In this document: piece by piece, positions 1-64,000 of the stretch
Position numbering within the stretch: the stretch's first letter is position 1
Layout of the letters: each line of letters begins with the position of its first letter
Assembly (NCBI RefSeq): GCF_003667345.1
Contig: NZ_RCWF01000002.1
Coordinates: forward strand, 372,001 to 436,000
Length of the DNA stretch: 64,000 bases
Source: Poseidonibacter antarcticus
GTDB taxonomy: Bacteria; Campylobacterota; Campylobacteria; Campylobacterales; Arcobacteraceae
Direction: 5' to 3'
The notes under the pieces: generated by a model
Databases searched by the model: none
Told to the model about the DNA's origin: nothing
What the model saw: the letters and a program-made list of their open reading frames with translations, nothing else
Translations under genes and position numbers: made by a program

Positions 1-12
1 AAAAGGAAGAAT

Positions 13-264
13 ATGGATATTTACCACTGGATCGGCTTTGTAGGAATGGCATTTGTAGTTATTGCATATTTATTTTTACAAATAAATAAATATACAATTA
101 AATCAATACAATATCAATTATTAAACTTAGTAGGTGCAATTTTGCTTTTAATTTCACTTTGTGTACATTTTAATTTTGGTTCATTTGTTATTGAAATATT
201 TTGGATAATAATTACAATATATGGAATTAGTAAAAATATAAAAGAGAAGAAAATAAATACATAA
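13..264 (+). CDS. Small integral membrane protein, CBU_0592-like
   Basis: An 83-residue, very hydrophobic protein with about three membrane segments (roughly residues 6-24, 33-52 and 57-75) and a short lysine-rich tail. The length and the W-I-G-F-x-G-M start resemble the CBU_0592 family of small membrane proteins, whose function is unknown. The ATG is preceded by a good ribosome binding site (AAGGAAGA) right at the window edge, so this is the full gene. It lies 21 bp before the amino-acid permease on the same strand and may be co-transcribed with it. No catalytic residue can be seen. Confidence 0.7.
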   Translation: MDIYHWIGFVGMAFVVIAYLFLQINKYTIKSIQYQLLNLVGAILLLISLCVHFNFGSFVIEIFWIIITIYGISKNIKEKKINT

Positions 265-285
265 TTTTTATAAAGGATTATTATA

Positions 286-1575
286 ATGCAAAGAAAAAAA
301 TCTTTTGGACTATGGAGTGCAGTATTTTTAGGTATTGGTTCTATGGTAGGAGCTGGTATTTTTGTTCTTCTTGGAGAAGCTGGTGCAATTGCTGGAAATC
401 TTGTTTGGGTGTCATTTATAATAGGTGGAATAATCGCACTTTTAAGTGGCTATTCATTGGCTAAACTTTCTTCATCATATCCAAGTCGTGGTGGAATTGT
501 TGAGTATTTAGTTCAGTGTTATGGTGAAGGTGTATTTTCAGGCTCAATTTCTGTACTTTTTTACCTCTCGGCTATGGTTGCTGTTGCAATGGTTGCAAAA
601 ACTTTTGGAACATACTTAGCTGTACTTATTGGTTTTGATTTAAGTCCTTGGGGGAATATTTTTGCTATTGGAATTTTATTGTTTTTTATGTTTATTAATC
701 TTGCAGGAAGCTCAATAATTGCTAAAAGTGAGAATATAATTGTACTTATAAAACTTACAATTATCATAATATTTACTGTAATTGTTTTTTTCAATATCCA
801 ACCTCAATTACTTGTAGTTGATAAATCAATACCAATTTTAAATATTTTTTCTTCTATTGCCTTAACATTTTTTGCTTATGAAGGTTTTAGAGTTATTACT
901 AATACTGCTGAAGATTTAGAAAACCCTCAAAAAAATATGCTAAAAGCAATGGTTATTTCTATATCTTTAGTTATGTTGCTTTATATCGTAGTAACATTTG
1001 CTGTTTTTGGAAACTTGTCACTTCCTGAGATAATAAAAGCACAAGATTATGCTTTAGCACAAGCTGCAAAACCATCTTTGGGAGAAATTGGCTTTACTAT
1101 TATGGCAATAGCAGCACTTATTTCAACTGCATCATCTATAAATGCAAATCTTTATGCTGTTACAAACTTTACTTATCAAATGGCAATAAATGGAGAACTT
1201 CCAGAAGTTTATAGAAGAAATATTTGGCATAGTAGCGAAGGACTTGTAATAAGTATAGCAATATTGATAGTATTTATTCTATTTTTTAAATTAAGTGAAA
1301 TTGCAGCAGTAGGTTCTATTTCTATTCTTTTTATTCATCTTTTAGTTCATATTGGGCATCTTTTAAAAATCAAAAGAACACATGCTTCTAAGATTCTTGT
1401 TTGTTTTGCTATAATTACTATTAGTATCGCAATAATTTTAGCTTTAAATTATACTTCTAAACATATTCCAAATGTTGGGTATTTTATTGCAGGAGGATTT
1501 GCTTTATCATTTATATTAGAGATTTCATTAAGATTATTAACAAAACGTATAATTAGCAAACAAAGTGGGAAATAA
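286..1575 (+). CDS. APC-family amino acid permease
   Basis: A 429-residue polytopic inner-membrane protein with about 12 hydrophobic segments. The first carries the glycine-rich GAGIF helix break (about residues 22-26) that binds the substrate carboxylate and amino group in the APC superfamily. Another family signature, F-A-Y-E-G-F, falls at about residues 196-201. It probably imports an amino acid or amine by proton or sodium coupling, but the substrate cannot be read from sequence. The stop overlaps the start of the next gene by one base (TAATG), so the two are translationally coupled. Confidence 0.85.
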   Translation: MQRKKSFGLWSAVFLGIGSMVGAGIFVLLGEAGAIAGNLVWVSFIIGGIIALLSGYSLAKLSSSYPSRGGIVEYLVQCYGEGVFSGSISVLFYLSAMVAVAMVAKTFGTYLAVLIGFDLSPWGNIFAIGILLFFMFINLAGSSIIAKSENIIVLIKLTIIIIFTVIVFFNIQPQLLVVDKSIPILNIFSSIALTFFAYEGFRVITNTAEDLENPQKNMLKAMVISISLVMLLYIVVTFAVFGNLSLPEIIKAQDYALAQAAKPSLGEIGFTIMAIAALISTASSINANLYAVTNFTYQMAINGELPEVYRRNIWHSSEGLVISIAILIVFILFFKLSEIAAVGSISILFIHLLVHIGHLLKIKRTHASKILVCFAIITISIAIILALNYTSKHIPNVGYFIAGGFALSFILEISLRLLTKRIISKQSGK

Positions 1576-2180
1576 TGCAAAAAATAAAATATGTGGGACC
1601 AAAACTAGACATTACACAAAATGGTGTTTTTTTTAAAGATGGAAAAGAAGATAAATATATCTATTTAAAAACTGCTGCTCAAATCTTATTATCAATTGAT
1701 AAAACATATAAAGATAATGAGAATTTTCAAGTGATGATAACAAATCATGATAATTTAAGTGATGAAGATATTACTCAAATAATTAAAAAACATGAACTAC
1801 ATTTAGAAGAGCATATAAAATTAGAAGAACAAAGATATGAACTTCATATAGAAGATGAAATAGAAGAGATTAAAAATAATAAAATACTTAATGATGAAGA
1901 AAAAAAAGTCTGGATAAATAATATCAATATAATGAAAGATTATATGATTCAAAGAGAGATAAATAAGCTTTATTATATTCATCTTATAAAAACTATAAAA
2001 AAGATAATCAAAGAAAATAATATTAAAGAAATCGATATAGATTTTTCTTTAGAACATTGGCATGTTCTTTCAACTATATCTGGAAATCTAGGATATGGTA
2101 TGAACTCTGTTTCAACATCAATAAAAACAGAAAAAAATGAAAATAATGAATTTTATATGAGAATGCTTATAAATAATTAA
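1575..2180 (+). CDS. Hypothetical charged protein coupled to the permease
   Basis: A 201-residue soluble protein that I do not recognise. It has no signal peptide or membrane segment. The middle (about residues 60-150) is rich in Glu, Lys and Ile and looks like long amphipathic helices or a coiled coil. The C-terminal part contains a more globular stretch with W-H-V-L and G-N-L-G-Y-G-M. Its start overlaps the stop of the amino-acid permease, so it may be an accessory or regulator of that transporter, which is inference from coupling only. Confidence 0.6.
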   Translation: MQKIKYVGPKLDITQNGVFFKDGKEDKYIYLKTAAQILLSIDKTYKDNENFQVMITNHDNLSDEDITQIIKKHELHLEEHIKLEEQRYELHIEDEIEEIKNNKILNDEEKKVWINNINIMKDYMIQREINKLYYIHLIKTIKKIIKENNIKEIDIDFSLEHWHVLSTISGNLGYGMNSVSTSIKTEKNENNEFYMRMLINN

Positions 2181-2209
2181 CACATAACAATTAAAACAAA
2201 AGGATTAAA

Positions 2210-2479
2210 ATGAAACAAATTTTACTAATTGCAACAGTTTTAGCTACATCACTTTTTGCAAATTATTCATATACTGGAGAGAATTCTGGGAAAATAGATA
2301 TGCATGGAGGGAAAAGTAATAGTCTTTTAACAAATAAAAGTAAATTCTCAAATACTGGAATTAACTCTCTTGGTAGTATTGGAATAAAAAAGCCTTTAAT
2401 ACCGATGAAACCAAATGAACTTATAAAAGAACAGAAGAAAACAACAGAAAAAAAAACTGATATAAACACTACTAAATAA
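2210..2479 (+). CDS. Small secreted hypothetical protein
   Basis: An 89-residue protein with a clear Sec signal peptide: Lys at position 3, a hydrophobic core, and a likely cut after Ala17 (S-L-F-A / N-Y-S-Y). The mature part is short, polar, rich in Ser, Asn, Gly and Lys, and ends in a lysine/threonine-rich tail. It has no cysteines. The start has a ribosome binding site (AAAAGGA). It is probably periplasmic with unknown function. It ends about 50 bp before the promoter of the peroxiredoxin operon. Confidence 0.6.
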   Translation: MKQILLIATVLATSLFANYSYTGENSGKIDMHGGKSNSLLTNKSKFSNTGINSLGSIGIKKPLIPMKPNELIKEQKKTTEKKTDINTTK

Positions 2480-2530
2480 ACCAAAAAACAGTAAAACTAC
2501 CCTAAAAAAATACAAGAATCAAAAAAAGCC

Positions 2531-2559
2531 TTGACAAAAGTTTCGATTCTTGTTACTAT
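2531..2559 (+). promoter_or_regulatory. Consensus sigma-70 promoter of the peroxiredoxin operon
   Basis: TTGACA at 2531-2536 and TACTAT at 2554-2559 are separated by 17 bp, and TG stands one base before the -10 hexamer. Transcription should start near 2566, inside or just before the palindromic operator at 2568-2581. Confidence 0.75.
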
Positions 2560-2567
2560 TTCAACAG

Positions 2568-2581
2568 ACCAACCAGTTGGT
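2568..2581. promoter_or_regulatory. Palindromic operator, probably for the TetR at 4010-4579
   Basis: ACCAAC-CA-GTTGGT is a dyad with 6-bp perfect arms lying at the predicted transcription start. Bound repressor would block RNA polymerase. The size and position fit a TetR-family operator, and a TetR gene lies three genes downstream in the same direction. Assignment to that regulator is inference. Confidence 0.65.
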
Positions 2582-2614
2582 TTTAAATATTCAAACAAAT
2601 TTTAAGGAAATAAA

Positions 2615-3268
2615 ATGTCAAGATTAATAGATGAAATAAGTAAATACCAAGAAGCTTTTAAAACAAAAGCACCACAAGAAATACAAGATATTATGTTAAA
2701 TGCTACAAAAAAATTAGCGGATCAATCAATTAGTAAAAATGCTCTAAAAGTTGGAGATATTGCTCCTGATATGAAATTGCCAAATGCAGTAGGAAAAGAA
2801 GTCTCTTTATATGAAACATTAGAAGAAAATGACTTTGCAGTTGTAAGTTTTTATAGAGGTGTTTGGTGTTCATATTGTAACTTTGAGTTAAAAGCTTTAC
2901 AAGAAAAAAATGATGAATTTATTAGCTTAGGTGCAAAACTATTAGCAGTTTCTCCACAATCACCAGATGCTAGTTTAACTACAAAAGAAAAAAATGAATT
3001 AGAATATGAAGTATTAAGTGATAATGAAAATATCATTGCAAAAGAGTATGGATTAGTATTTTCATTAGATGAAGAATTAAGACCTATTTACTTAAGTTTT
3101 GGTATTGATATTCCTTCTAGTAATGGTGAAGATTCTTATGAAATCCCAATGCCTGCAACTTATGTAATAAATAAAAACAAAGAAGTTATATTTTCATTCG
3201 TTGATGAAGATTATACAAAAAGATGTGAACCACAAGATGTAGTTGATGCAATAAAAGCAGCAAAATAA
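2615..3268 (+). CDS. Peroxiredoxin-like AhpC/TSA-family thiol protein
   Basis: A 217-residue cytoplasmic protein with a thioredoxin-fold AhpC/TSA domain (about residues 45-200). The active site reads F-Y-R-G-V-W-C-S-Y-C-N (about residues 82-92), a C-x-x-C in place of the single peroxidatic Cys of typical peroxiredoxins. This matches the 'peroxiredoxin-like family' found in many proteobacteria. The roughly 45-residue N-terminal helical extension is usual for that group. It probably reduces peroxides or repairs thiols after electrophile stress. It is first in an operon with a HAD hydrolase and a TetR regulator, with a good ribosome binding site (TAAGGAAAT) and an operator-controlled promoter. 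Confidence 0.85.
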   Translation: MSRLIDEISKYQEAFKTKAPQEIQDIMLNATKKLADQSISKNALKVGDIAPDMKLPNAVGKEVSLYETLEENDFAVVSFYRGVWCSYCNFELKALQEKNDEFISLGAKLLAVSPQSPDASLTTKEKNELEYEVLSDNENIIAKEYGLVFSLDEELRPIYLSFGIDIPSSNGEDSYEIPMPATYVINKNKEVIFSFVDEDYTKRCEPQDVVDAIKAAK

Positions 3269-3292
3269 TTAAATAAAATACAGGAGTTTATA

Positions 3293-3964
3293 ATGAATAC
3301 TACTTTAGCTTTTGATGTATATGGAACATTAATAGATACAAATGGCGTACAAGTTTTACTTGAAAAGTTCATTCCAAATAAAGCAAACATTTTTTCTCAA
3401 ACTTGGAGAGATAAACAACTTGAGTACTCTTTTAGAAGAGGACATATGCAAAATTATGTAGGCTTTGAAGTATGTACATCTCAAGCTTTAGAGTATACTT
3501 GTAAATTCCACGATGTAGATTTAAGTGATGAACAAAAAAAAGAACTAATGGCAATATATGCTGTTCTACCTAGTTTTTCTGATGTAAAAATTGCACTAAA
3601 AAGATTAAAAGAAAAAGGTTTTAGAATCTTTGCCTTTTCAAATGGTAAAAAAGAAGCAGTTGAAAAATTATTAGTTCATGCAGGAATAAGAGATTTATTT
3701 CTAGATGTAGTAAGCGTTGATGATATAAAAACATTTAAGCCCTCACCTGGAGCATATGCTTACTTTTTAAGACAAGCAGAAGCTAAAAGTCATGAAGCTT
3801 GGCTAATTTCAAGTAATCCTTTTGATGTAACTGGTTCGATATCAGCAGGAATGAATTCTGCTTGGATACAAAGATCTCCTAAAGCGATATTTGATCCATG
3901 GGAAATTCAACCTACCTTTACGACTAATTCTTTACTTGACTTAGCAGAAAAATTAAATGATTAA
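3293..3964 (+). CDS. HAD-superfamily hydrolase, haloacid dehalogenase type II-like
   Basis: A 223-residue HAD protein. Motif I is F-D-V-Y-G-T-L with the nucleophile Asp8, motif II is F-S-N-G (about residues 116-119), motif III is the Lys in F-K-P-S-P (about 148-152), and the last motif is S-S-N-P-F-D-V-x-G. The Y-G-T-L-x-D form and the S-S-N-x-F-D motif are those of L-2-haloacid dehalogenases (type II, HAD-IA). Substrate choice between a haloacid and a phosphate ester cannot be decided here. It lies 24 bp after the peroxiredoxin-like gene, so its role is probably linked to the same stress response. Confidence 0.8.
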   Translation: MNTTLAFDVYGTLIDTNGVQVLLEKFIPNKANIFSQTWRDKQLEYSFRRGHMQNYVGFEVCTSQALEYTCKFHDVDLSDEQKKELMAIYAVLPSFSDVKIALKRLKEKGFRIFAFSNGKKEAVEKLLVHAGIRDLFLDVVSVDDIKTFKPSPGAYAYFLRQAEAKSHEAWLISSNPFDVTGSISAGMNSAWIQRSPKAIFDPWEIQPTFTTNSLLDLAEKLND

Positions 3965-4009
3965 ATAAATTTATATTAGCTATAATACAAAAAATTATAA
4001 GAGGGATAC

Positions 4010-4579
4010 ATGAGTACAGTAAGAGAAAAATTAATAGAAGCAACATTCCAAGAAGTATTTACATCAGGATATTCTGCTGCTTCATTAGCAAATATTTTAA
4101 ATCGAGCTGAAGTTAAAAAAGGTGCCATGTATCACTATTTCCCATCAAAAAAAAATATGGTTTTAGCCATGATTAATGAAAAACTAGAACAAAGAACAAA
4201 AAACAAATGGGAACCAATAATCAATGAAGATGGAAATCTTATTGATATTTTAATCTCAATATTACAAGATACAAAAGGCTTCAATCTAAATGAGGGATGT
4301 CCTTTAGGAAATCTTCTTCAAGAACAATTGGGTGAAGATGAAGATTTTAAAAATATATTAACTTCTATTTTAAAAAAATGGAAAGATATTTTTGTCTCTA
4401 TTTTAGAAAAATCAAAAGAGAAAAATCAAATCAATAAAGATATAAACACACTACAATGTGCAACTTTTTTAATTGCTTCAATAGAAGGAGCGATTCTACT
4501 TTCAAAAAAATCAAATGACAAGCAAGATTTTGAAGACTGTATGATACAACTTATAAATTATATAAATTCTCTAAGATAA
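4010..4579 (+). CDS. TetR/AcrR-family transcriptional repressor
   Basis: A 189-residue regulator. The N-terminal helix-turn-helix (about residues 5-55) ends in the typical A-M-Y-H-Y-F-P-S-K-K motif. The ligand domain contains N-E-G-C-P-L-G-N-L with Cys97, plus Cys150 and Cys177. The C-P-L-G-N signature is also present in electrophile-sensing NemR-like repressors, in which a cysteine near this position is the redox switch. It probably represses the upstream peroxiredoxin/HAD genes through the dyad at 2568-2581. A TATAAT element near 3980 may also give it its own promoter. Confidence 0.85.
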   Translation: MSTVREKLIEATFQEVFTSGYSAASLANILNRAEVKKGAMYHYFPSKKNMVLAMINEKLEQRTKNKWEPIINEDGNLIDILISILQDTKGFNLNEGCPLGNLLQEQLGEDEDFKNILTSILKKWKDIFVSILEKSKEKNQINKDINTLQCATFLIASIEGAILLSKKSNDKQDFEDCMIQLINYINSLR

Positions 4580-4652
4580 GTAAATACTATTTTTTAATTC
4601 TTTTATCAAAAATAAGGCATACTTATATATATGTTCTTAAGAAAGGTTTTTT

Positions 4653-6413
4653 ATGATAACTGAGAAAAATATAAAAAAGATTATTGTAATTGCACCTCTT
4701 ATTGGTATTCTTTTAACATCTATTATTCTTACAAATCTTTTTATTTCTGAAATTAAATCTCAATATGAAAAAGAAATTCAACAATTAATGATTGATGAAG
4801 AATTAAAAGTTATGAAAATCGTTAAAAATCGAATAGAAAATATTATAAATTTTTTAGAAAAAGATTATAATCAAAAAATACAAGCTGAAAAAGAAGAAAT
4901 TAAAAATACTGTTGATATAGCTTATAATATAATTGAAAATACATATCGTGAAAATAAAAATGATGATAAAAATAACATAATATTAAAAATAAACAAACAA
5001 TTAAGAAATCAAAGATTTTATAATAATGCTTCTGGATATTATTTTATCTATTCAAATAACGGCACTTCTATTTTACATCCCCATTTACCATACCTTGAAG
5101 GTACGAATTTTAGTACCTTTAAAGATGAGAGTACAAAAATTGCAATAAAAAAACTACTTATATTTTTAGAAAAGAACAGCGCTGGATTCACATCTTGGAA
5201 ATGGTATAAACCAAATATAAATAAAGAGAAGAAAACAGAAGTAAAAGAAAAAATCGGTTATTTAAAAAAATTTGTTCCTTTAAATCTCTTTATAGGTAGT
5301 GCAAAATATAAAGAAGATATCGAATTAAGTGTAAAAAATAATTTACAAGAATTATTAAATATAATTAGATACGATAAAAATAATTATATTTTTGCTTATG
5401 ATGAATTAGGAAATACTATTTCCCATATTAAAAAAGATTTGATTGGCAAAAACAGATGGGATATTTCCTCTAGTGGTAGATTATTAATACAAGAGATTAT
5501 TAAAAAAGCTTTTACAACTAAAGGAAGTTACATAAAATACTCAGCAACAATTAATCCAAATACAAAAGAGTCTTCTAATAAAATTTCTTATGTTAAATTA
5601 TTTGAAAGAACTAATTGGGTTATTGGTACAGGTATGTATAATAGTATTATATTTGAAAATATCAAAAATAAACAAAAACTAATGAAGAAGAATTTAGATA
5701 ATACTATATACAAAGTAGTTATCTATTCATTTTTTATTACAAGTTTTAGTCTCTTGGTTATGATTTTTATTTCAAGAAGAGTTGGAAATATAATTAAGAA
5801 GTATAAAAATCATTTAACTGAAATAAATAATACATTAGAATTGAAAGTAAAAGATAGAACAAAAGAACTTGAAGATTCAAAAAATAAGTTAAAAGAAATG
5901 ACTTTAAGAGATCCTCTAACTAACCTTTATAATAGACGTTATTTTGAAAGTGTTATAGATGAATTAATGTCTTTAACTATTAGAGCAAAAGAGTCTCTTT
6001 GTCTAATTATGTTAGATATAGATAAATTTAAAAATATTAATGATAATTATGGTCATGATATAGGAGATGAAGTTTTAAAGAAACTTGCAGATAATTTATT
6101 GTGCCTTTTAAGACAGAGTGATGTTATTACAAGAATAGGAGGAGAAGAATTTGCAATTGTTTTCCCAAATACATCAATAAATGGTGCATATAAGACTTCA
6201 GAAAAAATTAGAAAAGCAGTTGAAAATCTTCAAATTAAAATAAAAGAAAATATTTTGATTAATTTTACAGTTAGTATTGGAATTGCAGTATTTGATGAAA
6301 ATATTGATAAAGATGTTCATAGTATATTAAAAAGAGCAGATATTGCACTATATAAAGCAAAGGATACTGGTCGAAATAAAGTAGTTATTTTTAATGAAAA
6401 TGAAACTATTTAA
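4653..6413 (+). CDS. Membrane diguanylate cyclase with periplasmic Cache domains
   Basis: A 586-residue protein that makes c-di-GMP from GTP. TM1 (about residues 9-31) is followed by a periplasmic region (about 32-345) holding two Cache-like units, seen in G-Y-Y-F-I-Y-S near residue 128 and I-F-A-Y-D-E-L near 247. TM2 lies at about 350-372, then a short coiled coil, then the GGDEF domain (about 415-580). The active site reads GGEEF at about residue 496, and an intact inhibitory I-site RQSD sits exactly five residues before it, so product feedback is expected. The Cache region probably senses a small organic ligand. Its stop overlaps the convergent AraC gene by four bases. Confidence 0.92.
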   Translation: MITEKNIKKIIVIAPLIGILLTSIILTNLFISEIKSQYEKEIQQLMIDEELKVMKIVKNRIENIINFLEKDYNQKIQAEKEEIKNTVDIAYNIIENTYRENKNDDKNNIILKINKQLRNQRFYNNASGYYFIYSNNGTSILHPHLPYLEGTNFSTFKDESTKIAIKKLLIFLEKNSAGFTSWKWYKPNINKEKKTEVKEKIGYLKKFVPLNLFIGSAKYKEDIELSVKNNLQELLNIIRYDKNNYIFAYDELGNTISHIKKDLIGKNRWDISSSGRLLIQEIIKKAFTTKGSYIKYSATINPNTKESSNKISYVKLFERTNWVIGTGMYNSIIFENIKNKQKLMKKNLDNTIYKVVIYSFFITSFSLLVMIFISRRVGNIIKKYKNHLTEINNTLELKVKDRTKELEDSKNKLKEMTLRDPLTNLYNRRYFESVIDELMSLTIRAKESLCLIMLDIDKFKNINDNYGHDIGDEVLKKLADNLLCLLRQSDVITRIGGEEFAIVFPNTSINGAYKTSEKIRKAVENLQIKIKENILINFTVSIGIAVFDENIDKDVHSILKRADIALYKAKDTGRNKVVIFNENETI

Positions 6414-7291
6414 GAAAATGCAATTGGTATATAAAAATCAGCTACAAACTCTCCACTATCATCAAAAAAATCATTCTTTTCAAATCTAATATATGATGGT
6501 ATAGTTGTAGCTTCATATCCACTATTTGGTAACCAAAAGTGATATACCCATTGTATTAGTTTTAAAATATCTTCATATTTTCCATTAAATGGGAACTTTG
6601 CACATAAACCAGCATATAGATTAAAATATGGCAAATTTGTATTTGGTAACACATCCTCAACTTTTACAACAATAGCCGATACATAATGACAATCTTGTGG
6701 CTTTGTAATAATTGGATTATCATGGTAAATTCCGAGTTGAAAGTAGTTTTGAATATCATTTGTATAAACCCAAGCTTTTAATTTTTGCCAATTTTTTCGT
6801 GAATCATTTCCATGACCTTTTTCTCTAATATAATATGCAATTCTTTTTTCAATTTTGACAATTTGAGGTTCAATATTAATATAATATTTATCAATTAATG
6901 AAACACTTGAATAGATATTTAAAATATTGTTTGAGTATTCTTTATAACCACCCTGTCTCCATTGTTTAGGTGTTTGTTCGAAACGCTGCTTAAAAGCCCG
7001 TAAAAATGAAGTTTGAGAGCTATATCCACATAAAGAGGCAATTTTGCTAATTGTTGAAGATTGATTTGTTATTAATAAATTTGATGCTTTTTGTAATCTG
7101 ATTGATTTAATACATTCATATATATTCTCACCCATTTGTTCTTTGAATATACGTTGAAAATGAAACTTACTGATGTTAAATTCTTCTGCCATTTGTGTGA
7201 TATTTATATCTGTATCAATATATGTATTTATATAATTCATCATTTCATTTGCAATTTTACTATGATTTAAAGATGTGTCTTTTCTTTTCAT
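6410..7291 (-). CDS. AraC-family regulator with GyrI-like effector domain (Rob type)
   Basis: A 293-residue regulator. The AraC/XylS DNA-binding domain is N-terminal (about residues 10-110), with the second helix-turn-helix reading S-Q-T-S-F-L-R-A-F-K-Q-R-F. A GyrI-like small-molecule-binding domain follows (about 140-293). This order is that of Rob/TipA-like multidrug-type regulators, so it probably senses a toxic or amphipathic compound. It is divergent from an EamA transporter, which is its likely target. The shared 139-bp intergenic region contains two GCAC-containing half-sites 22 bp apart. Confidence 0.88.
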   Translation of the reverse strand: MKRKDTSLNHSKIANEMMNYINTYIDTDINITQMAEEFNISKFHFQRIFKEQMGENIYECIKSIRLQKASNLLITNQSSTISKIASLCGYSSQTSFLRAFKQRFEQTPKQWRQGGYKEYSNNILNIYSSVSLIDKYYINIEPQIVKIEKRIAYYIREKGHGNDSRKNWQKLKAWVYTNDIQNYFQLGIYHDNPIITKPQDCHYVSAIVVKVEDVLPNTNLPYFNLYAGLCAKFPFNGKYEDILKLIQWVYHFWLPNSGYEATTIPSYIRFEKNDFFDDSGEFVADFYIPIAFS

Positions 7292-7321
7292 TCTTATGCT
7301 TTATTAGTAGTTTTAGTTATT

Positions 7322-7350
7322 ATAGCACTAATTGTGTTTTTAAATAGCAC
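7322..7350. promoter_or_regulatory. Candidate AraC/Rob binding site: two ATAGCAC repeats, 22-bp period
   Basis: ATAGCAC occurs at 7322-7328 and again at 7344-7350, in direct orientation and exactly two helical turns apart. It lies between the divergent Rob-like AraC gene and the EamA transporter. AraC-family proteins bind direct half-sites at about this spacing, and GCAC is the core of E. coli Mar/Sox/Rob boxes. The rest of each box matches that consensus poorly. Confidence 0.4.
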
Positions 7351-7430
7351 AAAATGATATTAAATTAAGCATTTTTTGTAAGGTAAAAACTTTCTCTACT
7401 TGATATTATTATCAAAAAAAAGGAAAACAC

Positions 7431-8303
7431 ATGACAAATAGAGATTTTATAATAGCAATTTTGATTACATTTATGTGGGGAGTAAACTTTTCTTTTATAA
7501 AATTAGGTTTAACTTCGCTTGATCCTTTTATGCTTGCAGGTTTAAGATTCTTTCTTTGTGCAATACCTCTTGTATTTTTTATAAAAAAACCTGATGTAAA
7601 GTTTATCTATATAGTTTCATATGGATTATTTTTTGGTGTTGGATTATGGGGAATACTCTATGTTGGAATGCATTTTGGAATATCAGCAGGTGTTGCATCA
7701 ATTGTTTTACAATTAGGTGTATTTTTTACTGTGATTTTATCTTATATAATTTTGAAAGAGAAAATAGATATTTATAATAAAATTGGTTTTGTTTTAGCAT
7801 TAAGTGGGATACTACTTGTTTTTTTAGTAACAGATGGAACAGTAACTATTTTAGGAATGATGTTTGTAATATTATCAGCAGTTTCTTGGGCAATATTAAA
7901 CATTATAATTAAAAAAGCAAATACAAAAGATGTTTTTTCTTTTCTAATTTGGTCAACACTATTTCCACCTATTCCACTATTTCTTTTAGCATATTTTATG
8001 CAAGGAGATATTGTGTTTATTAATTTCTTTGATAATATTGATACTAATGCAATGATTTCTATAGTTTTTCAAGTCTATCCAACTACTATACTTGGTTATT
8101 GGGTGTGGAATTCATTGTTGACTAAATATCCTGTATCAGTGGTTTCACCTTTGAGTTTACTTATTCCAATTTTTGGACTTTTAGGTTCTTTTGTTTTATT
8201 TAATGAGGAAATAGGAATATACAAAATAATAGCTTCTTTGATAATTCTTTTGGGATTAGTGATTAATACTTTTGGGAATAGAATGTTTATAGCAAAAGTT
8301 TAA
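7431..8303 (+). CDS. EamA/DMT-family membrane transporter
   Basis: A 290-residue protein with ten hydrophobic segments arranged as two five-helix EamA repeats (about residues 5-135 and 140-283). W-G-x-N-F at about residues 16-20 is typical of the drug/metabolite transporter superfamily. It probably exports an amino acid or other metabolite. It is transcribed away from the Rob-like AraC regulator, with a good ribosome binding site (AAAAGGAAAA). It converges on the Crp/Fnr gene through a shared hairpin terminator. Confidence 0.85.
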   Translation: MTNRDFIIAILITFMWGVNFSFIKLGLTSLDPFMLAGLRFFLCAIPLVFFIKKPDVKFIYIVSYGLFFGVGLWGILYVGMHFGISAGVASIVLQLGVFFTVILSYIILKEKIDIYNKIGFVLALSGILLVFLVTDGTVTILGMMFVILSAVSWAILNIIIKKANTKDVFSFLIWSTLFPPIPLFLLAYFMQGDIVFINFFDNIDTNAMISIVFQVYPTTILGYWVWNSLLTKYPVSVVSPLSLLIPIFGLLGSFVLFNEEIGIYKIIASLIILLGLVINTFGNRMFIAKV

Positions 8304-8334
8304 TAATTATGAAGAAATTACTTCATAATTATTA
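8301..8334. terminator. Bidirectional hairpin between the EamA and Crp/Fnr genes
   Basis: Perfect 14-bp inverted repeat, TAATAATTATGAAG at 8301-8314 and its complement at 8321-8334, with a 6-base loop. It contains the stop codons of both convergent genes. Confidence 0.75.
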
Positions 8335-8927
8335 TTTTGTAATTTTTTTAGCTTTTTTTCTTTTACTAAAAGTTTTAAGTTTCTAGAAAAAGTTTCAGGA
8401 GCCATAGAAAGAATATTTGCAATTTCATATTGTTTTATATTTTTTTGTAGGTTAATATTCTTCAAATAAAAATTTATTATTTTATCTTTTGCTGTAAGGT
8501 GAATATTTAGATGAATATTTTGTTGTAATAATTGTATCTTTTTTAATAAAGAAATTACTATAAAATTTGAAATAGTAATATCACTCATAAAGTTTTCTTC
8601 AAAATCTATTGTTTTTATCTTCATAATTTTTCCATCACTTATAAAACTAGCAGTAGAAGGGAAAGGTATATGAAGTAAAGAAGCAGCCTCACCAACGAAA
8701 TCATTTTCTTTAAAAATTCCAATGGTAATACTATTTGCATTGTCATCATGCTTGTGAATATTTACTTCTCCTTGAAGAATTAGATATAAATATTCACTAT
8801 TTTCCCCCGCTAAGAAAACCACACTATCTTTTTTGTGGTTTTCAATAGAAGCAAGACTAATAAACTTATCAAATTGTTCTTTACTCAAAGATGAGAATAA
8901 CCAATTATTTTTTAATTTTTTAAACAT
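8307..8927 (-). CDS. Crp/Fnr-family regulator, NssR/Dnr-like
   Basis: A 206-residue regulator with an N-terminal cyclic-nucleotide-binding fold (about residues 10-115; G-E-V-N-I and F-V-G-E-A-A motifs), a dimer helix, and a C-terminal winged helix. The recognition helix reads P-E-T-F-S-R-N, which keeps the E-x-x-S-R residues that let FNR read TTGAT. The protein contains no cysteine at all, so it cannot hold an FNR-type iron-sulfur cluster. It lies 29 bp downstream of a globin gene on the same strand. In Campylobacter jejuni the Crp/Fnr protein NssR controls globins in response to nitrosative stress, so that role is the best inference. Confidence 0.85.
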   Translation of the reverse strand: MFKKLKNNWLFSSLSKEQFDKFISLASIENHKKDSVVFLAGENSEYLYLILQGEVNIHKHDDNANSITIGIFKENDFVGEAASLLHIPFPSTASFISDGKIMKIKTIDFEENFMSDITISNFIVISLLKKIQLLQQNIHLNIHLTAKDKIINFYLKNINLQKNIKQYEIANILSMAPETFSRNLKLLVKEKKLKKLQNNNYEVISS

Positions 8928-8956
8928 AGTCGAATCATATAAGTTTTTATATAAAA

Positions 8957-9379
8957 TTATGCTTTTAAATATGCTTCTTTTTCTTTTGCTATTAATATAT
9001 TTGCTAAAAATTCATAAGCAGTACTCCAAGCTTCTTCAACTTCACTTGTGCACGCATCGCCAAGTGTTTGTTTGATAGAAGTTAATAATGCATCTTGAAC
9101 CATAGGATAGTGTTTTGCTTGAATATTTGTTTTAACATGAGTAGCAACCATTGTTTCTAAACCTTTTTGAAGATTTTGTAATTGATCAATATTACTTGCG
9201 TATGCATAAATTGCATTTGCTAATTTTTTTGGTTGGTCATCAGTAGCATCTTTAAATAAAACTTTTGTTTCTGGATATTTTTCAAATAAAATTTTATACA
9301 TTGTTTCTGTAATTTCATCTTTTCTTTCTTTTAACACAGGTGCAGTAGCTTTTATAATATTTTTTGTATTTTCTGTCAT
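8957..9379 (-). CDS. Single-domain haemoglobin (Vgb/Cgb type)
   Basis: A 140-residue myoglobin-like globin without a reductase domain. By alignment from memory with Vitreoscilla haemoglobin, the key residues are the proximal His81, Tyr28 at B10, Gln49 at E7 (D-Q-P-K), and Tyr91 in H-Y-P-M-V. Tyr-B10 and Gln-E7 are typical of globins that dioxygenate NO to nitrate or bind O2 tightly. It is the first gene of a two-gene unit with the Crp/Fnr regulator. A perfect FNR-type box sits at -41.5 relative to its predicted start. The likely role is NO detoxification or low-oxygen protection. Confidence 0.92.
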   Translation of the reverse strand: MTENTKNIIKATAPVLKERKDEITETMYKILFEKYPETKVLFKDATDDQPKKLANAIYAYASNIDQLQNLQKGLETMVATHVKTNIQAKHYPMVQDALLTSIKQTLGDACTSEVEEAWSTAYEFLANILIAKEKEAYLKA

Positions 9380-9402
9380 TATTTGTCCTTTAAATTTTCA
9401 GA

Positions 9403-9444
9403 ATTATAACAGAATAAAAATAGCTATTTATTGATATGCATCAA
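9403..9444 (-). promoter_or_regulatory. Globin promoter with perfect TTGAT-N4-ATCAA box
   Basis: On the minus strand, TATAAT (9408-9403, extended by an upstream TG) predicts a start near 9396. TTGATATGCATCAA, a perfect FNR/Crp-type dyad, occupies 9431-9444 with its centre at -41.5. That is the classic class II activator position. The adjacent regulator has the matching E-x-x-S-R recognition helix. Confidence 0.75.
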
Positions 9445-9531
9445 GATTTTATAATAAAGTTTAAATAAAAACATCTTAGATATAATACAAAAATTCAAAT
9501 ACTATAGAATTTAAATATTATAAGGTTTAAA

Positions 9532-10317
9532 ATGAAAACATACAAATTTATATCATGGAATGTAAACGGAATTAGAGCAGTTGATAAAAAAGAAGCATTA
9601 AAATGGATTGATGAAGCAAACGTTGATTTACTTGGAGTTCAAGAAACAAAATCACAAGTAGAGCAAATTCCTGAAACGATTTTTGAAAAAGATTATAAAA
9701 CTCTTTTTGGTTCACAATCAGCAATAAAAGGACGAAGTGGAACAGCACTTTTTACAGATATTGAGACAACTTGTACTTGTACTTGTCCAAGCGTTGATGT
9801 TCTAGATGAAGGAAGAATAAACGAAGTTCACTTTACTTTAGGAGATAAAGATATTGCATTTTTCAATGTATATTTTCCAAATGGACAAAGTAAAGAAGAA
9901 AGGCTGACTTATAAAATGGAATTTTACGATAGATTTTTAAATCATTGTGAAGAGCTAAAAAAACAAGGCAAATCAATCATTGTTTGTGGTGATGTAAATA
10001 CAGCACATAAAGCAATAGATTTAGCACGACCAAAAGCAAATGAAAAAACATCGGGGTTCTTACCAATGGAGAGAGAATGGATGGATAAATTCTTAGCTCA
10101 TGGATATATTGATACTTTAAGACACGTGATTGGCGATGAACCTGAGCATTATTCATGGTGGTCTTATAGAGCAAATGCAAGAGCAAACAATGTTGGCTGG
10201 AGAATTGACTACTTTTATGTAAGTGATGATTTAAAAGACAATATCAAAGATGCATATATTCTAAATGAAGTTATGGGAAGTGATCACTGCCCTATTGGTT
10301 TAGAAATAGAGTTGTAA
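9532..10317 (+). CDS. xth: Exodeoxyribonuclease III (AP endonuclease)
   Basis: A 261-residue enzyme of the endonuclease/exonuclease/phosphatase fold. It starts K-F-I-S-W-N-V-N-G-I-R-A, has the catalytic Glu in G-V-Q-E-T-K (about residue 39) and G-D-V-N-T-A-H (about 151-157), and ends G-S-D-H-C-P-I-G with the catalytic Asp-His pair. It cuts DNA 5' of abasic sites in base-excision repair and degrades from 3' ends. It has its own promoter (TATAAT near 9481) and a ribosome binding site (TAAGGT). The length is normal for the family. Confidence 0.95.
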   Translation: MKTYKFISWNVNGIRAVDKKEALKWIDEANVDLLGVQETKSQVEQIPETIFEKDYKTLFGSQSAIKGRSGTALFTDIETTCTCTCPSVDVLDEGRINEVHFTLGDKDIAFFNVYFPNGQSKEERLTYKMEFYDRFLNHCEELKKQGKSIIVCGDVNTAHKAIDLARPKANEKTSGFLPMEREWMDKFLAHGYIDTLRHVIGDEPEHYSWWSYRANARANNVGWRIDYFYVSDDLKDNIKDAYILNEVMGSDHCPIGLEIEL

Positions 10318-10325
10318 AACTTTTT

Positions 10326-10364
10326 ATATATAAGTATAATTTATAATAAATCATACTTATATAT
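10326..10364 (+). terminator. Hairpin after xth
   Basis: A 12-bp perfect inverted repeat (ATATATAAGTAT at 10326-10337 and its complement at 10353-10364) with a 15-base AT-rich spacer. The stem is AT-only apart from one pair and the T-run is weak, so termination strength is uncertain. Confidence 0.45.
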
Positions 10365-10408
10365 TATTTCGATTATTAATAATAGTTATTATAATAATAA
10401 AGATTATA

Positions 10409-10570
10409 TTAACTATCCATCTGTAGAGAATGACTTCTAATAAATTTTTCTAAATATATAATTAAATTATCTACAGCTTGGAGAGCAACTTTTTTATCTT
10501 GAAGCAATATAGCCTCCAAAATCATTTTATGTAAGAATTTTACTTCTTCATGATTATCTTTATTTGCATT
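10409..10570 (-). pseudogene. Remnant of a GntR-family (FCD) regulator, C-terminal end
   Basis: The minus strand of this otherwise empty region reads as 53 codons ending in a normal stop. The peptide contains H-K-M-I-L-E-A-I-L-L-Q-D-K-K-V-A-L-Q-A-V, which fits the last helices of FCD-type GntR regulators (H-x-x-I-x-x-A-I-x-x-x-D). It begins directly after an in-frame stop (10571-10573). There is no start codon, no helix-turn-helix and no rest of the ligand domain. It is therefore a decayed gene whose 5' part has been deleted. Confidence 0.65.
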
Positions 10571-10821
10571 TTAATAACCTATGAATTGATAAACGTATTA
10601 TAATCAGATTCCAATTAATAATAATCTAATAAATTATATTTATTAGATTAAGTTTATCAGAAATTAGAATAAAACATATCTTACATCTGTTGAATTATTA
10701 TACAAATAAATAACTGATTTAAATATACTTCTTTATCTTTTTTTACTTTATAACTAAATCTCATCATCTACTATGCTTGTTTTATGTATAATAAAATTAT
10801 AAAAATTTTAAAAAGAATAGA
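10571..10821. other. Gene-free AT-rich stretch upstream of the MFS gene
   Basis: About 250 bp with no convincing open frame. It contains one striking element, a perfect 12-bp inverted repeat at 10622-10650, and presumably the promoter of the MFS gene near its right end. It was probably the locus of the deleted GntR gene. Confidence 0.5.
10622..10650. repeat. Perfect 12-bp inverted repeat, 5-base loop
   Basis: TAATCTAATAAA at 10622-10633 and its exact complement at 10639-10650, separated by TTATA. It lies between a GntR remnant and an MFS transporter. It may be an operator of the lost regulator or a hairpin. No gene end is next to it, so a terminator role is less likely. Confidence 0.6.
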
Positions 10822-11958
10822 ATGAAAAAATTTGATTTATTTATTTTAGTATACTGTATTATAATTGTTTTATCTGTAATGTATGCTACCCAGCCCTTAC
10901 AGCCTTTACTTGCAAAAGAATTTGATATATCAATAACAAAAGCTTCACAATTTACAGCAGTTATCATGCTTTTTCTTGCATTATCTCCTATCATATATGG
11001 ATATATTTTAGAAAAAATAAATGCAAAAAAAATGTTAATAAATTCTTCATTAATATTATTTGTAACTAATATCTTTTTAGGTCTTTCAACTACTTATGAG
11101 TTTTTTATATTTTTTAGAACTATAGAAGCTTTAGTAGTTCCTGCCATATTAACTTCATTAATGAGTATTTTGGCAAATATGGATAAAGAAAATATTAAGT
11201 TTAATATGTCTATTTATGTTGCAGCAACAGTATTTGGAGGACTTGTTGGAAGAGTATTCTCAGGTTTTATTGCAACAAATTTTTCATATCAATATGTTTT
11301 CTATTCACTTTCTTTTGCCATTTTGGTATCAATTTATTTTATAAATAAATTAACATATGAAGGAGAAGCTACTATTGTTAAAGCAAAACTTTATGATGTA
11401 ATTGAAATTTTAAAAGATAAAAGATTTATTACGATATATCTTTTAATGTTTTGTGTATTCTTTGTATTTGCAGGAGTATTAAATGTATTACCATTTAGAT
11501 TAAAAGAGATTTCAAATGATATTTCAGAATTCCAAATTTCACTTTTATATTTAGGTTATGGAATGGGAATTCTTGTTTCTTTGAATTCAAAAAGAATTAT
11601 TAAATTTTTTAAGAATGAAATAAATACTATTTTATTTGGTCTTGGTCTTTTTCTATTTATAACAGTATTTTTATCGATTCCTAATGTAATGGTTATGTTT
11701 GGTTTAATATTTCTTTTTTGTTTAGGAATGTTTACCGTTCATACTATTAGTACAGGACTAGCAAATTCATTAAGAAACTCACAAAAGTCTTTAACATCGG
11801 GAATGTATTTAACATTCTATTATTTAGGTGGAGCAGTTGGATCTTTTATTCCTTCAATTATTTATGAAAAATTTGGTTGGAATATTGTGCTTTATCTTTT
11901 TTGTATCATATTATGTATGGTTTTAATATTAATTTTTTATAGAAGGAAAATTTTTTAG
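10822..11958 (+). CDS. Major facilitator superfamily transporter
   Basis: A 378-residue inner-membrane protein with about 12 membrane helices. The T-Q-P-L-Q-P-L-L stretch in helix 1 (about residues 24-31) and G-G-L-V-G-R-V-F-S-G-F in helix 5 (about 136-146) resemble the YnfM-like group of MFS exporters. The sequence shows no substrate-defining motif. It is a single-gene unit and lies about 250 bp after the remnant of a GntR regulator that may once have controlled it. Confidence 0.85.
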   Translation: MKKFDLFILVYCIIIVLSVMYATQPLQPLLAKEFDISITKASQFTAVIMLFLALSPIIYGYILEKINAKKMLINSSLILFVTNIFLGLSTTYEFFIFFRTIEALVVPAILTSLMSILANMDKENIKFNMSIYVAATVFGGLVGRVFSGFIATNFSYQYVFYSLSFAILVSIYFINKLTYEGEATIVKAKLYDVIEILKDKRFITIYLLMFCVFFVFAGVLNVLPFRLKEISNDISEFQISLLYLGYGMGILVSLNSKRIIKFFKNEINTILFGLGLFLFITVFLSIPNVMVMFGLIFLFCLGMFTVHTISTGLANSLRNSQKSLTSGMYLTFYYLGGAVGSFIPSIIYEKFGWNIVLYLFCIILCMVLILIFYRRKIF

Positions 11959-11998
11959 AAACTACAAAAGAATAAAAAGTACAATATTCTTACCCTTT

Positions 11999-13093
11999 CT
12001 AATAATTATCAAGCAAGCTATTGATTCTTCTATTTGCTTGAACTATTCTATCTATTGATATTTGCTTATTTTCTACTTGTTTATAAATTGTATTTATTAT
12101 TTCTTCTAGCTGAACTGGTTTTGCTAATTGGTTTGCAAATAAAAGCATATCTACACCTGAATTTATAGCTAGGCTTACTGTTTGTTCTAATGTATAATGC
12201 TTTGAGATTGCTCTCATTTGTAAGTCATCTGTTACTAAAACGCCTTTAAATCCTAATTTATTTCGTAAAAGTTTTGTATTAATATTTTTTGATAAAGTTG
12301 CTGGATATATTGGGTCTAAAAACTTATTAAAAACATGTGCTGTCATTATCATATGGGCTTGATTGTTTTTGATTAAGTATTTATATGGTTCAAGTTCTAC
12401 GCTATCCCAAGTATTTGAAATATCTACGAAACCTTTATGAGAATCACCTAAAGATGAACCATGACCTGGGAAATGTTTTAAAACAGATATTACATTTTGT
12501 TTTTTTAATTCATCTATAAATACAGAAGAATACTCTACTACTTTTTTAGGATCTTTTCCAAATGAACGCCCTAGTTTTACAATTACTGTATTGTCTGGAT
12601 TGATATTTAGGTCAACTACTGGTGCAAAGTCTATATTTATTCCATTTGTATTTAGCATTTTTCCTAAGTTGCTATAAATACCTCTTGCAAATGATATATC
12701 TTTTGTAGAAACATCTTTTGCTTTTGGTATTGACATAAAACCATTTTTAGTATTTAATCTTTGAACAATTCCACCTTCTTGGTCTATTGCTATTAAAAGT
12801 TTAGTTTTATTTATACTTTGTAATTGTTTTGTTAGATTTTGAACTTGTTTTGGGTTTTTGATATTTTTTATTTTCTTTTTATTATTTGGGTCTTTATCAA
12901 AAAGAATAACTCCACCTAAATCATATTTTTTTATATCTTGATATATTTTAGAATTAGCATCAATACTTTCACCTTTAAAACCTAAAATAACCATTTTGGC
13001 AATCATCTTTTCGATTTGTTGTTTTGAATATGTGTCATTAGCAGAAAAAAGTAGAGTACTTAATAAACTTAATAACAGAAATTTCTTTATCAT
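11999..13093 (-). CDS. Secreted glycoside hydrolase family 3, beta-N-acetylhexosaminidase-like
   Basis: A 364-residue protein with a Sec signal peptide (cut about residue 18, L-F-S-A). The GH3 TIM-barrel domain carries the NagZ signature K-H-F-P-G-H-G (about residues 206-212) with a downstream D-S-H-K loop that holds the catalytic His. The nucleophile Asp is in V-T-D-D-L-Q-M (about 279-285). NagZ enzymes remove GlcNAc from muropeptides during cell-wall recycling. Many are cytoplasmic, so the clear export signal here suggests a periplasmic or outer-membrane wall-turnover role, as in other Campylobacterota. Confidence 0.88.
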   Translation of the reverse strand: MIKKFLLLSLLSTLLFSANDTYSKQQIEKMIAKMVILGFKGESIDANSKIYQDIKKYDLGGVILFDKDPNNKKKIKNIKNPKQVQNLTKQLQSINKTKLLIAIDQEGGIVQRLNTKNGFMSIPKAKDVSTKDISFARGIYSNLGKMLNTNGINIDFAPVVDLNINPDNTVIVKLGRSFGKDPKKVVEYSSVFIDELKKQNVISVLKHFPGHGSSLGDSHKGFVDISNTWDSVELEPYKYLIKNNQAHMIMTAHVFNKFLDPIYPATLSKNINTKLLRNKLGFKGVLVTDDLQMRAISKHYTLEQTVSLAINSGVDMLLFANQLAKPVQLEEIINTIYKQVENKQISIDRIVQANRRINSLLDNY

Positions 13094-13258
13094 TTTTTCT
13101 TCTTTAAATTAAAATTTATGGGAGTATAACAAAATATTACTAACTATTCGTCTAATAAATAAACCTAAAATATATATAATTTAAAGAAAAAGACTATATT
13201 TTATTGACATTATAAATAAAAAATGATAGTATTTCACAAATAAACAAAAGGAGACAAT

Positions 13259-13408
13259 ATGTCTAAAAAAGAAAAAGAATTAAAAGCAAAGAAAAAATTA
13301 GCTAAAAAAACTGCCAAAAAAGTAAGTAAGAAAAAAGTAGCTAAAAAAGCTCCTAAGAAAACTGCTAAAAAAGCAAAAAGCAAAAAAGTTTCTAAAAAAA
13401 AGAAATAG
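13259..13408 (+). CDS. Lysine/alanine-rich histone H1-like small protein
   Basis: A 49-codon gene made almost only of Lys, Ala, Ser, Val and Thr, with repeated K-K-x-A-K-K blocks and no hydrophobic core. It has a strong ribosome binding site (AAAAGGAGA, six bases before ATG) and is followed eleven bases after its stop by an 11-bp perfect hairpin, so it is a real transcription unit. The composition matches the basic tails of histone H1-like bacterial DNA-binding proteins. It probably binds nucleic acid through charge. It lies close to a second lysine-rich gene at 13556. Confidence 0.7.
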   Translation: MSKKEKELKAKKKLAKKTAKKVSKKKVAKKAPKKTAKKAKSKKVSKKKK

Positions 13409-13418
13409 TTAATTCACA

Positions 13419-13448
13419 AAAAGTATAAGGGTTTTCTCTTATACTTTT
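13419..13448 (+). terminator. Terminator of the lysine-rich 49-aa gene
   Basis: AAAAGTATAAG at 13419-13429 pairs exactly with CTTATACTTTT at 13438-13448 across an 8-base loop. Confidence 0.75.
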
Positions 13449-13555
13449 CCTACTAATTTATATAAATCCTAACTTAAACTCTAAAAAAATCATCTTTTAT
13501 ACCAATTATCACTAAAAAGAGATATAATCACACAATTATTATATGAGGAGACACA

Positions 13556-13810
13556 ATGTCACACGAAGAAGAAATAGAAATAGAATTAGAAGAAATTCAA
13601 GAAGAAACTCAAGCTGAAATCATACCAACTCCAGCTGTTGAGAAAAAAAGCTATGAAGTTGTAAAAAAACAAAGAAAACCAAAGATTACAAAACTTAATA
13701 AAAAAAGAAAAGCGAAAAAAGAAGATAAAAAAGCTTTTGAAAAAAGAAAAGAAGCAAAAAAGAAAAAAGCTAAGAAAAAATCTAAATTAAAAAAGAATCA
13801 TAATAAATAG
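13556..13810 (+). CDS. Bipolar charged protein: acidic N-terminus, lysine-rich C-terminus
   Basis: An 84-residue protein with a sharply split charge. Residues 1-22 are mostly Glu, and residues 36-84 are mostly Lys with some Arg and Ala. There is a short Pro/Thr linker (about 23-30). It has no hydrophobic core, so it is probably disordered until bound. The ribosome binding site is strong (GAGGAGA). It has its own promoter region and a 12-bp terminator hairpin. The basic tail resembles nucleic-acid- or ribosome-binding tails. I do not recognise a family. Confidence 0.65.
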   Translation: MSHEEEIEIELEEIQEETQAEIIPTPAVEKKSYEVVKKQRKPKITKLNKKRKAKKEDKKAFEKRKEAKKKKAKKKSKLKKNHNK

Positions 13811-13823
13811 TCTTTTTAACTTA

Positions 13824-13853
13824 TACAAAAGAATTTTATATAATTCTTTTGTA
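13824..13853. terminator. Hairpin between convergent lysine-rich and PsiE genes
   Basis: Perfect 12-bp inverted repeat, TACAAAAGAATT at 13824-13835 and complement at 13842-13853, with a 6-base loop. It can serve both converging units. Confidence 0.75.
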
Positions 13854-13875
13854 TTTTATAAGTTTAAAATTTAAG

Positions 13876-14304
13876 CTAGTCTTCTTCTATATGTTTTTCT
13901 TTTCTACCAAACATATATCTTTGAGAAGTTCTAACAGATAAAAATCTCACCCCTAATAAAAATATAATTACACCTGATAAAACAAATAAATTTAAATTTA
14001 TAGGACTTGAAAAAAGATCCGCCATCGTTGCTAGATTTTCTTTATTTACTTTTACAACATTTACAATAAACTCTCTTAATGCAAGAATTATAAAAGCATC
14101 TACAAGTAAAGATAAAGCAACTCTTTCTTCTCTTATGTAGTTTACAACAGCTCTTACAATTTCTAAAAAAATTATAAAATAAAGCATATATATAATAAAA
14201 TCCATTAACATATTAGTAGCAAGTGCAATCAAAAATAATACACTTGCAATTGATAATTCTATATATAATTTATCTTTAAAAAAATTCAATATTGTATATT
14301 TCAT
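13876..14304 (-). CDS. PsiE-family inner-membrane protein
   Basis: A 142-residue protein with four hydrophobic segments (about residues 16-35, 36-58, 65-85 and 104-124). It carries the PsiE-family features E-I-V-R-A-V and the basic/acidic loop R-E-E-R-V-A-L-S-L-L-V-D-A. E. coli PsiE is phosphate-starvation-inducible with unknown function. It is the last gene of a four-gene minus-strand unit with an ADP-ribosylglycohydrolase-like protein, a DUF4139 protein and a J-protein. Confidence 0.75.
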   Translation of the reverse strand: MKYTILNFFKDKLYIELSIASVLFLIALATNMLMDFIIYMLYFIIFLEIVRAVVNYIREERVALSLLVDAFIILALREFIVNVVKVNKENLATMADLFSSPINLNLFVLSGVIIFLLGVRFLSVRTSQRYMFGRKEKHIEED

Positions 14305-14317
14305 ATTTTTCCTTATT

Positions 14318-15175
14318 TTAAATCTCTACTTTTATTGCCAACCAATTTTTTGGTATTTGTGTAATAGATTTATTACTCATAAAAATTACTGAAGCAATCA
14401 TTGCTCTAGAACTAGAATCACCACCTGCTTTTGCATTGTTTATTAACATATCTTTTAAGTTTGTATATTTACTTAGAAGGTGAATTATTCCTGAGAATCC
14501 TTCATCAATATCACAAGCTGGACCAAATTCTCTTATTGTTTCAAATGTATCTTTATCTTTTGAGGCAATTCCTCTATTTACAAAATTTTTAATATCTTCA
14601 CTACTTTGTTCTTTTAGACTTACTAGAGTTTCTTCAATATCTTTTCCATCTAAACATTCAAGTAAAACTTTTGCAAAGAAATTAGAAGCATTTATTGCTT
14701 TTGTAGAATTATGTGTAAGTTTTACAAATTTTTCTACATTTTCAAGAAACTCTTCTTTTGATTTTGAAACTAATAATAATGGTGTAATTCTTCCAATTAT
14801 TGATAAATCAGTAGACTTTGAACCGCTTGGAACCACATCATTTTTGATATTTTCTAGTGTTTCTCTTGTAGCCCCATCAATATAACCATTATATGAAGCC
14901 ATTTTTTCTTGCCAATACTTTAAATACTCATTTTCATCAAATGTTTCTTTGTCTTCTAAGAATTTATATAACCAATAAGTTTGGTCACCATAGTGAGTAA
15001 ATTCTCCTGCAACTTTACCTTTATGCCAAACAGATAAAGGAGTGTTTAACTCATCCCAATTTATTGAAGGGTCTTTTAATTGTTTTTCATCATAAACCCA
15101 ATGAGCACCTAGAGAGTATGCATCTGCTATTAAAGATGTTAAAATTAATTCTTTTATTTTTTTTCTATCAAACAT
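14318..15175 (-). CDS. ADP-ribosylglycohydrolase-like protein with altered metal motifs
   Basis: A 285-residue all-helical protein of the ADP-ribosylglycohydrolase (DraG/ARH) superfamily, recognised from the start S-L-I-A-D-A-Y-S-L-G-A-H and the late glycine-Asp motif. In active ARH enzymes the two magnesium sites use T-D-D-T and D-x-D-T type motifs. Here the first reads H-Y-G-D-Q-T (residues 61-66) and the second G-G-D-S-S-S-R (251-257), so several acidic ligands are missing. This looks like the J1-crystallin-like branch, whose activity is unclear. It lies 13 bp after the DUF4139 gene in the same unit. Confidence 0.75.
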   Translation of the reverse strand: MFDRKKIKELILTSLIADAYSLGAHWVYDEKQLKDPSINWDELNTPLSVWHKGKVAGEFTHYGDQTYWLYKFLEDKETFDENEYLKYWQEKMASYNGYIDGATRETLENIKNDVVPSGSKSTDLSIIGRITPLLLVSKSKEEFLENVEKFVKLTHNSTKAINASNFFAKVLLECLDGKDIEETLVSLKEQSSEDIKNFVNRGIASKDKDTFETIREFGPACDIDEGFSGIIHLLSKYTNLKDMLINNAKAGGDSSSRAMIASVIFMSNKSITQIPKNWLAIKVEI

Positions 15176-15188
15176 ATTTGTATTTCCT

Positions 15189-16652
15189 TTATTTTTTATA
15201 AGGTTTTTCTATAATATATCCAAATTCAAGTGTTGTTTTTGAACTTGGTTTTAAAGTAATATCATAGCTAAGTTTTCCATTATCTTCTTTTTTTGTGTAG
15301 TTAATGTTGGAAATTAATTTTACTTTAATATCTTCGTGTTTACTAAGAGGTATTCTTTCAATTAAAGTAATAGTTTTTTCTTCATTTGAATTATTTGTAA
15401 TTGTATATTTCCATAGTTTTTCAGTTTTGATTTTTGACATAGAAAAGAATGGTTCTTCTTTCATATCTTTTATTAAATCTTTTTTTACATCAATAAAACT
15501 ATCAATTCCTAAATAAAGTGAACTTTCTTCATCTTTTTTGATTTGATTTATATAAGATTGTCCCACATAAACCTCATCCAAATAAAACTTAGTATTTTGA
15601 CTACTGTATAATTTATCACTTTTAAAATCTACTTTATAAAATGCATTTGAACTTGCATATCCATCTACTTCTATTTTATTTTTTGTTTTATACTTGTCTT
15701 TTGAAAAAGTTACAGCATTTTTAACGCCACTTTTTAGGCTAATATTCGAAGCTTTGAAAAAAGCTTTTGTAGTAGTTTCATTATATGAAAAACTTGGTGC
15801 TACTCTAAGATTAGTTTTCATCATTTTTATAGGAGCAGCTTCCATCGTTACCATATCTGCTTGTGCTTTTTTCATTAAAATAGGTTCTTGAATATCTAAG
15901 TATTCTGCTTTGAAAGTTTGTGGTTTAACTGCATTTGCATAATTGTAAGTATACATATTTATATCAATATTTTCAAAATCATTCCCAGAACTTTGTGTTA
16001 TAAATGATTTGTTTTTGATTTCTAAGTTTTTTTCTTTTGAATCTAAATTTACTTCATAAAAACTATTTTTTGAAATATTAAAAGTAGGATAAGAAACTAG
16101 TAATTTAGAATCTCCTGAACAACTTGCATCATAATTTAATTTTGAGTAAACATTTGAATTTTTTTTATTTATTAATTGTGCTAATTCTTGGTTTAAACTT
16201 GTTAGTTCTTCTTGTAATTTATAGATTTTATTATAATTTGCTTCTATTTCTTTTTGTGTATATGTTGATACTTCTTTTATATTTTTCAAGTTTACTGCAT
16301 CTTTTTCAAACTTTATAGAACTTAGATTTGTTATTACATTTTTTACACTTGTTATTTCATTTGTTTTAAAAGCGATTTTTTGTTTATACTCTTTGATTTT
16401 TGATGATAAACTATCATTTGAGTAATTTTCAGAGATTACTGATACATTTGATATTTTGCAATTTGAATTATTTACAAACCTAATATCTTCAAATCTAACT
16501 TTTCCGATTAAGTCCACGCTATTTAGACTTGTATTTAATTCCTGATTTATAAATGTTTTATTTTTATAAATATCTAGACTTTTTACATTTATATTTGCAA
16601 AGGCAACTGTACTTAAAATTATTGATGATATTGCTATATTTATTTTTTTCAT
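15189..16652 (-). CDS. Exported DUF4139-domain protein with coiled coil
   Basis: A 487-residue protein with a Sec signal peptide (cut near Ala18). The N-terminal part (about residues 25-80) is followed by a long coiled coil (about 85-165, heptads rich in Leu, Lys, Glu and Asn) and a beta-rich C-terminal DUF4139 domain (about 200-485). This architecture matches 'mucoidy inhibitor A'-like proteins of unknown biochemical function, which are envelope-associated. It lies five bases after the small J-protein gene and thirteen before the ARH-like gene, so the genes are certainly co-transcribed. Confidence 0.75.
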   Translation of the reverse strand: MKKINIAISSIILSTVAFANINVKSLDIYKNKTFINQELNTSLNSVDLIGKVRFEDIRFVNNSNCKISNVSVISENYSNDSLSSKIKEYKQKIAFKTNEITSVKNVITNLSSIKFEKDAVNLKNIKEVSTYTQKEIEANYNKIYKLQEELTSLNQELAQLINKKNSNVYSKLNYDASCSGDSKLLVSYPTFNISKNSFYEVNLDSKEKNLEIKNKSFITQSSGNDFENIDINMYTYNYANAVKPQTFKAEYLDIQEPILMKKAQADMVTMEAAPIKMMKTNLRVAPSFSYNETTTKAFFKASNISLKSGVKNAVTFSKDKYKTKNKIEVDGYASSNAFYKVDFKSDKLYSSQNTKFYLDEVYVGQSYINQIKKDEESSLYLGIDSFIDVKKDLIKDMKEEPFFSMSKIKTEKLWKYTITNNSNEEKTITLIERIPLSKHEDIKVKLISNINYTKKEDNGKLSYDITLKPSSKTTLEFGYIIEKPYKK

Positions 16653-16657
16653 TATTT

Positions 16658-16924
16658 TTACCTATTCCAATTTTTATAATTTGTAAATGATGGAAACTGT
16701 TTTAAAAACTCTTCTTTTTCAAAAGAGTAAGAATAAGAATCTATATATTCACATAATAAATCATATGATTCTTTTATTTCCAAAAACTTCTGTGTACTTC
16801 CCTCTTCCATATCTGGATGATATTTTTTTGAAAGTTTTAAGTACTTTTTCTTTAAATCTTTTTTCGATAATCGTGTTAATATACCTAATGTATTAACAGC
16901 TTTTTCAAATTCTTCATAATCCAT
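16658..16924 (-). CDS. Small J-domain protein
   Basis: An 88-residue protein that is mostly a J domain (about residues 8-60) with the essential H-P-D tripeptide at residues 36-38. J proteins stimulate the ATPase of DnaK (Hsp70) and bring it to a client. No zinc-finger or substrate domain follows, only a charged and aromatic tail. It is the first gene of the J-protein / DUF4139 / ARH-like / PsiE unit, so its client may be one of those proteins (inference). Confidence 0.85.
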   Translation of the reverse strand: MDYEEFEKAVNTLGILTRLSKKDLKKKYLKLSKKYHPDMEEGSTQKFLEIKESYDLLCEYIDSYSYSFEKEEFLKQFPSFTNYKNWNR

Positions 16925-17046
16925 AAAATATTCCTTTAATTATAAACAACATTCTACAATATTTTTTTTAAAGCAAAATAGTATGCTATGATTGTGCAAT
17001 TATTGTAAAATAAAATTTAAAATTTAAATTAATAAAAAGGATTTTT

Positions 17047-17670
17047 ATGGTTTATACACTTTATTATGTACATGACCCTATGTGTTCTTGGTGTTATGCT
17101 TTTAAACCAACACTTGATGAATTACAAAAACATTTAAAAGATGATATAAAATTAGTTAATGTCGTAGGAGGTTTAGCTCCACATTCAGATGAGCCAATGC
17201 CTCAAAATCAAAGAGAAATGATTCAAAATATTTGGTATGAAATAGAAGAAAAAACAGGTGCAAAGTTTAATCATGATTTTTGGAAAGAAAATACTCCAAA
17301 ACGCTCAACTTATCTTTCATGCCAAGCTACAATGCTCGCACGCTATGTTGGAAAAGAAAATGAAATGATTGAAGCTATTCAAGAAGCTTATTATCTAAAA
17401 GCAAAAAATCCAAGTGATGCTTCTACTTTAATACAATTAGCAAAACAAATTGGAATGGATGAAAAGAAATTTGAGCAAGATTTAAACTCTTTAAAAATTG
17501 AAAAAGACTTAGAAGAAGAGTTAAACTTTAGACGTTCTTTATATGTTAGAAGTTTTCCATCATTGGTTTTAAAATATAAAAAAGATGTTTATCCTATAAA
17601 TATACAATTTGGTGATTATAAAGCGATGTTAAAACAGATTGAAAATATGAGTGAAAATACATATTTTTAA
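17047..17670 (+). CDS. DsbA-family thioredoxin-fold oxidoreductase
   Basis: A 207-residue protein without a signal peptide. The active site H-D-P-M-C-S-W-C-Y has redox cysteines at 13 and 16. An inserted helical domain follows, and the cis-proline loop reads R-S-F-P-S-L-V-L (about residues 173-180). The C-S-W-C motif with D-P-x at its front is that of the FrnE / 2-hydroxychromene-2-carboxylate-isomerase-like group of cytoplasmic DsbA relatives. It probably handles thiol-disulfide exchange. It forms a single-gene unit with ribosome binding site AAAAGGA. Confidence 0.85.
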   Translation: MVYTLYYVHDPMCSWCYAFKPTLDELQKHLKDDIKLVNVVGGLAPHSDEPMPQNQREMIQNIWYEIEEKTGAKFNHDFWKENTPKRSTYLSCQATMLARYVGKENEMIEAIQEAYYLKAKNPSDASTLIQLAKQIGMDEKKFEQDLNSLKIEKDLEEELNFRRSLYVRSFPSLVLKYKKDVYPINIQFGDYKAMLKQIENMSENTYF

Positions 17671-17804
17671 AATGCATTAAATTGATTATCTTTGTAACAT
17701 AGTAAAATTTATAGCTTAAGATTAAAATATATAAGTGTATTTAATTTAATTCTAGACTAAACAATACTATAATACTGACTATTTATACAAAGGATTTACT
17801 TTTT

Positions 17805-18260
17805 ATGCTAAATAATACTGTTATATATATTTTTAATAGAATAGTTCGACTATCAATTTTATTTTTTATTTTATACTTAATTTTTACTAACTTTGGGACA
17901 TTTTTGATGATTGTTGGAATTGTTGTTGTAATTGGGTTTATATTTATCTACAATTTAAAGAAAAAGATGAAAACAAGTGGTTTCGATTTTCAATTTAAAC
18001 AAGGTGCAAATTTTAATTCAAATGATTTTAGAAATTATAATAATTCTAATTTCAATGGTTTTAATAATGCCCCAAGATTTGATGAAGTACAAAAAGCAAA
18101 AGATTTTTTTGGATTTACTCACTCACCTACAAAAGAAGAGATAAAAAAGAAATACAAAGAACTAGCACGAAAATATCATCCTGATATTAATGACAATGAT
18201 GATTCAATGATGAAAGATTTAAATCATTATAAAGATGTCTTAATGAAAACTGTTGAATAA
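17805..18260 (+). CDS. Membrane-anchored J-domain protein
   Basis: A 151-residue protein. Two hydrophobic segments (about residues 12-29 and 32-50) are followed by a basic K-K-K-M-K stop, an Asn/Phe-rich linker (about 60-92) and a C-terminal J domain (about 93-151) with H-P-D at 125-127. The basic residues after the second helix put the J domain in the cytoplasm, where it can recruit DnaK to the inner membrane. The layout is like DjlA/TIM14-type proteins. The SprT-like protease gene starts eight bases after its stop. Confidence 0.82.
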   Translation: MLNNTVIYIFNRIVRLSILFFILYLIFTNFGTFLMIVGIVVVIGFIFIYNLKKKMKTSGFDFQFKQGANFNSNDFRNYNNSNFNGFNNAPRFDEVQKAKDFFGFTHSPTKEEIKKKYKELARKYHPDINDNDDSMMKDLNHYKDVLMKTVE

Positions 18261-18268
18261 ACAAATAT

Positions 18269-18769
18269 ATGTTTATTCAACAACTTAAAAAAATTTTCTT
18301 AATAGTTGTTATTCTTTCTTGTTTTTTACTTACATACCTTTGGTATGATAATTATTTATTCTCTACAAATCCCCTATCAAAAGAAATACAAAATAAAATA
18401 TATCAAAAACATCAAACTTTAAAATACTTAACTTATAAATATTTCAAAATTAAAAAGATTTTTCCTATTATAGTTTCAGATGAATTAGATTCAAGTAAGT
18501 TTGGAATGGCAGTTTATTCAAAAGATTCTAAAATAACAATTTATTTAAATAAAAAAAGATTCAAAGAAAATGAAGATTATATGATAAATGATGTTATCCC
18601 TCATGAATATGCTCATGCAATTATGTTTCAAATGCGAGATTTTTCTGATGAAAATAGTGGTCATTCAAAAAAATGGCAAAATATTTGTAAAAAATTAGAA
18701 GGTTTAAGATGTGATAGATTTGTTAATCATCAAGATATTTTGATTGAAAAAACAAATCTATTTAAGTAA
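18269..18769 (+). CDS. Membrane-anchored SprT-like zinc metalloprotease
   Basis: A 166-residue protein. One N-terminal hydrophobic helix (about residues 9-25, preceded by Lys7-Lys8) anchors it with the rest in the periplasm. The zinc motif is P-H-E-Y-A-H (His112, Glu113, His116), and a third ligand is probably His132 in G-H-S-K-K-W. The H-E-x-x-H plus G-H-x-x-x-W pattern is that of SprT/Spartan-like metallopeptidases. Classical SprT proteins are soluble, so the anchor is unusual. It is coupled to the membrane J-protein just upstream. Confidence 0.75.
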   Translation: MFIQQLKKIFLIVVILSCFLLTYLWYDNYLFSTNPLSKEIQNKIYQKHQTLKYLTYKYFKIKKIFPIIVSDELDSSKFGMAVYSKDSKITIYLNKKRFKENEDYMINDVIPHEYAHAIMFQMRDFSDENSGHSKKWQNICKKLEGLRCDRFVNHQDILIEKTNLFK

Positions 18770-18782
18770 TAAGTAATAAAAG

Positions 18783-18811
18783 ATTTTAAAAGAGATTATC
18801 TCTTTTAAAAT
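18783..18811. terminator. Bidirectional hairpin between SprT-like and TonB-receptor genes
   Basis: ATTTTAAAAGAGA at 18783-18795 pairs exactly with 18799-18811 across a 3-base loop (13-bp stem). The right arm contains the stop codon of the TonB-dependent receptor. Confidence 0.8.
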
Positions 18812-20817
18812 TCATATTTTATACTAAATTTAAAATCTCTACCCATATCTCTTCTATAATCTTCATCACTAGAACCTGATAAAGTTGTATGAGGAGCATA
18901 GTATTTATTTGTTAAGTTAGTTACAGCTACATAGTATGTCCAGTTTTTACCTACTTTATATTTTGTACTAATATCATGAGTTGTATATCCACCTCTTGTA
19001 ACTTGATCAGCATTATCAATACCTGCAACAGCTGTTAAAGTATAGTCCATACTTAATCCATCTAAAAGTTCTGCTCCAACATTTAATACAACTTTTTTAC
19101 TATCCCATCCACCAACTCTTCTTATTGCAAGTGGTTCACCAGATGTTCCAGCATCTACTTCATTAAAAACATTTGTATCAACTTGAGAATATGAAAGCGA
19201 TCCAAAATAATTATCTATAAAATATGTTCCTTTAATTTCAAAACCTTTTAAAACATATTCATAGTCAGAATTTTTTATATCAGTTAATGCTAATCCAGCT
19301 TCACCAGAGTAACTGTATTTACCACTTGCATTTGTAAGTCCTGAATGTGATTCAATCAAATCATTAATTTCTGTTCTAAAAATATTTGCATTAAAGATAA
19401 AACCATCAGAATTAGTAAAAAGACTTTCACCTTTTAATTCATATCCAAGTTCATATTTAGTTGATTTTTCTGCTTCTAAATCTTTTGAATATGTAGCATT
19501 ATCTCTAATATTCATAGCCCATGTAAAAGGAATTGTTCCACTCATTCTTGATGATTGTCCATAGTTCGCATATACATTTGAGTTATCATTTATTTTATAA
19601 TCAAGTCCAAAATTTGGAGAAATTGTAGTATCACTAGCTTCTCCTAAACCTGATTCAAATTCATACTTATCTAATCGTGCTCCATAATTAATATCAAGAT
19701 TATCTATAGTTGTTTTATTTTGAATAAATACTGCTTTATTATTTGAACTTGTTGGTTCATAATGAGAAGGAGTTGCTGCAATACTTGTAATAGGTGCATT
19801 TGAAGTTGATTCTACATCTTCTACTTGAACACCTACAGATACTTTATTTTTAAATGATTCTGTATCTAAATAAAAGTGGTTTTGTAGTTTAATTCCTACT
19901 GTATCATTATCATATTGATAATCGTATTTTTCTCTATCTACTTCTATATTTGTAAAGTATATATTTGTATCAAGATTAAGTAAATTTCCATTGCTATAGT
20001 TATGTTGTGCAGTATAACTTGTAGTTGTAGATACTACATCTTCTAATAATGCTGGATCTACGTTAACTCCTTTATCACTTCCTGTTTTCCCCCATTGCAT
20101 ATCGCCACTATTTGAGTTTTGATTAAAAGAGAGTTTTAAATCATGATTATTAAGGTCATCAAGTGTAAATTTTAAAAAATAATTTCTATCTTTATATGCA
20201 GTTGCTAACATTTCATCGTTATTTCCATCTTCATAATTATCATTATTTACGCCAGAAACAGATGCTAAAACTCCATAATGCTTATCATAAACACCATAAG
20301 CTGTTAAACTTCCACTTTTTGAATCAGTATTTGTACTATAGCCAGCTTTTATAATACCACCTGTATTTTTTCCATTTTTTACAAAGTCTTGTGCATCTTT
20401 AGTTGTCATTTCAACAGAACCACCAAGTGCACCACCTTTTGAAGCATCAGGAGCTGTTTTAACATTAAGAACTTTTAAAATATCAGGATTTATTCCTAAT
20501 TCATTTCCTCTATGTTGAAAAATATTTGTTCCTTGTGTAGCTCCATCAAGACTAATATTTAAAGTTGAACTTTCAACTCCTCGTACGTAAACTCTTTTTG
20601 CATTTGAAGAACCACCTCCACCAAGTTCTACTGATGCTTCTTTTTTTAAAAGATCAAAAACTGAGTTTGCTTGATGTTGTTCTTCTTTTTCTAAATCAAT
20701 TGTAATAGAATTTGTTTGTCTTTGACTCTGTCCTTCAACTTTTATTTCGTCTAATACTATTGCACTTTGTGCTATTAAATAGTATGGTAATATTATTGAT
20801 AAACCTATATATTTCAT
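18805..20817 (-). CDS. TonB-dependent outer-membrane receptor
   Basis: A 670-residue protein with a signal peptide (cut near Ala16). A TonB box-like I-V-L-D-E-I-K-V starts the mature protein. A plug domain follows (about residues 30-150; R-V-Y-V-R-G-V-E and G-G-A-L-G-G-S-V-E-M motifs), then a 22-strand barrel ending in Phe (F-K-F-S-I-K-Y-E-F). It takes up an iron-siderophore, haem or other scarce ligand using TonB energy; the ligand cannot be told. No TonB, ExbBD or ABC genes are beside it. Two similar 13-bp operator-like sequences bracket its promoter. Confidence 0.92.
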   Translation of the reverse strand: MKYIGLSIILPYYLIAQSAIVLDEIKVEGQSQRQTNSITIDLEKEEQHQANSVFDLLKKEASVELGGGGSSNAKRVYVRGVESSTLNISLDGATQGTNIFQHRGNELGINPDILKVLNVKTAPDASKGGALGGSVEMTTKDAQDFVKNGKNTGGIIKAGYSTNTDSKSGSLTAYGVYDKHYGVLASVSGVNNDNYEDGNNDEMLATAYKDRNYFLKFTLDDLNNHDLKLSFNQNSNSGDMQWGKTGSDKGVNVDPALLEDVVSTTTSYTAQHNYSNGNLLNLDTNIYFTNIEVDREKYDYQYDNDTVGIKLQNHFYLDTESFKNKVSVGVQVEDVESTSNAPITSIAATPSHYEPTSSNNKAVFIQNKTTIDNLDINYGARLDKYEFESGLGEASDTTISPNFGLDYKINDNSNVYANYGQSSRMSGTIPFTWAMNIRDNATYSKDLEAEKSTKYELGYELKGESLFTNSDGFIFNANIFRTEINDLIESHSGLTNASGKYSYSGEAGLALTDIKNSDYEYVLKGFEIKGTYFIDNYFGSLSYSQVDTNVFNEVDAGTSGEPLAIRRVGGWDSKKVVLNVGAELLDGLSMDYTLTAVAGIDNADQVTRGGYTTHDISTKYKVGKNWTYYVAVTNLTNKYYAPHTTLSGSSDEDYRRDMGRDFKFSIKYEF

Positions 20818-20844
20818 TTATTTCCTTTTTTTGCAATTTCAACG

Positions 20845-20905
20845 CAACCTAGTCGCAAAAATTTGTGGAATAATATAGTTTTATTTATTAAATGCGACTT
20901 AGTTG
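20845..20905 (-). promoter_or_regulatory. Paired inverted operator motifs around the TonB-receptor promoter
   Basis: CAACCTAGTCGCA at 20845-20857 and TGCGACTTAGTTG at 20893-20905 are inverted copies of one motif (11 of 13 bases). Each is itself a weak dyad around a central CTA or TTA. The centres are 48 bp apart. A TATATT-like -10 for the receptor lies between them. Two sites bracketing a promoter suggest a repressor, perhaps with looping. The motif does not look like a standard Fur box. Confidence 0.5.
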
Positions 20906-21053
20906 TATATAAGTTTTTCTAATATCAAATAATTCTAAAATTTATAATCGTATCTTGTATATTTTTTCTTTATAAGAATATAAAGAATACCTCATCGCAA
21001 TAAGTTTTAAAGTAGGGGTTATTTAAATTTTCACAATGATTCTACTTTTTAGT

Positions 21054-21059
21054 TATAAT
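21054..21059 (+). promoter_or_regulatory. TATAAT -10 element of the 156-aa protein gene
   Basis: A consensus TATAAT 24 bp before the start codon at 21083, with no clear -35. Confidence 0.45.
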
Positions 21060-21082
21060 ATCGTCTTTAATAAAGGATAAAT

Positions 21083-21553
21083 ATGAAATTACTATTAATG
21101 ATATTACTTATAAGTAACTTTGCCTTTGCAAGTTATACAATCAAATATCATGGTTTAGAACTAGGTACAATAAATAACTTTGACACATTAAAAGATAATT
21201 ATTTAGAAGCAAATGTAACAAATACTCTTGCAAAATTTCTCTTGAGAAGAGATAAATTTGTATTTTATAATGAAGATTATAAAGGTAAAAAAGATGATGA
21301 AAATACAAAATATAAAAAAGATAAATATGCAATAGTTTATATATTAAAAAAAGCTGCAACAAATGATATAAAAGATGAACGAATTGAAATTAAAAAAAAT
21401 AAATTTATAGATGTTAAATTTGATAAAAACTATAAATTTATATATAACTCAAAGAATAGAATCAAAAGTGATGGTTATTTTGTAATGAAAAATGGCAAAT
21501 TAGAAAAATTAATTGAAACTGTTAACTCAATTGAAATAACTAAAATTAAATAA
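21083..21553 (+). CDS. Periplasmic hypothetical protein
   Basis: A 156-residue protein with a Sec signal peptide (M-K-L-L-L-M-I-L-L-I-S-N-F-A-F-A, cut after Ala16). The mature part is basic and rich in Lys, Asp, Asn and Tyr, alternating in a beta-strand pattern. It has no cysteine and no catalytic motif. I do not recognise a family. It is transcribed away from the TonB-dependent receptor, so a shared control region is possible, but it lacks any obvious transport domain. Confidence 0.65.
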   Translation: MKLLLMILLISNFAFASYTIKYHGLELGTINNFDTLKDNYLEANVTNTLAKFLLRRDKFVFYNEDYKGKKDDENTKYKKDKYAIVYILKKAATNDIKDERIEIKKNKFIDVKFDKNYKFIYNSKNRIKSDGYFVMKNGKLEKLIETVNSIEITKIK

Positions 21554-21578
21554 ATTTATAAAAAAAGTGCAAATACTC

Positions 21579-21607
21579 TTGACAAATACAGAAAATAATA
21601 CTACAAT
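21579..21607 (+). promoter_or_regulatory. Promoter of tRNA-Pro
   Basis: TTGACA at 21579-21584 and TACAAT at 21602-21607 with 17-bp spacing. The expected start near 21614 leaves a leader of about ten bases before the tRNA. Confidence 0.75.
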
Positions 21608-21623
21608 TCCGACCTAGCAAAAA

Positions 21624-21700
21624 CGGAGTGTAGCGCAGCCTGGTAGCGCACCTGGTTTGGGACCAGGGGGTCGAAGGTTCGAGTCCTTTCACTCCGACCA
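21624..21700 (+). tRNA. tRNA-Pro (anticodon UGG)
   Basis: A 77-base cloverleaf. The acceptor stem CGGAGUG pairs with CACUCCG, the D arm is GCGC...GCGC, the anticodon stem CCUGG/CCAGG encloses the loop UUUGGGA with UGG at positions 34-36, and the T arm contains GGUUCGAGUCC. The 3' CCA is encoded. U34 can read most or all proline codons. Confidence 0.97.
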
Positions 21701-21806
21701 CTTGCTATATTCAAAATCAATTTTAATCTTCTTACAATATCAATTTTCATTAATCTTATCTATGCTATATTATCACTTATTAAAATAAATAACATAGGAA
21801 ATAAAT

Positions 21807-22358
21807 ATGAATATATTAAATATAAAAACTTTAGTAATATTTCTACTTACAATACAACTTGCAGTATCAAAGGAAAACAAAATGTCAATTTATGATTTTA
21901 GTGTAAAAGATATAAACTCAAAAGAAGTTTCAATGTCAAAATACAAAAACAAAGTTTTACTAATTGTAAATGTAGCTAGTAAATGTGGATTTACAAGTCA
22001 ATATGAAGGTTTGGAAAACTTATATAAAAAATATAAAAATGAAGACTTTATGATTTTAGGATTTCCTTCAAATCAATTCTCAAATCAAGAACCAGGAACT
22101 AATAAAGAAATACAAGAATTTTGTAGCTTAACTTATGGTGTTGATTTTGATATGTTCTCAAAAGTTGATGTAAATGGTGAAAATGAAATTCCTTTATACA
22201 CTTATCTTAAAAAAGAAGCTTCAGGAGTTTTAGGAACAAAAAGTATTAAATGGAACTTTACAAAATTTTTAGTTGATAAAAATGGAAAAGTAGTAGATAG
22301 ATTTGGTTCAACTACAAAACCAGAAGATATTGAAGATGATATTAAAAAGCTTCTTTAA
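21807..22358 (+). CDS. Glutathione peroxidase-family thiol peroxidase
   Basis: A 183-residue protein of the GPx fold. The peroxidatic Cys60 is in A-S-K-C-G-F-T, Gln90 in F-P-S-N-Q-F, and the Trp-Asn of the tetrad in K-W-N-F-T. Cys106 (Q-E-F-C-S) aligns with the resolving cysteine of thioredoxin-dependent GPx enzymes, so thioredoxin rather than glutathione is the likely reductant. The first 21 residues look like a signal peptide. A second ATG (Met26, at 21882) has its own strong ribosome binding site, so a cytoplasmic form is possible. The phosphotransferase gene follows after 15 bases. Confidence 0.9.
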   Translation: MNILNIKTLVIFLLTIQLAVSKENKMSIYDFSVKDINSKEVSMSKYKNKVLLIVNVASKCGFTSQYEGLENLYKKYKNEDFMILGFPSNQFSNQEPGTNKEIQEFCSLTYGVDFDMFSKVDVNGENEIPLYTYLKKEASGVLGTKSIKWNFTKFLVDKNGKVVDRFGSTTKPEDIEDDIKKLL

Positions 22359-22373
22359 TATATTAAGGAAAAT

Positions 22374-23135
22374 ATGAAAATCACAGATTTAGAAAAATAT
22401 AATATATTTGATAATGAAAAACTAGAAAAGTTAGAGAAACTCGAAAATCAAGGTGTTTGTAACATTATTTATAAATTAGATACTTCAAAAAAGCAGTATC
22501 TAATTAGAGTATTTAAAATTACTCATCAAGATAAAAAAAGTAGACATCACGAGTTTGAAATTCAAAAAAAAGCATATAAAATTGGAATTGCTGCAAAACC
22601 ATATATTTTAGATGAAGAAAACTCTTTAATGATATGTGATTTTTTAGAAGGCAAACATAAAAGTAAATTAAAGAAAAATAAACTAAATGCCCTAGTAGAT
22701 TCTATGAAAAAACTTCATAAAATAAAAGTAAATAAAAAAACTTATAAACTAAAAAAAGATTTTGAAAATTTTAAAAAGATTTTGAAAGATAAAAAATCTC
22801 AAAAATTAATTAGAAATTCATTTAAAGAGTTGAAAAAATTAGAAAAGTACAAGTTTGAAGCTGTAAATACTCACCATGATTTAAATATTAACAATGTTTT
22901 ATTTTATAAAAATAAAGCTAGATTTATTGATTGGGAATTTGCACGTGTAAATGATAGATTTTTTGATATTGCTAATATTTGTTTTGAATTTAAATTAAGT
23001 AAAAAACAAGAAAAACAAGTTTTAAAAAGATATTTTAAAAAGCTTAAAAATAAAGATATTAAAAAACTAGCTTCTTATAAAAAAGTTTATGAAAACCTAT
23101 GGATTTTATGGTTTGCAAGTCAAAATATAAACTAA
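22374..23135 (+). CDS. Choline/aminoglycoside kinase-like phosphotransferase
   Basis: A 253-residue soluble protein of the APH/choline kinase fold. The catalytic loop reads T-H-H-D-L-N-I-N-N-V-L (about residues 164-174; Asp is the base and Asn binds magnesium), and the metal Asp is in F-I-D-W-E-F-A (about 182-188). The N-terminal lobe has the ATP-binding Lys-like region Y-L-I-R-V-F-K. It most resembles choline/ethanolamine or thiamine kinase-like proteins used for cell-surface decoration or salvage. Its 3' end overlaps the convergent SRAP gene by four bases. Confidence 0.8.
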   Translation: MKITDLEKYNIFDNEKLEKLEKLENQGVCNIIYKLDTSKKQYLIRVFKITHQDKKSRHHEFEIQKKAYKIGIAAKPYILDEENSLMICDFLEGKHKSKLKKNKLNALVDSMKKLHKIKVNKKTYKLKKDFENFKKILKDKKSQKLIRNSFKELKKLEKYKFEAVNTHHDLNINNVLFYKNKARFIDWEFARVNDRFFDIANICFEFKLSKKQEKQVLKRYFKKLKNKDIKKLASYKKVYENLWILWFASQNIN

Positions 23136-23842
23136 AAAAGAGATAACTGCCCTACTTCTTTTATCTCTTCATCTTTTTTATCTATTTTAATCACCTCATC
23201 AATACATGAAGGTTCATTAAATAATACTTTATTTACTTCACTTGTAACTTCATACATTTTTATTTTTTCATTTGGATATACAGAAAAGAGCTTTATTACT
23301 TCTCTTAAATCTGAAGAATTTAACCAAGTGCTAAAATCTTTTTTTTCTAAGACTACAGGCATTCGATGATGTATTTTCCCAAGTTTTTCATTTGCATCAC
23401 AAGTAATCAAAGCAACTGTAACTATTTTCATATTAAGTTCAGTATCAAAATACTCATCCCAAATACCTGCTAAGGCTAAATATTCATTTTTTATATCACT
23501 TACTAAATATGGAGTTTTTTCTTTATCCTCTTTTGCCCACTCATAAAAACCATTTATTGGAATAATACATCTTCTGTATTTAAAAGAATCTCTAAAAGTT
23601 TTCTTTTCATAAATACTTTCACTACGTGCATTTATATTCATAGAAGCCTTTGAAAACGCCCAAGAAGGCAAGTATCCAAAATGTGTATATAAATAGTTCC
23701 CATTGTTTAAAAGCGCAGGAATAGGAATAGTTGGAGGAATATTATATCTAGGATTTAACTCCCCTACCATATCATTTTTGATTAACTCTTTTGCATCAAT
23801 TTTAAAGGCTTTGTCATTGTATATACTTAATCTTCCTGGCAT
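23132..23842 (-). CDS. SRAP (YedK/HMCES-type) protein with Pro2 instead of Cys2
   Basis: A 236-residue SOS-response-associated peptidase family protein. SRAP proteins sense single-stranded DNA and crosslink to abasic sites through Cys2, exposed after Met removal. Conserved elements are present: N-P-R-Y-N-I-P-P-T (30-38), the N-A-R-S-E Asn71, Glu101 in G-F-Y-E-W, and His158 in I-H-H-R-M-P-V. The start, however, reads M-P-G-R-L where the family has M-C-G-R. All three codon bases differ from either Cys codon, so a single sequencing error cannot explain it. The gene begins three bases after the ccdB stop and is part of a ccdA-ccdB-SRAP operon. No better start is visible. Confidence 0.9.
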   Translation of the reverse strand: MPGRLSIYNDKAFKIDAKELIKNDMVGELNPRYNIPPTIPIPALLNNGNYLYTHFGYLPSWAFSKASMNINARSESIYEKKTFRDSFKYRRCIIPINGFYEWAKEDKEKTPYLVSDIKNEYLALAGIWDEYFDTELNMKIVTVALITCDANEKLGKIHHRMPVVLEKKDFSTWLNSSDLREVIKLFSVYPNEKIKMYEVTSEVNKVLFNEPSCIDEVIKIDKKDEEIKEVGQLSLF

Positions 23843-23845
23843 TTG

Positions 23846-24151
23846 TTAAAATCCATAAATTAAAAAATCAATCGAGTTTTTAATCTCATCGCCTTGCTCT
23901 TTTATAGAACATATTTTTTCATTTAATAATGAAAGTCCAATAGTAGCCATTTGATCAGTATATAAATAAACTATTTCATCTTTTATTTTTAACTCTTTTG
24001 TAAGTTTATCAACTTTTGCTAAAGAAAAAACCAAAGGAATAACAACACGTGTATCTAAAGAAGATAAAATATCGTTTTGTATATCTAATAAATATGGAAC
24101 TTCTTTATTAGTTCTTTCATTTTCATTTTTATAAACATCAAATTGAGCCAT
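23846..24151 (-). CDS. ccdB: CcdB-family gyrase toxin
   Basis: A 101-residue protein, the exact length of F-plasmid CcdB, with matching landmarks: Q-F-D-V-Y near the start, L-D-I-Q-N-D-I-L, R-V-V-I-P-L, and E-I-K-N-S-I-D near the end. CcdB poisons DNA gyrase. The last three residues, which in F CcdB are Trp-Gly-Ile and contact gyrase, are Tyr-Gly-Phe here. The ATG overlaps the antitoxin stop by one base, and the SRAP gene follows after three bases. Confidence 0.88.
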   Translation of the reverse strand: MAQFDVYKNENERTNKEVPYLLDIQNDILSSLDTRVVIPLVFSLAKVDKLTKELKIKDEIVYLYTDQMATIGLSLLNEKICSIKEQGDEIKNSIDFLIYGF

Positions 24152-24393
24152 TAAAATATCCTATGTTCTTCTAAAATAATTCCATGTTCTTTTAATCTTT
24201 TATTATGATTTTTAATTGCATCTTTATTCTCTTCTTGCCATTTTTTTATTTTCTCTTCTTTTGAATTTAAGTTTAAATAAGAGTTTAAAGCTTCTCTAAC
24301 AATTTGACTCTTTTTTTTACCCAAAGAAATAGCCATAGAATCCAACTCATCAAGTAAAGTATCCTCTAAAGTAATCGTCATTTTTCTAGTCAT
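24151..24393 (-). CDS. ccdA: CcdA-like ribbon-helix-helix antitoxin
   Basis: A 79-residue protein. A ribbon-helix-helix DNA-binding domain (M-T-I-T-L-E-D-T-L-L-D-E-L, about residues 5-45) is followed by a disordered toxin-binding tail with the CcdA-like W-Q-E-E-N...N...G-I...E-H-R-I-F pattern. A longer frame begins at 24435, but ATG 24393 is preceded by a proper AAAGGA site six bases upstream and gives the normal antitoxin length, so I chose it. It should repress its own operon and neutralise CcdB. The stop overlaps the ccdB start. Confidence 0.87.
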   Translation of the reverse strand: MTRKMTITLEDTLLDELDSMAISLGKKKSQIVREALNSYLNLNSKEEKIKKWQEENKDAIKNHNKRLKEHGIILEEHRIF

Positions 24394-24493
24394 AAAAATC
24401 CTTTGCCATATTTTACCATACTTTTTATTTAACATAATAAAACAGTTTAAATCATCTTTACAAGTAAAAGCTTAATTTCGCTAAAATGCCCCA

Positions 24494-26344
24494 ATGCAAT
24501 TAGAAGAAAAACTCAAACAATTACCAAATGATGCTGGTGTATATCAATACTTTGATAAAGATGGCAAATTACTATATATTGGAAAAGCTAAGGTACTGAA
24601 AAATAGGGTTAAATCTTATTTTAAATTTACTCCAAAATTATTACCAGCTGATAAATTAGGTCCTAGAATTTACAAGATGATAAGTGAAGCATTTAGTATT
24701 GAGTGGATTGTCGTACCAAATGAACATGATGCTTTGATTTTAGAAAATTCTCTTATAAAACAACTAAAACCAAAATACAATATTTTACTTCGAGATGATA
24801 AAACATATCCATATATTTATATTGATTACTCTGAACTTTATCCACGACTTGAGATTACACGAAAAGTATATAAAAATAAAAATATCAAATACTTTGGTCC
24901 CTACTCTACTGGTTCAAGAGATATGCTTGATAGTATTTATGAAATAGTTCCTCTAGTTCAAAAAAAATCTTGTATCAAAGGCAAGCAAGCTTGTCTTTTC
25001 CATCAAATAAAAAGATGTCATGCACCTTGTGAGGGTAAAATATCAACAGGTGATTACGCAAAGATAGTTGAAACTGCTATTGATTATATCTATAATAAAT
25101 CAAAGCTAATATCAAAACTTCAAGAAAAAATGATGGAGTATTCAGAAGACTTTAGATTTGAAGAGGCTATGAAATTAAGAGATAGAATAAAAACTATAGA
25201 AAAATCTCAAATAAAATCTGGAATGGATTTAGCTACAAATGAAAACCTAGATGTATTTGCAATAAAAGCTGCAAAACAAAAAGCGGTAATCGTTCGTATG
25301 TTTATACGAGATGGAAAATTAACATCATCTTCTTATGATTTTATAAAAGTAAATTTTTTAGAAGATGAAACAAATATTGATTTGGATGAAGCATATAAAA
25401 GAGCAATTGTAAACTACTATGACAATGAAATTCCTGTACTTCCAAAAGAAGTTTTAACAGCTATTGAAATAGAAGACAAAGAGAGTATTGAAGAGTTTTT
25501 ATATACAAAATTTGAGAAAAAAATCAAACTTGTAAATCCAAAAATAGACAAGAAAAAGAATTTAGTTCAAGTTGCACTTAATAACTGTGATGAACTTCTT
25601 AGAATTGATTCTTCAAGAAATCAAAATACTATTTATAAAGAGCTTCAAAAGCTATTTAATCTTCAAATACTACCTTTAAGAGTAGAATCGTTTGATAACT
25701 CACATATGATGGGACAAGCAACTGTAGGTGCTATGGTTGTATGGAATGAAGAAATAAATGCTTTTGATAAAAAAGACTTTAGACATTATAATCTTGAATC
25801 AAAAGATGAATACTCACAAATGAGAGAAATGCTTATGAGAAGAGTTGATAGCTTTGAGAAAAATCCAGCACCTGATCTTTGGATTTTAGATGGTGGGTCA
25901 ACTCTTTTAAAATTAGCCTACGATATTATTAATTCAACTGGTGTAAATCTTGATATTATTGCAATTGCAAAAGAAAAAGTAGATGCTAAAGCACATAGAG
26001 CAAAAGGTGCAGCAAAAGATATTGTTCACTATAAAGATGAAAAAGGTGAATATAGAGCTTTAAAGCTTGAAACTAGTGATCAAAGATTACAGTTTGTTCA
26101 AAGACAAAGAGATGAAGCTCATAGATTTGTAATAAATTTTCATAAAAAACAAAAAAGAAAAGAAGATAAGCAAATTTCATTATTACAAATCAAAGGAATT
26201 GGGGAAGCGAAGGTTAAAAAACTTCTTTTATATTTTGGAGAATTTGAAAAAATTAGAAATGCAAGTTTTGAAGATTTAAAAGACGTACTAAATGAAAAAG
26301 ATGCGACTTTAATATCTGATTATTTTAAAGAAAATTTACATTAA
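24494..26344 (+). CDS. uvrC: UvrABC system protein C (excinuclease subunit)
   Basis: A 616-residue nuclease that makes both incisions in nucleotide-excision repair with UvrB. The domains in order are GIY-YIG (about residues 12-95; G-V-Y-Q-Y-F and Y-I-G-K-A), a Cys cluster (C-I-K-G-K-Q-A-C-L-F-H...C-H-A-P-C), UVR (about 195-230), the RNase H-like endonuclease (about 375-530; V-E-S-F-D-N-S-H, I-L-D-G-G and the Y-K-D/K-L-E region), and C-terminal helix-hairpin-helix repeats. It is divergent from the ccdA-ccdB-SRAP operon, so three DNA-damage or gyrase-related functions lie together. Confidence 0.97.
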   Translation: MQLEEKLKQLPNDAGVYQYFDKDGKLLYIGKAKVLKNRVKSYFKFTPKLLPADKLGPRIYKMISEAFSIEWIVVPNEHDALILENSLIKQLKPKYNILLRDDKTYPYIYIDYSELYPRLEITRKVYKNKNIKYFGPYSTGSRDMLDSIYEIVPLVQKKSCIKGKQACLFHQIKRCHAPCEGKISTGDYAKIVETAIDYIYNKSKLISKLQEKMMEYSEDFRFEEAMKLRDRIKTIEKSQIKSGMDLATNENLDVFAIKAAKQKAVIVRMFIRDGKLTSSSYDFIKVNFLEDETNIDLDEAYKRAIVNYYDNEIPVLPKEVLTAIEIEDKESIEEFLYTKFEKKIKLVNPKIDKKKNLVQVALNNCDELLRIDSSRNQNTIYKELQKLFNLQILPLRVESFDNSHMMGQATVGAMVVWNEEINAFDKKDFRHYNLESKDEYSQMREMLMRRVDSFEKNPAPDLWILDGGSTLLKLAYDIINSTGVNLDIIAIAKEKVDAKAHRAKGAAKDIVHYKDEKGEYRALKLETSDQRLQFVQRQRDEAHRFVINFHKKQKRKEDKQISLLQIKGIGEAKVKKLLLYFGEFEKIRNASFEDLKDVLNEKDATLISDYFKENLH

Positions 26345-26774
26345 AGTTTATATACTTATTCACATACTATTCACATTAATTTAAATTTTTAAATAATAAA
26401 TATAACTTATCATATATTTTTAAGTTATATAAGAAAGTGAATACAAAATATTTCATATAAATAATTATCTATTTTTTATTAGAAAGCCCTAATAATGGTC
26501 TTTTTAAACATAAATAAATTAAAATGATATCTTAATAAATTATAAACATACATATAATTTATTAATTGATTAATTCTATTAAAGTTCCATTTTATGGGCT
26601 TTGAAAAAAGATGTGAAAAAAAGATGTGAAAAACTTTCAAAAGATCTATTTTTCTTTAATTTTATAATTTTACACTATGATTTATAAGTAAAATTCTTAA
26701 TAATAATTAAGATATAATCATCACTGATATTACTATGCAAAAATCTAAAATAAAGAGATTAAAATAATTATCAT
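26345..26774. other. Gene-free AT-rich region with DnaA-box-like and 13-mer repeats
   Basis: About 430 bp with no convincing gene. It contains TTATTCACA (26356-26364, an exact match to the DnaA-box consensus) and CTATTCACA (26367-26375), AGTGAATAC (26436-26444, reverse), and two TGTGAAAAA (26612-26620 and 26625-26633, reverse) inside a 13-bp tandem repeat. A 16-bp imperfect inverted repeat (13 of 16) joins 26483-26498 with 26587-26602. GATCTATTTTTCT at 26643-26655 resembles an E. coli oriC 13-mer. No dnaA or dnaN gene is near. The promoter of the Sel1 gene is presumably at the right end. Confidence 0.4.
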
Positions 26775-27284
26775 ATGAAAAAATCAATTCTAACAATATT
26801 TATTTTCACAAACCTTTTAAATTCAACAAATTTAAGAAATTATAATCAATCAGATATTAATCAACTAGAAAAAACATATCAACTTGCAAAATTATACTCT
26901 TCAAAAAAGACAAAAAAATATAATATAAAAAAGGCATATAATCTTTTAGTAGATAATGTAAATAAAAATCATGCAAAATCACAATTATTAATTGGAAGAT
27001 TTTTTTTAGTAGGTGCTGCTGTTGATGTGGACTATGAAAAAGCCTTATATTATTTTAAAGAAGCTTCAAAACAAAGAGAATATGATGCAAACTGTTATAT
27101 AGCTTATATGTATGCAAGTGGAAAAGGTGTTTTCCCTAATTTTGGAAGAGCACATATTTTTGCACAAAAGGAGTATAAGAAAGGTAATAAACTTTGTAAA
27201 AAAGTTTGGAAAGATTATAATTTAGAGAAATATCCAAAAGATAAAGGTTGGAATATTGGAAATTATAATAAGCCTATAGAATAA
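26775..27284 (+). CDS. Exported Sel1-repeat protein
   Basis: A 169-residue protein with a Sec signal-like N-terminus (about residues 1-17). It has at least two Sel1/TPR-like helical repeats (about residues 72-107 and 108-145; G-A-A-V-D-V-D-Y-E-K-A-L-Y-Y-F and A-S-G-K-G-V-F-P-N-F-G-R-A). Two cysteines (Cys111 and Cys140) could form a disulfide, as in the cysteine-rich Sel1 proteins (Hcp family) common in Campylobacterota. It is probably a periplasmic protein-binding scaffold. The start lacks a strong ribosome binding site. Confidence 0.75.
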   Translation: MKKSILTIFIFTNLLNSTNLRNYNQSDINQLEKTYQLAKLYSSKKTKKYNIKKAYNLLVDNVNKNHAKSQLLIGRFFLVGAAVDVDYEKALYYFKEASKQREYDANCYIAYMYASGKGVFPNFGRAHIFAQKEYKKGNKLCKKVWKDYNLEKYPKDKGWNIGNYNKPIE

Positions 27285-27294
27285 GGCCTATTAT
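27265..27294. terminator. Hairpin between convergent Sel1 and chemoreceptor genes
   Basis: A stem of about ten pairs with one mismatch (27265-27274 with 27285-27294) and a 10-base loop, spanning both stop codons. A T-rich run follows on the plus strand. Confidence 0.5.
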
Positions 27295-30254
27295 TTATTT
27301 ATTAACTTACAATTTTCAATAAGTACATTATCAAGGTTATTGAATACACCTCTTGTTGAAGATTCAATATTTATAGATAAGTTAGCTAAAATACTATTAT
27401 CTTCTCTATTAGCATTTGCATCAATATAATTTTGTACACTTTTATGCACTTTTTCATGTTCTAACTTTAATTCATTCCAAGCTAAAGTATTTACAAATAT
27501 TTTAGAATTATCTTCGCAAGAATCAATCCACTTACCTAAGTTACAAGAATGACAATCTTCAACATTCCAAGATTCAAAAGTATCTAATTTTTTAAAGTTA
27601 TTATCTTTAAAATTAATATGATCATTTTTATACTTAGCAATATCATTAATTAATTCAACATCACAAACTTGTTTCAATATCTTATCATCGATATTAGCAC
27701 TTTTAGTAATTTCTAATAACCTTTTTGATAAATCTTTTACTTTAAAAGATAAGCTATCAATAGAAGATGCAGTTTGTGCATTTTCTTGAGTTACATTATC
27801 TAAATCATTAATAGCTGCATTAATTTGTATTATTCCTGTTTCTTGTTCTTTACTTGATAAGGAAACATCATCTATTATTTTTTTAGTTTCAATAATTTTT
27901 TCACTTAATTTAGTATAACCATCTATCATTTTTGAAGATATTTCTTTACCTTGTTTAGATTTACTACTTGCATCTTCAACTAGTTTTTTAATATCTTTAG
28001 CAGCTTCTGCTGATCTATTTGCAAGATTTCTTACTTCTGCAGCAACAACAGAGAATCCTTTTCCTGCTTCACCTGCAGTTGCAGCTTCAACTGCTGCATT
28101 CAATGAAAGAATATTTGTTTGAAAAGCTATTTGATCAATTACTTCAATTGCATCATTAATAGCTGATACTTTATCATTAATCTCTTCCATAGAAGAAGAT
28201 GTTAATGAAGCTAATTCTTTTCCTGTATTAGATGAATTATTTAACTCATCAGATAAGGAAGTCATTACAACAATATTCTCATTATTAGATTTAATTGTAG
28301 CTGTGATTTCTTCAAGCGAAGCTGCAGTTTCCTCTATTGAAGATGCTTGATTTGTTGAAGAATTTGATAGTTTTCTAGAACCATCTGATAAAATATTTGT
28401 AGATGTTGATAATTCATTACCAGAATTTGAAATCATAGCTACTAATTGTGAAATATTTGAACCTAAAAGTATAGTTGAAGTAACAAGTGATCCCATATCT
28501 CCACCCATTTCATTTACATCTTTTTCAACTAATGAATATTTATAATCACCACTAGCATAGGCATCAAGTAATTCATTTATCATATCAAATTTAGTTTTTA
28601 CATCAATTAGCATATCATTAATATTATTTCTTAATACTTCTACTTCTTGTGTTGCTGCATGAGATTTTATAGTATAACAGAAAAAACCATTTCTAACTTT
28701 TTTAATAACATCATCAATTTCTGCAACAACAATTTTATCTTGTTCCATTAACTTAGAAGTTCTCTCAATTTGTTTATTAATATCCTCTGACATTTGTCCA
28801 AATTCATCTTTGGTTTTTATGTTCATTAAAGTAATAGTCTTTTTTTCTCTCAATGTATATTTAAAGAAATCAGATAAACCATTTTTGAAAGTATCTAATG
28901 AAGATGTTATATTTCTAGTAATATATGTTGCCATTGCAAATACAATTAATAATGCAATTATTGTAAAAACAAGTGTTGTTATAAAAGTTGTATATAATGA
29001 TGATTCTAATTCACTTACATTATCTAATAATTCATTAGATAAATAATCATCAACTTTTTTTAATAAATTAATTTTTTTTGTAATTTGAGAGAACCAATAC
29101 GTAGCATCATCACCAAATAAATTAATACTTAATCTATATAATGCAACCATTGCTGGTCTATCATTTACTTGTATTGTTTTATCTAAACTTCTAATATCCA
29201 TATTTGAAGATAGACCTTTTTCAATAATAGCTAAATTATTATGATACGTAGTAAAAGTTTTTTCAATAATATCTACTAATCTTAATTCTTCTTCTTTTAA
29301 ATCAGGTGTACTTTTATACTTATTTAATAGCTTAATTAATTCAACATATTGTTCTTTTACACTATTTTTATATATATCTTCACCTCTAATAAGAAAGTTT
29401 TTGAAATTATGAATTATTCCACCATAGCCAATATACTCAGCAATTGATGCAATTATTTTTTGTTTAAGAATAGCACCTTGTAAAGTTTTTCTAATTCGAT
29501 TAACTTCATCAACTTCTTTTCCTTTTACAGTGTTTTCATAATATTTAATAGAATTAGCTGAAGCATAATACTTAAAAGAATCCATATATGAATTTTGTTC
29601 AGAAATTAATTTATCAAGTTTTTCTCTCATTCCTTTAGCAAAAGAATCTCTACTTAATGTATTTGTTCCAATTGCTCTTTCAATTCCTGCTCTTTCTTTT
29701 GAAAGTAAGAAATTTGAATAAGCAGTAATTTCTTGAGATAAGCGAGCATTATCAGTTAATTTTGAAATAAGTACAACATCTTCTAATAATAAAGAATTAA
29801 TATTTGTATAATATAAAATTGCATTAGATACTTTTATCTTACTATTATCTACTTTTTTTCTAATAATATTAATATTTTCTAATTTTTTTTGTATAAGTTC
29901 AATATTTTGATTTAATGATTCTGAGGGAAAAAAATTCTTCATATTATTTTTTTCATTTAAAAATTGTTTTATTTTGGAATTAGTATCTTTTCTTTGAGTA
30001 AGTAAGTCATTTGTAAAATTTTTACCTCCACTACCAATAAAACCAGCAGTATAACCTCTTTCTTTTTGCGTTTCATGTAATAATTCTGAAATTGTTTTTA
30101 TAAAACGAATCCCTATTTCTATCTTATCTGCTTCTTTTATCTCTTTATAAATAGAAATATTTTGAGTAATTGAAAAAATTAACAGTCCCAATAATGGTAA
30201 AGAAATAAGTAATAATAACTTCTTCTTAATTGCCAAATTATTAATAAAATTCAT
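27291..30254 (-). CDS. Methyl-accepting chemotaxis protein with NIT sensor and CZB domain
   Basis: A 987-residue chemoreceptor. TM1 (about residues 12-28) leads into a large periplasmic NIT (nitrate/nitrite-sensing) domain (about 45-300; [12 protein letters not shown]). TM2 lies at about 420-440, then HAMP-like helices and the cytoplasmic signalling hairpin with the near-invariant tip [22 protein letters not shown]-terminal CZB zinc-binding domain (about 885-950) keeps C-N-L-G-K-W and the E-H-E-K-V-H histidines. It probably steers cells by nitrate/nitrite-type signals. A TATAAT-type promoter lies upstream. Confidence 0.92.
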
Positions 30255-30376
30255 GTTTATCCTTATATTTAGAAAAGTATTCTATATACATTATATTTTA
30301 AAAATAATTCTTTCTTGATAAAACTATAAATAAATTCTAAACTTTTAAAAAACTTAAAAAAAGATATTGATAAATA

Positions 30377-31138
30377 TTATTTATAACTTATATCATCTAA
30401 TAAATATTCTATTTTATTATCAATTAAATATTTTGTAAAAAATTCAAAGTTACGATCAAGTTCATTTTTATCATAACTTGCAAGTGAAATTACAACATTT
30501 CTTTTATTATCAATAATTTTAGGTAATGATGATAAATCTATATTTTTAGGGATTTTCAACATTATATCAATCAAATCATTTTCACTACAAGAAGCAGTTA
30601 ATGTAACTCTATATTTTGCTTTTGATTTTAAATAATATTTATCTAACGCTTCAATAACCATTGATTGACTCATAGAAGGAAATCCTGGTGTGAAGAAAAA
30701 TCTATCTTCTAAATAAAATCCTGGTACATTATTTACAACATTTTTTAATAGCTTTGCATTTATTGGTAGATACGCCATATTAATTCTGTGAGGATATGCT
30801 TCTTCTTTAAATTCATTTATAATCAATTCTTTTGCAACTTCATTAAATTCCATTTGATTATTTGTAAAAGCTTTTGCAGCAGATACTCTTGTATAATCAT
30901 CAGGGGTAGAACCAATACCACCAAAACAAAACATTACAGAGTTTTCATCAGCTTTAATAAGATTAAAAATATTATGCATAAGTGTAGTATCATCTTCTAT
31001 AACAAAAGAGGCTTTATGTTCCCATCCACGTTTAAGAAGTTCATTGTTTAGAAAAGAAAAATGGGCATCATTACGACGCCCATTTAATAATTCAGTTCCA
31101 ATAATAACACTGTAAAAATTTATTTTTTTATCATTCAT
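30377..31138 (-). CDS. CinA-like molybdopterin-binding-domain protein
   Basis: A 253-residue protein with the MoaB/Mog-type fold of the CinA N-terminal domain: G-T-E-L-L-N-G-R-R-N-D at about residues 13-23, F-G-G-I-G-S-T-P-D-D-Y-T near 73-84, and N-N-V-P-G-F near 131-136. The C-terminal nicotinamide-nucleotide deamidase half of full CinA is absent, so this is the short form, often annotated competence/damage-inducible protein A. Its actual substrate is not known. It lies 30 bases after adk on the same strand. Confidence 0.82.
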   Translation of the reverse strand: MNDKKINFYSVIIGTELLNGRRNDAHFSFLNNELLKRGWEHKASFVIEDDTTLMHNIFNLIKADENSVMFCFGGIGSTPDDYTRVSAAKAFTNNQMEFNEVAKELIINEFKEEAYPHRINMAYLPINAKLLKNVVNNVPGFYLEDRFFFTPGFPSMSQSMVIEALDKYYLKSKAKYRVTLTASCSENDLIDIMLKIPKNIDLSSLPKIIDNKRNVVISLASYDKNELDRNFEFFTKYLIDNKIEYLLDDISYK

Positions 31139-31168
31139 TATTATCTTTCCTTTGTGGAGTTTAATTAA

Positions 31169-31753
31169 TTAAATTTTAGATTGAATAAATGCATCCATTT
31201 CTGCAACAATTGCTTCAATTGTACCTTCACCAGAAATTTGTTTTAAAAGATTTTTTTCTGTATAAAATGCTTGAATATCAGCTAAAGGATCTGTAAATAA
31301 TTTCATTCTATTTAAGAATACTTCTTCATTATCATCAGCTCTAACAACTTCCGCATCAGCTGCACGTCCTAATACTCTTTGGAATGCAGTTTCTCTTGAT
31401 ACTGCAACTTCAATAACACTTACTAAAGTAACTTCAGGTTCTGTTTCTAAGTATTTATCAAGTTCAGTCATTTGCTCACCTGATCTTGGGTATCCATCAA
31501 TTACAACAACATCAGTAGGTGCATTTTTAATTGCTCCAACAATTGTTTCAATTACGATTTCAATTGGAACTAAGTTTCCTTTAGAAACATAAGAATCTAT
31601 TAAAGCTCCTCTTTCACTTCCACTAGCAACTTCTGCTCTAAACATATCTCCTGTTGAATAGTGTGTAATTGTATTGTGATTAGCAGCAATTAATTCAGCA
31701 TCAGTAGTTTTTCCTGAACCTGGTGCTCCAATAATTAAGAATAGTTTTTTCAT
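31169..31753 (-). CDS. adk: Adenylate kinase
   Basis: A 194-residue enzyme that interconverts ATP, AMP and ADP. The P-loop is G-A-P-G-S-G-K-T (residues 9-16), the AMP-binding region has T-G-D-M-F-R (about 34-39), and D-G-Y-P-R-S lies at about 85-90. The LID is short, with no zinc cysteines. The G-Y-P-R variant of the usual G-F-P-R is normal in the Campylobacterota branch. It is essential. It precedes the CinA-like gene, probably as one unit. Confidence 0.95.
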
Positions 31754-31882
31754 TTATATTTTCCTTAGTGTGTATTTAAGTCTGTTTTTTAAATTGCCGT
31801 ATTTTATCAAAAAAGACCTTTTATATCTGTTTGATTAAAGTAACAAATATTTATTATTAAGTCTTATTTAATATTTAAACAA

Positions 31883-33652
31883 TTAACCTTGCATTCCTGA
31901 ACTACTCATTTTTCTTGCTCTTGCAACATTATGATTTGTTCTTGGAACAACAATTTCTTTTTGTTTTTCTTTTTTTCTTGGGTCTTTTTCAACAAAGATT
32001 TTTTTCTTTGTAAATGGATCTAATTCTGTATAATACATAACAGCTGAATATGTTCCAGGTGTTGGAATAAATACTTGAGCTTGTTCTGGATTCATTTTAA
32101 GCTCATGCGTTGTAAATTGTTTTAAGTCATGCATATGTTTATCTTCACAACCAGGATGTGCAGCAATCAGATAATATGTTAAGAACTGTTTTTTACCTGA
32201 TTCTTTATTCAAAGTGTCATACATTTTTTTAAAGTCAATTAATGTTTGTTTTCCTGGTTTTCCCATATGATGTAAAACTTCATCACTTGTATGCTCTGGT
32301 GCAACTTTCATTTGTCCAGAAATATGGTGGTCAACCATTTCTTTTAAATAATCATAACCATGCTTTTTATCAGCTGTAATTAAATCATATCGTACACCTG
32401 AAGCTACAAATGCTTTTTTAATTCCTGGAATTTGTCTAATATCTTTTAATAATTTTATATTTCGTGAATGATCAACTTTCATTGTTCTACATAATCTATG
32501 TGCATCAACACATCTTTTATTTTCAACACAAGTTCCAAGTTTTTCTTTTTTCTTACATTCGTAACCATACATATTAGCAGTAGGTCCTCCAACATCAGAA
32601 ATAATTCCTTTGAAGTCTTTAATAGTCGTAAAATGTTTAGCTTCTTTTAAAATATTTTCTTCACTTCTAGTTCTAATCGTACGTCCTTGATGAGCAGCAA
32701 TTGCACAGAAGTTACACTCTCCCCAACAACCATGATGAGTCATAATTGAGAATTTAATAGTTTCTAAACATTTAACTTTTCCATGTTTCCCATCAAAAGG
32801 ATGGACATCTCTTTGATAAGGATATGAAGCAATTTTATCCATATGTTTTTCATCCATATGATCACTTGGTGGATTTTGTATTAAGTATCTAGAATCAACA
32901 CCTTGACATAAACCTTTTGAATACACAGGATCGTTATTATCATAAAAAGTTTTAAATAAATCAATATACTTTTCTTTTTCATCTAAACACTCTTGATGTG
33001 TAGGTATTTGAATATATTCTTCAACTGGCTCTTTTGAAATATAACAAAGACCATTAATATGTTTAGGGTCTCCACCATTTCTTAAAGTATTTCCTAAATC
33101 AATAATGGCTTGCTCACCCATACCATAAATCATATAATCAGCTTTAGTATCAAATAAAATTGGTTTTCTTAATTTATTAGACCAATAATCATAATGAGTA
33201 AGTCTTCGTAAAGAAGCTTCAATTCCACCTAATACAATTGGAACAGTATTTTTAAAATATCTTCTAATCATATTAGTATAAACCATAGTTGCACGGTCTG
33301 GTCTTCTCTCATTTTTCCCACCAGGAGTATAATCATCCGAGTTTCTAAACTTTTTAGTAGCAGTGTAATTTGAAACCATTGAATCAATACTTCCCCCACT
33401 AACTCCCCAGAAAAGTTTTGGTTCACCCATTCTTTTTATATCAACATCAGAATTAACATCTGGTTGTCCTATAATTCCTACACGAAGACCTATGTCTTCA
33501 AGTATCCTTCCAACAACAGCGATTCCCATAAAAGGTGAATCAATATATGCATCCCCTGTAATTAGGACAACATCTAGTTCATCCCAACCACGTTCTTTCA
33601 TTTCTTCTTTAGTTGTTGGTAAAAATTTATTTGGTTTATTATTAGCGCTCAT
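31883..33652 (-). CDS. YgiQ-family radical SAM protein
   Basis: A 589-residue protein. It has an N-terminal B12-binding-like region (about residues 25-130, M-K-E-R-G-W-D-E-L-D-V-V-L-I-T-G-D-A-Y-I-D near the start) and a radical SAM domain (about 300-520). The cluster cysteines are in H-G-C-W-G-E-C-N-F-C-A (about 312-322). The C-terminal basic stretch A-R-A-R-K-M is typical of YgiQ/UPF0313. The family is widespread but its reaction is unknown. It forms a single-gene unit. Confidence 0.93.
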   Translation of the reverse strand: MSANNKPNKFLPTTKEEMKERGWDELDVVLITGDAYIDSPFMGIAVVGRILEDIGLRVGIIGQPDVNSDVDIKRMGEPKLFWGVSGGSIDSMVSNYTATKKFRNSDDYTPGGKNERRPDRATMVYTNMIRRYFKNTVPIVLGGIEASLRRLTHYDYWSNKLRKPILFDTKADYMIYGMGEQAIIDLGNTLRNGGDPKHINGLCYISKEPVEEYIQIPTHQECLDEKEKYIDLFKTFYDNNDPVYSKGLCQGVDSRYLIQNPPSDHMDEKHMDKIASYPYQRDVHPFDGKHGKVKCLETIKFSIMTHHGCWGECNFCAIAAHQGRTIRTRSEENILKEAKHFTTIKDFKGIISDVGGPTANMYGYECKKKEKLGTCVENKRCVDAHRLCRTMKVDHSRNIKLLKDIRQIPGIKKAFVASGVRYDLITADKKHGYDYLKEMVDHHISGQMKVAPEHTSDEVLHHMGKPGKQTLIDFKKMYDTLNKESGKKQFLTYYLIAAHPGCEDKHMHDLKQFTTHELKMNPEQAQVFIPTPGTYSAVMYYTELDPFTKKKIFVEKDPRKKEKQKEIVVPRTNHNVARARKMSSSGMQG

Positions 33653-33720
33653 AATTTCTTCTTTATAATAGTTTGTATTTTTTTGTATTGTGCCCTAATA
33701 TGTGTTAACCCCTCATATAA

Positions 33721-36297
33721 TCAAAAGCTTTTACTTAGATTATCGTCAATCTTCTTAATATTTAAAATCATTGCAACTTGCGATTCTTCGTATTCATTTA
33801 TTTCAACTAAACTTTCAACCAATGTTCCAGTACCTAAAAAATGACTCTGTATATACTGTATAGAACTTTCTTCTACTAAAGAAACATGTTCTAAAGAAGA
33901 GACTAATATACCAATACAATGTTCAATATTTTCTTTATCATATTCAAGTAAAATTATATTTGATAAACTTTCATCTGTAATATTTTCATTAATGAATTCT
34001 CTAATATCTAAAACAGAGATTAACTTTTCTTTATATACAACCATTCCTTTGAAATGATTTTTTTTATCCATTTCAATTGATTCTTCTAATTCTTCAATAG
34101 GAATAGACTCCACTACATTTTTTGCTTCTACTGCTAAGAATTTATTTCCAATATAAAAAGTAGCTAATTCTAGACTTTTACTTGTATATGTATCTTTAAC
34201 ATTATTTAACAATCTATTTTTAGGTAAATTATCATTTATATTGTCATTTATTTTACCAATTTTAATAAATACAAAAGACAATATATCATTTTTGTAATCA
34301 TCAATTGCACTTTTATATTCTCTATAACCATTTGAGCACTTTACTCCTACAGCATAATAATAATTATTAAATTCAATGATTTTACTAATGTTATCTGCAT
34401 TTTTAATTTTAAAGAAATCATTATCAATATCTAGCATTGTATTATTAGGGAAATTATTATTAGTTGAAGAAATAATCATTTTTTCTTTATTCGTGAATAT
34501 TGCAAAAGTACCATTATTATCTTTATCATCATTATTCTTTGGAATAGTATCATCTAACATTTCACGAAATTGAGGACTTGAATCAAAAACAATTGCTATT
34601 CCACCATTAATAATATTATTATTCTTTGGTGATCTTATTGCTGCAGTGTAAATATAAGTTGGTTCATTATTATACAAAGGTGTTTTTTCAAACTTTGATA
34701 CACAATATTTAGAAGTGTCTCGTAGGGTAAGTGTTTTAGAAATCCATTCTTGTGTTAATATTTTTCCTACAAAGTGTTCATATTTATTATTTGAAACAGC
34801 AATAACTTTTCCATTTAAATCGAAAATTAAAAGATTTTCATAAACAGTATATAACTCATTAATATATTTAAGAATTAAAGTTATTTCATTTTGTTTACTA
34901 AATATAGTACTTTCATCTTCTAATGCCTCTTTAAAATATGAAGTAAGTGCCCACCATCTACAATCATTTGCTCGTTCATATAAGTTTCTATCCATTATAT
35001 CAATTGCTAAAGAAGATAAAAATTCACTATTCTTTAAAATTGAATTCATTATTGTTTGATTTAAATTTGATAAAGAAGAGTTTGCTTTATTACCTGAAAT
35101 ACCAATTTCATTTAATAAAGATTTAGAAAATTCTCTATTTGATGAATTTAATTTACTTTGAGCAATATTTCCATTCCAAATTACTCTTTGCAGATTCTCC
35201 TGAATTGTTTTACTTTTATCAAATACCTCACTTAATTGTTTGGAAATATGTTGTTCATTATTTATCATTGAATCAATTATATTTTCATTTACGCTACTAG
35301 TATTTGAAAAATCACTTAAAAAAGCATATTCTAAAGGTATCATAATATGACCATACCATTTTAAACCATTAAATCCTTGATAACCTGTAGTTTGACAAGT
35401 TTTCGCAATATAATCTCGACCTGCATATGAAATTATTTTATATTTTTCATTTATAATTATTGGTAATTTTGTTTCAAGTGGAATATGATCTTTATCACTA
35501 GAAGCAATAACAAAACCTTCTTCATCTAAAATAGTAATACACTCTTTATTTGAAGCATCAACTAAATTATCAAAAATACCTTTCATTTCATCAGTAAATC
35601 TAAAACATAAACATAATACACCAATGTTATCATTAGAATTATTTGTTTTTTTAACTTTATATGAATAAACTAATGATTTCTTATATTGAGGGATAAATTC
35701 ATGATAATCATATGTTTCAATATATTCATCACTAGTATTTAAAACTTTTTGAATAAATTTATTATCCATTTTTTCAACTTTATTATTCTCATCCAATCTG
35801 GCTATAATATTTCCTTTTGTATTACATAATACAATATCGAAATAAACAGAATATTTAGAAACATACTCTTTAAACCTATTTTGAATAAGCCCTCTTAATT
35901 TTAAACTATTATCATCATATTTTGAAATATATTCATTTATATATAATCTAATATCATCGTCAGTTGATAAAAAACCTATATCAGCAGTACGTTCAAATAA
36001 ATTTCGTATAAGAACATCAATAGAAACTTGGGCCTTAAAACTCATCTCGTTTCTAACTTTTTTAATTTGTTCTTCACTTAAATGATTTAATAAGGTAGAT
36101 GTTAAGTTTAAAAAATTTTCTTTAGTTTTACCAATATCAATATTAATATCACCTAATTTACCCAAAAGTGCAAGAATATCCCATGATGAACTTAATTGTC
36201 CTAATTCTTCTCTATATTTATCTATATCTTCTATATATTTAATTATTGGATATAAATTTCTTTTGACATTTATACCTTTATAATTTATTACATCCAT
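33721..36297 (-). CDS. Large soluble sensor protein with C-terminal CheW domain
   Basis: An 858-residue protein with no signal peptide and no hydrophobic segment long enough to cross the membrane. Two Cache/PAS-like sensor regions can be seen. The first (about residues 80-340) contains Y-F-D-I-V-L-C-N-T-K-G and I-T-I-L-D-E-E-G-F-V-I-A-S-S. The second (about 430-690) contains L-L-I-F-D-L-N-G-K-V-I-A-V-S. A CheW domain (about 712-850; L-A-T-F-Y-I-G-N-K-F and the V-L-D-I-R motif) ends the protein. CheW couples receptors to CheA, so this could bring a cytoplasmic signal straight into the chemotaxis array. It is monocistronic. Confidence 0.8.
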   Translation of the reverse strand: MDVINYKGINVKRNLYPIIKYIEDIDKYREELGQLSSSWDILALLGKLGDINIDIGKTKENFLNLTSTLLNHLSEEQIKKVRNEMSFKAQVSIDVLIRNLFERTADIGFLSTDDDIRLYINEYISKYDDNSLKLRGLIQNRFKEYVSKYSVYFDIVLCNTKGNIIARLDENNKVEKMDNKFIQKVLNTSDEYIETYDYHEFIPQYKKSLVYSYKVKKTNNSNDNIGVLCLCFRFTDEMKGIFDNLVDASNKECITILDEEGFVIASSDKDHIPLETKLPIIINEKYKIISYAGRDYIAKTCQTTGYQGFNGLKWYGHIMIPLEYAFLSDFSNTSSVNENIIDSMINNEQHISKQLSEVFDKSKTIQENLQRVIWNGNIAQSKLNSSNREFSKSLLNEIGISGNKANSSLSNLNQTIMNSILKNSEFLSSLAIDIMDRNLYERANDCRWWALTSYFKEALEDESTIFSKQNEITLILKYINELYTVYENLLIFDLNGKVIAVSNNKYEHFVGKILTQEWISKTLTLRDTSKYCVSKFEKTPLYNNEPTYIYTAAIRSPKNNNIINGGIAIVFDSSPQFREMLDDTIPKNNDDKDNNGTFAIFTNKEKMIISSTNNNFPNNTMLDIDNDFFKIKNADNISKIIEFNNYYYAVGVKCSNGYREYKSAIDDYKNDILSFVFIKIGKINDNINDNLPKNRLLNNVKDTYTSKSLELATFYIGNKFLAVEAKNVVESIPIEELEESIEMDKKNHFKGMVVYKEKLISVLDIREFINENITDESLSNIILLEYDKENIEHCIGILVSSLEHVSLVEESSIQYIQSHFLGTGTLVESLVEINEYEESQVAMILNIKKIDDNLSKSF

Positions 36298-36443
36298 AAT
36301 TTAACCTCAAATAAATTGATTTTTATGTTTAATTATATATTCTATTAAAAGTATTTTCTTTAATCAGCTGTATATAATATACACAAATTATATAAATAAT
36401 AAACAGTCTATTTTATCATTATTAATTAAGTTATTTTATTTTA

Positions 36444-37229
36444 TCATAGGAAATGATCAGTAAGAGTTTTAATATTGACGAATATAGATTCAATAAAAAT
36501 ATCATGTTTTTTAATTTTAATTGCCAAATTAGAAGCTATTGAATTAGCCATTATTATATTATCATTTTGAGGAATTAATATAAGGTTAATTTGATTAGTT
36601 TTTGCAAAGTTATTTAATTCTTTAATATCTTTACTTTTTTGTATTTTCTTTTCTTTTTTATATAAATTTATTTTAAATCTTTTTGCATAATAATCAAAAT
36701 ATTCATCATATACAAAAATATTATAATTCTCACTTTTTTCTAAAACTTTTCTAGTTTTTAAATAGACTTCATCTAATTTATTTAAAAAAAGATTATAATT
36801 TTCTTTATATTTCTTTTCATTAAAAGTATCAATATTTAATAATGAAACATAAATATTTTTAGCCACTTTTCTTAATAAAATTGGATCTAACCAAATATAA
36901 GGATTTTGTTTTCCATTATATTCTATTTTATTTATCCCTTTAGACATATCATTTATAATTAAATTAGGATTTGATTTTAATAAAATTTTTCCGTACTTTT
37001 TCTCTATATTTAATCCAAAATTAAAATAAATTTTTGTATTTGATAATCTTGATATTTCTTTTTTATTAAGATCTTTTATTTTTGAAGAGTATAAGTTTGT
37101 GATTTCTTTTATTCTAATATGTTGTTGTCCAATTTGTTTTACAATAAAAGATTCAAAAGGAAGTGTAGTCGTAACTTCAATTTTGGAGAAAAGTAAAACA
37201 GGAAGTAATAAGAATAAAAGCTTATACAT
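36444..37229 (-). CDS. ZnuA-like metal-binding protein lacking the usual His ligands
   Basis: A 261-residue exported protein (signal peptide about residues 1-16) with the cluster A-I periplasmic binding fold of zinc/manganese ABC transporters. The landmarks are F-I-V-K-Q-I-G near residue 28 and W-L-D-P near 113. In ZnuA the metal ligands are His in P-H-x-x-E, His in P-H-x-W-L-D-P, and His before the D-A-F loop. Here the corresponding places read Y-S-S-K, N-P-Y-I-W-L-D-P and F-V-Y-D-E-Y, so all three are lost, and there is no His-rich loop. No permease or ATPase gene is adjacent. It may bind something else or act as a chaperone. The aspS gene is 18 bases upstream. Confidence 0.7.
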   Translation of the reverse strand: MYKLLFLLLPVLLFSKIEVTTTLPFESFIVKQIGQQHIRIKEITNLYSSKIKDLNKKEISRLSNTKIYFNFGLNIEKKYGKILLKSNPNLIINDMSKGINKIEYNGKQNPYIWLDPILLRKVAKNIYVSLLNIDTFNEKKYKENYNLFLNKLDEVYLKTRKVLEKSENYNIFVYDEYFDYYAKRFKINLYKKEKKIQKSKDIKELNNFAKTNQINLILIPQNDNIIMANSIASNLAIKIKKHDIFIESIFVNIKTLTDHFL

Positions 37230-37247
37230 TATTACTTCCTTTAAATA

Positions 37248-39005
37248 CTATGACTGTTGTTCTGTTTTTCTAACTCTTAGGCTTAACTCTTTTAACTGTT
37301 CTGCATCAACGGGTGATGGAGCACCTGTTAATAAACATTGAGCTTTTTGAGTTTTAGGGAATGCGATAACATCTCTAATTGAATCAGTACCTGAAAGTAA
37401 CATAATCATTCTATCAAGACCCATTGCAAAACCACCATGGCTTGGAGCTCCATATTGAAGTGCATCAAGTAAGAAACCAAATTTTTCTTTTGCTTCTTCA
37501 TCTGAAATTCCCATAAGTTCAAATACTTTTGATTGAATTTCTTCTTTATGAATTCTTATACTTCCCCCACCTAATTCCATACCATTTAAAACAATATCAT
37601 ATGCAATTGATTCAATAGCTTCTAAATCACTTGTATCTTCTAATGATTTAGGCATTGTAAATGGATGATGAAGTGCTTTAGTTTTACCATCTTCAACTTC
37701 AAACATTGGGAAATCAACAACCCATAAGAATTCATAAGCATCTGCTGGAATAATATCCATTTGCTCTGCTAGGAAAATTCTAAATCTACCCATATAATCC
37801 CATACAGTTTTTTTATCACCTGCTCCAAAGAATACAACATCTCCAACTTCTAATTCAGTTGTTTTAACAATTTCTTCTAAATCAGATTCTGAGAAGAATT
37901 TTGTAAGAGGACCTTTAAGACCATCTTCTTTCATTTGGAAGTAACCTAAACCTTTAGCTCCAAATTTTCTAACATAATCTTCAAAACCTTTCATTTGTCT
38001 TTTAGAGAATAAATTATCTCCATTTGGACATTTAAGTGCTTTGATTCTGTTGTTCTTTTTATCTTTTGCAATATCTGCAAAAATTTCATTCGTAGAGTTT
38101 GCAAAAATATCAACAACATCTACTAATGGCATATCAAATCTAATATCAGGTTTATCTGAACCATATTTTTCCATTGCATCTGCATATCTCATTCTTGGGA
38201 AAGTTTTTGGAACTTTTTTACCACATTTTGTAAATACATCATAAATTAATTTTTCAGCAACTTTAATTACATCATCTTGAGTACAAAAAGACATTTCAAC
38301 ATCAATTTGAGTAAATTCAGGTTGTCTATCAGCTCTTAAATCTTCATCTCTGAAACATCTAGCTATTTGGAAATATTTATCAAATCCTGATACCATTAAT
38401 AATTGTTTAAATAATTGAGGTGATTGAGGAAGTGCATAGAACTCTCCTGGATGTACTCTTGAAGGTACTAAGTAATCTCTAGCACCTTCTGGAGTTGATT
38501 TAGTTAAGATTGGAGTTTCAACATCTAAGAAACCTAATTCATCTAAAGTATTTCTAACTTGAATAGCAGCTTTTGATCTTAATTGGAAAATTTCAAAAGA
38601 TTTTTTTGATCTTAATTCTAAAAATCTATTTCTTAACTTAATCTCATCATTAACTTTTTCATCATTTAAATCAAAAGGCATAGGTTTTGATTTATTTTCT
38701 ATTATTAATTCACTTAAAACAATTTCAATTTTACCAGTTACTAAGTTAGGATTTTCTAATCCCTCACCTCTAGCTCTTACAGTTCCTGTTGCTATTAATA
38801 CAAATTCATCTCTTACTGTTTCTGAAATTGGTAATACTGATGGGTCAGCTACTAATTGAACTAATCCACCTTTATCTCTTAAATCAATAAATATAATTCC
38901 ACCGTGATCTCGTCTACTGTTTACCCAACCAGCAACAGTTACTTGCTCGCCAATGTTTTTTTCTGTTACTTCTGTACAATAATGTGTTCTCAATTCAAAC
39001 TCCAT
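37248..39005 (-). CDS. aspS: Aspartyl-tRNA synthetase
   Basis: A 585-residue class II synthetase of the bacterial type. The N-terminal OB fold ([13 protein letters not shown]) is followed by motif 2 ([18 protein letters not shown]), the bacterial GAD insert (about residues 290-410) and motif 3 (G-L-D-R-M-I-M-L-L). It charges tRNA-Asp. In organisms without AsnRS it also charges tRNA-Asn for amidation, which cannot be decided from this window. A cysteine-free end and the usual length suggest a complete gene. Confidence 0.97.
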
Positions 39006-39036
39006 AAATATAAATATCCGCGATTTTATCTAAATT

Positions 39037-40152
39037 TTACTTAATTTCTAAAAAGCCGTATGCTGTTGTTTTAAATAATTTAGGTTCATATACAACTTGA
39101 TTATCAAGAATATTTGTTTGTATTAATCCAGATTCATTCTCATCATATAAATAATTTATTCCAACTAATGTTGAATAATCAACCCAATTATACATAATAT
39201 CTGAACCATATGTATCAAGAGAATCTTTTAATATATCATCAATTTTTTCAATAGAATTTGCAATAACAAAATTATTTCTATCTTTAACTTGAGTTAGAGT
39301 TAGAATTTGTGGACTATAATTTATTTGCGTTGAAAGTATAACTCTTGGAGAAACCTCATATGCTCTTAATTGTGATAATAAAATTGAAGTTTTAATAATA
39401 GGAGTATTTAAAAAAAGTGTTGAATTTCTAAGTCTATAATCTTTAACAATTCCCTTATAATAGTTTTTTTTGTTTTTTATTTCTTTTACAACTTTTACAT
39501 CTAAGTTCATATTTTCATAAAGTGTTTTAAGTTTATCTCCTAGAAAAGAGCTTTGGTAAAACATAACATTATTAATATTTGAATACTCTAATAATTTACT
39601 GATTTGATCTCTATACGAAATTCCACCATAAATAAAATTATTATTAATAAAATTAATATTTTCTTTGTTTGTTAATGGTAAATAAACTCTTAAGTCACTC
39701 GTATCAAGAGTATGTAAATATGGAACTATTTTTGGAGTAAATAAGGCTATAACATTAGGGAAACCTTCAGCTTTAGCGCTATTAATTGCATTAGCAACAC
39801 TAAATTCATCCTCGCTTAGTGTGTCAAATACTTTTATTTCATATTTAATTTTTTTATAATCAAAATAACCTAAAATCGTACTCATTGATGATTTAGCATA
39901 TTTTGCTACGATTCTTGATGGGTAAATAAATGCAACTTTCATTACCTTCCCATCATCAAATATAGAAAAATCATCTTCAATGATATTAACACCATTAAAA
40001 GCATCAATTCTTTCATTAAATACATCTTTTTTAGGTTTTACGGATGTACCAATATCATTTTTATCCGATATTTTAATATCTACTTCTTGTTGTTTCACAG
40101 AACAACCTATAAAAAATGAAGTGATTAATATAAATAATAATAAATGTTTCAA
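39037..40152 (-). CDS. Lipoprotein with periplasmic-binding-like fold
   Basis: A 371-residue protein with a lipoprotein signal: hydrophobic core and lipobox F-I-G-C, so Cys17 would be lipidated. The rest alternates alpha and beta like a type 1 periplasmic-binding fold (V-A-F-I-Y-P-S-R-I-V-A and N-V-I-A-L-F-T-P-K). That fold is also seen in LpoA/LppC-type lipoproteins, but I cannot assign it firmly. Its start overlaps the UDG stop by four bases (ATGA type), so the two are co-transcribed. The link to DNA repair is probably only positional. Confidence 0.7.
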   Translation of the reverse strand: MKHLLLFILITSFFIGCSVKQQEVDIKISDKNDIGTSVKPKKDVFNERIDAFNGVNIIEDDFSIFDDGKVMKVAFIYPSRIVAKYAKSSMSTILGYFDYKKIKYEIKVFDTLSEDEFSVANAINSAKAEGFPNVIALFTPKIVPYLHTLDTSDLRVYLPLTNKENINFINNNFIYGGISYRDQISKLLEYSNINNVMFYQSSFLGDKLKTLYENMNLDVKVVKEIKNKKNYYKGIVKDYRLRNSTLFLNTPIIKTSILLSQLRAYEVSPRVILSTQINYSPQILTLTQVKDRNNFVIANSIEKIDDILKDSLDTYGSDIMYNWVDYSTLVGINYLYDENESGLIQTNILDNQVVYEPKLFKTTAYGFLEIK

Positions 40153-40862
40153 TTTGTAAGCTCCAATATATTTTTTATTCTAAGCATATCGTAATATGCA
40201 TCTTTTTTTGCCGATGGATTTCTTAACAAGTAATTAGCTGAAAAAGTTGGTATCAATTTAATATTATGATAGTTTAGTTCTTTGCCTCTATTTTGTGAGA
40301 AATTATCTTTTTCATTTAATAAATAAGAATATGTACTTTCTCCTAAAGATACAATTAATTCAGGATTTATAAGTTCTATTTGCTTTTGTAAATAATCATT
40401 ACAAGATTCAACATGAGAGTTATTTAAAGAATTTGAACTCTTACATTTGACTAAATTTGTAATATAAACTTCTTCTTTTTTAAGATTTAGTACATTTTCG
40501 ATCATTTTTGAAAGTAATTCACCAGATTTTCCACTATAAAAAGTACCTAATGCATCTTCACTGGCAGACGGCTCATCTGATATAAATATCACTTTTGAAT
40601 TATGATTACCCATACCAAATAAAACATTTTTTCTTGTTTTTGAAAGTTCACATAAATAGCAATTTTCTACATTTGATTTTAATGCAGAGATATTGTCAGG
40701 AAGTTTAAGATTTTTAATATCATTTGGAACTAAATTTAATCCTTTGTGATAATTAAATCCCATAGATTTAAGTAAGTGTAAATTATATAAAAGTTTTTGT
40801 TTAACTGTATTTGTCATAATAGATTGTACAAAAAATTTTCTTTTATGATTATTTATTCTCAT
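40149..40862 (-). CDS. Uracil-DNA glycosylase, family 4 type
   Basis: A 237-residue protein. Four cysteines for a 4Fe-4S cluster are visible: C-Y-L-C at about residues 68-71, then L-V-K-C and V-E-S-C about 70-85 residues further. The family motif G-x-F-Y-S-G-K-S-G-E-L-L matches the UDG loop, and V-S-L-G-E-S-T is the later motif. Motif A, usually G-E-A-P-G, reads S-D-E-P-S here, which is divergent. It should remove uracil from DNA. A second start at Met16 is possible because neither ATG has a clear ribosome binding site. Confidence 0.85.
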   Translation of the reverse strand: MRINNHKRKFFVQSIMTNTVKQKLLYNLHLLKSMGFNYHKGLNLVPNDIKNLKLPDNISALKSNVENCYLCELSKTRKNVLFGMGNHNSKVIFISDEPSASEDALGTFYSGKSGELLSKMIENVLNLKKEEVYITNLVKCKSSNSLNNSHVESCNDYLQKQIELINPELIVSLGESTYSYLLNEKDNFSQNRGKELNYHNIKLIPTFSANYLLRNPSAKKDAYYDMLRIKNILELTN

Positions 40863-40916
40863 ACTTTTTATACTAGCATATAAAAATTAAATTTAATAAT
40901 GTGATTATTTAATAAG

Positions 40917-40944
40917 ATAAATAAGGAAAAAATTCCTTATTTAT
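40917..40944 (-). terminator. Terminator of the S10-spc superoperon
   Basis: ATAAATAAGGAA at 40917-40928 pairs perfectly with 40933-40944 across a 4-base loop, ten bases after the infA stop on the minus strand. Confidence 0.85.
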
Positions 40945-40954
40945 AAAAGATATA

Positions 40955-41173
40955 TTATTTATATCTGTGAGTGATTCTACCTTTATCTAAAGAATAAGGT
41001 GTAATCTCTACTTTTACTTTATCATTTGGTAAGATTTTAATATAATGCATTCTCATTTTACCTGAGATATGACATAAAACCATATGACCGTTATCTAATT
41101 CAACTTTAAACATCGCATTTGGTAATGCTTCAGTTACTTTACCATCAATTACAATTACATCATCTTTTGCCAA
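40955..41173 (-). CDS. infA: Translation initiation factor IF-1
   Basis: A 72-residue OB-fold protein, the standard length. It starts M-A-K-D-D-V-I and contains [12 protein letters not shown] and R-I-T-H-R-Y at the end. It occupies the ribosomal A site during initiation. It is the last gene of the superoperon. The alpha operon genes (rpmJ, rpsM, rpoA and others) do not follow; a terminator does. Confidence 0.97.
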
Positions 41174-41183
41174 TTTTATCTCC

Positions 41184-41945
41184 CTAATCTACTGTACTTA
41201 GTATTACTGCTTTTCCGTTTATAACGGCAACTGTATGCTCATAATGACTTCCTCTTAATCCATCTTCAGAAACAACATCCCATTTATTATCTAAAATAAC
41301 TGGTTCTCTTTCCTTTTGACAAATCATAGGCTCTAAACAAAAAACCATTCCGTTTTTAATTTTTGGACCTGAGTTAGTTCTTCCATTCTCAATATAATTA
41401 GGAATTTCAGGTTCATCATGAGGTTTTTTACCAATCCCGTGTCCGCAGAATCGCACTAGTGGTTGATAACCTCTAGCTACAATAAAATCTTCAATTAATT
41501 TTGAAAGTTCTTTGAATCTCATACCTACATGAATAGAATCAATTGCATGAAGTAAAGAATCTTTTGCACAAGCAATTAAATCTTCATCTTCTTTTGATAT
41601 TTTTCCAATAGGCATTGTAATTGCAGCATCACCATACCAACCATCAATTTCAGTTCCAATGTCGATACCTAAGATATCTCCTTCTTTTAAAACTACATTT
41701 GATGGAATACCATGAATGATAACTTCGTTTAATGAAGTACAAATAGCATTTGGAAAACCGTATAAGCCTTTGAAAGATGGTCTAGCATTTAAATCGTCTA
41801 AAAATGCTTCACCCATGGCATCAACTTCTTTTAAAGTCATACCAGCTTTTACGTTTTGTGCTAAATAATTTAAAGTCTTAGCAACTGCAATATTTGCAGT
41901 TCTAAGTTTTTCAATTTCGTTTGTTTTTCTTAATGGAATAGCCAT
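41184..41945 (-). CDS. map: Methionine aminopeptidase type I
   Basis: A 253-residue enzyme that removes N-terminal Met. Metal ligands appear in the expected order: Asp in G-I-D-I-G (about residues 94-98), Asp in Y-G-D-A-A, His in G-H-G-I-G (about 168-172), Glu in C-L-E-P-M and the last Glu in H-Y-E-H-T. It lies four bases after secY and ten before infA, a common bacterial order. Confidence 0.97.
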
Positions 41946-41949
41946 AATA

Positions 41950-43212
41950 TTATAACCCTACCGCACTAAGTGTTTCATACTTGTTCATATATTGTTGTGC
42001 CTCAATTTTTCTCATAGTATCAATAGCAACTTGTACAACAATTAATACAGCCACCCCTCCAAAATAGAAAGGAACGCCCATTGCTTTAACAATAAGCCAT
42101 GGAGCAGTTGAAATTAATCCTAGATAAATTGCACCCCAGAATGTTAATCTACTTGCAGTTTCATTTAAGAACTCAGCTGTACCCGCCCCTGGTCTAATAC
42201 CTGGGATAAATCCACCTTGTTTTTTTAAATTCTCTGAAATATCTTTTGCATTAAAAGTAATTGATGCATAAAAGAACGCAAAGAAAACAACAAATAAAAA
42301 CATAAAAACATTAAATGTATATGATGCTGGACTTAAGTAATCAGCAACAATTAAAAGATACTCATTTTGAGAACCTTGTAAAATAGTAGCTGGAAACATT
42401 AAAATCGCACTTGCGAAAATTGCTGGAATAACACCTGCTAAGTTTAACTTAATAGGAATATAATTCATAACTCTTTTCTTTTGATTTTGCATCATAACTT
42501 TTCTAGAATAAGAAACAGGAACTCTTCTTTCTCCTAGCTCAACATAAATAATTGCACCTACTGTTGCTAAAATAATAACAATAATTGCAATAACAGTTAA
42601 GAAACTCATTTGTCCATTATTAACTAAATCAATAGTACCACCAATTGCACTTGGAATTGCAGAAACAATACCAGCGAAAATGATTAATGAAATACCATTA
42701 CCAATACCTTTTTGTGTGATTTGTTCACCAATCCACATAAGAAGCATAGTTCCAGTTAACATAGAAATTGATGATACAGCTACAAATGTATCCATATCAA
42801 TTGAAATTGCTCCTTGTCCACTTTGACCAGTAAGAGAATTAAGACCCATTGAAACACCAATAGATTGAATTAATGTAATTACAATAGTTGCGTATCTAAT
42901 GATTTGCATATACTTTTGCATACCATCTCGTTCTTTTTTCATTTTACCAAGTGCGGGGAAAGTAGCTGCCAATAATTCCATAATAATTGAAGCTGTGATG
43001 TAAGGCATTATACCTAGTGATATAATAGATAGTCTTTCAACGGCATTACCACTGAACATATTAACAAGACCTAATGCATTATTTGCATTTGAGTCGAAAA
43101 ATTCTTTAACTACGTCTATATTAACCCCAGGTACTGGCACGTATGCCAGTAGTCTGTAAAGGAATATAAAACCTAATGTAATAAGAATCTTATTTATTAG
43201 ATCTTTACTCAT
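41950..43212 (-). CDS. secY: Protein translocase subunit SecY
   Basis: A 420-residue inner-membrane channel subunit with ten membrane helices. It has the plug/TM2 region P-Y-I-T-A-S-I-I-M-E and the cytoplasmic loop with G-E-R-R-V-P-V-S-Y. The N-terminus starts inside the ribosomal operon two bases after rplO. It forms SecYEG for protein export and insertion. Confidence 0.98.
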   Translation of the reverse strand: MSKDLINKILITLGFIFLYRLLAYVPVPGVNIDVVKEFFDSNANNALGLVNMFSGNAVERLSIISLGIMPYITASIIMELLAATFPALGKMKKERDGMQKYMQIIRYATIVITLIQSIGVSMGLNSLTGQSGQGAISIDMDTFVAVSSISMLTGTMLLMWIGEQITQKGIGNGISLIIFAGIVSAIPSAIGGTIDLVNNGQMSFLTVIAIIVIILATVGAIIYVELGERRVPVSYSRKVMMQNQKKRVMNYIPIKLNLAGVIPAIFASAILMFPATILQGSQNEYLLIVADYLSPASYTFNVFMFLFVVFFAFFYASITFNAKDISENLKKQGGFIPGIRPGAGTAEFLNETASRLTFWGAIYLGLISTAPWLIVKAMGVPFYFGGVAVLIVVQVAIDTMRKIEAQQYMNKYETLSAVGL

Positions 43213-43214
43213 GG

Positions 43215-43613
43215 TTAGTTACCAGTAGTTGTAACGTTTTCGTCTTTAATCTTAGATGCTAAATCTTTAGCAGTTGATCCAACTAATTTAACTTTCACAA
43301 CTGATTTAGATAATTTATATACAGACTTGATTGTCTCAACTGTAATTTCTTCTAAAGTTGCAATTTGTTTAATTTTATCAACATTGATAGAATAAGGTTT
43401 TGCAACTCTTGAAAAGAATCCAATTTTTGGCATTCTTTTTTGGATTGGCATTTGCCCACCCTCAAAGTGTCTTTTAATTTTATATCCAGATCTAGATTTT
43501 TGACCTTTTTGACCTCTAGTAGAAGTCTTACCCATTCCTGAACCTTGACCTCTACCAACTCTTTTAGTATTTTTAGTACTACCTGGTGCTGGTTGTAAAT
43601 TATTTAATGCCAT
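43215..43613 (-). CDS. rplO: Ribosomal protein L15 (uL15)
   Basis: A 132-residue 50S protein. The Gly/Arg-rich N-terminus [13 protein letters not shown] is the family signature. It directly follows rpsE. The rpmD (L30) gene that sits between them in E. coli is absent, as is usual in Campylobacterota. Confidence 0.97.
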
Positions 43614-43617
43614 TAAT

Positions 43618-44061
43618 CTATCCTTTAATTCTAGCTAATGCTTCAACAGTAGCTTGTACTAAGTTATTTGGATTATTTGAACCTAAAGATTTCGCAATAA
43701 TATCTGTTACTCCTGAAAGCTCAAGAACTGGTCTAGCAGCTCCCCCAGCAATCAGTCCTGTACCTTCAGATGCAGGTTTAAGTAAAATTCTACTTGCGTT
43801 ATATTTATGCTCAATATCATGTGCAATTGTTGTACCATGAATATTAACTTTAACTAAAGATTTAAATGCGTCATCTAATGCTTTTTTGATAGCATCAGGA
43901 ACCTCTTTAGCTTTACCAGTTCCAAAACCAATAGTACCTTTTTTGTCACCAACAACAACTAAAGCAGTAAATCTAAATCTTCTACCACCCTTTACAACTT
44001 TTGTAACTCTACCAATTTTAACGATTGCTTCTTCAAAGTCTTCTCTATTAACTGCCATCAT
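43618..44061 (-). CDS. rpsE: Ribosomal protein S5 (uS5)
   Basis: A 147-residue 30S protein with [18 protein letters not shown] and the C-terminal [10 protein letters not shown]. Two ATG codons stand in tandem (44061 and 44058). The AAGGG ribosome binding site is three bases from the first and six from the second, so the second may be used. Confidence 0.96.
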
Positions 44062-44067
44062 TAACCC

Positions 44068-44427
44068 TTATAATTTGATACCATTATCTCTTAGTGCGTC
44101 AGCAAATGCTGCAACAACACCATGATAAAGGTAACCATTTCTGTCAAATACTACTGTATCAATTCCAGCAGCTTTTAAAGTTTCAGCAAATGCTGCTGCT
44201 ACTTTTCCTGCGTTTTCTTTATTCACGTTTAAATTCATTGTTTGAGAATTAATAGATGCTAAAGTTGTACCTTCAACATCGTTAATTGCTTGCGCACTAA
44301 TGTACTTATTAGATTTAAAGAAAGAAACTCTTGGTAACTCTGCTGTTCCAAAAATATTTCCTCTAACTCTTTTTTTTCTTTTAATTCTTAATGAATTTTT
44401 TTTCGCTAAATCTTTTGCTCTACTCAT
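44068..44427 (-). CDS. rplR: Ribosomal protein L18 (uL18)
   Basis: A 119-residue 5S-rRNA-binding protein, with [10 protein letters not shown] at the N-terminus, [13 protein letters not shown] and [10 protein letters not shown] near the end. Order and length are normal for the spc operon. Confidence 0.97.
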
Positions 44428-44438
44428 AGTGTCATACC

Positions 44439-44972
44439 TTACTTAGCTGTTTTTCCGGCTTTTCTAACGATATGCTCGTCAGTATACTTCACACCTTTAC
44501 CTTTGTATGGTTCTGGTTTTCTGTAGCCTCTTATTATTGCAGCAGCTTGACCAACTTGTTGTTTGTCAGCACCTTTAACGTGAATTATGTTTTTCTCAAC
44601 AGAAATTTCTAAACCATCTTCGATTTCGAAATTAATTGGGTGTGAATAACCTAATTGTAGTTCTAAAACTTTACCTTTAACAGCAGCTCTATAACCAACA
44701 CCATTGATTTCTAAAGATTTTTGAAAACCTGTAGTTAATCCATCAATTGCATTGCTAACTAAAGCTCTATAAGTTCCCCAGAAAGCTGAAGATTCTTTTT
44801 CTTCTCCAACTTTAGATAGTACCACGTTACCTTCAGCAACTTCGATACCAACTCGACCATGAGTCTCAACAGAAGAAACTTTGTTCCCTTTTTTTACATC
44901 AATAATAGTACCATTTACAGATACTTCAATTCCTGCAGGAATTGCGATAGGTTTTTTACCAATTCTAGACAT
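44439..44972 (-). CDS. rplF: Ribosomal protein L6 (uL6)
   Basis: A 177-residue 50S protein that begins M-S-R-I-G-K-K-P-I and ends with [11 protein letters not shown]. It has two related beta-alpha halves. It lies between rpsH and rplR as expected. Confidence 0.97.
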
Positions 44973-44981
44973 TATTACTCC

Positions 44982-45380
44982 CTACCATACAGTACAAAGA
45001 ACTTCGCCACCAACATTAGCTGCAAATGCTTCATCGTTAGCAATTACACCTTTGTTAGTAGAAACGATGATTGTACCGTATCCATTTTTAAAGCTTTTAA
45101 TTTCAGAAGCGTTTTTATAAACTCTTCGTCCTGGTTTAGAAACTCTAGTAATTTCATTAATTACTGATTTTTCATTGTCATCATACTTCAATTCAACTTG
45201 AATTGTTTTTTTATTATTTTGCCCGTCAATAACTTTGAATCCAGTAATATACTCTTTTTGAACTAAAACGTTTAAAACGCCTACAGTAGTTCTTGAGTGT
45301 AATAATGTAGCAACATCTAATTTTCTTAGAGCTGCATTTCTAATTCTTGTTAAAGCATCTGCGATTATATCATTCATCAT
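44982..45380 (-). CDS. rpsH: Ribosomal protein S8 (uS8)
   Basis: A 132-residue 30S protein ([12 protein letters not shown] near the start; [12 protein letters not shown] at the end). Two tandem ATG codons; the AGGAGA site fits the first better. In E. coli S8 represses the spc operon, but no such site was sought here. Confidence 0.97.
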
Positions 45381-45393
45381 AGCTTAAATTCTC

Positions 45394-45579
45394 CTACCAA
45401 CTAGCTTTTCTAACGCCAGGTAATAAACCTTCGTTAGCCATTTTTCTTAAACAAATTCTACATAAACCAAAATCTCTATATACTGAGTGAGGTCTACCAC
45501 AAACAGAACATCTTGTATATGCTCTTGAAGAGAACTTTGGAGTTCTTTGTTGTTTTGCAATCATAGATTTCTTTGCCAT
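45394..45579 (-). CDS. rpsN: Ribosomal protein S14, zinc-binding type (uS14)
   Basis: A 61-residue S14 of the short C+ type. Four zinc cysteines are seen at residues 24, 27, 40 and 43 (C-S-V-C ... C-R-I-C). It overlaps rplE by one base. No second, zinc-free S14 copy is in the window. Confidence 0.97.
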
Positions 45580-46136
45580 TACGCTCTTCCTTTAGTAAAT
45601 GGAATTCCTACTAACTCTAATAATCTGTATGCTTCAGCATCATCAGTAGCAGTTGTAGAAACTGAAATATTCATACCGTGAGTTGTAATAATATTATCAT
45701 ATACAACTTCTGGGAACATTAATTGTTCGTCTAAACCAAAGTTAAAGTTTCCTCTACCGTCAAAACCATTTCTATTAAGACCTCTAAAATCCTTAACTCT
45801 TGGTAATGCGATTGAACAAAGTTTATCTAAGAAAGTGTACATTTGTTCACCTCTTAAAGTAACTTTTACTCCTACAGGGTAACCTTCTCTTACTTTAAAT
45901 CCAGCAACAGATTTTTTTGCAATAACTTTAACAGCTTGTTGACCAGCTATTAAAGAAATAGTATCTTGAATGTTTTGCATTAATTTACTATCTTTCATTG
46001 CTTCACCAGCACCAACAGAGATAGTAACTTTATCTAACTTTGCAGTTAACATTTTGTTTTTTGGAAACTCTGCTTCTAAAGCTGGTTTAATTTCTGCTTT
46101 ATATCTTTCTAATAATCTTGCTGCCATTTTACTCAC
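45579..46136 (-). CDS. rplE: Ribosomal protein L5 (uL5)
   Basis: A 185-residue 5S-rRNA-contacting protein, with [18 protein letters not shown] and R-V-K-D-F-R-G-L internally. It overlaps the end of rplX by eight bases, indicating translational coupling. Confidence 0.97.
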
Positions 46137-46368
46137 CTTCTACTTTAGTTACATTAGAAATGTCAATTGGCATTTCTTTATTAACAAACCCACCATCAGG
46201 GTTTTTTTCTTGATCAGGTTTAACAGTTTTTTTAGCAACTTTACAATCTTTTACGATTACTTTGTTTTTTGAAGGTAATACTTGTAAAACTTCACCAGTT
46301 TTACCTTTGTCATCACCAGCGATGATTTTAACTGTATCACCTTTTCTGATTTTTAATTTAATTGCCAT
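46129..46368 (-). CDS. rplX: Ribosomal protein L24 (uL24)
   Basis: A 79-residue KOW-domain protein ([17 protein letters not shown]). A longer frame starts at 46389, but the start at 46368 has a GGAGGT site ten bases upstream and gives the family N-terminus M-A-I-K-L-K. It is one of the first proteins in 50S assembly. Confidence 0.95.
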
Positions 46369-46369
46369 A

Positions 46370-46738
46370 TTATAATACCTCCGGTGCAAGTGAAACGATT
46401 TTCATGAAACCTGAATATCTAACTTCTCTAGCAACTGGTCCGAAAATTCTTGTTCCAATTGGATCTTTTTTAGCATCTAAGATAACAGCTGCGTTATCAT
46501 CAAATCTAATTAAAGAACCATTTTCTCTTTGAACTTCTTTATGTGTTCTAACAACTACTGCTTTAACAACTTGACCTTTTTTAACTTTACCAGTTGGTAA
46601 AGCTTTCTTAACTGAAGCAACAATAACGTCACCAACAGTTGCGTATCTTCTCTTAGATCCACCAAGAACTTTGATACACATGATTTGTTTTGCACCTGTG
46701 TTGTCAGCTACATTTAATCTAGTAAAACTTTGAATCAT
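46370..46738 (-). CDS. rplN: Ribosomal protein L14 (uL14)
   Basis: A 122-residue 50S protein beginning [17 protein letters not shown]. The sequence is highly conserved and of full length. It overlaps the rpsQ stop by one base. Confidence 0.98.
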
Positions 46739-46989
46739 TAGTTAGCTCCTGTAGATACAATCATCTTTAATCTAAAAGATTTAGTTTTTGATAAAGGTCT
46801 ACATTCAACAGCAACAACTTTATCTCCAACTTTTAATTCATTTTTTTCATCATGAACTAAATATTTTTTAAATCTTTTTACCATTTTGTGGTATCTTGGG
46901 TGAATAACTTGTCTAGTAACTAAAACAGAAGCTGTTTTGTCTCCAGAAATTTTTACCACTACACCTTGAATCTCTCTTTTATGTGTCAT
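46738..46989 (-). CDS. rpsQ: Ribosomal protein S17 (uS17)
   Basis: An 83-residue OB-fold 30S protein ([27 protein letters not shown]). Overlaps rplN by one base. Confidence 0.97.
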
Positions 46990-46999
46990 CTATAGATCC

Positions 47000-47191
47000 T
47001 TAGTTAGCTTTTGCTGCAGTAATAGCTGTTTGAATCTTAGCGATATCTTTCTTCGCTACTCTTAATTCAGATGTATTTGTTAACTGCATAGTTTTTAGCT
47101 TAGCTTTTAATTCAAAAAGAAGCACCTTTTTTTCTTTTAATAATTCCGTAAGCTCTTGTAAGCTTTTGTCTTTTAAATCAGTATAGTTCAT
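47000..47191 (-). CDS. rpmC: Ribosomal protein L29 (uL29)
   Basis: A 63-residue two-helix 50S protein at the peptide exit tunnel ([10 protein letters not shown]...N-T-S-E-L). Its start overlaps rplP by 14 bases. Confidence 0.95.
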
Positions 47192-47603
47192 TTTCGCTAT
47201 CTTTTGTTACAATTTTTGTTTTAAATGGTAATTTATGCATTGCTAAAGTTAAAGCTTCTCTTGCTAACTCATCACTAACACCAGCCATTTCAAAACAAAT
47301 TCTACCTGGCTTGATATTCATAACCCATTTATCAACTGCACCTTTACCTTTACCCATTCTTGTTTCTAATGGTTTAGCAGTAAGTGGTTTGTCAGGGAAT
47401 ACCATAATCCAAACTTTTGCTTGTCTTTTAACTTGTCTAGTCATTGCAACCCTAGAAGCTTCAATTTGTCTAGAATCAATTCTTCCATGTTCAACAGCTT
47501 TAAGACCGATATCTCCGTAAGCTAAAGAGTTACCTCTTGCAGCTTTACCTCTATTTCGACCCTTCATCATTTTTCTGTATTTAGTTCTCTTAGGCATTAA
47601 CAT
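47178..47603 (-). CDS. rplP: Ribosomal protein L16 (uL16)
   Basis: A 141-residue 50S protein ([11 protein letters not shown] start; R-M-G-K-G-K-G near residue 82). The first ATG is kept because the M-L-x-P-K-R N-terminus is the family form and a GAGGT site is nine bases upstream. Confidence 0.97.
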
Positions 47604-47605
47604 AA

Positions 47606-48304
47606 TTATTTACCTCTTCTCTTTTGTGGTCTTCTTTTAGGTTTGTCTTCTTCAGTTTTTTCAGCTGGAATACCTTTAGCAAGTACTTCACCTTTAAAGA
47701 TCCAAACTTTAATACCAATACAACCATAAGTTGTATGAGCTTCAGCAAAACCATAATCAATTCTAGCTCTTAATGTATGTAAAGGAACTCTACCTTCTAA
47801 ATACCACTCAGTTCTAGCCATTTCAGCTCCACCAAGTCTTCCAGAAACAGAAACCTTAATACCTTTAGCTCCGCCTTTAAGTGCATTTTGCATAACTCTT
47901 TTCATAGCTCTTCTAAATGCAACTCTTCTTTCTAATTGTTGTGCAACATTTTCAGCTGAAAGTTGACCAGATAATTGTGGTTTTCTTTCTTCTTTAATAT
48001 TAACAGCAATTTCTTTTCCAACTAATTTAGAAAGATTAGCTTTTAATTTCTCAACGTCTGCACCTTTTTTACCGATAACGATACCAGGTCTTGCAGCAAC
48101 AATTGTTACTCTAATTTTTTTTGCTGTTCTTTCAACGATAGTAGATGCAACACCTGCATAATATAATTCTTTTTTAATGAATTTTCTAATTTTATCATCT
48201 TCTGAAACATTTGCTGGCATTGTAGAAAACTTTGGAAACCATCTTGATTCCCAGTTTCTATTAATACCTAGTCTTAAACCTATTGGATTAACTTTTTGAC
48301 CCAT
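47606..48304 (-). CDS. rpsC: Ribosomal protein S3 (uS3)
   Basis: A 232-residue 30S protein with a KH domain (G-I-V-I-G-K-K-G-A, about residues 74-82) and the S3 C-terminal domain. The C-terminus is a basic tail rich in Lys and Arg. It overlaps rplV by one base. Confidence 0.98.
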
Positions 48305-48636
48305 TACTTGTCTCCTTTTTCAGCAGCAGCTACTTCAATCATAATATGTGCAGTTGGTTTATGTTTTGGAGAAGCACTTCCTCTTGCTCTTGGAGTAAAT
48401 CTCTTAAGAACTGGACCGTTATCAACTCTAGCAGATGTAATAACTGCATTTTCTGGTTCTAAACCTGAATTCGCAACAGCAGAAGCGATAACTTTTGAAA
48501 TAATACCAGCCGCTTTGTTAGGAGTAAATTCTAAAGATGCAATTGCATACTCAGCATTCATACCTTGAACTTCTCTAGCAATTAATCTTGCTTTTGTAGG
48601 TGAAAGTCTAATAAATTTTAATATTGCTCTAGCCAT
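48304..48636 (-). CDS. rplV: Ribosomal protein L22 (uL22)
   Basis: A 110-residue 50S tunnel protein ([21 protein letters not shown] near the tip). A TTG codon one position upstream (48639) is also open, but ATG at 48636 follows AAAGGTG with proper spacing, so I start there. Confidence 0.96.
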
Positions 48637-48639
48637 CAA

Positions 48640-48915
48640 TTACACCTTTCTTTGAACAGAACCTTTATGGCCCTTAAATGTTCTAGTAGGTGCAAATTCA
48701 CCTAATTTATATCCAACATGATTCTCTGTAACATTTACAGGAACGAAGTTTCTTCCATTGTGCACATTAAAAGTAAGTCCAATCATATCTGGTAAGATCA
48801 TAGATCTTCTTGACCATGTTTTGATTGGTTTTTTATCATTAGCTTCATTAGCTTTGATAACTTTCTTTAATAAGTGTGCGTCTATAAATGGACCTTTTTT
48901 TATTGATCTTGACAT
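48640..48915 (-). CDS. rpsS: Ribosomal protein S19 (uS19)
   Basis: A 91-residue 30S protein ([31 protein letters not shown] near the end). Full length. Confidence 0.97.
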
Positions 48916-48924
48916 CTTAAACCC

Positions 48925-49752
48925 TTACTTCTTTTTTCTTGAAATGATTAGTTTATCACTAGCTTTTTTCTTTCTAGTTTTATAACCTTTAGTTGGCATA
49001 CCCCATGGAGTAACAGGATGTCTTCCAGAGTTTGTCTTACCTTCACCACCACCGTGTGGGTGATCAATTGGGTTCATTGCAGAACCTCTTGTTTGTGGTC
49101 TCTTACCTAAATGTCTTTGTCTACCGGCTTTACCAATAATCATATTAGAGAAGTCTTCGTTTCCAACAATACCAATTGTTGCCATACAAACAGAAAGAAT
49201 TTTTCTCATTTCACCTGAAGGAAGTCTTACGATTACGTATTTGTCTTCTCTACCCATGATTTGAGCGTATCCACCAGCAGATCTAGCTACTTGTCCACCT
49301 TTACCTGGTTTTAATTCAATGTTATGAACCATTGTACCAACAGGGATACTGATTAATCTCATTGCATTACCTGGTAAAATATCAAGTCCTGCTTCAGCAG
49401 CTTGAATTTTTGCGCCAACTTTTAATCCAGAAGGTTGTAAAATGTATCTTTTATCACCATCAGCATAAGTTACTAAACAAATTCTACAGTTTCTATATGG
49501 GTCATATTCAATAGTTGAAATAGTACCTTCTACACCGAATTTATTTCTTTTGAAATCAATAATTCTATATAATTTCTTAGCACCTGCTTCTTTGTGTCTT
49601 GAAGTGATTCTACCGTTATTATTTCTACCAGCTGATGCTTTTACTCTTGTAAGTAATGATCTAACTGTTGCTTTAGAAGTAATATCAGAAGTATCCATTA
49701 CAGACATAAATCTTCTTGCAGGAGTTATTGGTCTAAATTTTTTAATTGCCAT
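48925..49752 (-). CDS. rplB: Ribosomal protein L2 (uL2)
   Basis: A 275-residue 50S protein needed for subunit joining and the peptidyl-transferase centre. The conserved [17 protein letters not shown] stretch is present at about residues 223-239, with the catalysis-linked His. Confidence 0.98.
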
Positions 49753-49762
49753 TCATATCTCC

Positions 49763-50044
49763 TTAAGCTGAAAGGTTCGCTATTTCAGCGCCCTCTGGTA
49801 ATGTTACATAGAATTTTTTGAAATCTGGTCTTGAACCTAATTTCCCTTTAAATCTTTTAACTTTTCCATTTTGTCTTAAAGAATTTACTTTTGATGGAGT
49901 AACACCAAAATATTCTTTAAATACTTCTTTAAGTCCATTCTTAGTCATTCTTGGACTAGTCTGAACTACGATTACACCATGTTCTTGAAGCTCTATTGTT
50001 TTTTCTGTATATAATATTGCTTTAATATCTGTTATATCTGCCAT
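49763..50044 (-). CDS. rplW: Ribosomal protein L23 (uL23)
   Basis: A 93-residue protein at the tunnel exit where trigger factor and SRP dock (T-E-K-T at 13-16; [11 protein letters not shown]). One base separates it from rplD. Confidence 0.95.
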
Positions 50045-50045
50045 C

Positions 50046-50657
50046 TTAAGCCTCTTTTGTTAATGATTCAAATACTGATTTTTCAATTAGTACTGAATGG
50101 TATGCTGCAATTAAATAAGCGTTAACTTCTTGCTTTTCAATCATGTAACAATTTTTAACATTTCTAAACGCTAAGTATGTTTTCTCATCAATTGTATCAA
50201 CTACAACTAGAGTATCTCTTTGGTTTAATTTATTTAAAATTGCAAGTGCGTCTTTAGTTTTTCCAGATTCAACAGAAATTGAATCAGTTACAAATAAAGA
50301 ACCGTTATCAGCTTGTGCATTTAAAGCGAAACTTAATGCTAAAGCTTTTTGTTTTTTATTTACTTTTTGTACATAGTTTCTTTTACTAGGTCCAAAAACT
50401 TGTCCACCACCAACAAATAATGGTGATCTCATAGAACCATATCTAGCTCCACCAGAACCTTTTTGAGCTTTAGGTTTTCTACCACCACCTCTAACTTCTG
50501 ATCTATTTTTAACTCTAGCAGTATTTGCTCTTTGAGCCGCTAAGTATGATTTAGCATATAAGTATAAGTTGTGAGAGTTAATCTCAGCAAACTTAGCTGG
50601 TAATGCTACGTCACCATTAGCTTCAAATTTGTCATTTAATACTATTGCATTACTCAT
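50046..50657 (-). CDS. rplD: Ribosomal protein L4 (uL4)
   Basis: A 203-residue 50S protein with the extended tunnel loop ([16 protein letters not shown], about residues 56-71). In E. coli L4 also represses the S10 operon by acting on its leader; a leader hairpin is present here at 51578-51606. It overlaps rplC by four bases. Confidence 0.97.
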
Positions 50658-51229
50658 TTAGCAACCTTTACTTTTCCTAATCTACCGTTTGCACCAGATA
50701 CTGAACCTTTTACTACTAAAATTCCAGTTTCTGCATCAAATGATACTACATCATTTTTAACGCTAACAGTTGTATTTCCGTATTGTCCTGGCATTTTCTT
50801 ACCTGGTTGAACTCTACCTGGCCATTCTGCATTACCGATTGAACCAGTTCTTTTACCCATTCTGTGACCATGTGATGCTCTACCACCTGCAAAATTCCAT
50901 CTTTTAACAACACCAGAGAAACCTCTACCTTTAGTGTTAAAAGTTGTTTTTAAAACTTTTGCTTCTGATAAACCACTTACATCTAAATCACCAGCTTCAG
51001 TATTTGCTACTTCTAAAGTTGCAAATCTATTAAACTCTTTAGATAAGTTGAATTTCTTTTGTTGACCTTCAATTGTTTTATTCATCTTTTTACCAGATGC
51101 ATAAGAAACAAATGCTACACCGTCAGTCACTTCACATACTTTAGTATCAAGAACTCTTAAAAGTGTAACAGGAACAGCAGGAACTGAAACAGTTCTACTC
51201 ATACCAATTTTTTCTACGATAAATTCCAT
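50654..51229 (-). CDS. rplC: Ribosomal protein L3 (uL3)
   Basis: A 191-residue 50S protein, with [13 protein letters not shown] and [11 protein letters not shown] in the loop that reaches the peptidyl-transferase centre. Slightly shorter than E. coli L3 but complete. Confidence 0.97.
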
Positions 51230-51242
51230 TTATTACCCTTTC

Positions 51243-51557
51243 TTATTCTTGACCCATAGATCTAACTTCAACATCAACTTCTGGAGCTAAGTCAAGTTTC
51301 ATTAATGAATCTACAGTATCTGGAGTTGCAGCTATGATATCAATCATTCTTGAATGAACTCTGATTTCAAATTGCTCTCTAGCATCCTTATTAACGTGAG
51401 GACCTTTAAGAACTGTATATCTTCTAATCTTTGTTGGTAAAGGTATAGGACCTCTCAACTCAGCACCAGTTCTTTTAACAGCTTCAACTATTGAAGCAAC
51501 ACTTCTGTCTAAAACTCTGTGATCGTAAGCTTTTAACTTTAATCTAATTTTTTCCAT
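51243..51557 (-). CDS. rpsJ: Ribosomal protein S10 (uS10)
   Basis: A 104-residue 30S protein and NusE antitermination factor ([21 protein letters not shown] near the loop). It is the first gene of the superoperon, preceded by a 60-base leader and a consensus promoter. Confidence 0.98.
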
Positions 51558-51577
51558 TTTTTTCCTTTAAAGAACTC

Positions 51578-51606
51578 GTTAGATGCACGATAAATCGCAC
51601 TCTAAC
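51578..51606 (-). promoter_or_regulatory. Hairpin in the S10-operon leader
   Basis: In the leader transcript, GTTAGAGTGCGA pairs with TCGTGCATCTAAC around a 4-base loop, giving a 12-pair stem with one bulged A and two G-T pairs. It stands between the promoter and rpsJ and could be an autoregulatory target, as the L4-controlled leader of E. coli is, though the structure is different. Confidence 0.5.
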
Positions 51607-51623
51607 CCTTTTTATGGACGCGG

Positions 51624-51652
51624 ATTATAACTTAAAAGAGATTAGATGTCAA
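51624..51652 (-). promoter_or_regulatory. Perfect consensus promoter of the S10-spc superoperon
   Basis: On the minus strand TTGACA (51652-51647), a 17-bp spacer and TATAAT (51629-51624) match sigma-70 consensus at all twelve positions. The start is predicted near 51617, followed by a GC-containing GTCC discriminator region. Confidence 0.9.
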
Positions 51653-51765
51653 GTATTATGGGCTTTTATATACAAAAAGTAGTATTTTATTTCCTTTTAA
51701 AAAGGACAAGTATGCTAGTTTAGCTATACTTGTAAGTAAAATTTAAGTTTAAGACTTCAAATATT

Positions 51766-52986
51766 TTAATTTTTATTTAGCTTATGTCCGCAGTTAAAAC
51801 AATTGTTTAAATTTTTGATTGTATCTTTATTACAACTTGGACATTTAATCTTTAATTCATTTTGACAGGAAGGACAAAATTTCATATTTAAATAATCTAC
51901 CCTATTTTGGCATTTAACACAAATACTTTTATTATAGCTTTGAATATTAGAAATACTATTTTGTTCTAATTTTTTTATATTTTCTCTATAACGTTTTTGA
52001 ATTTTTACTATTATATATCCAAAAATCAAGATAAATAATACAATTACAAAATAGTAAACTACAAAAGGTATTTCTATTTGATAAAAAAAGTTTAGTACTT
52101 TTTCTAGAAATATTTTTGGTAGTAAAATATATATTAGATTTAAGATTGATATTATTGTAGGAATTAAAGTTACAATAACAATATTTTTAAACATTATATA
52201 AAGTGTATATTTTTCATTCTTTAAATATTTCTTCATTATATATAATGATAAAAAAAGAAGTGGAAATAAAAAGATTAAACTTATTAGCTCTTTTTTAATC
52301 TTATATGATTTACTTGCACTTTTATAATCACCTAGTATTTGTTTTTTATTTAAATCTACAAATTCAATAAATTCTTTTACACTTTTTGAATTTGAAAACT
52401 CTTTAGCTATGTTTTCTTTTTGTTTTTTTAATTCTTCATTATGTTTTAAATATTTATTATATTTTGATTTTATATTTTCAGAAGAAATATCATCTTTTAT
52501 TATTGATTTTGATGAGTCTTGAGAACTCATTTTTTCAAATAATACAGTATTATAATTTTCCCTTAAATAAGATAGTTCACTATTTACTTTTGATTGTTGT
52601 TGATTTATCTTTCTTTGTTTTTCTTTTAAGATTTTAATATTATGTTCTGATTTAACTATTTTAAGTTTTTCATTTACAATTGTATTACATCTTGGATCTA
52701 TTTCTTTTTCTTTTATACTTTGATATTTATTGTTATAATTTTCATATGTATAAATATAATTATTAAAATCATTTAAACTTTTTGAATTAACAATATTTCT
52801 ACATTGTTGTGAAAATGTAACATTAGGGTTATTTAAGACTTTTATTTGAAAATCAATTCCAAGACCAATTGTAATGAAAATAAATATATCAAGAAATATA
52901 ATAAACAGTATTGTAAGTTTAGATAGTTTTTCACTTCCAGTATAAACGAAGTTATTTTTGTAAAAAGTTTTAAGTGGGTTTTTCAT
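51766..52986 (-). CDS. Membrane protein with coiled coil and double zinc ribbon
   Basis: A 406-residue protein that I do not recognise as a named family. It has a basic N-terminus, TM1 (about residues 24-47), a long polar coiled-coil region (about 80-225), three further hydrophobic segments (about 235-252, 262-290 and 305-330), then a C-terminal double zinc ribbon (about 355-403). The ribbon has four C-x-x-C pairs: C-V-K-C, C-P-S-C, C-P-S-C and C-F-N-C. The ribbon and N-terminus should be cytoplasmic. Zinc ribbons of this DZANK type often mediate protein binding. It is monocistronic, next to the S10 promoter. Confidence 0.65.
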   Translation of the reverse strand: MKNPLKTFYKNNFVYTGSEKLSKLTILFIIFLDIFIFITIGLGIDFQIKVLNNPNVTFSQQCRNIVNSKSLNDFNNYIYTYENYNNKYQSIKEKEIDPRCNTIVNEKLKIVKSEHNIKILKEKQRKINQQQSKVNSELSYLRENYNTVLFEKMSSQDSSKSIIKDDISSENIKSKYNKYLKHNEELKKQKENIAKEFSNSKSVKEFIEFVDLNKKQILGDYKSASKSYKIKKELISLIFLFPLLFLSLYIMKKYLKNEKYTLYIMFKNIVIVTLIPTIISILNLIYILLPKIFLEKVLNFFYQIEIPFVVYYFVIVLFILIFGYIIVKIQKRYRENIKKLEQNSISNIQSYNKSICVKCQNRVDYLNMKFCPSCQNELKIKCPSCNKDTIKNLNNCFNCGHKLNKN

Positions 52987-53033
52987 ATAAGTAAATCCTA
53001 AATTTTTAATTTAGAATTCTACTATATTTAGGT

Positions 53034-53522
53034 TTAAATAAAATATTCTTTCGATTTAGATTTTAATTTCGCATAAATTTCATTAAAATTTGCGGGATAT
53101 ACTCTAGTATCTGTAATTGTAGTTATAAAATTTGTATCACCTAACCATCTAGGCAACATATGATAATGTACATGTTGTTCTATACCAGCACCTGCTGCTT
53201 TTCCAAGATTCATACCAATATTTACACCTTCACAAGACATAACATCTTTCAAAAGCTTTACAGCCTGTCTTACACGTATACTCATAGTCAACCATACTTC
53301 ATCTGGAAGTTCTTCTATTTTATCAGTGTGATAATGAGGAATAACCATCATATGTCCTGGAGAATATGGGAATTTGTTCATTACTACAAAACAATGTTCA
53401 TCATAAAAAAGTACTTGAAGTTTTTCATCTTCTTTATTTTTTGAAATATGACAAAAAATACAACCTTTAATCTTTTCTTCACTAACATATTTAAATCGCC
53501 ATGGTGCATATAAGTGTTCCAT
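53034..53522 (-). CDS. HIT-family nucleotide hydrolase
   Basis: A 162-residue protein with the histidine-triad motif H-V-H-Y-H (His117, 119 and 121; the middle His is the nucleophile of the family). The N-terminal zinc site uses C-I-F-C (residues 21-24) and probably a later His. It is close to Ap4A-phosphorylase/AMP-hydrolase-like HIT proteins. It lies eight bases after murF in the ruvA-ddl-hydrolase-murF-HIT run, an order conserved in Campylobacterota. Confidence 0.9.
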   Translation of the reverse strand: MEHLYAPWRFKYVSEEKIKGCIFCHISKNKEDEKLQVLFYDEHCFVVMNKFPYSPGHMMVIPHYHTDKIEELPDEVWLTMSIRVRQAVKLLKDVMSCEGVNIGMNLGKAAGAGIEQHVHYHMLPRWLGDTNFITTITDTRVYPANFNEIYAKLKSKSKEYFI

Positions 53523-53530
53523 TTAATATC

Positions 53531-54967
53531 CTATATAAAGTTTGGTGCATCATTTGCAAAAAGAATTAAATCACCAACTTTTGTTTGTTCTGATAATGTT
53601 GATTCCATTAATGCTTTATCTTTTAATATAAACATTTTACTAGGATTAATATGTGCACTTAAAAGATGAGTATTTAAACTTCCTGTTAAAATTACATAAT
53701 CAAACTTATCATTTATCTCTTTAGCAAGTAAAATATTTGCTTCATCAGTTGATTCAACTAGACCAGGAGTAATAATTACTTTTCTTCCTTCATATGTCGA
53801 ACAAATATTTACAGCTTCTAACATTCCTGCTAAATTACCATTAAAAGAATCATCAACAATCACTTTACCACCAGCTTTTATAAGTTGTAATCTATGTTCA
53901 ACTTGAGGTAAAGATTTAAGTGATAATTTAATTTCATCAATACTCATTCCTAATTCATGAGCAACTAAAATTACTGCTGTTAAATTTATAGCATTAAAAC
54001 TTCCAAGAATAGGAGCATAAAAATGTTCTAGATTTTCATTTATTTCAACATCAAACCAAATCCCATCTAAAGAGCTTTTTGTAATATGTAAATTATTTGG
54101 AAATTTTGTAATAGAATCATAATCTTTAATAGGAACACTTTCATGGACAAAACCTCTTTGCATTCTTGGTGATTTTAATATTTCCATTTTAGTATGAATA
54201 ATATTGTCTAATGTTTTGAAGTATTCAATATGTTGTTCACCAACACTTCCTATTACACAAATTTGTGGTTCTAAAAACATTGCAATTTCTTCAATATCAC
54301 CTTTCTCTCTTGCTCCCGCTTCTGCTATATATACTTGTGTATCTAAAGGAATATCTCTATTTACATCTAAAACAATTCCACCAATTGTATTTACTGATCT
54401 TGGAGTTTTATATGTTTTAAATTTTTTTCTTAATATATGATATAAATAGTTTTTAATCGATGTTTTACCATAAGAAGCAGTTATTGCAATAATTTTTAAA
54501 CCTGCAATACTCTGAACTCTTTGTTTTCCTTTATGTTTGTAAGATATAAATAATATCTTTTCTAGTGCAAAAGATCCTGCATAAGCAATAATCAATGGTA
54601 CAAAAACAAATGTGTTATTACATTCTGGACTTGCTACACATAATCCAGTAATAGCAAATGTCGAGAATAAAAGAATTCCTAAAAATCTTACTACTCTTGA
54701 TGTTAAAACAACTGGCCTATCTAATTTTTTATTCCACATAATAAAACTTGTTAAAAATAGTACATAAAAATATATTGCGTAATATAAGGGTGGAACTAGA
54801 TAAAAAAGAACAATTGGCGTAAAAAAATATGTAATATGCCATTGCCATTTATGATGTTTTAAAATAACTCTTTCTAATTTGTAGTTATACCATTGTAAAT
54901 TTGTGATTAGGTAATAACCTAAACTCATAATTAATAAAATTTGTGTAAATAAATTAAAGTATTCCAT
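53531..54967 (-). CDS. murF: UDP-MurNAc-tripeptide-D-Ala-D-Ala ligase with membrane N-terminus
   Basis: A 478-residue Mur ligase. The N-terminal about 135 residues are unusual for MurF: four or five hydrophobic helices replace the UDP-binding domain. Next comes the ATP-binding domain with I-T-A-S-Y-G-K-T-S-I-K (P-loop, about residues 160-170) and E-A-G-A-R-E-K-G-D, then the C-terminal domain with D-D-S-F-N-G-N. The same membrane-fused MurF is found in Campylobacter relatives. It joins D-Ala-D-Ala to the peptidoglycan precursor. It overlaps the hydrolase gene by 14 bases, and ddl, which makes its dipeptide substrate, is one gene upstream. Confidence 0.88.
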   Translation of the reverse strand: MEYFNLFTQILLIMSLGYYLITNLQWYNYKLERVILKHHKWQWHITYFFTPIVLFYLVPPLYYAIYFYVLFLTSFIMWNKKLDRPVVLTSRVVRFLGILLFSTFAITGLCVASPECNNTFVFVPLIIAYAGSFALEKILFISYKHKGKQRVQSIAGLKIIAITASYGKTSIKNYLYHILRKKFKTYKTPRSVNTIGGIVLDVNRDIPLDTQVYIAEAGAREKGDIEEIAMFLEPQICVIGSVGEQHIEYFKTLDNIIHTKMEILKSPRMQRGFVHESVPIKDYDSITKFPNNLHITKSSLDGIWFDVEINENLEHFYAPILGSFNAINLTAVILVAHELGMSIDEIKLSLKSLPQVEHRLQLIKAGGKVIVDDSFNGNLAGMLEAVNICSTYEGRKVIITPGLVESTDEANILLAKEINDKFDYVILTGSLNTHLLSAHINPSKMFILKDKALMESTLSEQTKVGDLILFANDAPNFI

Positions 54968-55673
54968 TTTCTATTCTCTCAGTGATGTCTTTTACATTTT
55001 TTATAAAGAAGTAATGATCACCATCATAAGATATAAAAGTTGATGAATTAATTAAAGATGCAATTTTTTTACCAGATTTTAAAGATGTTGCAACATCTTC
55101 ATTTCCCCAAAAAATTAACGCATTATTTTTATAGTTTGAAAATGAAGTAGTAAAATCTTCATTTACAACATTTTTAAATGTAGCATACATTCCTTCATTC
55201 ATTGATTTTACATCAGAACTTCTAAACATTTTTGTAAGTTTATTTAATCCTAAAGCATTACAAAATTTTGCAAAGGCAATTTTTGTTTTTACTTCAAATG
55301 ATTTTTCTTCTAATATTCCAGCCGAACTTAATAAAACTAAGTTTTTAGGATTTAATAAAGTCGCAACTTTCCCACCATAAGAATGACCTGCAATTATATC
55401 TTTTGTAGAATTTAATGATTTTAAAAACTCTTCTGTGATTTTTGCATATTCTTTTGTTGTTAATTCATATTCATTAGGACTTTTTCCAAAACCTGGTAAG
55501 TCAATATAAATATGTCTAAAATCTTTTAAATATGGTGAAAATACATTTTTCATAATATCTTTATTTGAACCCCAGCCATGTAAAAAAATAATATCTTTTT
55601 TACATGTTGGATTTATTATTTCATAAGAAATATCAAATGTCTTATTATCGAAAATTATACTTTTTGATGCCAA
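54954..55673 (-). CDS. Alpha/beta-fold hydrolase
   Basis: A 239-residue soluble enzyme. The oxyanion loop is H-G-W-G-S-N (about residues 32-37), the nucleophile elbow G-H-S-Y-G-G (Ser near 97), an Asp in W-G-N-E-D, and the catalytic His in Y-D-G-D-H-Y. The substrate is unknown. It sits between ddl and murF with two bases and a 14-base overlap, so it may act in cell-wall metabolism, but that is from context only. Confidence 0.85.
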   Translation of the reverse strand: MASKSIIFDNKTFDISYEIINPTCKKDIIFLHGWGSNKDIMKNVFSPYLKDFRHIYIDLPGFGKSPNEYELTTKEYAKITEEFLKSLNSTKDIIAGHSYGGKVATLLNPKNLVLLSSAGILEEKSFEVKTKIAFAKFCNALGLNKLTKMFRSSDVKSMNEGMYATFKNVVNEDFTTSFSNYKNNALIFWGNEDVATSLKSGKKIASLINSSTFISYDGDHYFFIKNVKDITERIENGIL

Positions 55674-55675
55674 AC

Positions 55676-56716
55676 TTATTTCCCTTTTGCTGCATGAATT
55701 TTATTTACATATTCATAAGTAACAGGAATGTATTTTTTTCTAGGTAAAGAAGAAGCTACTTTTTTAAATAATGTATCAAAATCAGAAAATAAGTAATTTG
55801 CCATAGAACCTGGAATTGAATTAATTTCATTTAAATAAACTTCATTATCAACAATAAAAAAATCACATCTAATAATTGAACCTTCAAATAAGTTATTATA
55901 AATTCTTTTAAATGATTCTTTTACTTTGTTATTTAATTCTTCTCCTAAATCAACTTCAACTGCAGTTGAAGTTCTAGCAAAATCTAAATATTTTTTATCA
56001 AAATCTAAGAACTCTGCTTTTTGTGGTTCTTCTATAATTGAAAAACTAAACTCACCATTTACTTTTGTTCCTGCTAAGTTATATTCTTTAACTCCTGAAA
56101 TAAAAGGCTCAATTATAATTGCATCATCAAATTCATAAGCAACATCTAAAGAATAATCTAACTCTTCTTGACTTTTTACAATTGCTACACCAATTGAAGA
56201 ACCAAGACGAACAGGCTTTACAATCACAGGGAAAGTTTCAACTATTACCTCATCACCTTTTGTATAATATTTATAATCAATAGTTTTAACATTAACAGAT
56301 GATGCATAACCTTTTGTTAAAAATTTATTAGAACTAACTACACAAGCTTCTGTTCTTGGAGCAATAAATGGAATATTGAAGAAGTCTAATACTGAAGATA
56401 AAATACCATCTTCACCATCTCCACCATGAGAAAGATTTAAAACAACATCAAAATCAATAGCTTTTTCTTTTCCTAGAAACCCAGTTTTTTTAGAAAAACC
56501 ATTTTTTCTAATAGTAACTTTATCACATTTTTTATACTCACCTGAGCTAAATAATTTTGATTTCATTTCATTGTTGGGAATGTGATAGAAGTCTCTATGT
56601 TCATCTAAAAATATATAAACTAACTCATCACTTAAAACATCTTTCATTGCAATCGAACTTACAATTGAAATTTCATGTTCAAAACTAACCCCACCAAAAA
56701 CTATTGCTATTTTCAT
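55676..56716 (-). CDS. ddl: D-alanine-D-alanine ligase
   Basis: A 346-residue ATP-grasp enzyme. The start reads I-A-I-V-F-G-G-V-S-F-E-H-E-I-S. It has H-G-G-D-G-E-D-G near residues 96-103, P-V-I-V-K-P-V-R-L-G-S-S-I-G-V (about 159-173), and N-E-I-N-S-I-P-G-S near 310-318. The Y/F loop residue that decides D-Ala versus D-Lac was not resolved. It provides the dipeptide for MurF two genes downstream. Confidence 0.96.
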   Translation of the reverse strand: MKIAIVFGGVSFEHEISIVSSIAMKDVLSDELVYIFLDEHRDFYHIPNNEMKSKLFSSGEYKKCDKVTIRKNGFSKKTGFLGKEKAIDFDVVLNLSHGGDGEDGILSSVLDFFNIPFIAPRTEACVVSSNKFLTKGYASSVNVKTIDYKYYTKGDEVIVETFPVIVKPVRLGSSIGVAIVKSQEELDYSLDVAYEFDDAIIIEPFISGVKEYNLAGTKVNGEFSFSIIEEPQKAEFLDFDKKYLDFARTSTAVEVDLGEELNNKVKESFKRIYNNLFEGSIIRCDFFIVDNEVYLNEINSIPGSMANYLFSDFDTLFKKVASSLPRKKYIPVTYEYVNKIHAAKGK

Positions 56717-56732
56717 TAATTTCCCTTGATTT

Positions 56733-57299
56733 CTATTTTTGTAATTTTTTTAATGCTTCTTTTACTAAGTCACTTGTACTCGTTGATGTACAAGTTTTTA
56801 ATATTTTTGATAAAATATCTTTTTTAAATCCTAATGATTCTAAGGCTAATGAAGCTTCTAATACGGCTTTATTATTACTTCCTTCATCATCATCTGCATT
56901 TAGATCAATTACAATTCCTGAAAGTTCTACTAAAATACGGCTTGCACCTTTTGGTCCAATACCCGGAACTCTTTTTAACATTGATACATCATTTTCATTT
57001 ACTATTTGTGCAAAAGACGCAGGAGTAAATGTTGAACAAATTGCAAGTGCAACTTTTGGTCCAACACCATTTATTTTAATAACTGTATCAAAAAGCTTTT
57101 TTTCACTTGAATCTAAAAAACCATATAAAGTTTGAGAATCTTCTCTAATAATATGAGTTATTTCTAAAGTTACATCATCATTAATAATTTTTGAACTACA
57201 ATTTAAAGAAACAAATATTTCATAAATTATTCCATTAACATTAACATTTAATAATGTCGGTTCTTTCTTTATTATTTTACCTATAAGGCCTACTATCAT
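56733..57299 (-). CDS. ruvA: Holliday junction helicase subunit RuvA
   Basis: A 188-residue protein. The OB fold (M-I-V-G-L-I-G-K-I) is followed by tandem helix-hairpin-helix motifs ([10 protein letters not shown] and V-P-G-I-G-P-K-G-A) and a short C-terminal RuvB-contact domain after an acidic linker (D-A-D-D-D-E-G-S). It binds four-way junctions and recruits RuvB, which is not in this window. First gene of the ruvA-ddl-hydrolase-murF-HIT run. Confidence 0.95.
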
Positions 57300-57394
57300 T
57301 CTTCTACTCTTTAATACAAGTTCTCGTCTAATTTAATATTCTATAAACATATATAATTATATAATAATTGTACTTAAACTAAAAGGTTAGTATT

Positions 57395-59581
57395 ATGTTT
57401 GATTTAATAACAAAAAAGATTAGTAATAAAATTATTTTTGCTTTATTTTTTTTTATGACTATAAGCAGTGTTTCTATCATATTTTTAACAACTTCAAAAG
57501 TATCAGAAGATTCTATAATAAAAACAAAAGAGAATCTTGCCATGTTAAATGCAGCGATGTTTCAAAGTTTAAGAAATGCAATGAATACAGGAGATCGGGC
57601 ACAAATTAAAAAAGCTGAAGAAGATGCAAAAAAAATACAAGGAGTAAAATCTCTAGTAGTTGCAAAAAGTAAAGCCTTAATGGATATATATCCTTCTGAA
57701 TCAATTTTTACTAAAGACATAGAAGTTATAAAAGCATTTAATAGCAAAAAATCTGCCCTTTTAGAAACAAAAAATTCACAAGAACATAACTTGAGAATGA
57801 TTAAACCTATGATTGCAACATCTGAGTGTCTTATGTGTCACAATAATCAAAAAGTAGGTGATGTAATTGGTGTAATGGATCTTACTTTTTCTCTAGATGA
57901 AGCAGATAGCCAAATTTCTGAATTAGTTTTATATATTTCAGTAATATCAGCATTATTAGGTTTAATTACAGTAACTGTAATATTATTTATTATTAAAAGA
58001 GCTACTAAACCAATTGAAAAATTAAAAGAAGGTTTTGAAAACTTACTAGAATCAAATGATCCTTCAATTAATTTAAAAGTAGAATCAAAAGATGAGATAG
58101 GAGAAGTATCTGAATTATTTAACGCGTATATGAATAAAGTAAGATCTGGACTTAAAAAAGATGAACTAGTAATTGAAGAAGCAAGTGATATTTTAGAAAA
58201 AGCTAGTAATGGATTCTTTGTATATCAAGTAAATCAAAATGCATCCAATCAACATGTTGAAGATTTAAAGAATAAATTAAATCAAATGATTAAAAGTACT
58301 AAAACTACGCTAGATAAGATAAATGATACACTTAGAAAGTATTCAGAATCTAAATTTGATTCTCAAATTGATGATGATGGAATATATGGCGATTTAGGCT
58401 CTTTAACTGCCGGTATTAAACTTGTAGGGAATAATACGTCTGAAATACTTGCAATGATTATGAATACAGGTGATTCTTTAAATCAAAATACAGCTGTATT
58501 ATCAAGTGCATCAAATAATTTGTCTATTTCATCAAATCAACAAGCTGCATCATTAGAAGAAACAGCTGCTGCACTTGAAGAAATTACTGCAAACATTAGA
58601 TCAAATAATCAATCCTCATACAAGATGTCACAATTAGCTCAAAGTGTTACAAATTCGGCAAAATCTGGTCATGACTTAGCAAATAAAACAGCGGCATCAA
58701 TGGATGAAATAAACATACAAGTATCATCTATAACTGATGCAATTGAAGTAATTGATCAAATAGCCTTCCAAACAAATATTCTTTCATTAAATGCAGCAGT
58801 TGAGGCTGCAACTGCTGGTGAAGCTGGAAAAGGTTTTGCTGTTGTTGCAGCTGAAGTAAGAAACCTTGCAAATAGATCTGCTGAAGCGGCTAAAGAGATT
58901 AAAAATATAGTTGAAGATGCAACATCTAAAGCTCAAAATGGTAAAGACATATCAGCACAAATGATAGAAGGATATGAAGAATTAAATGAAAATATATCTA
59001 ATACTATTTCAATTATTAAAGAAGTAACAGTAGCATCAAAAGAACAAGAAAGAGGTATTATTCAAATTAATGATGCTGTAAATACTTTAGACCAAGCTAC
59101 TCAAAAAAATGCACAAGTTGCAAATGAAATTTCTGATATGGCAAGTAATATATCATATATGTCAAACTCTCTTGTAACAGCTGCAGCAAGAGCTTCATTT
59201 ATAAATGATTCTTTAGATAAAGTTTGTGATGTAGATTTAGTTTATGATACAGCACAAATAAAAGTTGATCTATTAAATACTAAAGATGAAGTTTATGCAC
59301 AACTTGGAACTTATAATACATGGAAAGTCAAAGAAAATACAAGTTTAGATATTTGGGCTCATAATCATATAAATTCTGGTAAAAAAGTTAATATGGAAAT
59401 TATGAACACTATTAGTCATTTGAATAAACAATTTCATAAAAACTTACAATCATTAGTTGATGCAAATGCAAATAAAGAGAATAATCAAAGTTTAAATCAA
59501 AAAGCAAAGGAAGTAGAACTTAATTCGCTTGAAATATTTACTAATTTAAATAATGTTAAGAGAGATGCTTGTAAAAAGTAA
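57395..59581 (+). CDS. Methyl-accepting chemotaxis protein with periplasmic haem c motif
   Basis: A 728-residue chemoreceptor. TM1 (about residues 12-30) is followed by a short periplasmic sensor domain (about 31-175) that contains C-L-M-C-H at residues 145-149, the covalent haem c attachment motif. TM2 lies at about 178-201, then HAMP (about 200-255) and the signalling hairpin with the invariant [17 protein letters not shown]. The C-terminus (about 625-700) looks like a CZB domain in which the zinc Cys and first His are lost. By analogy with Geobacter haem-containing chemoreceptors it could sense redox state, O2 or NO. Confidence 0.9.
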
Positions 59582-59587
59582 TCTCTT

Positions 59588-59941
59588 TTATGCTTGCATT
59601 TGTTTAATAAGTTCTTCCAAATCATCTTCACTTAATACATCATCAGAAGAATCGATATTTTTAGCACTTGGAGCAAAACCATATTGAGCTTTATCTATAT
59701 TATTATGCTCACATACAAAGTTTACGACTCTTTCAATTTTCTGTCTATATAAATCTTGATGTTGTAATAAGCCTAAAGCATTTGATACTTTATTTTGAAT
59801 TTTTTCTTTTTCATATCTTAGAAGTGATAAATTATCAACTATTTGACTTATAGATTCTATATCATCATAAATCATTGCAGAATTATTTTCTGACTCTTTT
59901 ATCACATCACATAACTCAAGTATTAGCTCTTCATATTTCAT
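59588..59941 (-). CDS. Short CheZ-like phosphatase with CheY-binding tail
   Basis: A 117-residue helical protein. It contains L-L-Q-H-Q-D-L-Y-R-Q-K (residues 58-68), where Asp63 and Gln67 form the D-x-x-x-Q motif that CheZ, CheX and CheC use to dephosphorylate CheY-P. The C-terminus V-L-S-E-D-D-L-E-E-L-I-K (residues 102-113) resembles the CheY-binding peptides of FliM and CheZ, joined by a flexible linker. CheZ of E. coli is 214 residues, so this is a short form, like the remote CheZ homologues of Helicobacter and Campylobacter. It converges on the haem chemoreceptor gene. Confidence 0.65.
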   Translation of the reverse strand: MKYEELILELCDVIKESENNSAMIYDDIESISQIVDNLSLLRYEKEKIQNKVSNALGLLQHQDLYRQKIERVVNFVCEHNNIDKAQYGFAPSAKNIDSSDDVLSEDDLEELIKQMQA

Positions 59942-60027
59942 AAATGTCCTTTAAATGCAAAAAGTATAAAATTTTAACCTATTTAAACTTAACAAAAGAC
60001 ATCTATAAAAAAATTATTAATATATTA

Positions 60028-61092
60028 CTAATGAATTATTTCAGCAATTAACTCAGTTGCATAACAACCTTTTGGTAAAGTAAATTTTAATTCCATCCAA
60101 TTTTTATCTTCTTTATAATTACTTTCAACATCACTTGGAAAAACCCACGCAAATCTTCTTGCACCATCTTCACCCGTTGGTGCTTCAAACTCTTTTTCAA
60201 TTTCATAAGCTAAATCAACTGAATTTTTTACTCTTTTACCTGATAATAATCCTGTTGGAACTCTATCTCTTTGAAAGAATTTTTCTGATTCTGTTTCTAA
60301 ATCTTCAATTGTAAATATTTTTCCAAAAGGATAATGAGATAATAAATCACCTGTCATAATTTTTAAAGGATGTTTTTGTTTTTTCATTCTTTTTACAACA
60401 TCAAGTGGTAAATTTAATTTTTCATAAATTTCTTTAGGTTCAAAAGCATCTACAAGTTTTGAAATTTCAATTCTTTTTGAAAGCCAAGAATTAAAAAGAT
60501 GTGATTGATATGCATTGATATACATTTGTTTTAAGTTTCTTCTTTTTTCTTTTAATTCCCCATCAATAATCGCTTTACCTTTTTTGTAATTATCACCATC
60601 TATTCCAAATCTTTGGAATCCAAAATAATTAGGCATACCAAAATTTACAATAGATTCTAAAGCACTTTGTATTTTTCTACAATCAATTACATTTACTCTT
60701 TTAAGTCTAATAAAAAAGCTATTACCTTTTAAATGCCCTACTTTAATTTTATTATTATGATAAGTTGTACCTAAAATTTTAATATTTGGATGATTAAATG
60801 TTTTTAATTTTTCTTCATATTGCTTATGAATAGAAATACTTTGAACAGTCATTGCATTTTTATCTTTTAGTCCTGCATATCCTATATCTCTACTTTTACA
60901 ACCTACAAATTTTGCAATAATTTCTAATGCATCCCAAGTTGCTAAATCTTTTTTTCTAATTTTTAAAATTAGATGTTCACCCTCACCTGAGAATTCGTAT
61001 AATGGTATTTCTGTAACAACAAAATCATCTTTGTTTTGTTTAAATAGAACATCTATGTTTGAATGGTTTAAATATCTTTGTAATTGGCTCAA
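60028..61092 (-). CDS. truD: tRNA pseudouridine synthase TruD
   Basis: A 354-residue enzyme that makes pseudouridine 13 in tRNA-Glu. The catalytic Asp is in G-Y-A-G-L-K-D-K-N-A (about residues 73-82), with F-F-I-R-L-K and N-Y-F-G-F-Q-R-F-G (about 155-163) also conserved. It lies 29 bases after thiL on the same strand, a pairing conserved in Campylobacterota. Confidence 0.95.
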   Translation of the reverse strand: MSQLQRYLNHSNIDVLFKQNKDDFVVTEIPLYEFSGEGEHLILKIRKKDLATWDALEIIAKFVGCKSRDIGYAGLKDKNAMTVQSISIHKQYEEKLKTFNHPNIKILGTTYHNNKIKVGHLKGNSFFIRLKRVNVIDCRKIQSALESIVNFGMPNYFGFQRFGIDGDNYKKGKAIIDGELKEKRRNLKQMYINAYQSHLFNSWLSKRIEISKLVDAFEPKEIYEKLNLPLDVVKRMKKQKHPLKIMTGDLLSHYPFGKIFTIEDLETESEKFFQRDRVPTGLLSGKRVKNSVDLAYEIEKEFEAPTGEDGARRFAWVFPSDVESNYKEDKNWMELKFTLPKGCYATELIAEIIH

Positions 61093-61121
61093 TATATTTC
61101 CTTGTTTTTTATATTTTTGTT

Positions 61122-61943
61122 TTAAAAGTGGTGATTTTTACTTTTAGTTTCATATTTACCTTTTATTGCTTTGGCAAATATATTTAATTTTACTTTATGT
61201 TTTTTAGCTATTTTTTCAATTTTTTCTAAATCTTTTTTTGCAAAAGAAAAAAGCATTTCATACTCTTCTCCTGATGTTCCTATTTCTTCTTTTATTTCTT
61301 CAAAAAATTCAAAACCAACTTTTGAAGCTTTTGATAAGCGTTCAAGTTCAAAAAACAGACCATCTGAAATATCCATTGAAGCATTTACATATTTTGATAC
61401 TTCATAGAAAAACTTTGCGTTTAGTTTTGGTTTTAAAAATTTTGATTTTTTAGAAATCTTTACATTAGCGAAAAGTTTTTCTAAATCACTTTTAGAAGAT
61501 CCTAAATCACCTGTATAACATAATAAATCATCTCTTTTTACGCCTGATCTATAAATTGGCTTTTTAGTTTTTGAAACTATTGTAACTGAAATATCTAATT
61601 TTTCATTTGAGATAGTATCTCCACCAATAATAGAAATTCCAAACTCTTTTGCAGCTTTTTTAAATCCATTTGCTAACTGTTTTAAATCTTTTTCATTGTA
61701 TGTAGTAGGAATAGCAACACTTAAAAGTGCATATTTTGGTTTTGCATTCATAGCAATTGCATCTGAAATATTAACTATCATTGATTTATATGCGATTTGT
61801 TTTAAACTCATCCACTCTTTTTTGAAATGAACATTTTGGAAAAATGCATCCATAGAATAGACTGTATTTTTTATTACAGCTCCATCATCACCTATAATTT
61901 TATTACTTGAAAATTGTTTTATAAAATACTCTTCTTTATTCAT
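61122..61943 (-). CDS. thiL: Thiamine-monophosphate kinase
   Basis: A 273-residue PurM-fold enzyme that phosphorylates TMP to TPP. It has G-D-D-G-A-V (about residues 18-23), S-D-A-I-A-M-N-A-K-P (about 56-65), G-G-D-T-I-S near 104-109, and A-S-M-D-I-S-D-G-L near 190-198. Short compared with E. coli ThiL (325) but with all core motifs. Ends in a lysine-rich tail. Confidence 0.93.
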   Translation of the reverse strand: MNKEEYFIKQFSSNKIIGDDGAVIKNTVYSMDAFFQNVHFKKEWMSLKQIAYKSMIVNISDAIAMNAKPKYALLSVAIPTTYNEKDLKQLANGFKKAAKEFGISIIGGDTISNEKLDISVTIVSKTKKPIYRSGVKRDDLLCYTGDLGSSKSDLEKLFANVKISKKSKFLKPKLNAKFFYEVSKYVNASMDISDGLFFELERLSKASKVGFEFFEEIKEEIGTSGEEYEMLFSFAKKDLEKIEKIAKKHKVKLNIFAKAIKGKYETKSKNHHF

Positions 61944-62086
61944 TCGTGATTATACCAAATATGAGCAAAATATACACGCACAAATAAAAATTTTGATAAT
62001 TATTCATATAGGATAAAAAATATCTTATTTATTTTAATAAAATTGTAGTATAATAATTCTGATTTAAAAAAATACTAGGAGAAAAT

Positions 62087-62473
62087 ATGCCAAAAATTAA
62101 TAAATATGTAGACATTGATACTGTTGAAAGAGAAGCAAAGAAAGATTTAATTGATAGACATTCACCGTTTATTCACTGTGAAGAAACTGCAAAAGCAGGT
62201 GAGCCATTTGAAGTAACAGTTAAAATGGGTAATGAATATACTCATCCAGATGATTTCGATCACTATATTGAATCAATCACATTATTTAATGGTGAAACTA
62301 AATTAGCTATGGCTACTTACGTTCCAGGAACATTAGGAAATGTTAAAGCACATAATACTACTACTTTCACAATTATTCCAACAGGAAAAAAATTAAACTT
62401 AGTAGCTCACGGATACTGTACAAAACATGGTATTTGGGAATCAACTCCAGTAGTTGTAACTGTAGCTGAATAG
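62087..62473 (+). CDS. Superoxide reductase, class II (neelaredoxin-like)
   Basis: A 128-residue protein that reduces superoxide to peroxide without making O2. The iron site Fe(His)4(Cys) can be assigned to His25, His53, His59, Cys111 and His114 (C-T-K-H-G-I-W), with one further His (His30 is a candidate). The usual E-K-H motif near the open iron face is D-R-H here, so the conserved lysine is arginine. No N-terminal rubredoxin-type iron site is present, hence class II. It has a strong GGAG ribosome binding site, its own TATAAT promoter near 62050 and a strong terminator. Confidence 0.9.
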   Translation: MPKINKYVDIDTVEREAKKDLIDRHSPFIHCEETAKAGEPFEVTVKMGNEYTHPDDFDHYIESITLFNGETKLAMATYVPGTLGNVKAHNTTTFTIIPTGKKLNLVAHGYCTKHGIWESTPVVVTVAE

Positions 62474-62493
62474 TCTATAAACACCTAAATATC

Positions 62494-62529
62494 AAAAAGG
62501 TAGGAGTTTTTTAGCTTCTACCTTTTTTT
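62494..62529 (+). terminator. Rho-independent terminator of superoxide reductase
   Basis: AAAAAGGTAGGAG at 62494-62506 pairs with 62515-62527 (one G-T pair), followed by a seven-T run at 62523-62529 that partly overlaps the arm. Confidence 0.9.
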
Positions 62530-62823
62530 ATGCTTTACCACCTATTTAAAATTTATATCATAAATCCTTATTTTTAAACTTATCTTGGTTATCTATCAGT
62601 TCAAATATTAATCTTGGAATGGTAACTGGAATTAGAATATTAAGTTTTAATAGTCTCTTTATCAACTTCTTACTTATGAATACATGTTACCTCTTTGTGA
62701 TTCAAATTGTTTTATATTCATAATAAAATCATTGCATAATATTAATTATATTTTATCTTACCTAGAAAGCTAAAGTTAAGTAGACATATTATATCTTTCC
62801 TAGAAAGATATAAAAGGATAAAA
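62530..62823. other. Intergenic stretch before the PACE gene with a possible ORF fragment
   Basis: About 290 bp. On the minus strand 62558-62686 reads as 42 codons plus stop without a start codon, opening right after an in-frame stop (L-L-K-L-N-I-L-I-P-V-T-I-P-R-L-I-F-E). It looks protein-like but I do not recognise it. It may be a decayed gene. The right end holds the twin operator and promoter of the PACE gene. Confidence 0.35.
62757..62813 (+). promoter_or_regulatory. Twin palindromic operators of the PACE efflux gene
   Basis: CTTACCTAGAAAG at 62757-62769 and CTTTCCTAGAAAG at 62795-62807 share eleven of thirteen bases and lie 38 bp apart. The second is the core of a perfect dyad, 10-bp arms TTATATCTTT/AAAGATATAA with CCTAG centre (62789-62813). 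Both fall just before the start codon at 62824. This suggests a dimeric repressor of the TetR or MarR type, which is not encoded in the window. Confidence 0.6.
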
Positions 62824-63237
62824 ATGAGTTTTAAAGAACGATTAATACATTCAATATTATTTGAAATAATGTTAATTACAATTTTTACATTTGCACTTAA
62901 ATACATAACACATCAAGATACTACTAAAGTTTTTACTCTTGTTATTTCACTTAGTATTATTGCTGTTTTATGGAATTTTATATTTAATTTAATTTTTGAT
63001 AAATATGTTACAGGCGATAGAGAAAAAAGAACTTTCAAGGTACGTTCTATTCATGCAATATTGTTTGAAATTAGTTTAATCTTACCTACACTTCCACTTA
63101 TAGCATCTTCATTAAAAATAGGTTTACTAGAAGCTTTTATAATGGATATAGGTTTTATTATATTTGTTCTTGTTTTTACTGTTGTTTATAATTATATTTA
63201 TGACCATGCAAGATTATCTTTTATATCTAAAGTATAA
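62824..63237 (+). CDS. PACE-family multidrug/chlorhexidine efflux transporter
   Basis: A 137-residue protein built of two similar bacterial transmembrane pair repeats. Repeat 1 starts S-F-K-E-R-L-I-H-S-I-L-F-E (about residue 2) and repeat 2 starts F-K-V-R-S-I-H-A-I-L-F-E (about residue 71), each with two membrane helices. The W-N-F-I-F-N and Y-N-Y-I-Y-D motifs end the pairs. The conserved Glu in L-F-E is the proton-coupling residue known from AceI. It probably exports biocides or short diamines. A ribosome binding site (AAAAGGA) and twin operators precede it. Confidence 0.88.
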   Translation: MSFKERLIHSILFEIMLITIFTFALKYITHQDTTKVFTLVISLSIIAVLWNFIFNLIFDKYVTGDREKRTFKVRSIHAILFEISLILPTLPLIASSLKIGLLEAFIMDIGFIIFVLVFTVVYNYIYDHARLSFISKV

Positions 63238-63349
63238 ATTAATAATAAGTTTTTATACTTTAAGTGCACTTCTAAAAATATATCAAAAATTAATATTTTT
63301 TCAATAAAATCATTAGATGGGTACATTTATGTAAAAGCAACAAAATGAA

Positions 63350-63544
63350 GTGCAAAGAATTCTAGAAGAAAAACAAAAACTTTTTGCCAAGCCAGGAATT
63401 ACGCAAGTTTACCCTTTTGGAAACTTTAAACTAAATAATGTAAAATATCTTAATTATTATAAGAATAATCTAGAAAAGACCTTTTGTAAGGTGCATATAG
63501 AATCTAAATTAAAAAATAGAAGGAAATTAAATGGAAAATTATAA
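63350..63544 (+). CDS. Doubtful small ORF upstream of msrA
   Basis: A 64-codon frame that begins with GTG and overlaps the msrA start by 14 bases. It is basic (many Lys and Asn) and shows G-I-T-Q-V-Y-P-F-G-N-F. There is no ribosome binding site before the GTG and no family I recognise. The open frame itself begins directly after a stop near 63333, with no ATG. It may be a decayed gene or chance. Confidence 0.25.
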   Translation: MQRILEEKQKLFAKPGITQVYPFGNFKLNNVKYLNYYKNNLEKTFCKVHIESKLKNRRKLNGKL

Positions 63545-64000
63545 AAAAGCATATATTGCAGGCGGATGTTTTTGGGGTATGGAAGATTTGTTTAGAAATA
63601 GAAAAGGCATTATTGACACTGAAGTTGGTTATCAAGGTGGCGAAAATGATAACCCCACATATGAAAATCATCCTGGTCATGCAGAAGGTATTGAACTTAC
63701 TTATGATCCTGCGTTAACATCTTTTAAAGAAATCCTTGACTATTTTTTTAGAATACACAACCCGACAACAATAGATAGACAAGGTAATGATAGAGGGTCA
63801 AGTTATCGTTCAACTATATTCATACAAAATGAAGAAGAACAAGAAATAGCTAAAGAGATTATAAAAATTGTAAATGAATCAGGTAAGTGGGAAGCACCAA
63901 TTGTTACAACATTAGAACCTTTTGATACGTTTTGGCCTGCTGAATCATATCATCAAGATTATTTAGTAAAAAATCCTGGTGGATATACGTGTCATTTTGA
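63531..64000 (+). CDS. msrA: Peptide methionine-S-sulfoxide reductase MsrA (3' end beyond window)
   Basis: The first 156 codons of the enzyme that repairs methionine S-sulfoxide in proteins. The catalytic Cys is in A-G-G-C-F-W-G-M-E-D (residues 10-19), followed by G-Y-Q-G-G-E...Y-E-N-H-P-G-H-A-E and D-R-Q-G-N-D-R-G-S-S-Y-R-S, all MsrA hallmarks, and W-P-A-E-S-Y-H-Q-D-Y. A good AGGAAA ribosome binding site sits upstream. The frame is still open at base 64000, so the end is not visible. Confidence 0.95.
   Translation, partial: MENYKKAYIAGGCFWGMEDLFRNRKGIIDTEVGYQGGENDNPTYENHPGHAEGIELTYDPALTSFKEILDYFFRIHNPTTIDRQGNDRGSSYRSTIFIQNEEEQEIAKEIIKIVNESGKWEAPIVTTLEPFDTFWPAESYHQDYLVKNPGGYTCHF

What the first reader, a model, noticed from the sequence alone, without database searches (positions are those of the whole stretch)
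23132..24393. SRAP protein with Pro2 in place of Cys2, encoded in a ccdA-ccdB operon
Seen: the SRAP gene starts M-P-G-R instead of M-C-G-R, yet keeps Asn71, Glu101 and His158. It starts three bases after ccdB, which overlaps ccdA. Known: HMCES/YedK crosslink abasic DNA through Cys2 using thiol and alpha-amino groups. Fpg/Nei enzymes use an N-terminal Pro2 as a Schiff-base nucleophile at abasic sites. Inference: this variant may form an iminium at abasic sites through a secondary amine, giving a reversible crosslink or lyase activity, and may be tied to gyrase-poison damage from CcdB. Known families describe SRAP and CcdAB separately; I know of no described link between them.
Basis: partly seen in the sequence, partly recalled or inferred. 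Interest (0 to 1): 0.78.

Follow-up and report, generated by a model that had tools for sequence, protein, structure and literature searches.

The report
SRAP repair protein with catalytic proline
A family of marine bacteria carries a version of a well-known DNA-damage protein in which the supposedly invariant reactive cysteine is replaced by proline while the rest of the active site is kept, so it probably grips damaged DNA in a transient or cutting way instead of locking onto it.

Summary
The SRAP gene (23132-23842, -) starts Met-Pro-Gly-Arg, keeps Asn71, Glu101 and His158, and follows ccdB by 3 nt; no other start is possible. Pro2 is fixed across the whole Arcobacteraceae SRAP clade: all 29 intact genes plus one fragment, against 0 of 151 SRAPs elsewhere (148 Cys). 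It is one clade nested among Cys2 proteins and under purifying selection. The published account calls this Cys "absolutely conserved".

The ccdAB link is not supported. The conserved neighbour is divergent uvrC. A ccdAB module with its own upstream element sits between uvrC and SRAP in 3 of 30 genomes, all of one genus. CcdB and SRAP do not co-occur (p = 0.78).

Best explanation: a clamp-tethered SRAP whose N-terminal Pro forms an iminium at abasic sites. It cannot close a thiazolidine, so it acts as an AP lyase or reversible cap, as YedK C2A does in vitro. The chemistry is inferred, not shown. This is a new variant of a known kind.

The parts
23132..23842 (-). SRAP-domain gene, Pro2 form, 236 aa
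   Evidence: PF02586 E 1e-53; only SRAP in the genome
23837..23839 (-). codon 2, CCA = Pro2, in place of Cys2
   Evidence: Pro in 29/29 Arcobacteraceae homologues with an N-terminus, plus fragment G096
23630..23632 (-). Asn71 (YedK Asn75 position)
   Evidence: 28/28 in the clade
23540..23542 (-). Glu101 (YedK Glu105 position), predicted general acid/base
   Evidence: 28/28 in the clade
23369..23371 (-). His158 (YedK His160 position), predicted ring-opening acid
   Evidence: 27/27; one further homologue (L029) has an internal deletion here
23135..23149 (-). C-terminal QLSLF, matching the canonical beta-clamp-binding motif, on a tail predicted disordered
23846..24151 (-). ccdB-type toxin gene
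   Evidence: PF01845 E 3.6e-27; module inserted between uvrC and SRAP in 3 of 30 genomes
24151..24393 (-). ccdA-type antitoxin gene (start at MTRKMTI; longest ORF reaches 24435)
   Evidence: PF07362 E 1.4e-10, RHH_1 E 6.2e-7; start inferred from conservation in G096
24394..24426 (-). element upstream of ccdA, AAAAAGTATGGTAAAATATGGCAAAGGATTTTT, closely similar in the other two genomes with ccdAB and absent where ccdAB is absent; probable promoter/operator
24494..26344 (+). uvrC (excinuclease subunit C), conserved divergent neighbour of SRAP
   Evidence: SRAP-uvrC divergent pair, about 90 bp apart where ccdAB is absent
22374..23135 (+). APH-fold kinase gene, convergent neighbour overlapping the SRAP 3' end by 4 nt

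Best explanation
A chromosomal DNA-damage protein of Arcobacteraceae: an SRAP (YedK/HMCES family) protein in which N-terminal Cys has been replaced once, ancestrally, by Pro. After Met1 is removed, the secondary amine of Pro2 attacks the ring-opened aldehyde of an abasic site, helped by Glu101 and His158 as in YedK, and forms an iminium. Without a thiol no thiazolidine can close, so the product either hydrolyses back (a transient cap) or beta-eliminates (AP lyase), instead of giving a stable DNA-protein crosslink. The C-terminal QLSLF motif would tether the protein to the beta sliding clamp, placing it at replication forks. ccdAB is a local insertion that in a few species puts SRAP behind the ccdA promoter; it is not part of the mechanism. 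Shown here: sequence, predicted fold, clade-wide fixation, conserved active site, conserved motif, gene order. Inferred: Met removal, iminium formation, lyase or cap activity, clamp binding.
For: Pro2 in 29/29 versus 0/141 plus 0/10 more non-Arcobacteraceae SRAPs; one clade, SH-aLRT 99, with a Cys2 sister from another Campylobacterota family. Asn71, Arg73, Glu75, Glu101, Trp102, His158, Arg160 and Arg4 are kept, whereas the only other non-Cys2 SRAPs met (Ile2/Met2, 3 sequences) have lost Glu101 and His158: loss of function takes those residues too, and the Pro2 clade does not look like that. dN/dS 0.07-0.17; codon 2 varies synonymously only. AF2 model pLDDT 89.6; its residue 1 (Pro2) aligns with residue 2 of HMCES, YedK and the YedK C2A Schiff-base complex 8D2M (Z 25.6, 2.4 A, 210 aligned). 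YedK C2A forms a borohydride-trappable Schiff base and has AP lyase activity depending on Glu105 (PMC9436759). QLSLF-type C-terminus in 28/30 versus 10/142 (p 1e-21; sequences are not independent), matching the published consensus QL[S/D]LF (PMC12309361), on a tail with pLDDT < 50.
Against: No biochemistry. Proline is bulkier and a secondary amine; the YedK work covers Ala and Ser, not Pro. An AP lyase on fork ssDNA would break the template, so selection for it is not obvious. Nth, an AP lyase, is present in 103 of 104 genomes, so SRAP is not needed as the only one. 74 of 104 family genomes lack SRAP altogether. Clamp binding is a motif match only.
Confidence: 0.6

Rival explanations
1. Reversible shield: Pro2 forms an iminium at AP sites but the active site suppresses beta-elimination, so the protein protects AP-ssDNA for a short time and lets go, avoiding the need to degrade a stable crosslink.
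For: Same sequence evidence as the best explanation. The clamp motif suggests action at forks, where cutting would be harmful. YedK C2A Schiff-base formation is much faster (rate constant 1.7) than its lyase step (0.05; PMC9436759).
Against: YedK without the thiol does cleave, so suppression would need extra features. Asn69 and Leu5 are clade-specific candidates but untested.
Confidence: 0.35
2. Non-covalent AP-site or ssDNA/junction binder: catalytic chemistry is lost with Cys2 and the other residues are kept for binding.
For: Asn, Arg and Trp residues of the site are conserved; HMCES and YedK structures include non-covalent DNA complexes (6oea, 6nuh).
Against: Glu101 and His158 are conserved in every member without a deletion there, while in other non-Cys2 SRAPs they are lost. 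Pro, with a reactive N-terminal amine, is fixed in place of an arbitrary residue.
Confidence: 0.2
3. The protein works with CcdAB, answering gyrase-poison damage.
For: In the window and two congeneric genomes ccdA-ccdB-SRAP are contiguous and probably co-transcribed.
Against: 27 of 30 SRAP genomes lack the adjacency; CcdB occurs in 6 of 30 SRAP-positive and 13 of 74 SRAP-negative genomes, p = 0.78. The module carries its own upstream element and splits the conserved uvrC-SRAP pair.
Confidence: 0.04

Closest known systems
E. coli YedK (SRAP)
   Same: Fold (Z about 25, 2.4 A over 210 residues); Asn/Glu/His active site; residue 2 at the reaction centre
   Different: Pro2 instead of Cys2, so no thiazolidine; C-terminal QLSLF; found in genomes where no LexA was detected
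Human HMCES SRAP domain
   Same: Fold (Z 26), active-site residues; a C-terminal tail with a possible replication-clamp motif parallels the PIP box reported for HMCES (own knowledge)
   Different: Pro2; bacterial clamp motif instead of a PIP box; about 29% identity
YedK C2A engineered mutant (PDB 8D2M)
   Same: No thiol at residue 2; N-terminal amine as nucleophile; the laboratory counterpart of this natural state
   Different: Primary amine of Ala in the mutant, secondary amine of Pro here
Fpg/Nei (H2TH) glycosylases/AP lyases
   Same: N-terminal Pro2 as Schiff-base nucleophile (Zharkov 1997, cited in PMC9436759); analogous only
   Different: Unrelated fold; no Fpg/Nei in any of 104 Arcobacteraceae genomes
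CcdAB toxin-antitoxin
   Same: The two upstream genes are ordinary ccdA and ccdB homologues
   Different: Local insertion, not part of the SRAP system

Membership tests
SRAP family (PF02586) | SRAP domain over its full length | tested here: met
   E 1e-53, 1-214/214; all significant fold matches are SRAP structures
SRAP family (PF02586) | Cys as second residue ('absolutely conserved', PMC3765255) | tested here: not met
   Pro2 in the window and all relatives of the clade with an N-terminus; kept in the family on homology and fold, as a variant
SRAP family (PF02586) | conserved Asn, Glu and His of the active site | tested here: met
YedK/HMCES thiazolidine crosslinkers | thiol plus alpha-amine on residue 2, stable thiazolidine crosslink | tested here: not met
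   no thiol at residue 2; no clade-specific replacement Cys except Cys148, which also occurs in 10 other SRAPs and is not invariant; crosslink itself not assayed
AP lyase acting through an N-terminal amine | borohydride-trappable Schiff base and beta-elimination | not testable with these tools
   needs purified protein
Fpg/Nei | Fapy_DNA_glyco domain | tested here: not met
   only SRAP is hit in the protein; no PF01149 in 104 genomes
Sliding-clamp binders | QL[S/D]LF or QxxLF motif in an accessible segment | tested here: met
Sliding-clamp binders | physical binding to DnaN | not testable with these tools
   needs a binding assay
LexA-regulated SOS genes | LexA in the genome | tested here: not met
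   no LexA_DNA_bind match over cut-off in 104 genomes
CcdAB operon member | conserved linkage to ccdAB | tested here: not met
   3 of 30 genomes; p = 0.78 for co-occurrence

The most novel reading that the evidence does not exclude
Arcobacteraceae evolved a natural SRAP enzyme that uses an N-terminal proline iminium at abasic sites: the suicide crosslinker became a turnover enzyme (AP lyase or reversible cap) that rides on the sliding clamp. It would be a second, independent origin of N-terminal-proline AP-site chemistry besides Fpg/Nei, in a lineage without Fpg/Nei.
Probability: 0.5. Interest if true: 0.75.

Novelty: new variant of a known kind. Interest (0 to 1): 0.58.

Why it matters
The reactive Cys2 is taken as the defining residue of SRAP proteins, including human HMCES. 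A whole clade that replaced it with Pro while keeping the rest of the active site is a natural experiment on why the stable thiazolidine crosslink is needed, and whether SRAP can work by transient or cleaving chemistry. A clamp motif on bacterial SRAPs would also explain how they reach forks, paralleling HMCES and PCNA. Both points are testable with one purified protein and a peptide.

Tried and rejected
(1) Alternative start restoring Cys2: excluded by the in-frame stop one codon upstream and by the same start across species. (2) ccdAB linkage: rejected. (3) Replacement thiol elsewhere: Cys92 is general to SRAPs, Cys148 and Cys213 are not specific. (4) Viral source of Pro2: two pattern scans of viral contigs for MPGR...NAR gave 104 and 69 stretches; no SRAP was recognised among the loci fetched, and viral SRAPs found by homology are Cys2. 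(5) Pro2 SRAP as replacement for a missing lyase: Nth is present throughout, so at most a specialised role. (6) Other QLxLF C-termini in the own genome: the pattern gave 88 DNA matches, mostly chance; of the 30 loci fetched, only SRAP and a Cas2-like ORF were ORF ends of 70 aa or more. (8) No paper linking Arcobacter to SRAP in the library.

Full report
What is in the sequence. The SRAP gene lies at 23132-23842 on the minus strand and encodes 236 residues beginning MPGRLSIY. Pfam assigns it to SRAP over the whole domain, E 1e-53, and it is the only SRAP in the 2.92 Mb genome. It starts 3 nt after the ccdB stop; ccdB overlaps ccdA by one base. The codon before ATG is CAA and before that comes the in-frame ccdB stop, so no start can restore Cys2. 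The genome belongs to Campylobacterota; its nearest named relatives are Poseidonibacter.

Pro2 is a clade property. Of 104 genomes of the family, 30 have SRAP. All 29 with a complete N-terminus read M/V/L-P-G-R, from ATG, GTG or TTG starts; the N-terminal fragment from the thirtieth, G096, also reads MPGR. Codon 2 is CCT in 16, CCA in 10 and CCC in 3: it drifts synonymously but always codes for Pro. Outside the family I read residue 2 in 141 SRAPs from other Campylobacterota, Bacteroidota and relatives, Actinomycetota, plasmids, phages and viral contigs: 138 Cys, 2 Ile, 1 Met, no Pro. Ten more from Pseudomonadota, Bacillota, haloarchaea and a phage are all Cys. The Pro2 proteins form one clade (SH-aLRT 99) inside the Cys2 tree; the nearest relative, L051 of another Campylobacterota family, is Cys2. 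So one Cys-to-Pro change is the simplest history. Published work describes this Cys as absolutely conserved and always second (PMC3765255).

The active site is otherwise kept. Arg4, Asn71, Arg73, Glu75, Glu101 and Trp102 are 28/28 in the clade and His158 27/27; one protein, L029, lost the His segment in an internal deletion. By contrast the three Ile2/Met2 proteins found outside have also lost Glu101 and His158, as expected of decayed sites. dN/dS between close pairs is 0.07-0.17. Two positions appear to have changed together with residue 2, Leu5 and Asn69, and are nearly or entirely absent elsewhere; Phe55 is also present in Cys2 L051, so it came earlier. These are candidates for fitting Pro into the site.

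Structure. AlphaFold2 on the mature form (starting at Pro2; the alignment row lacks Met) gives pLDDT 89.6 and pTM 0.86, with only the last 16 residues below 50. All significant PDB matches are SRAPs. In the VIA alignments the model's first residue, Pro2, falls on residue 2 of BT_1218, HMCES, YedK and the Schiff-base complex of YedK C2A, 8D2M (Z 25.6, rmsd 2.4 A, 210 aligned). Atom-level geometry was not available to me.

Mechanism. [quoted passage not shown] Without the thiol (C2A, C2S) YedK makes no stable crosslink, gives a borohydride-trappable Schiff base and cleaves AP-DNA (PMC9436759). Fpg uses an N-terminal Pro for its AP-lyase step (Zharkov 1997, cited there). Met-Pro N-termini are normally processed by methionine aminopeptidase (own knowledge). 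The Pro2 SRAP therefore has every part needed for iminium chemistry except the one that makes it irreversible. Whether it then cleaves or lets go cannot be told from sequence. Arcobacteraceae have no Fpg/Nei (0 of 104) but Nth is in 103 of 104, so the protein is not their only AP lyase. No LexA was detected, so the SOS label does not apply here.

The protein ends in QLSLF. In 28 of 30 Arcobacteraceae SRAPs the last residues fit Q..LF or Q..FF, in the other two SLFDL; among 142 others 10 fit a loose Q..L[FL], including one Bacteroidia protein ending GQLSLF. The Fisher p of 1e-21 overstates the case because relatives are not independent, but the motif survives at the end of a tail whose other residues and length vary. 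QL[S/D]LF is the published clamp-binding consensus, and QLSLF is the C-terminal motif of PolC (PMC12309361). This parallels the PIP box reported for HMCES (own knowledge, not found in the held papers).

Gene neighbourhood. The conserved neighbour is uvrC, divergent, about 90 bp away in congeners without ccdAB and close by in several other genera. A ccdA-ccdB module sits between uvrC and SRAP in the window, G096 and G099 only. In all three it carries a closely similar element just upstream of ccdA that congeners without ccdAB lack, while the uvrC-proximal part looks shared. CcdB is in 6 of 30 SRAP-positive and 13 of 74 SRAP-negative genomes, p = 0.78; in G036, G084 and G091 it lies far from SRAP. 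So ccdAB is a local arrival that probably changed SRAP expression in a few species.

Limits. The sampling of residue 2 outside Campylobacterota is wide but not exhaustive: about 70 SRAPs from the phylum search around G458, about 50 from Actinomycetota, and few from Pseudomonadota and Bacillota, where YedK-like proteins are common. No experiment was run; iminium formation, lyase or cap activity and clamp binding remain predictions.

Noticed in passing
L328, L332 (MIERY...) and L048 (FMERY...): Bacteroidota and Rhodothermota SRAP paralogues with Ile/Met at position 2 that also lack the catalytic Glu and His: likely SRAP pseudo-enzymes.
   Followed up: partly
L045, L191, L318, L341, L347 and others: C-terminal Q..LF motifs recur in scattered Cys2 SRAPs of Bacteroidota and Actinomycetota, suggesting that clamp tethering of bacterial SRAPs may be more general.
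   Followed up: partly
L409 (G000:C2, around 278242): A Cas2-like ORF in the same genome ends in KQLLLF, a clamp-motif-like C-terminus.
   Followed up: no
L029 (G084:C1:810010-810471): SRAP with an in-frame internal deletion that removes the IHHRMP segment including His158; Pro2 and Glu101 are kept.
   Followed up: no
window 24394-24426: Element upstream of ccdA with the spaced repeat TATGG-TAAAA-TATGG, conserved in all three genomes with the module; likely autoregulatory site of a ribbon-helix-helix antitoxin.
   Followed up: partly
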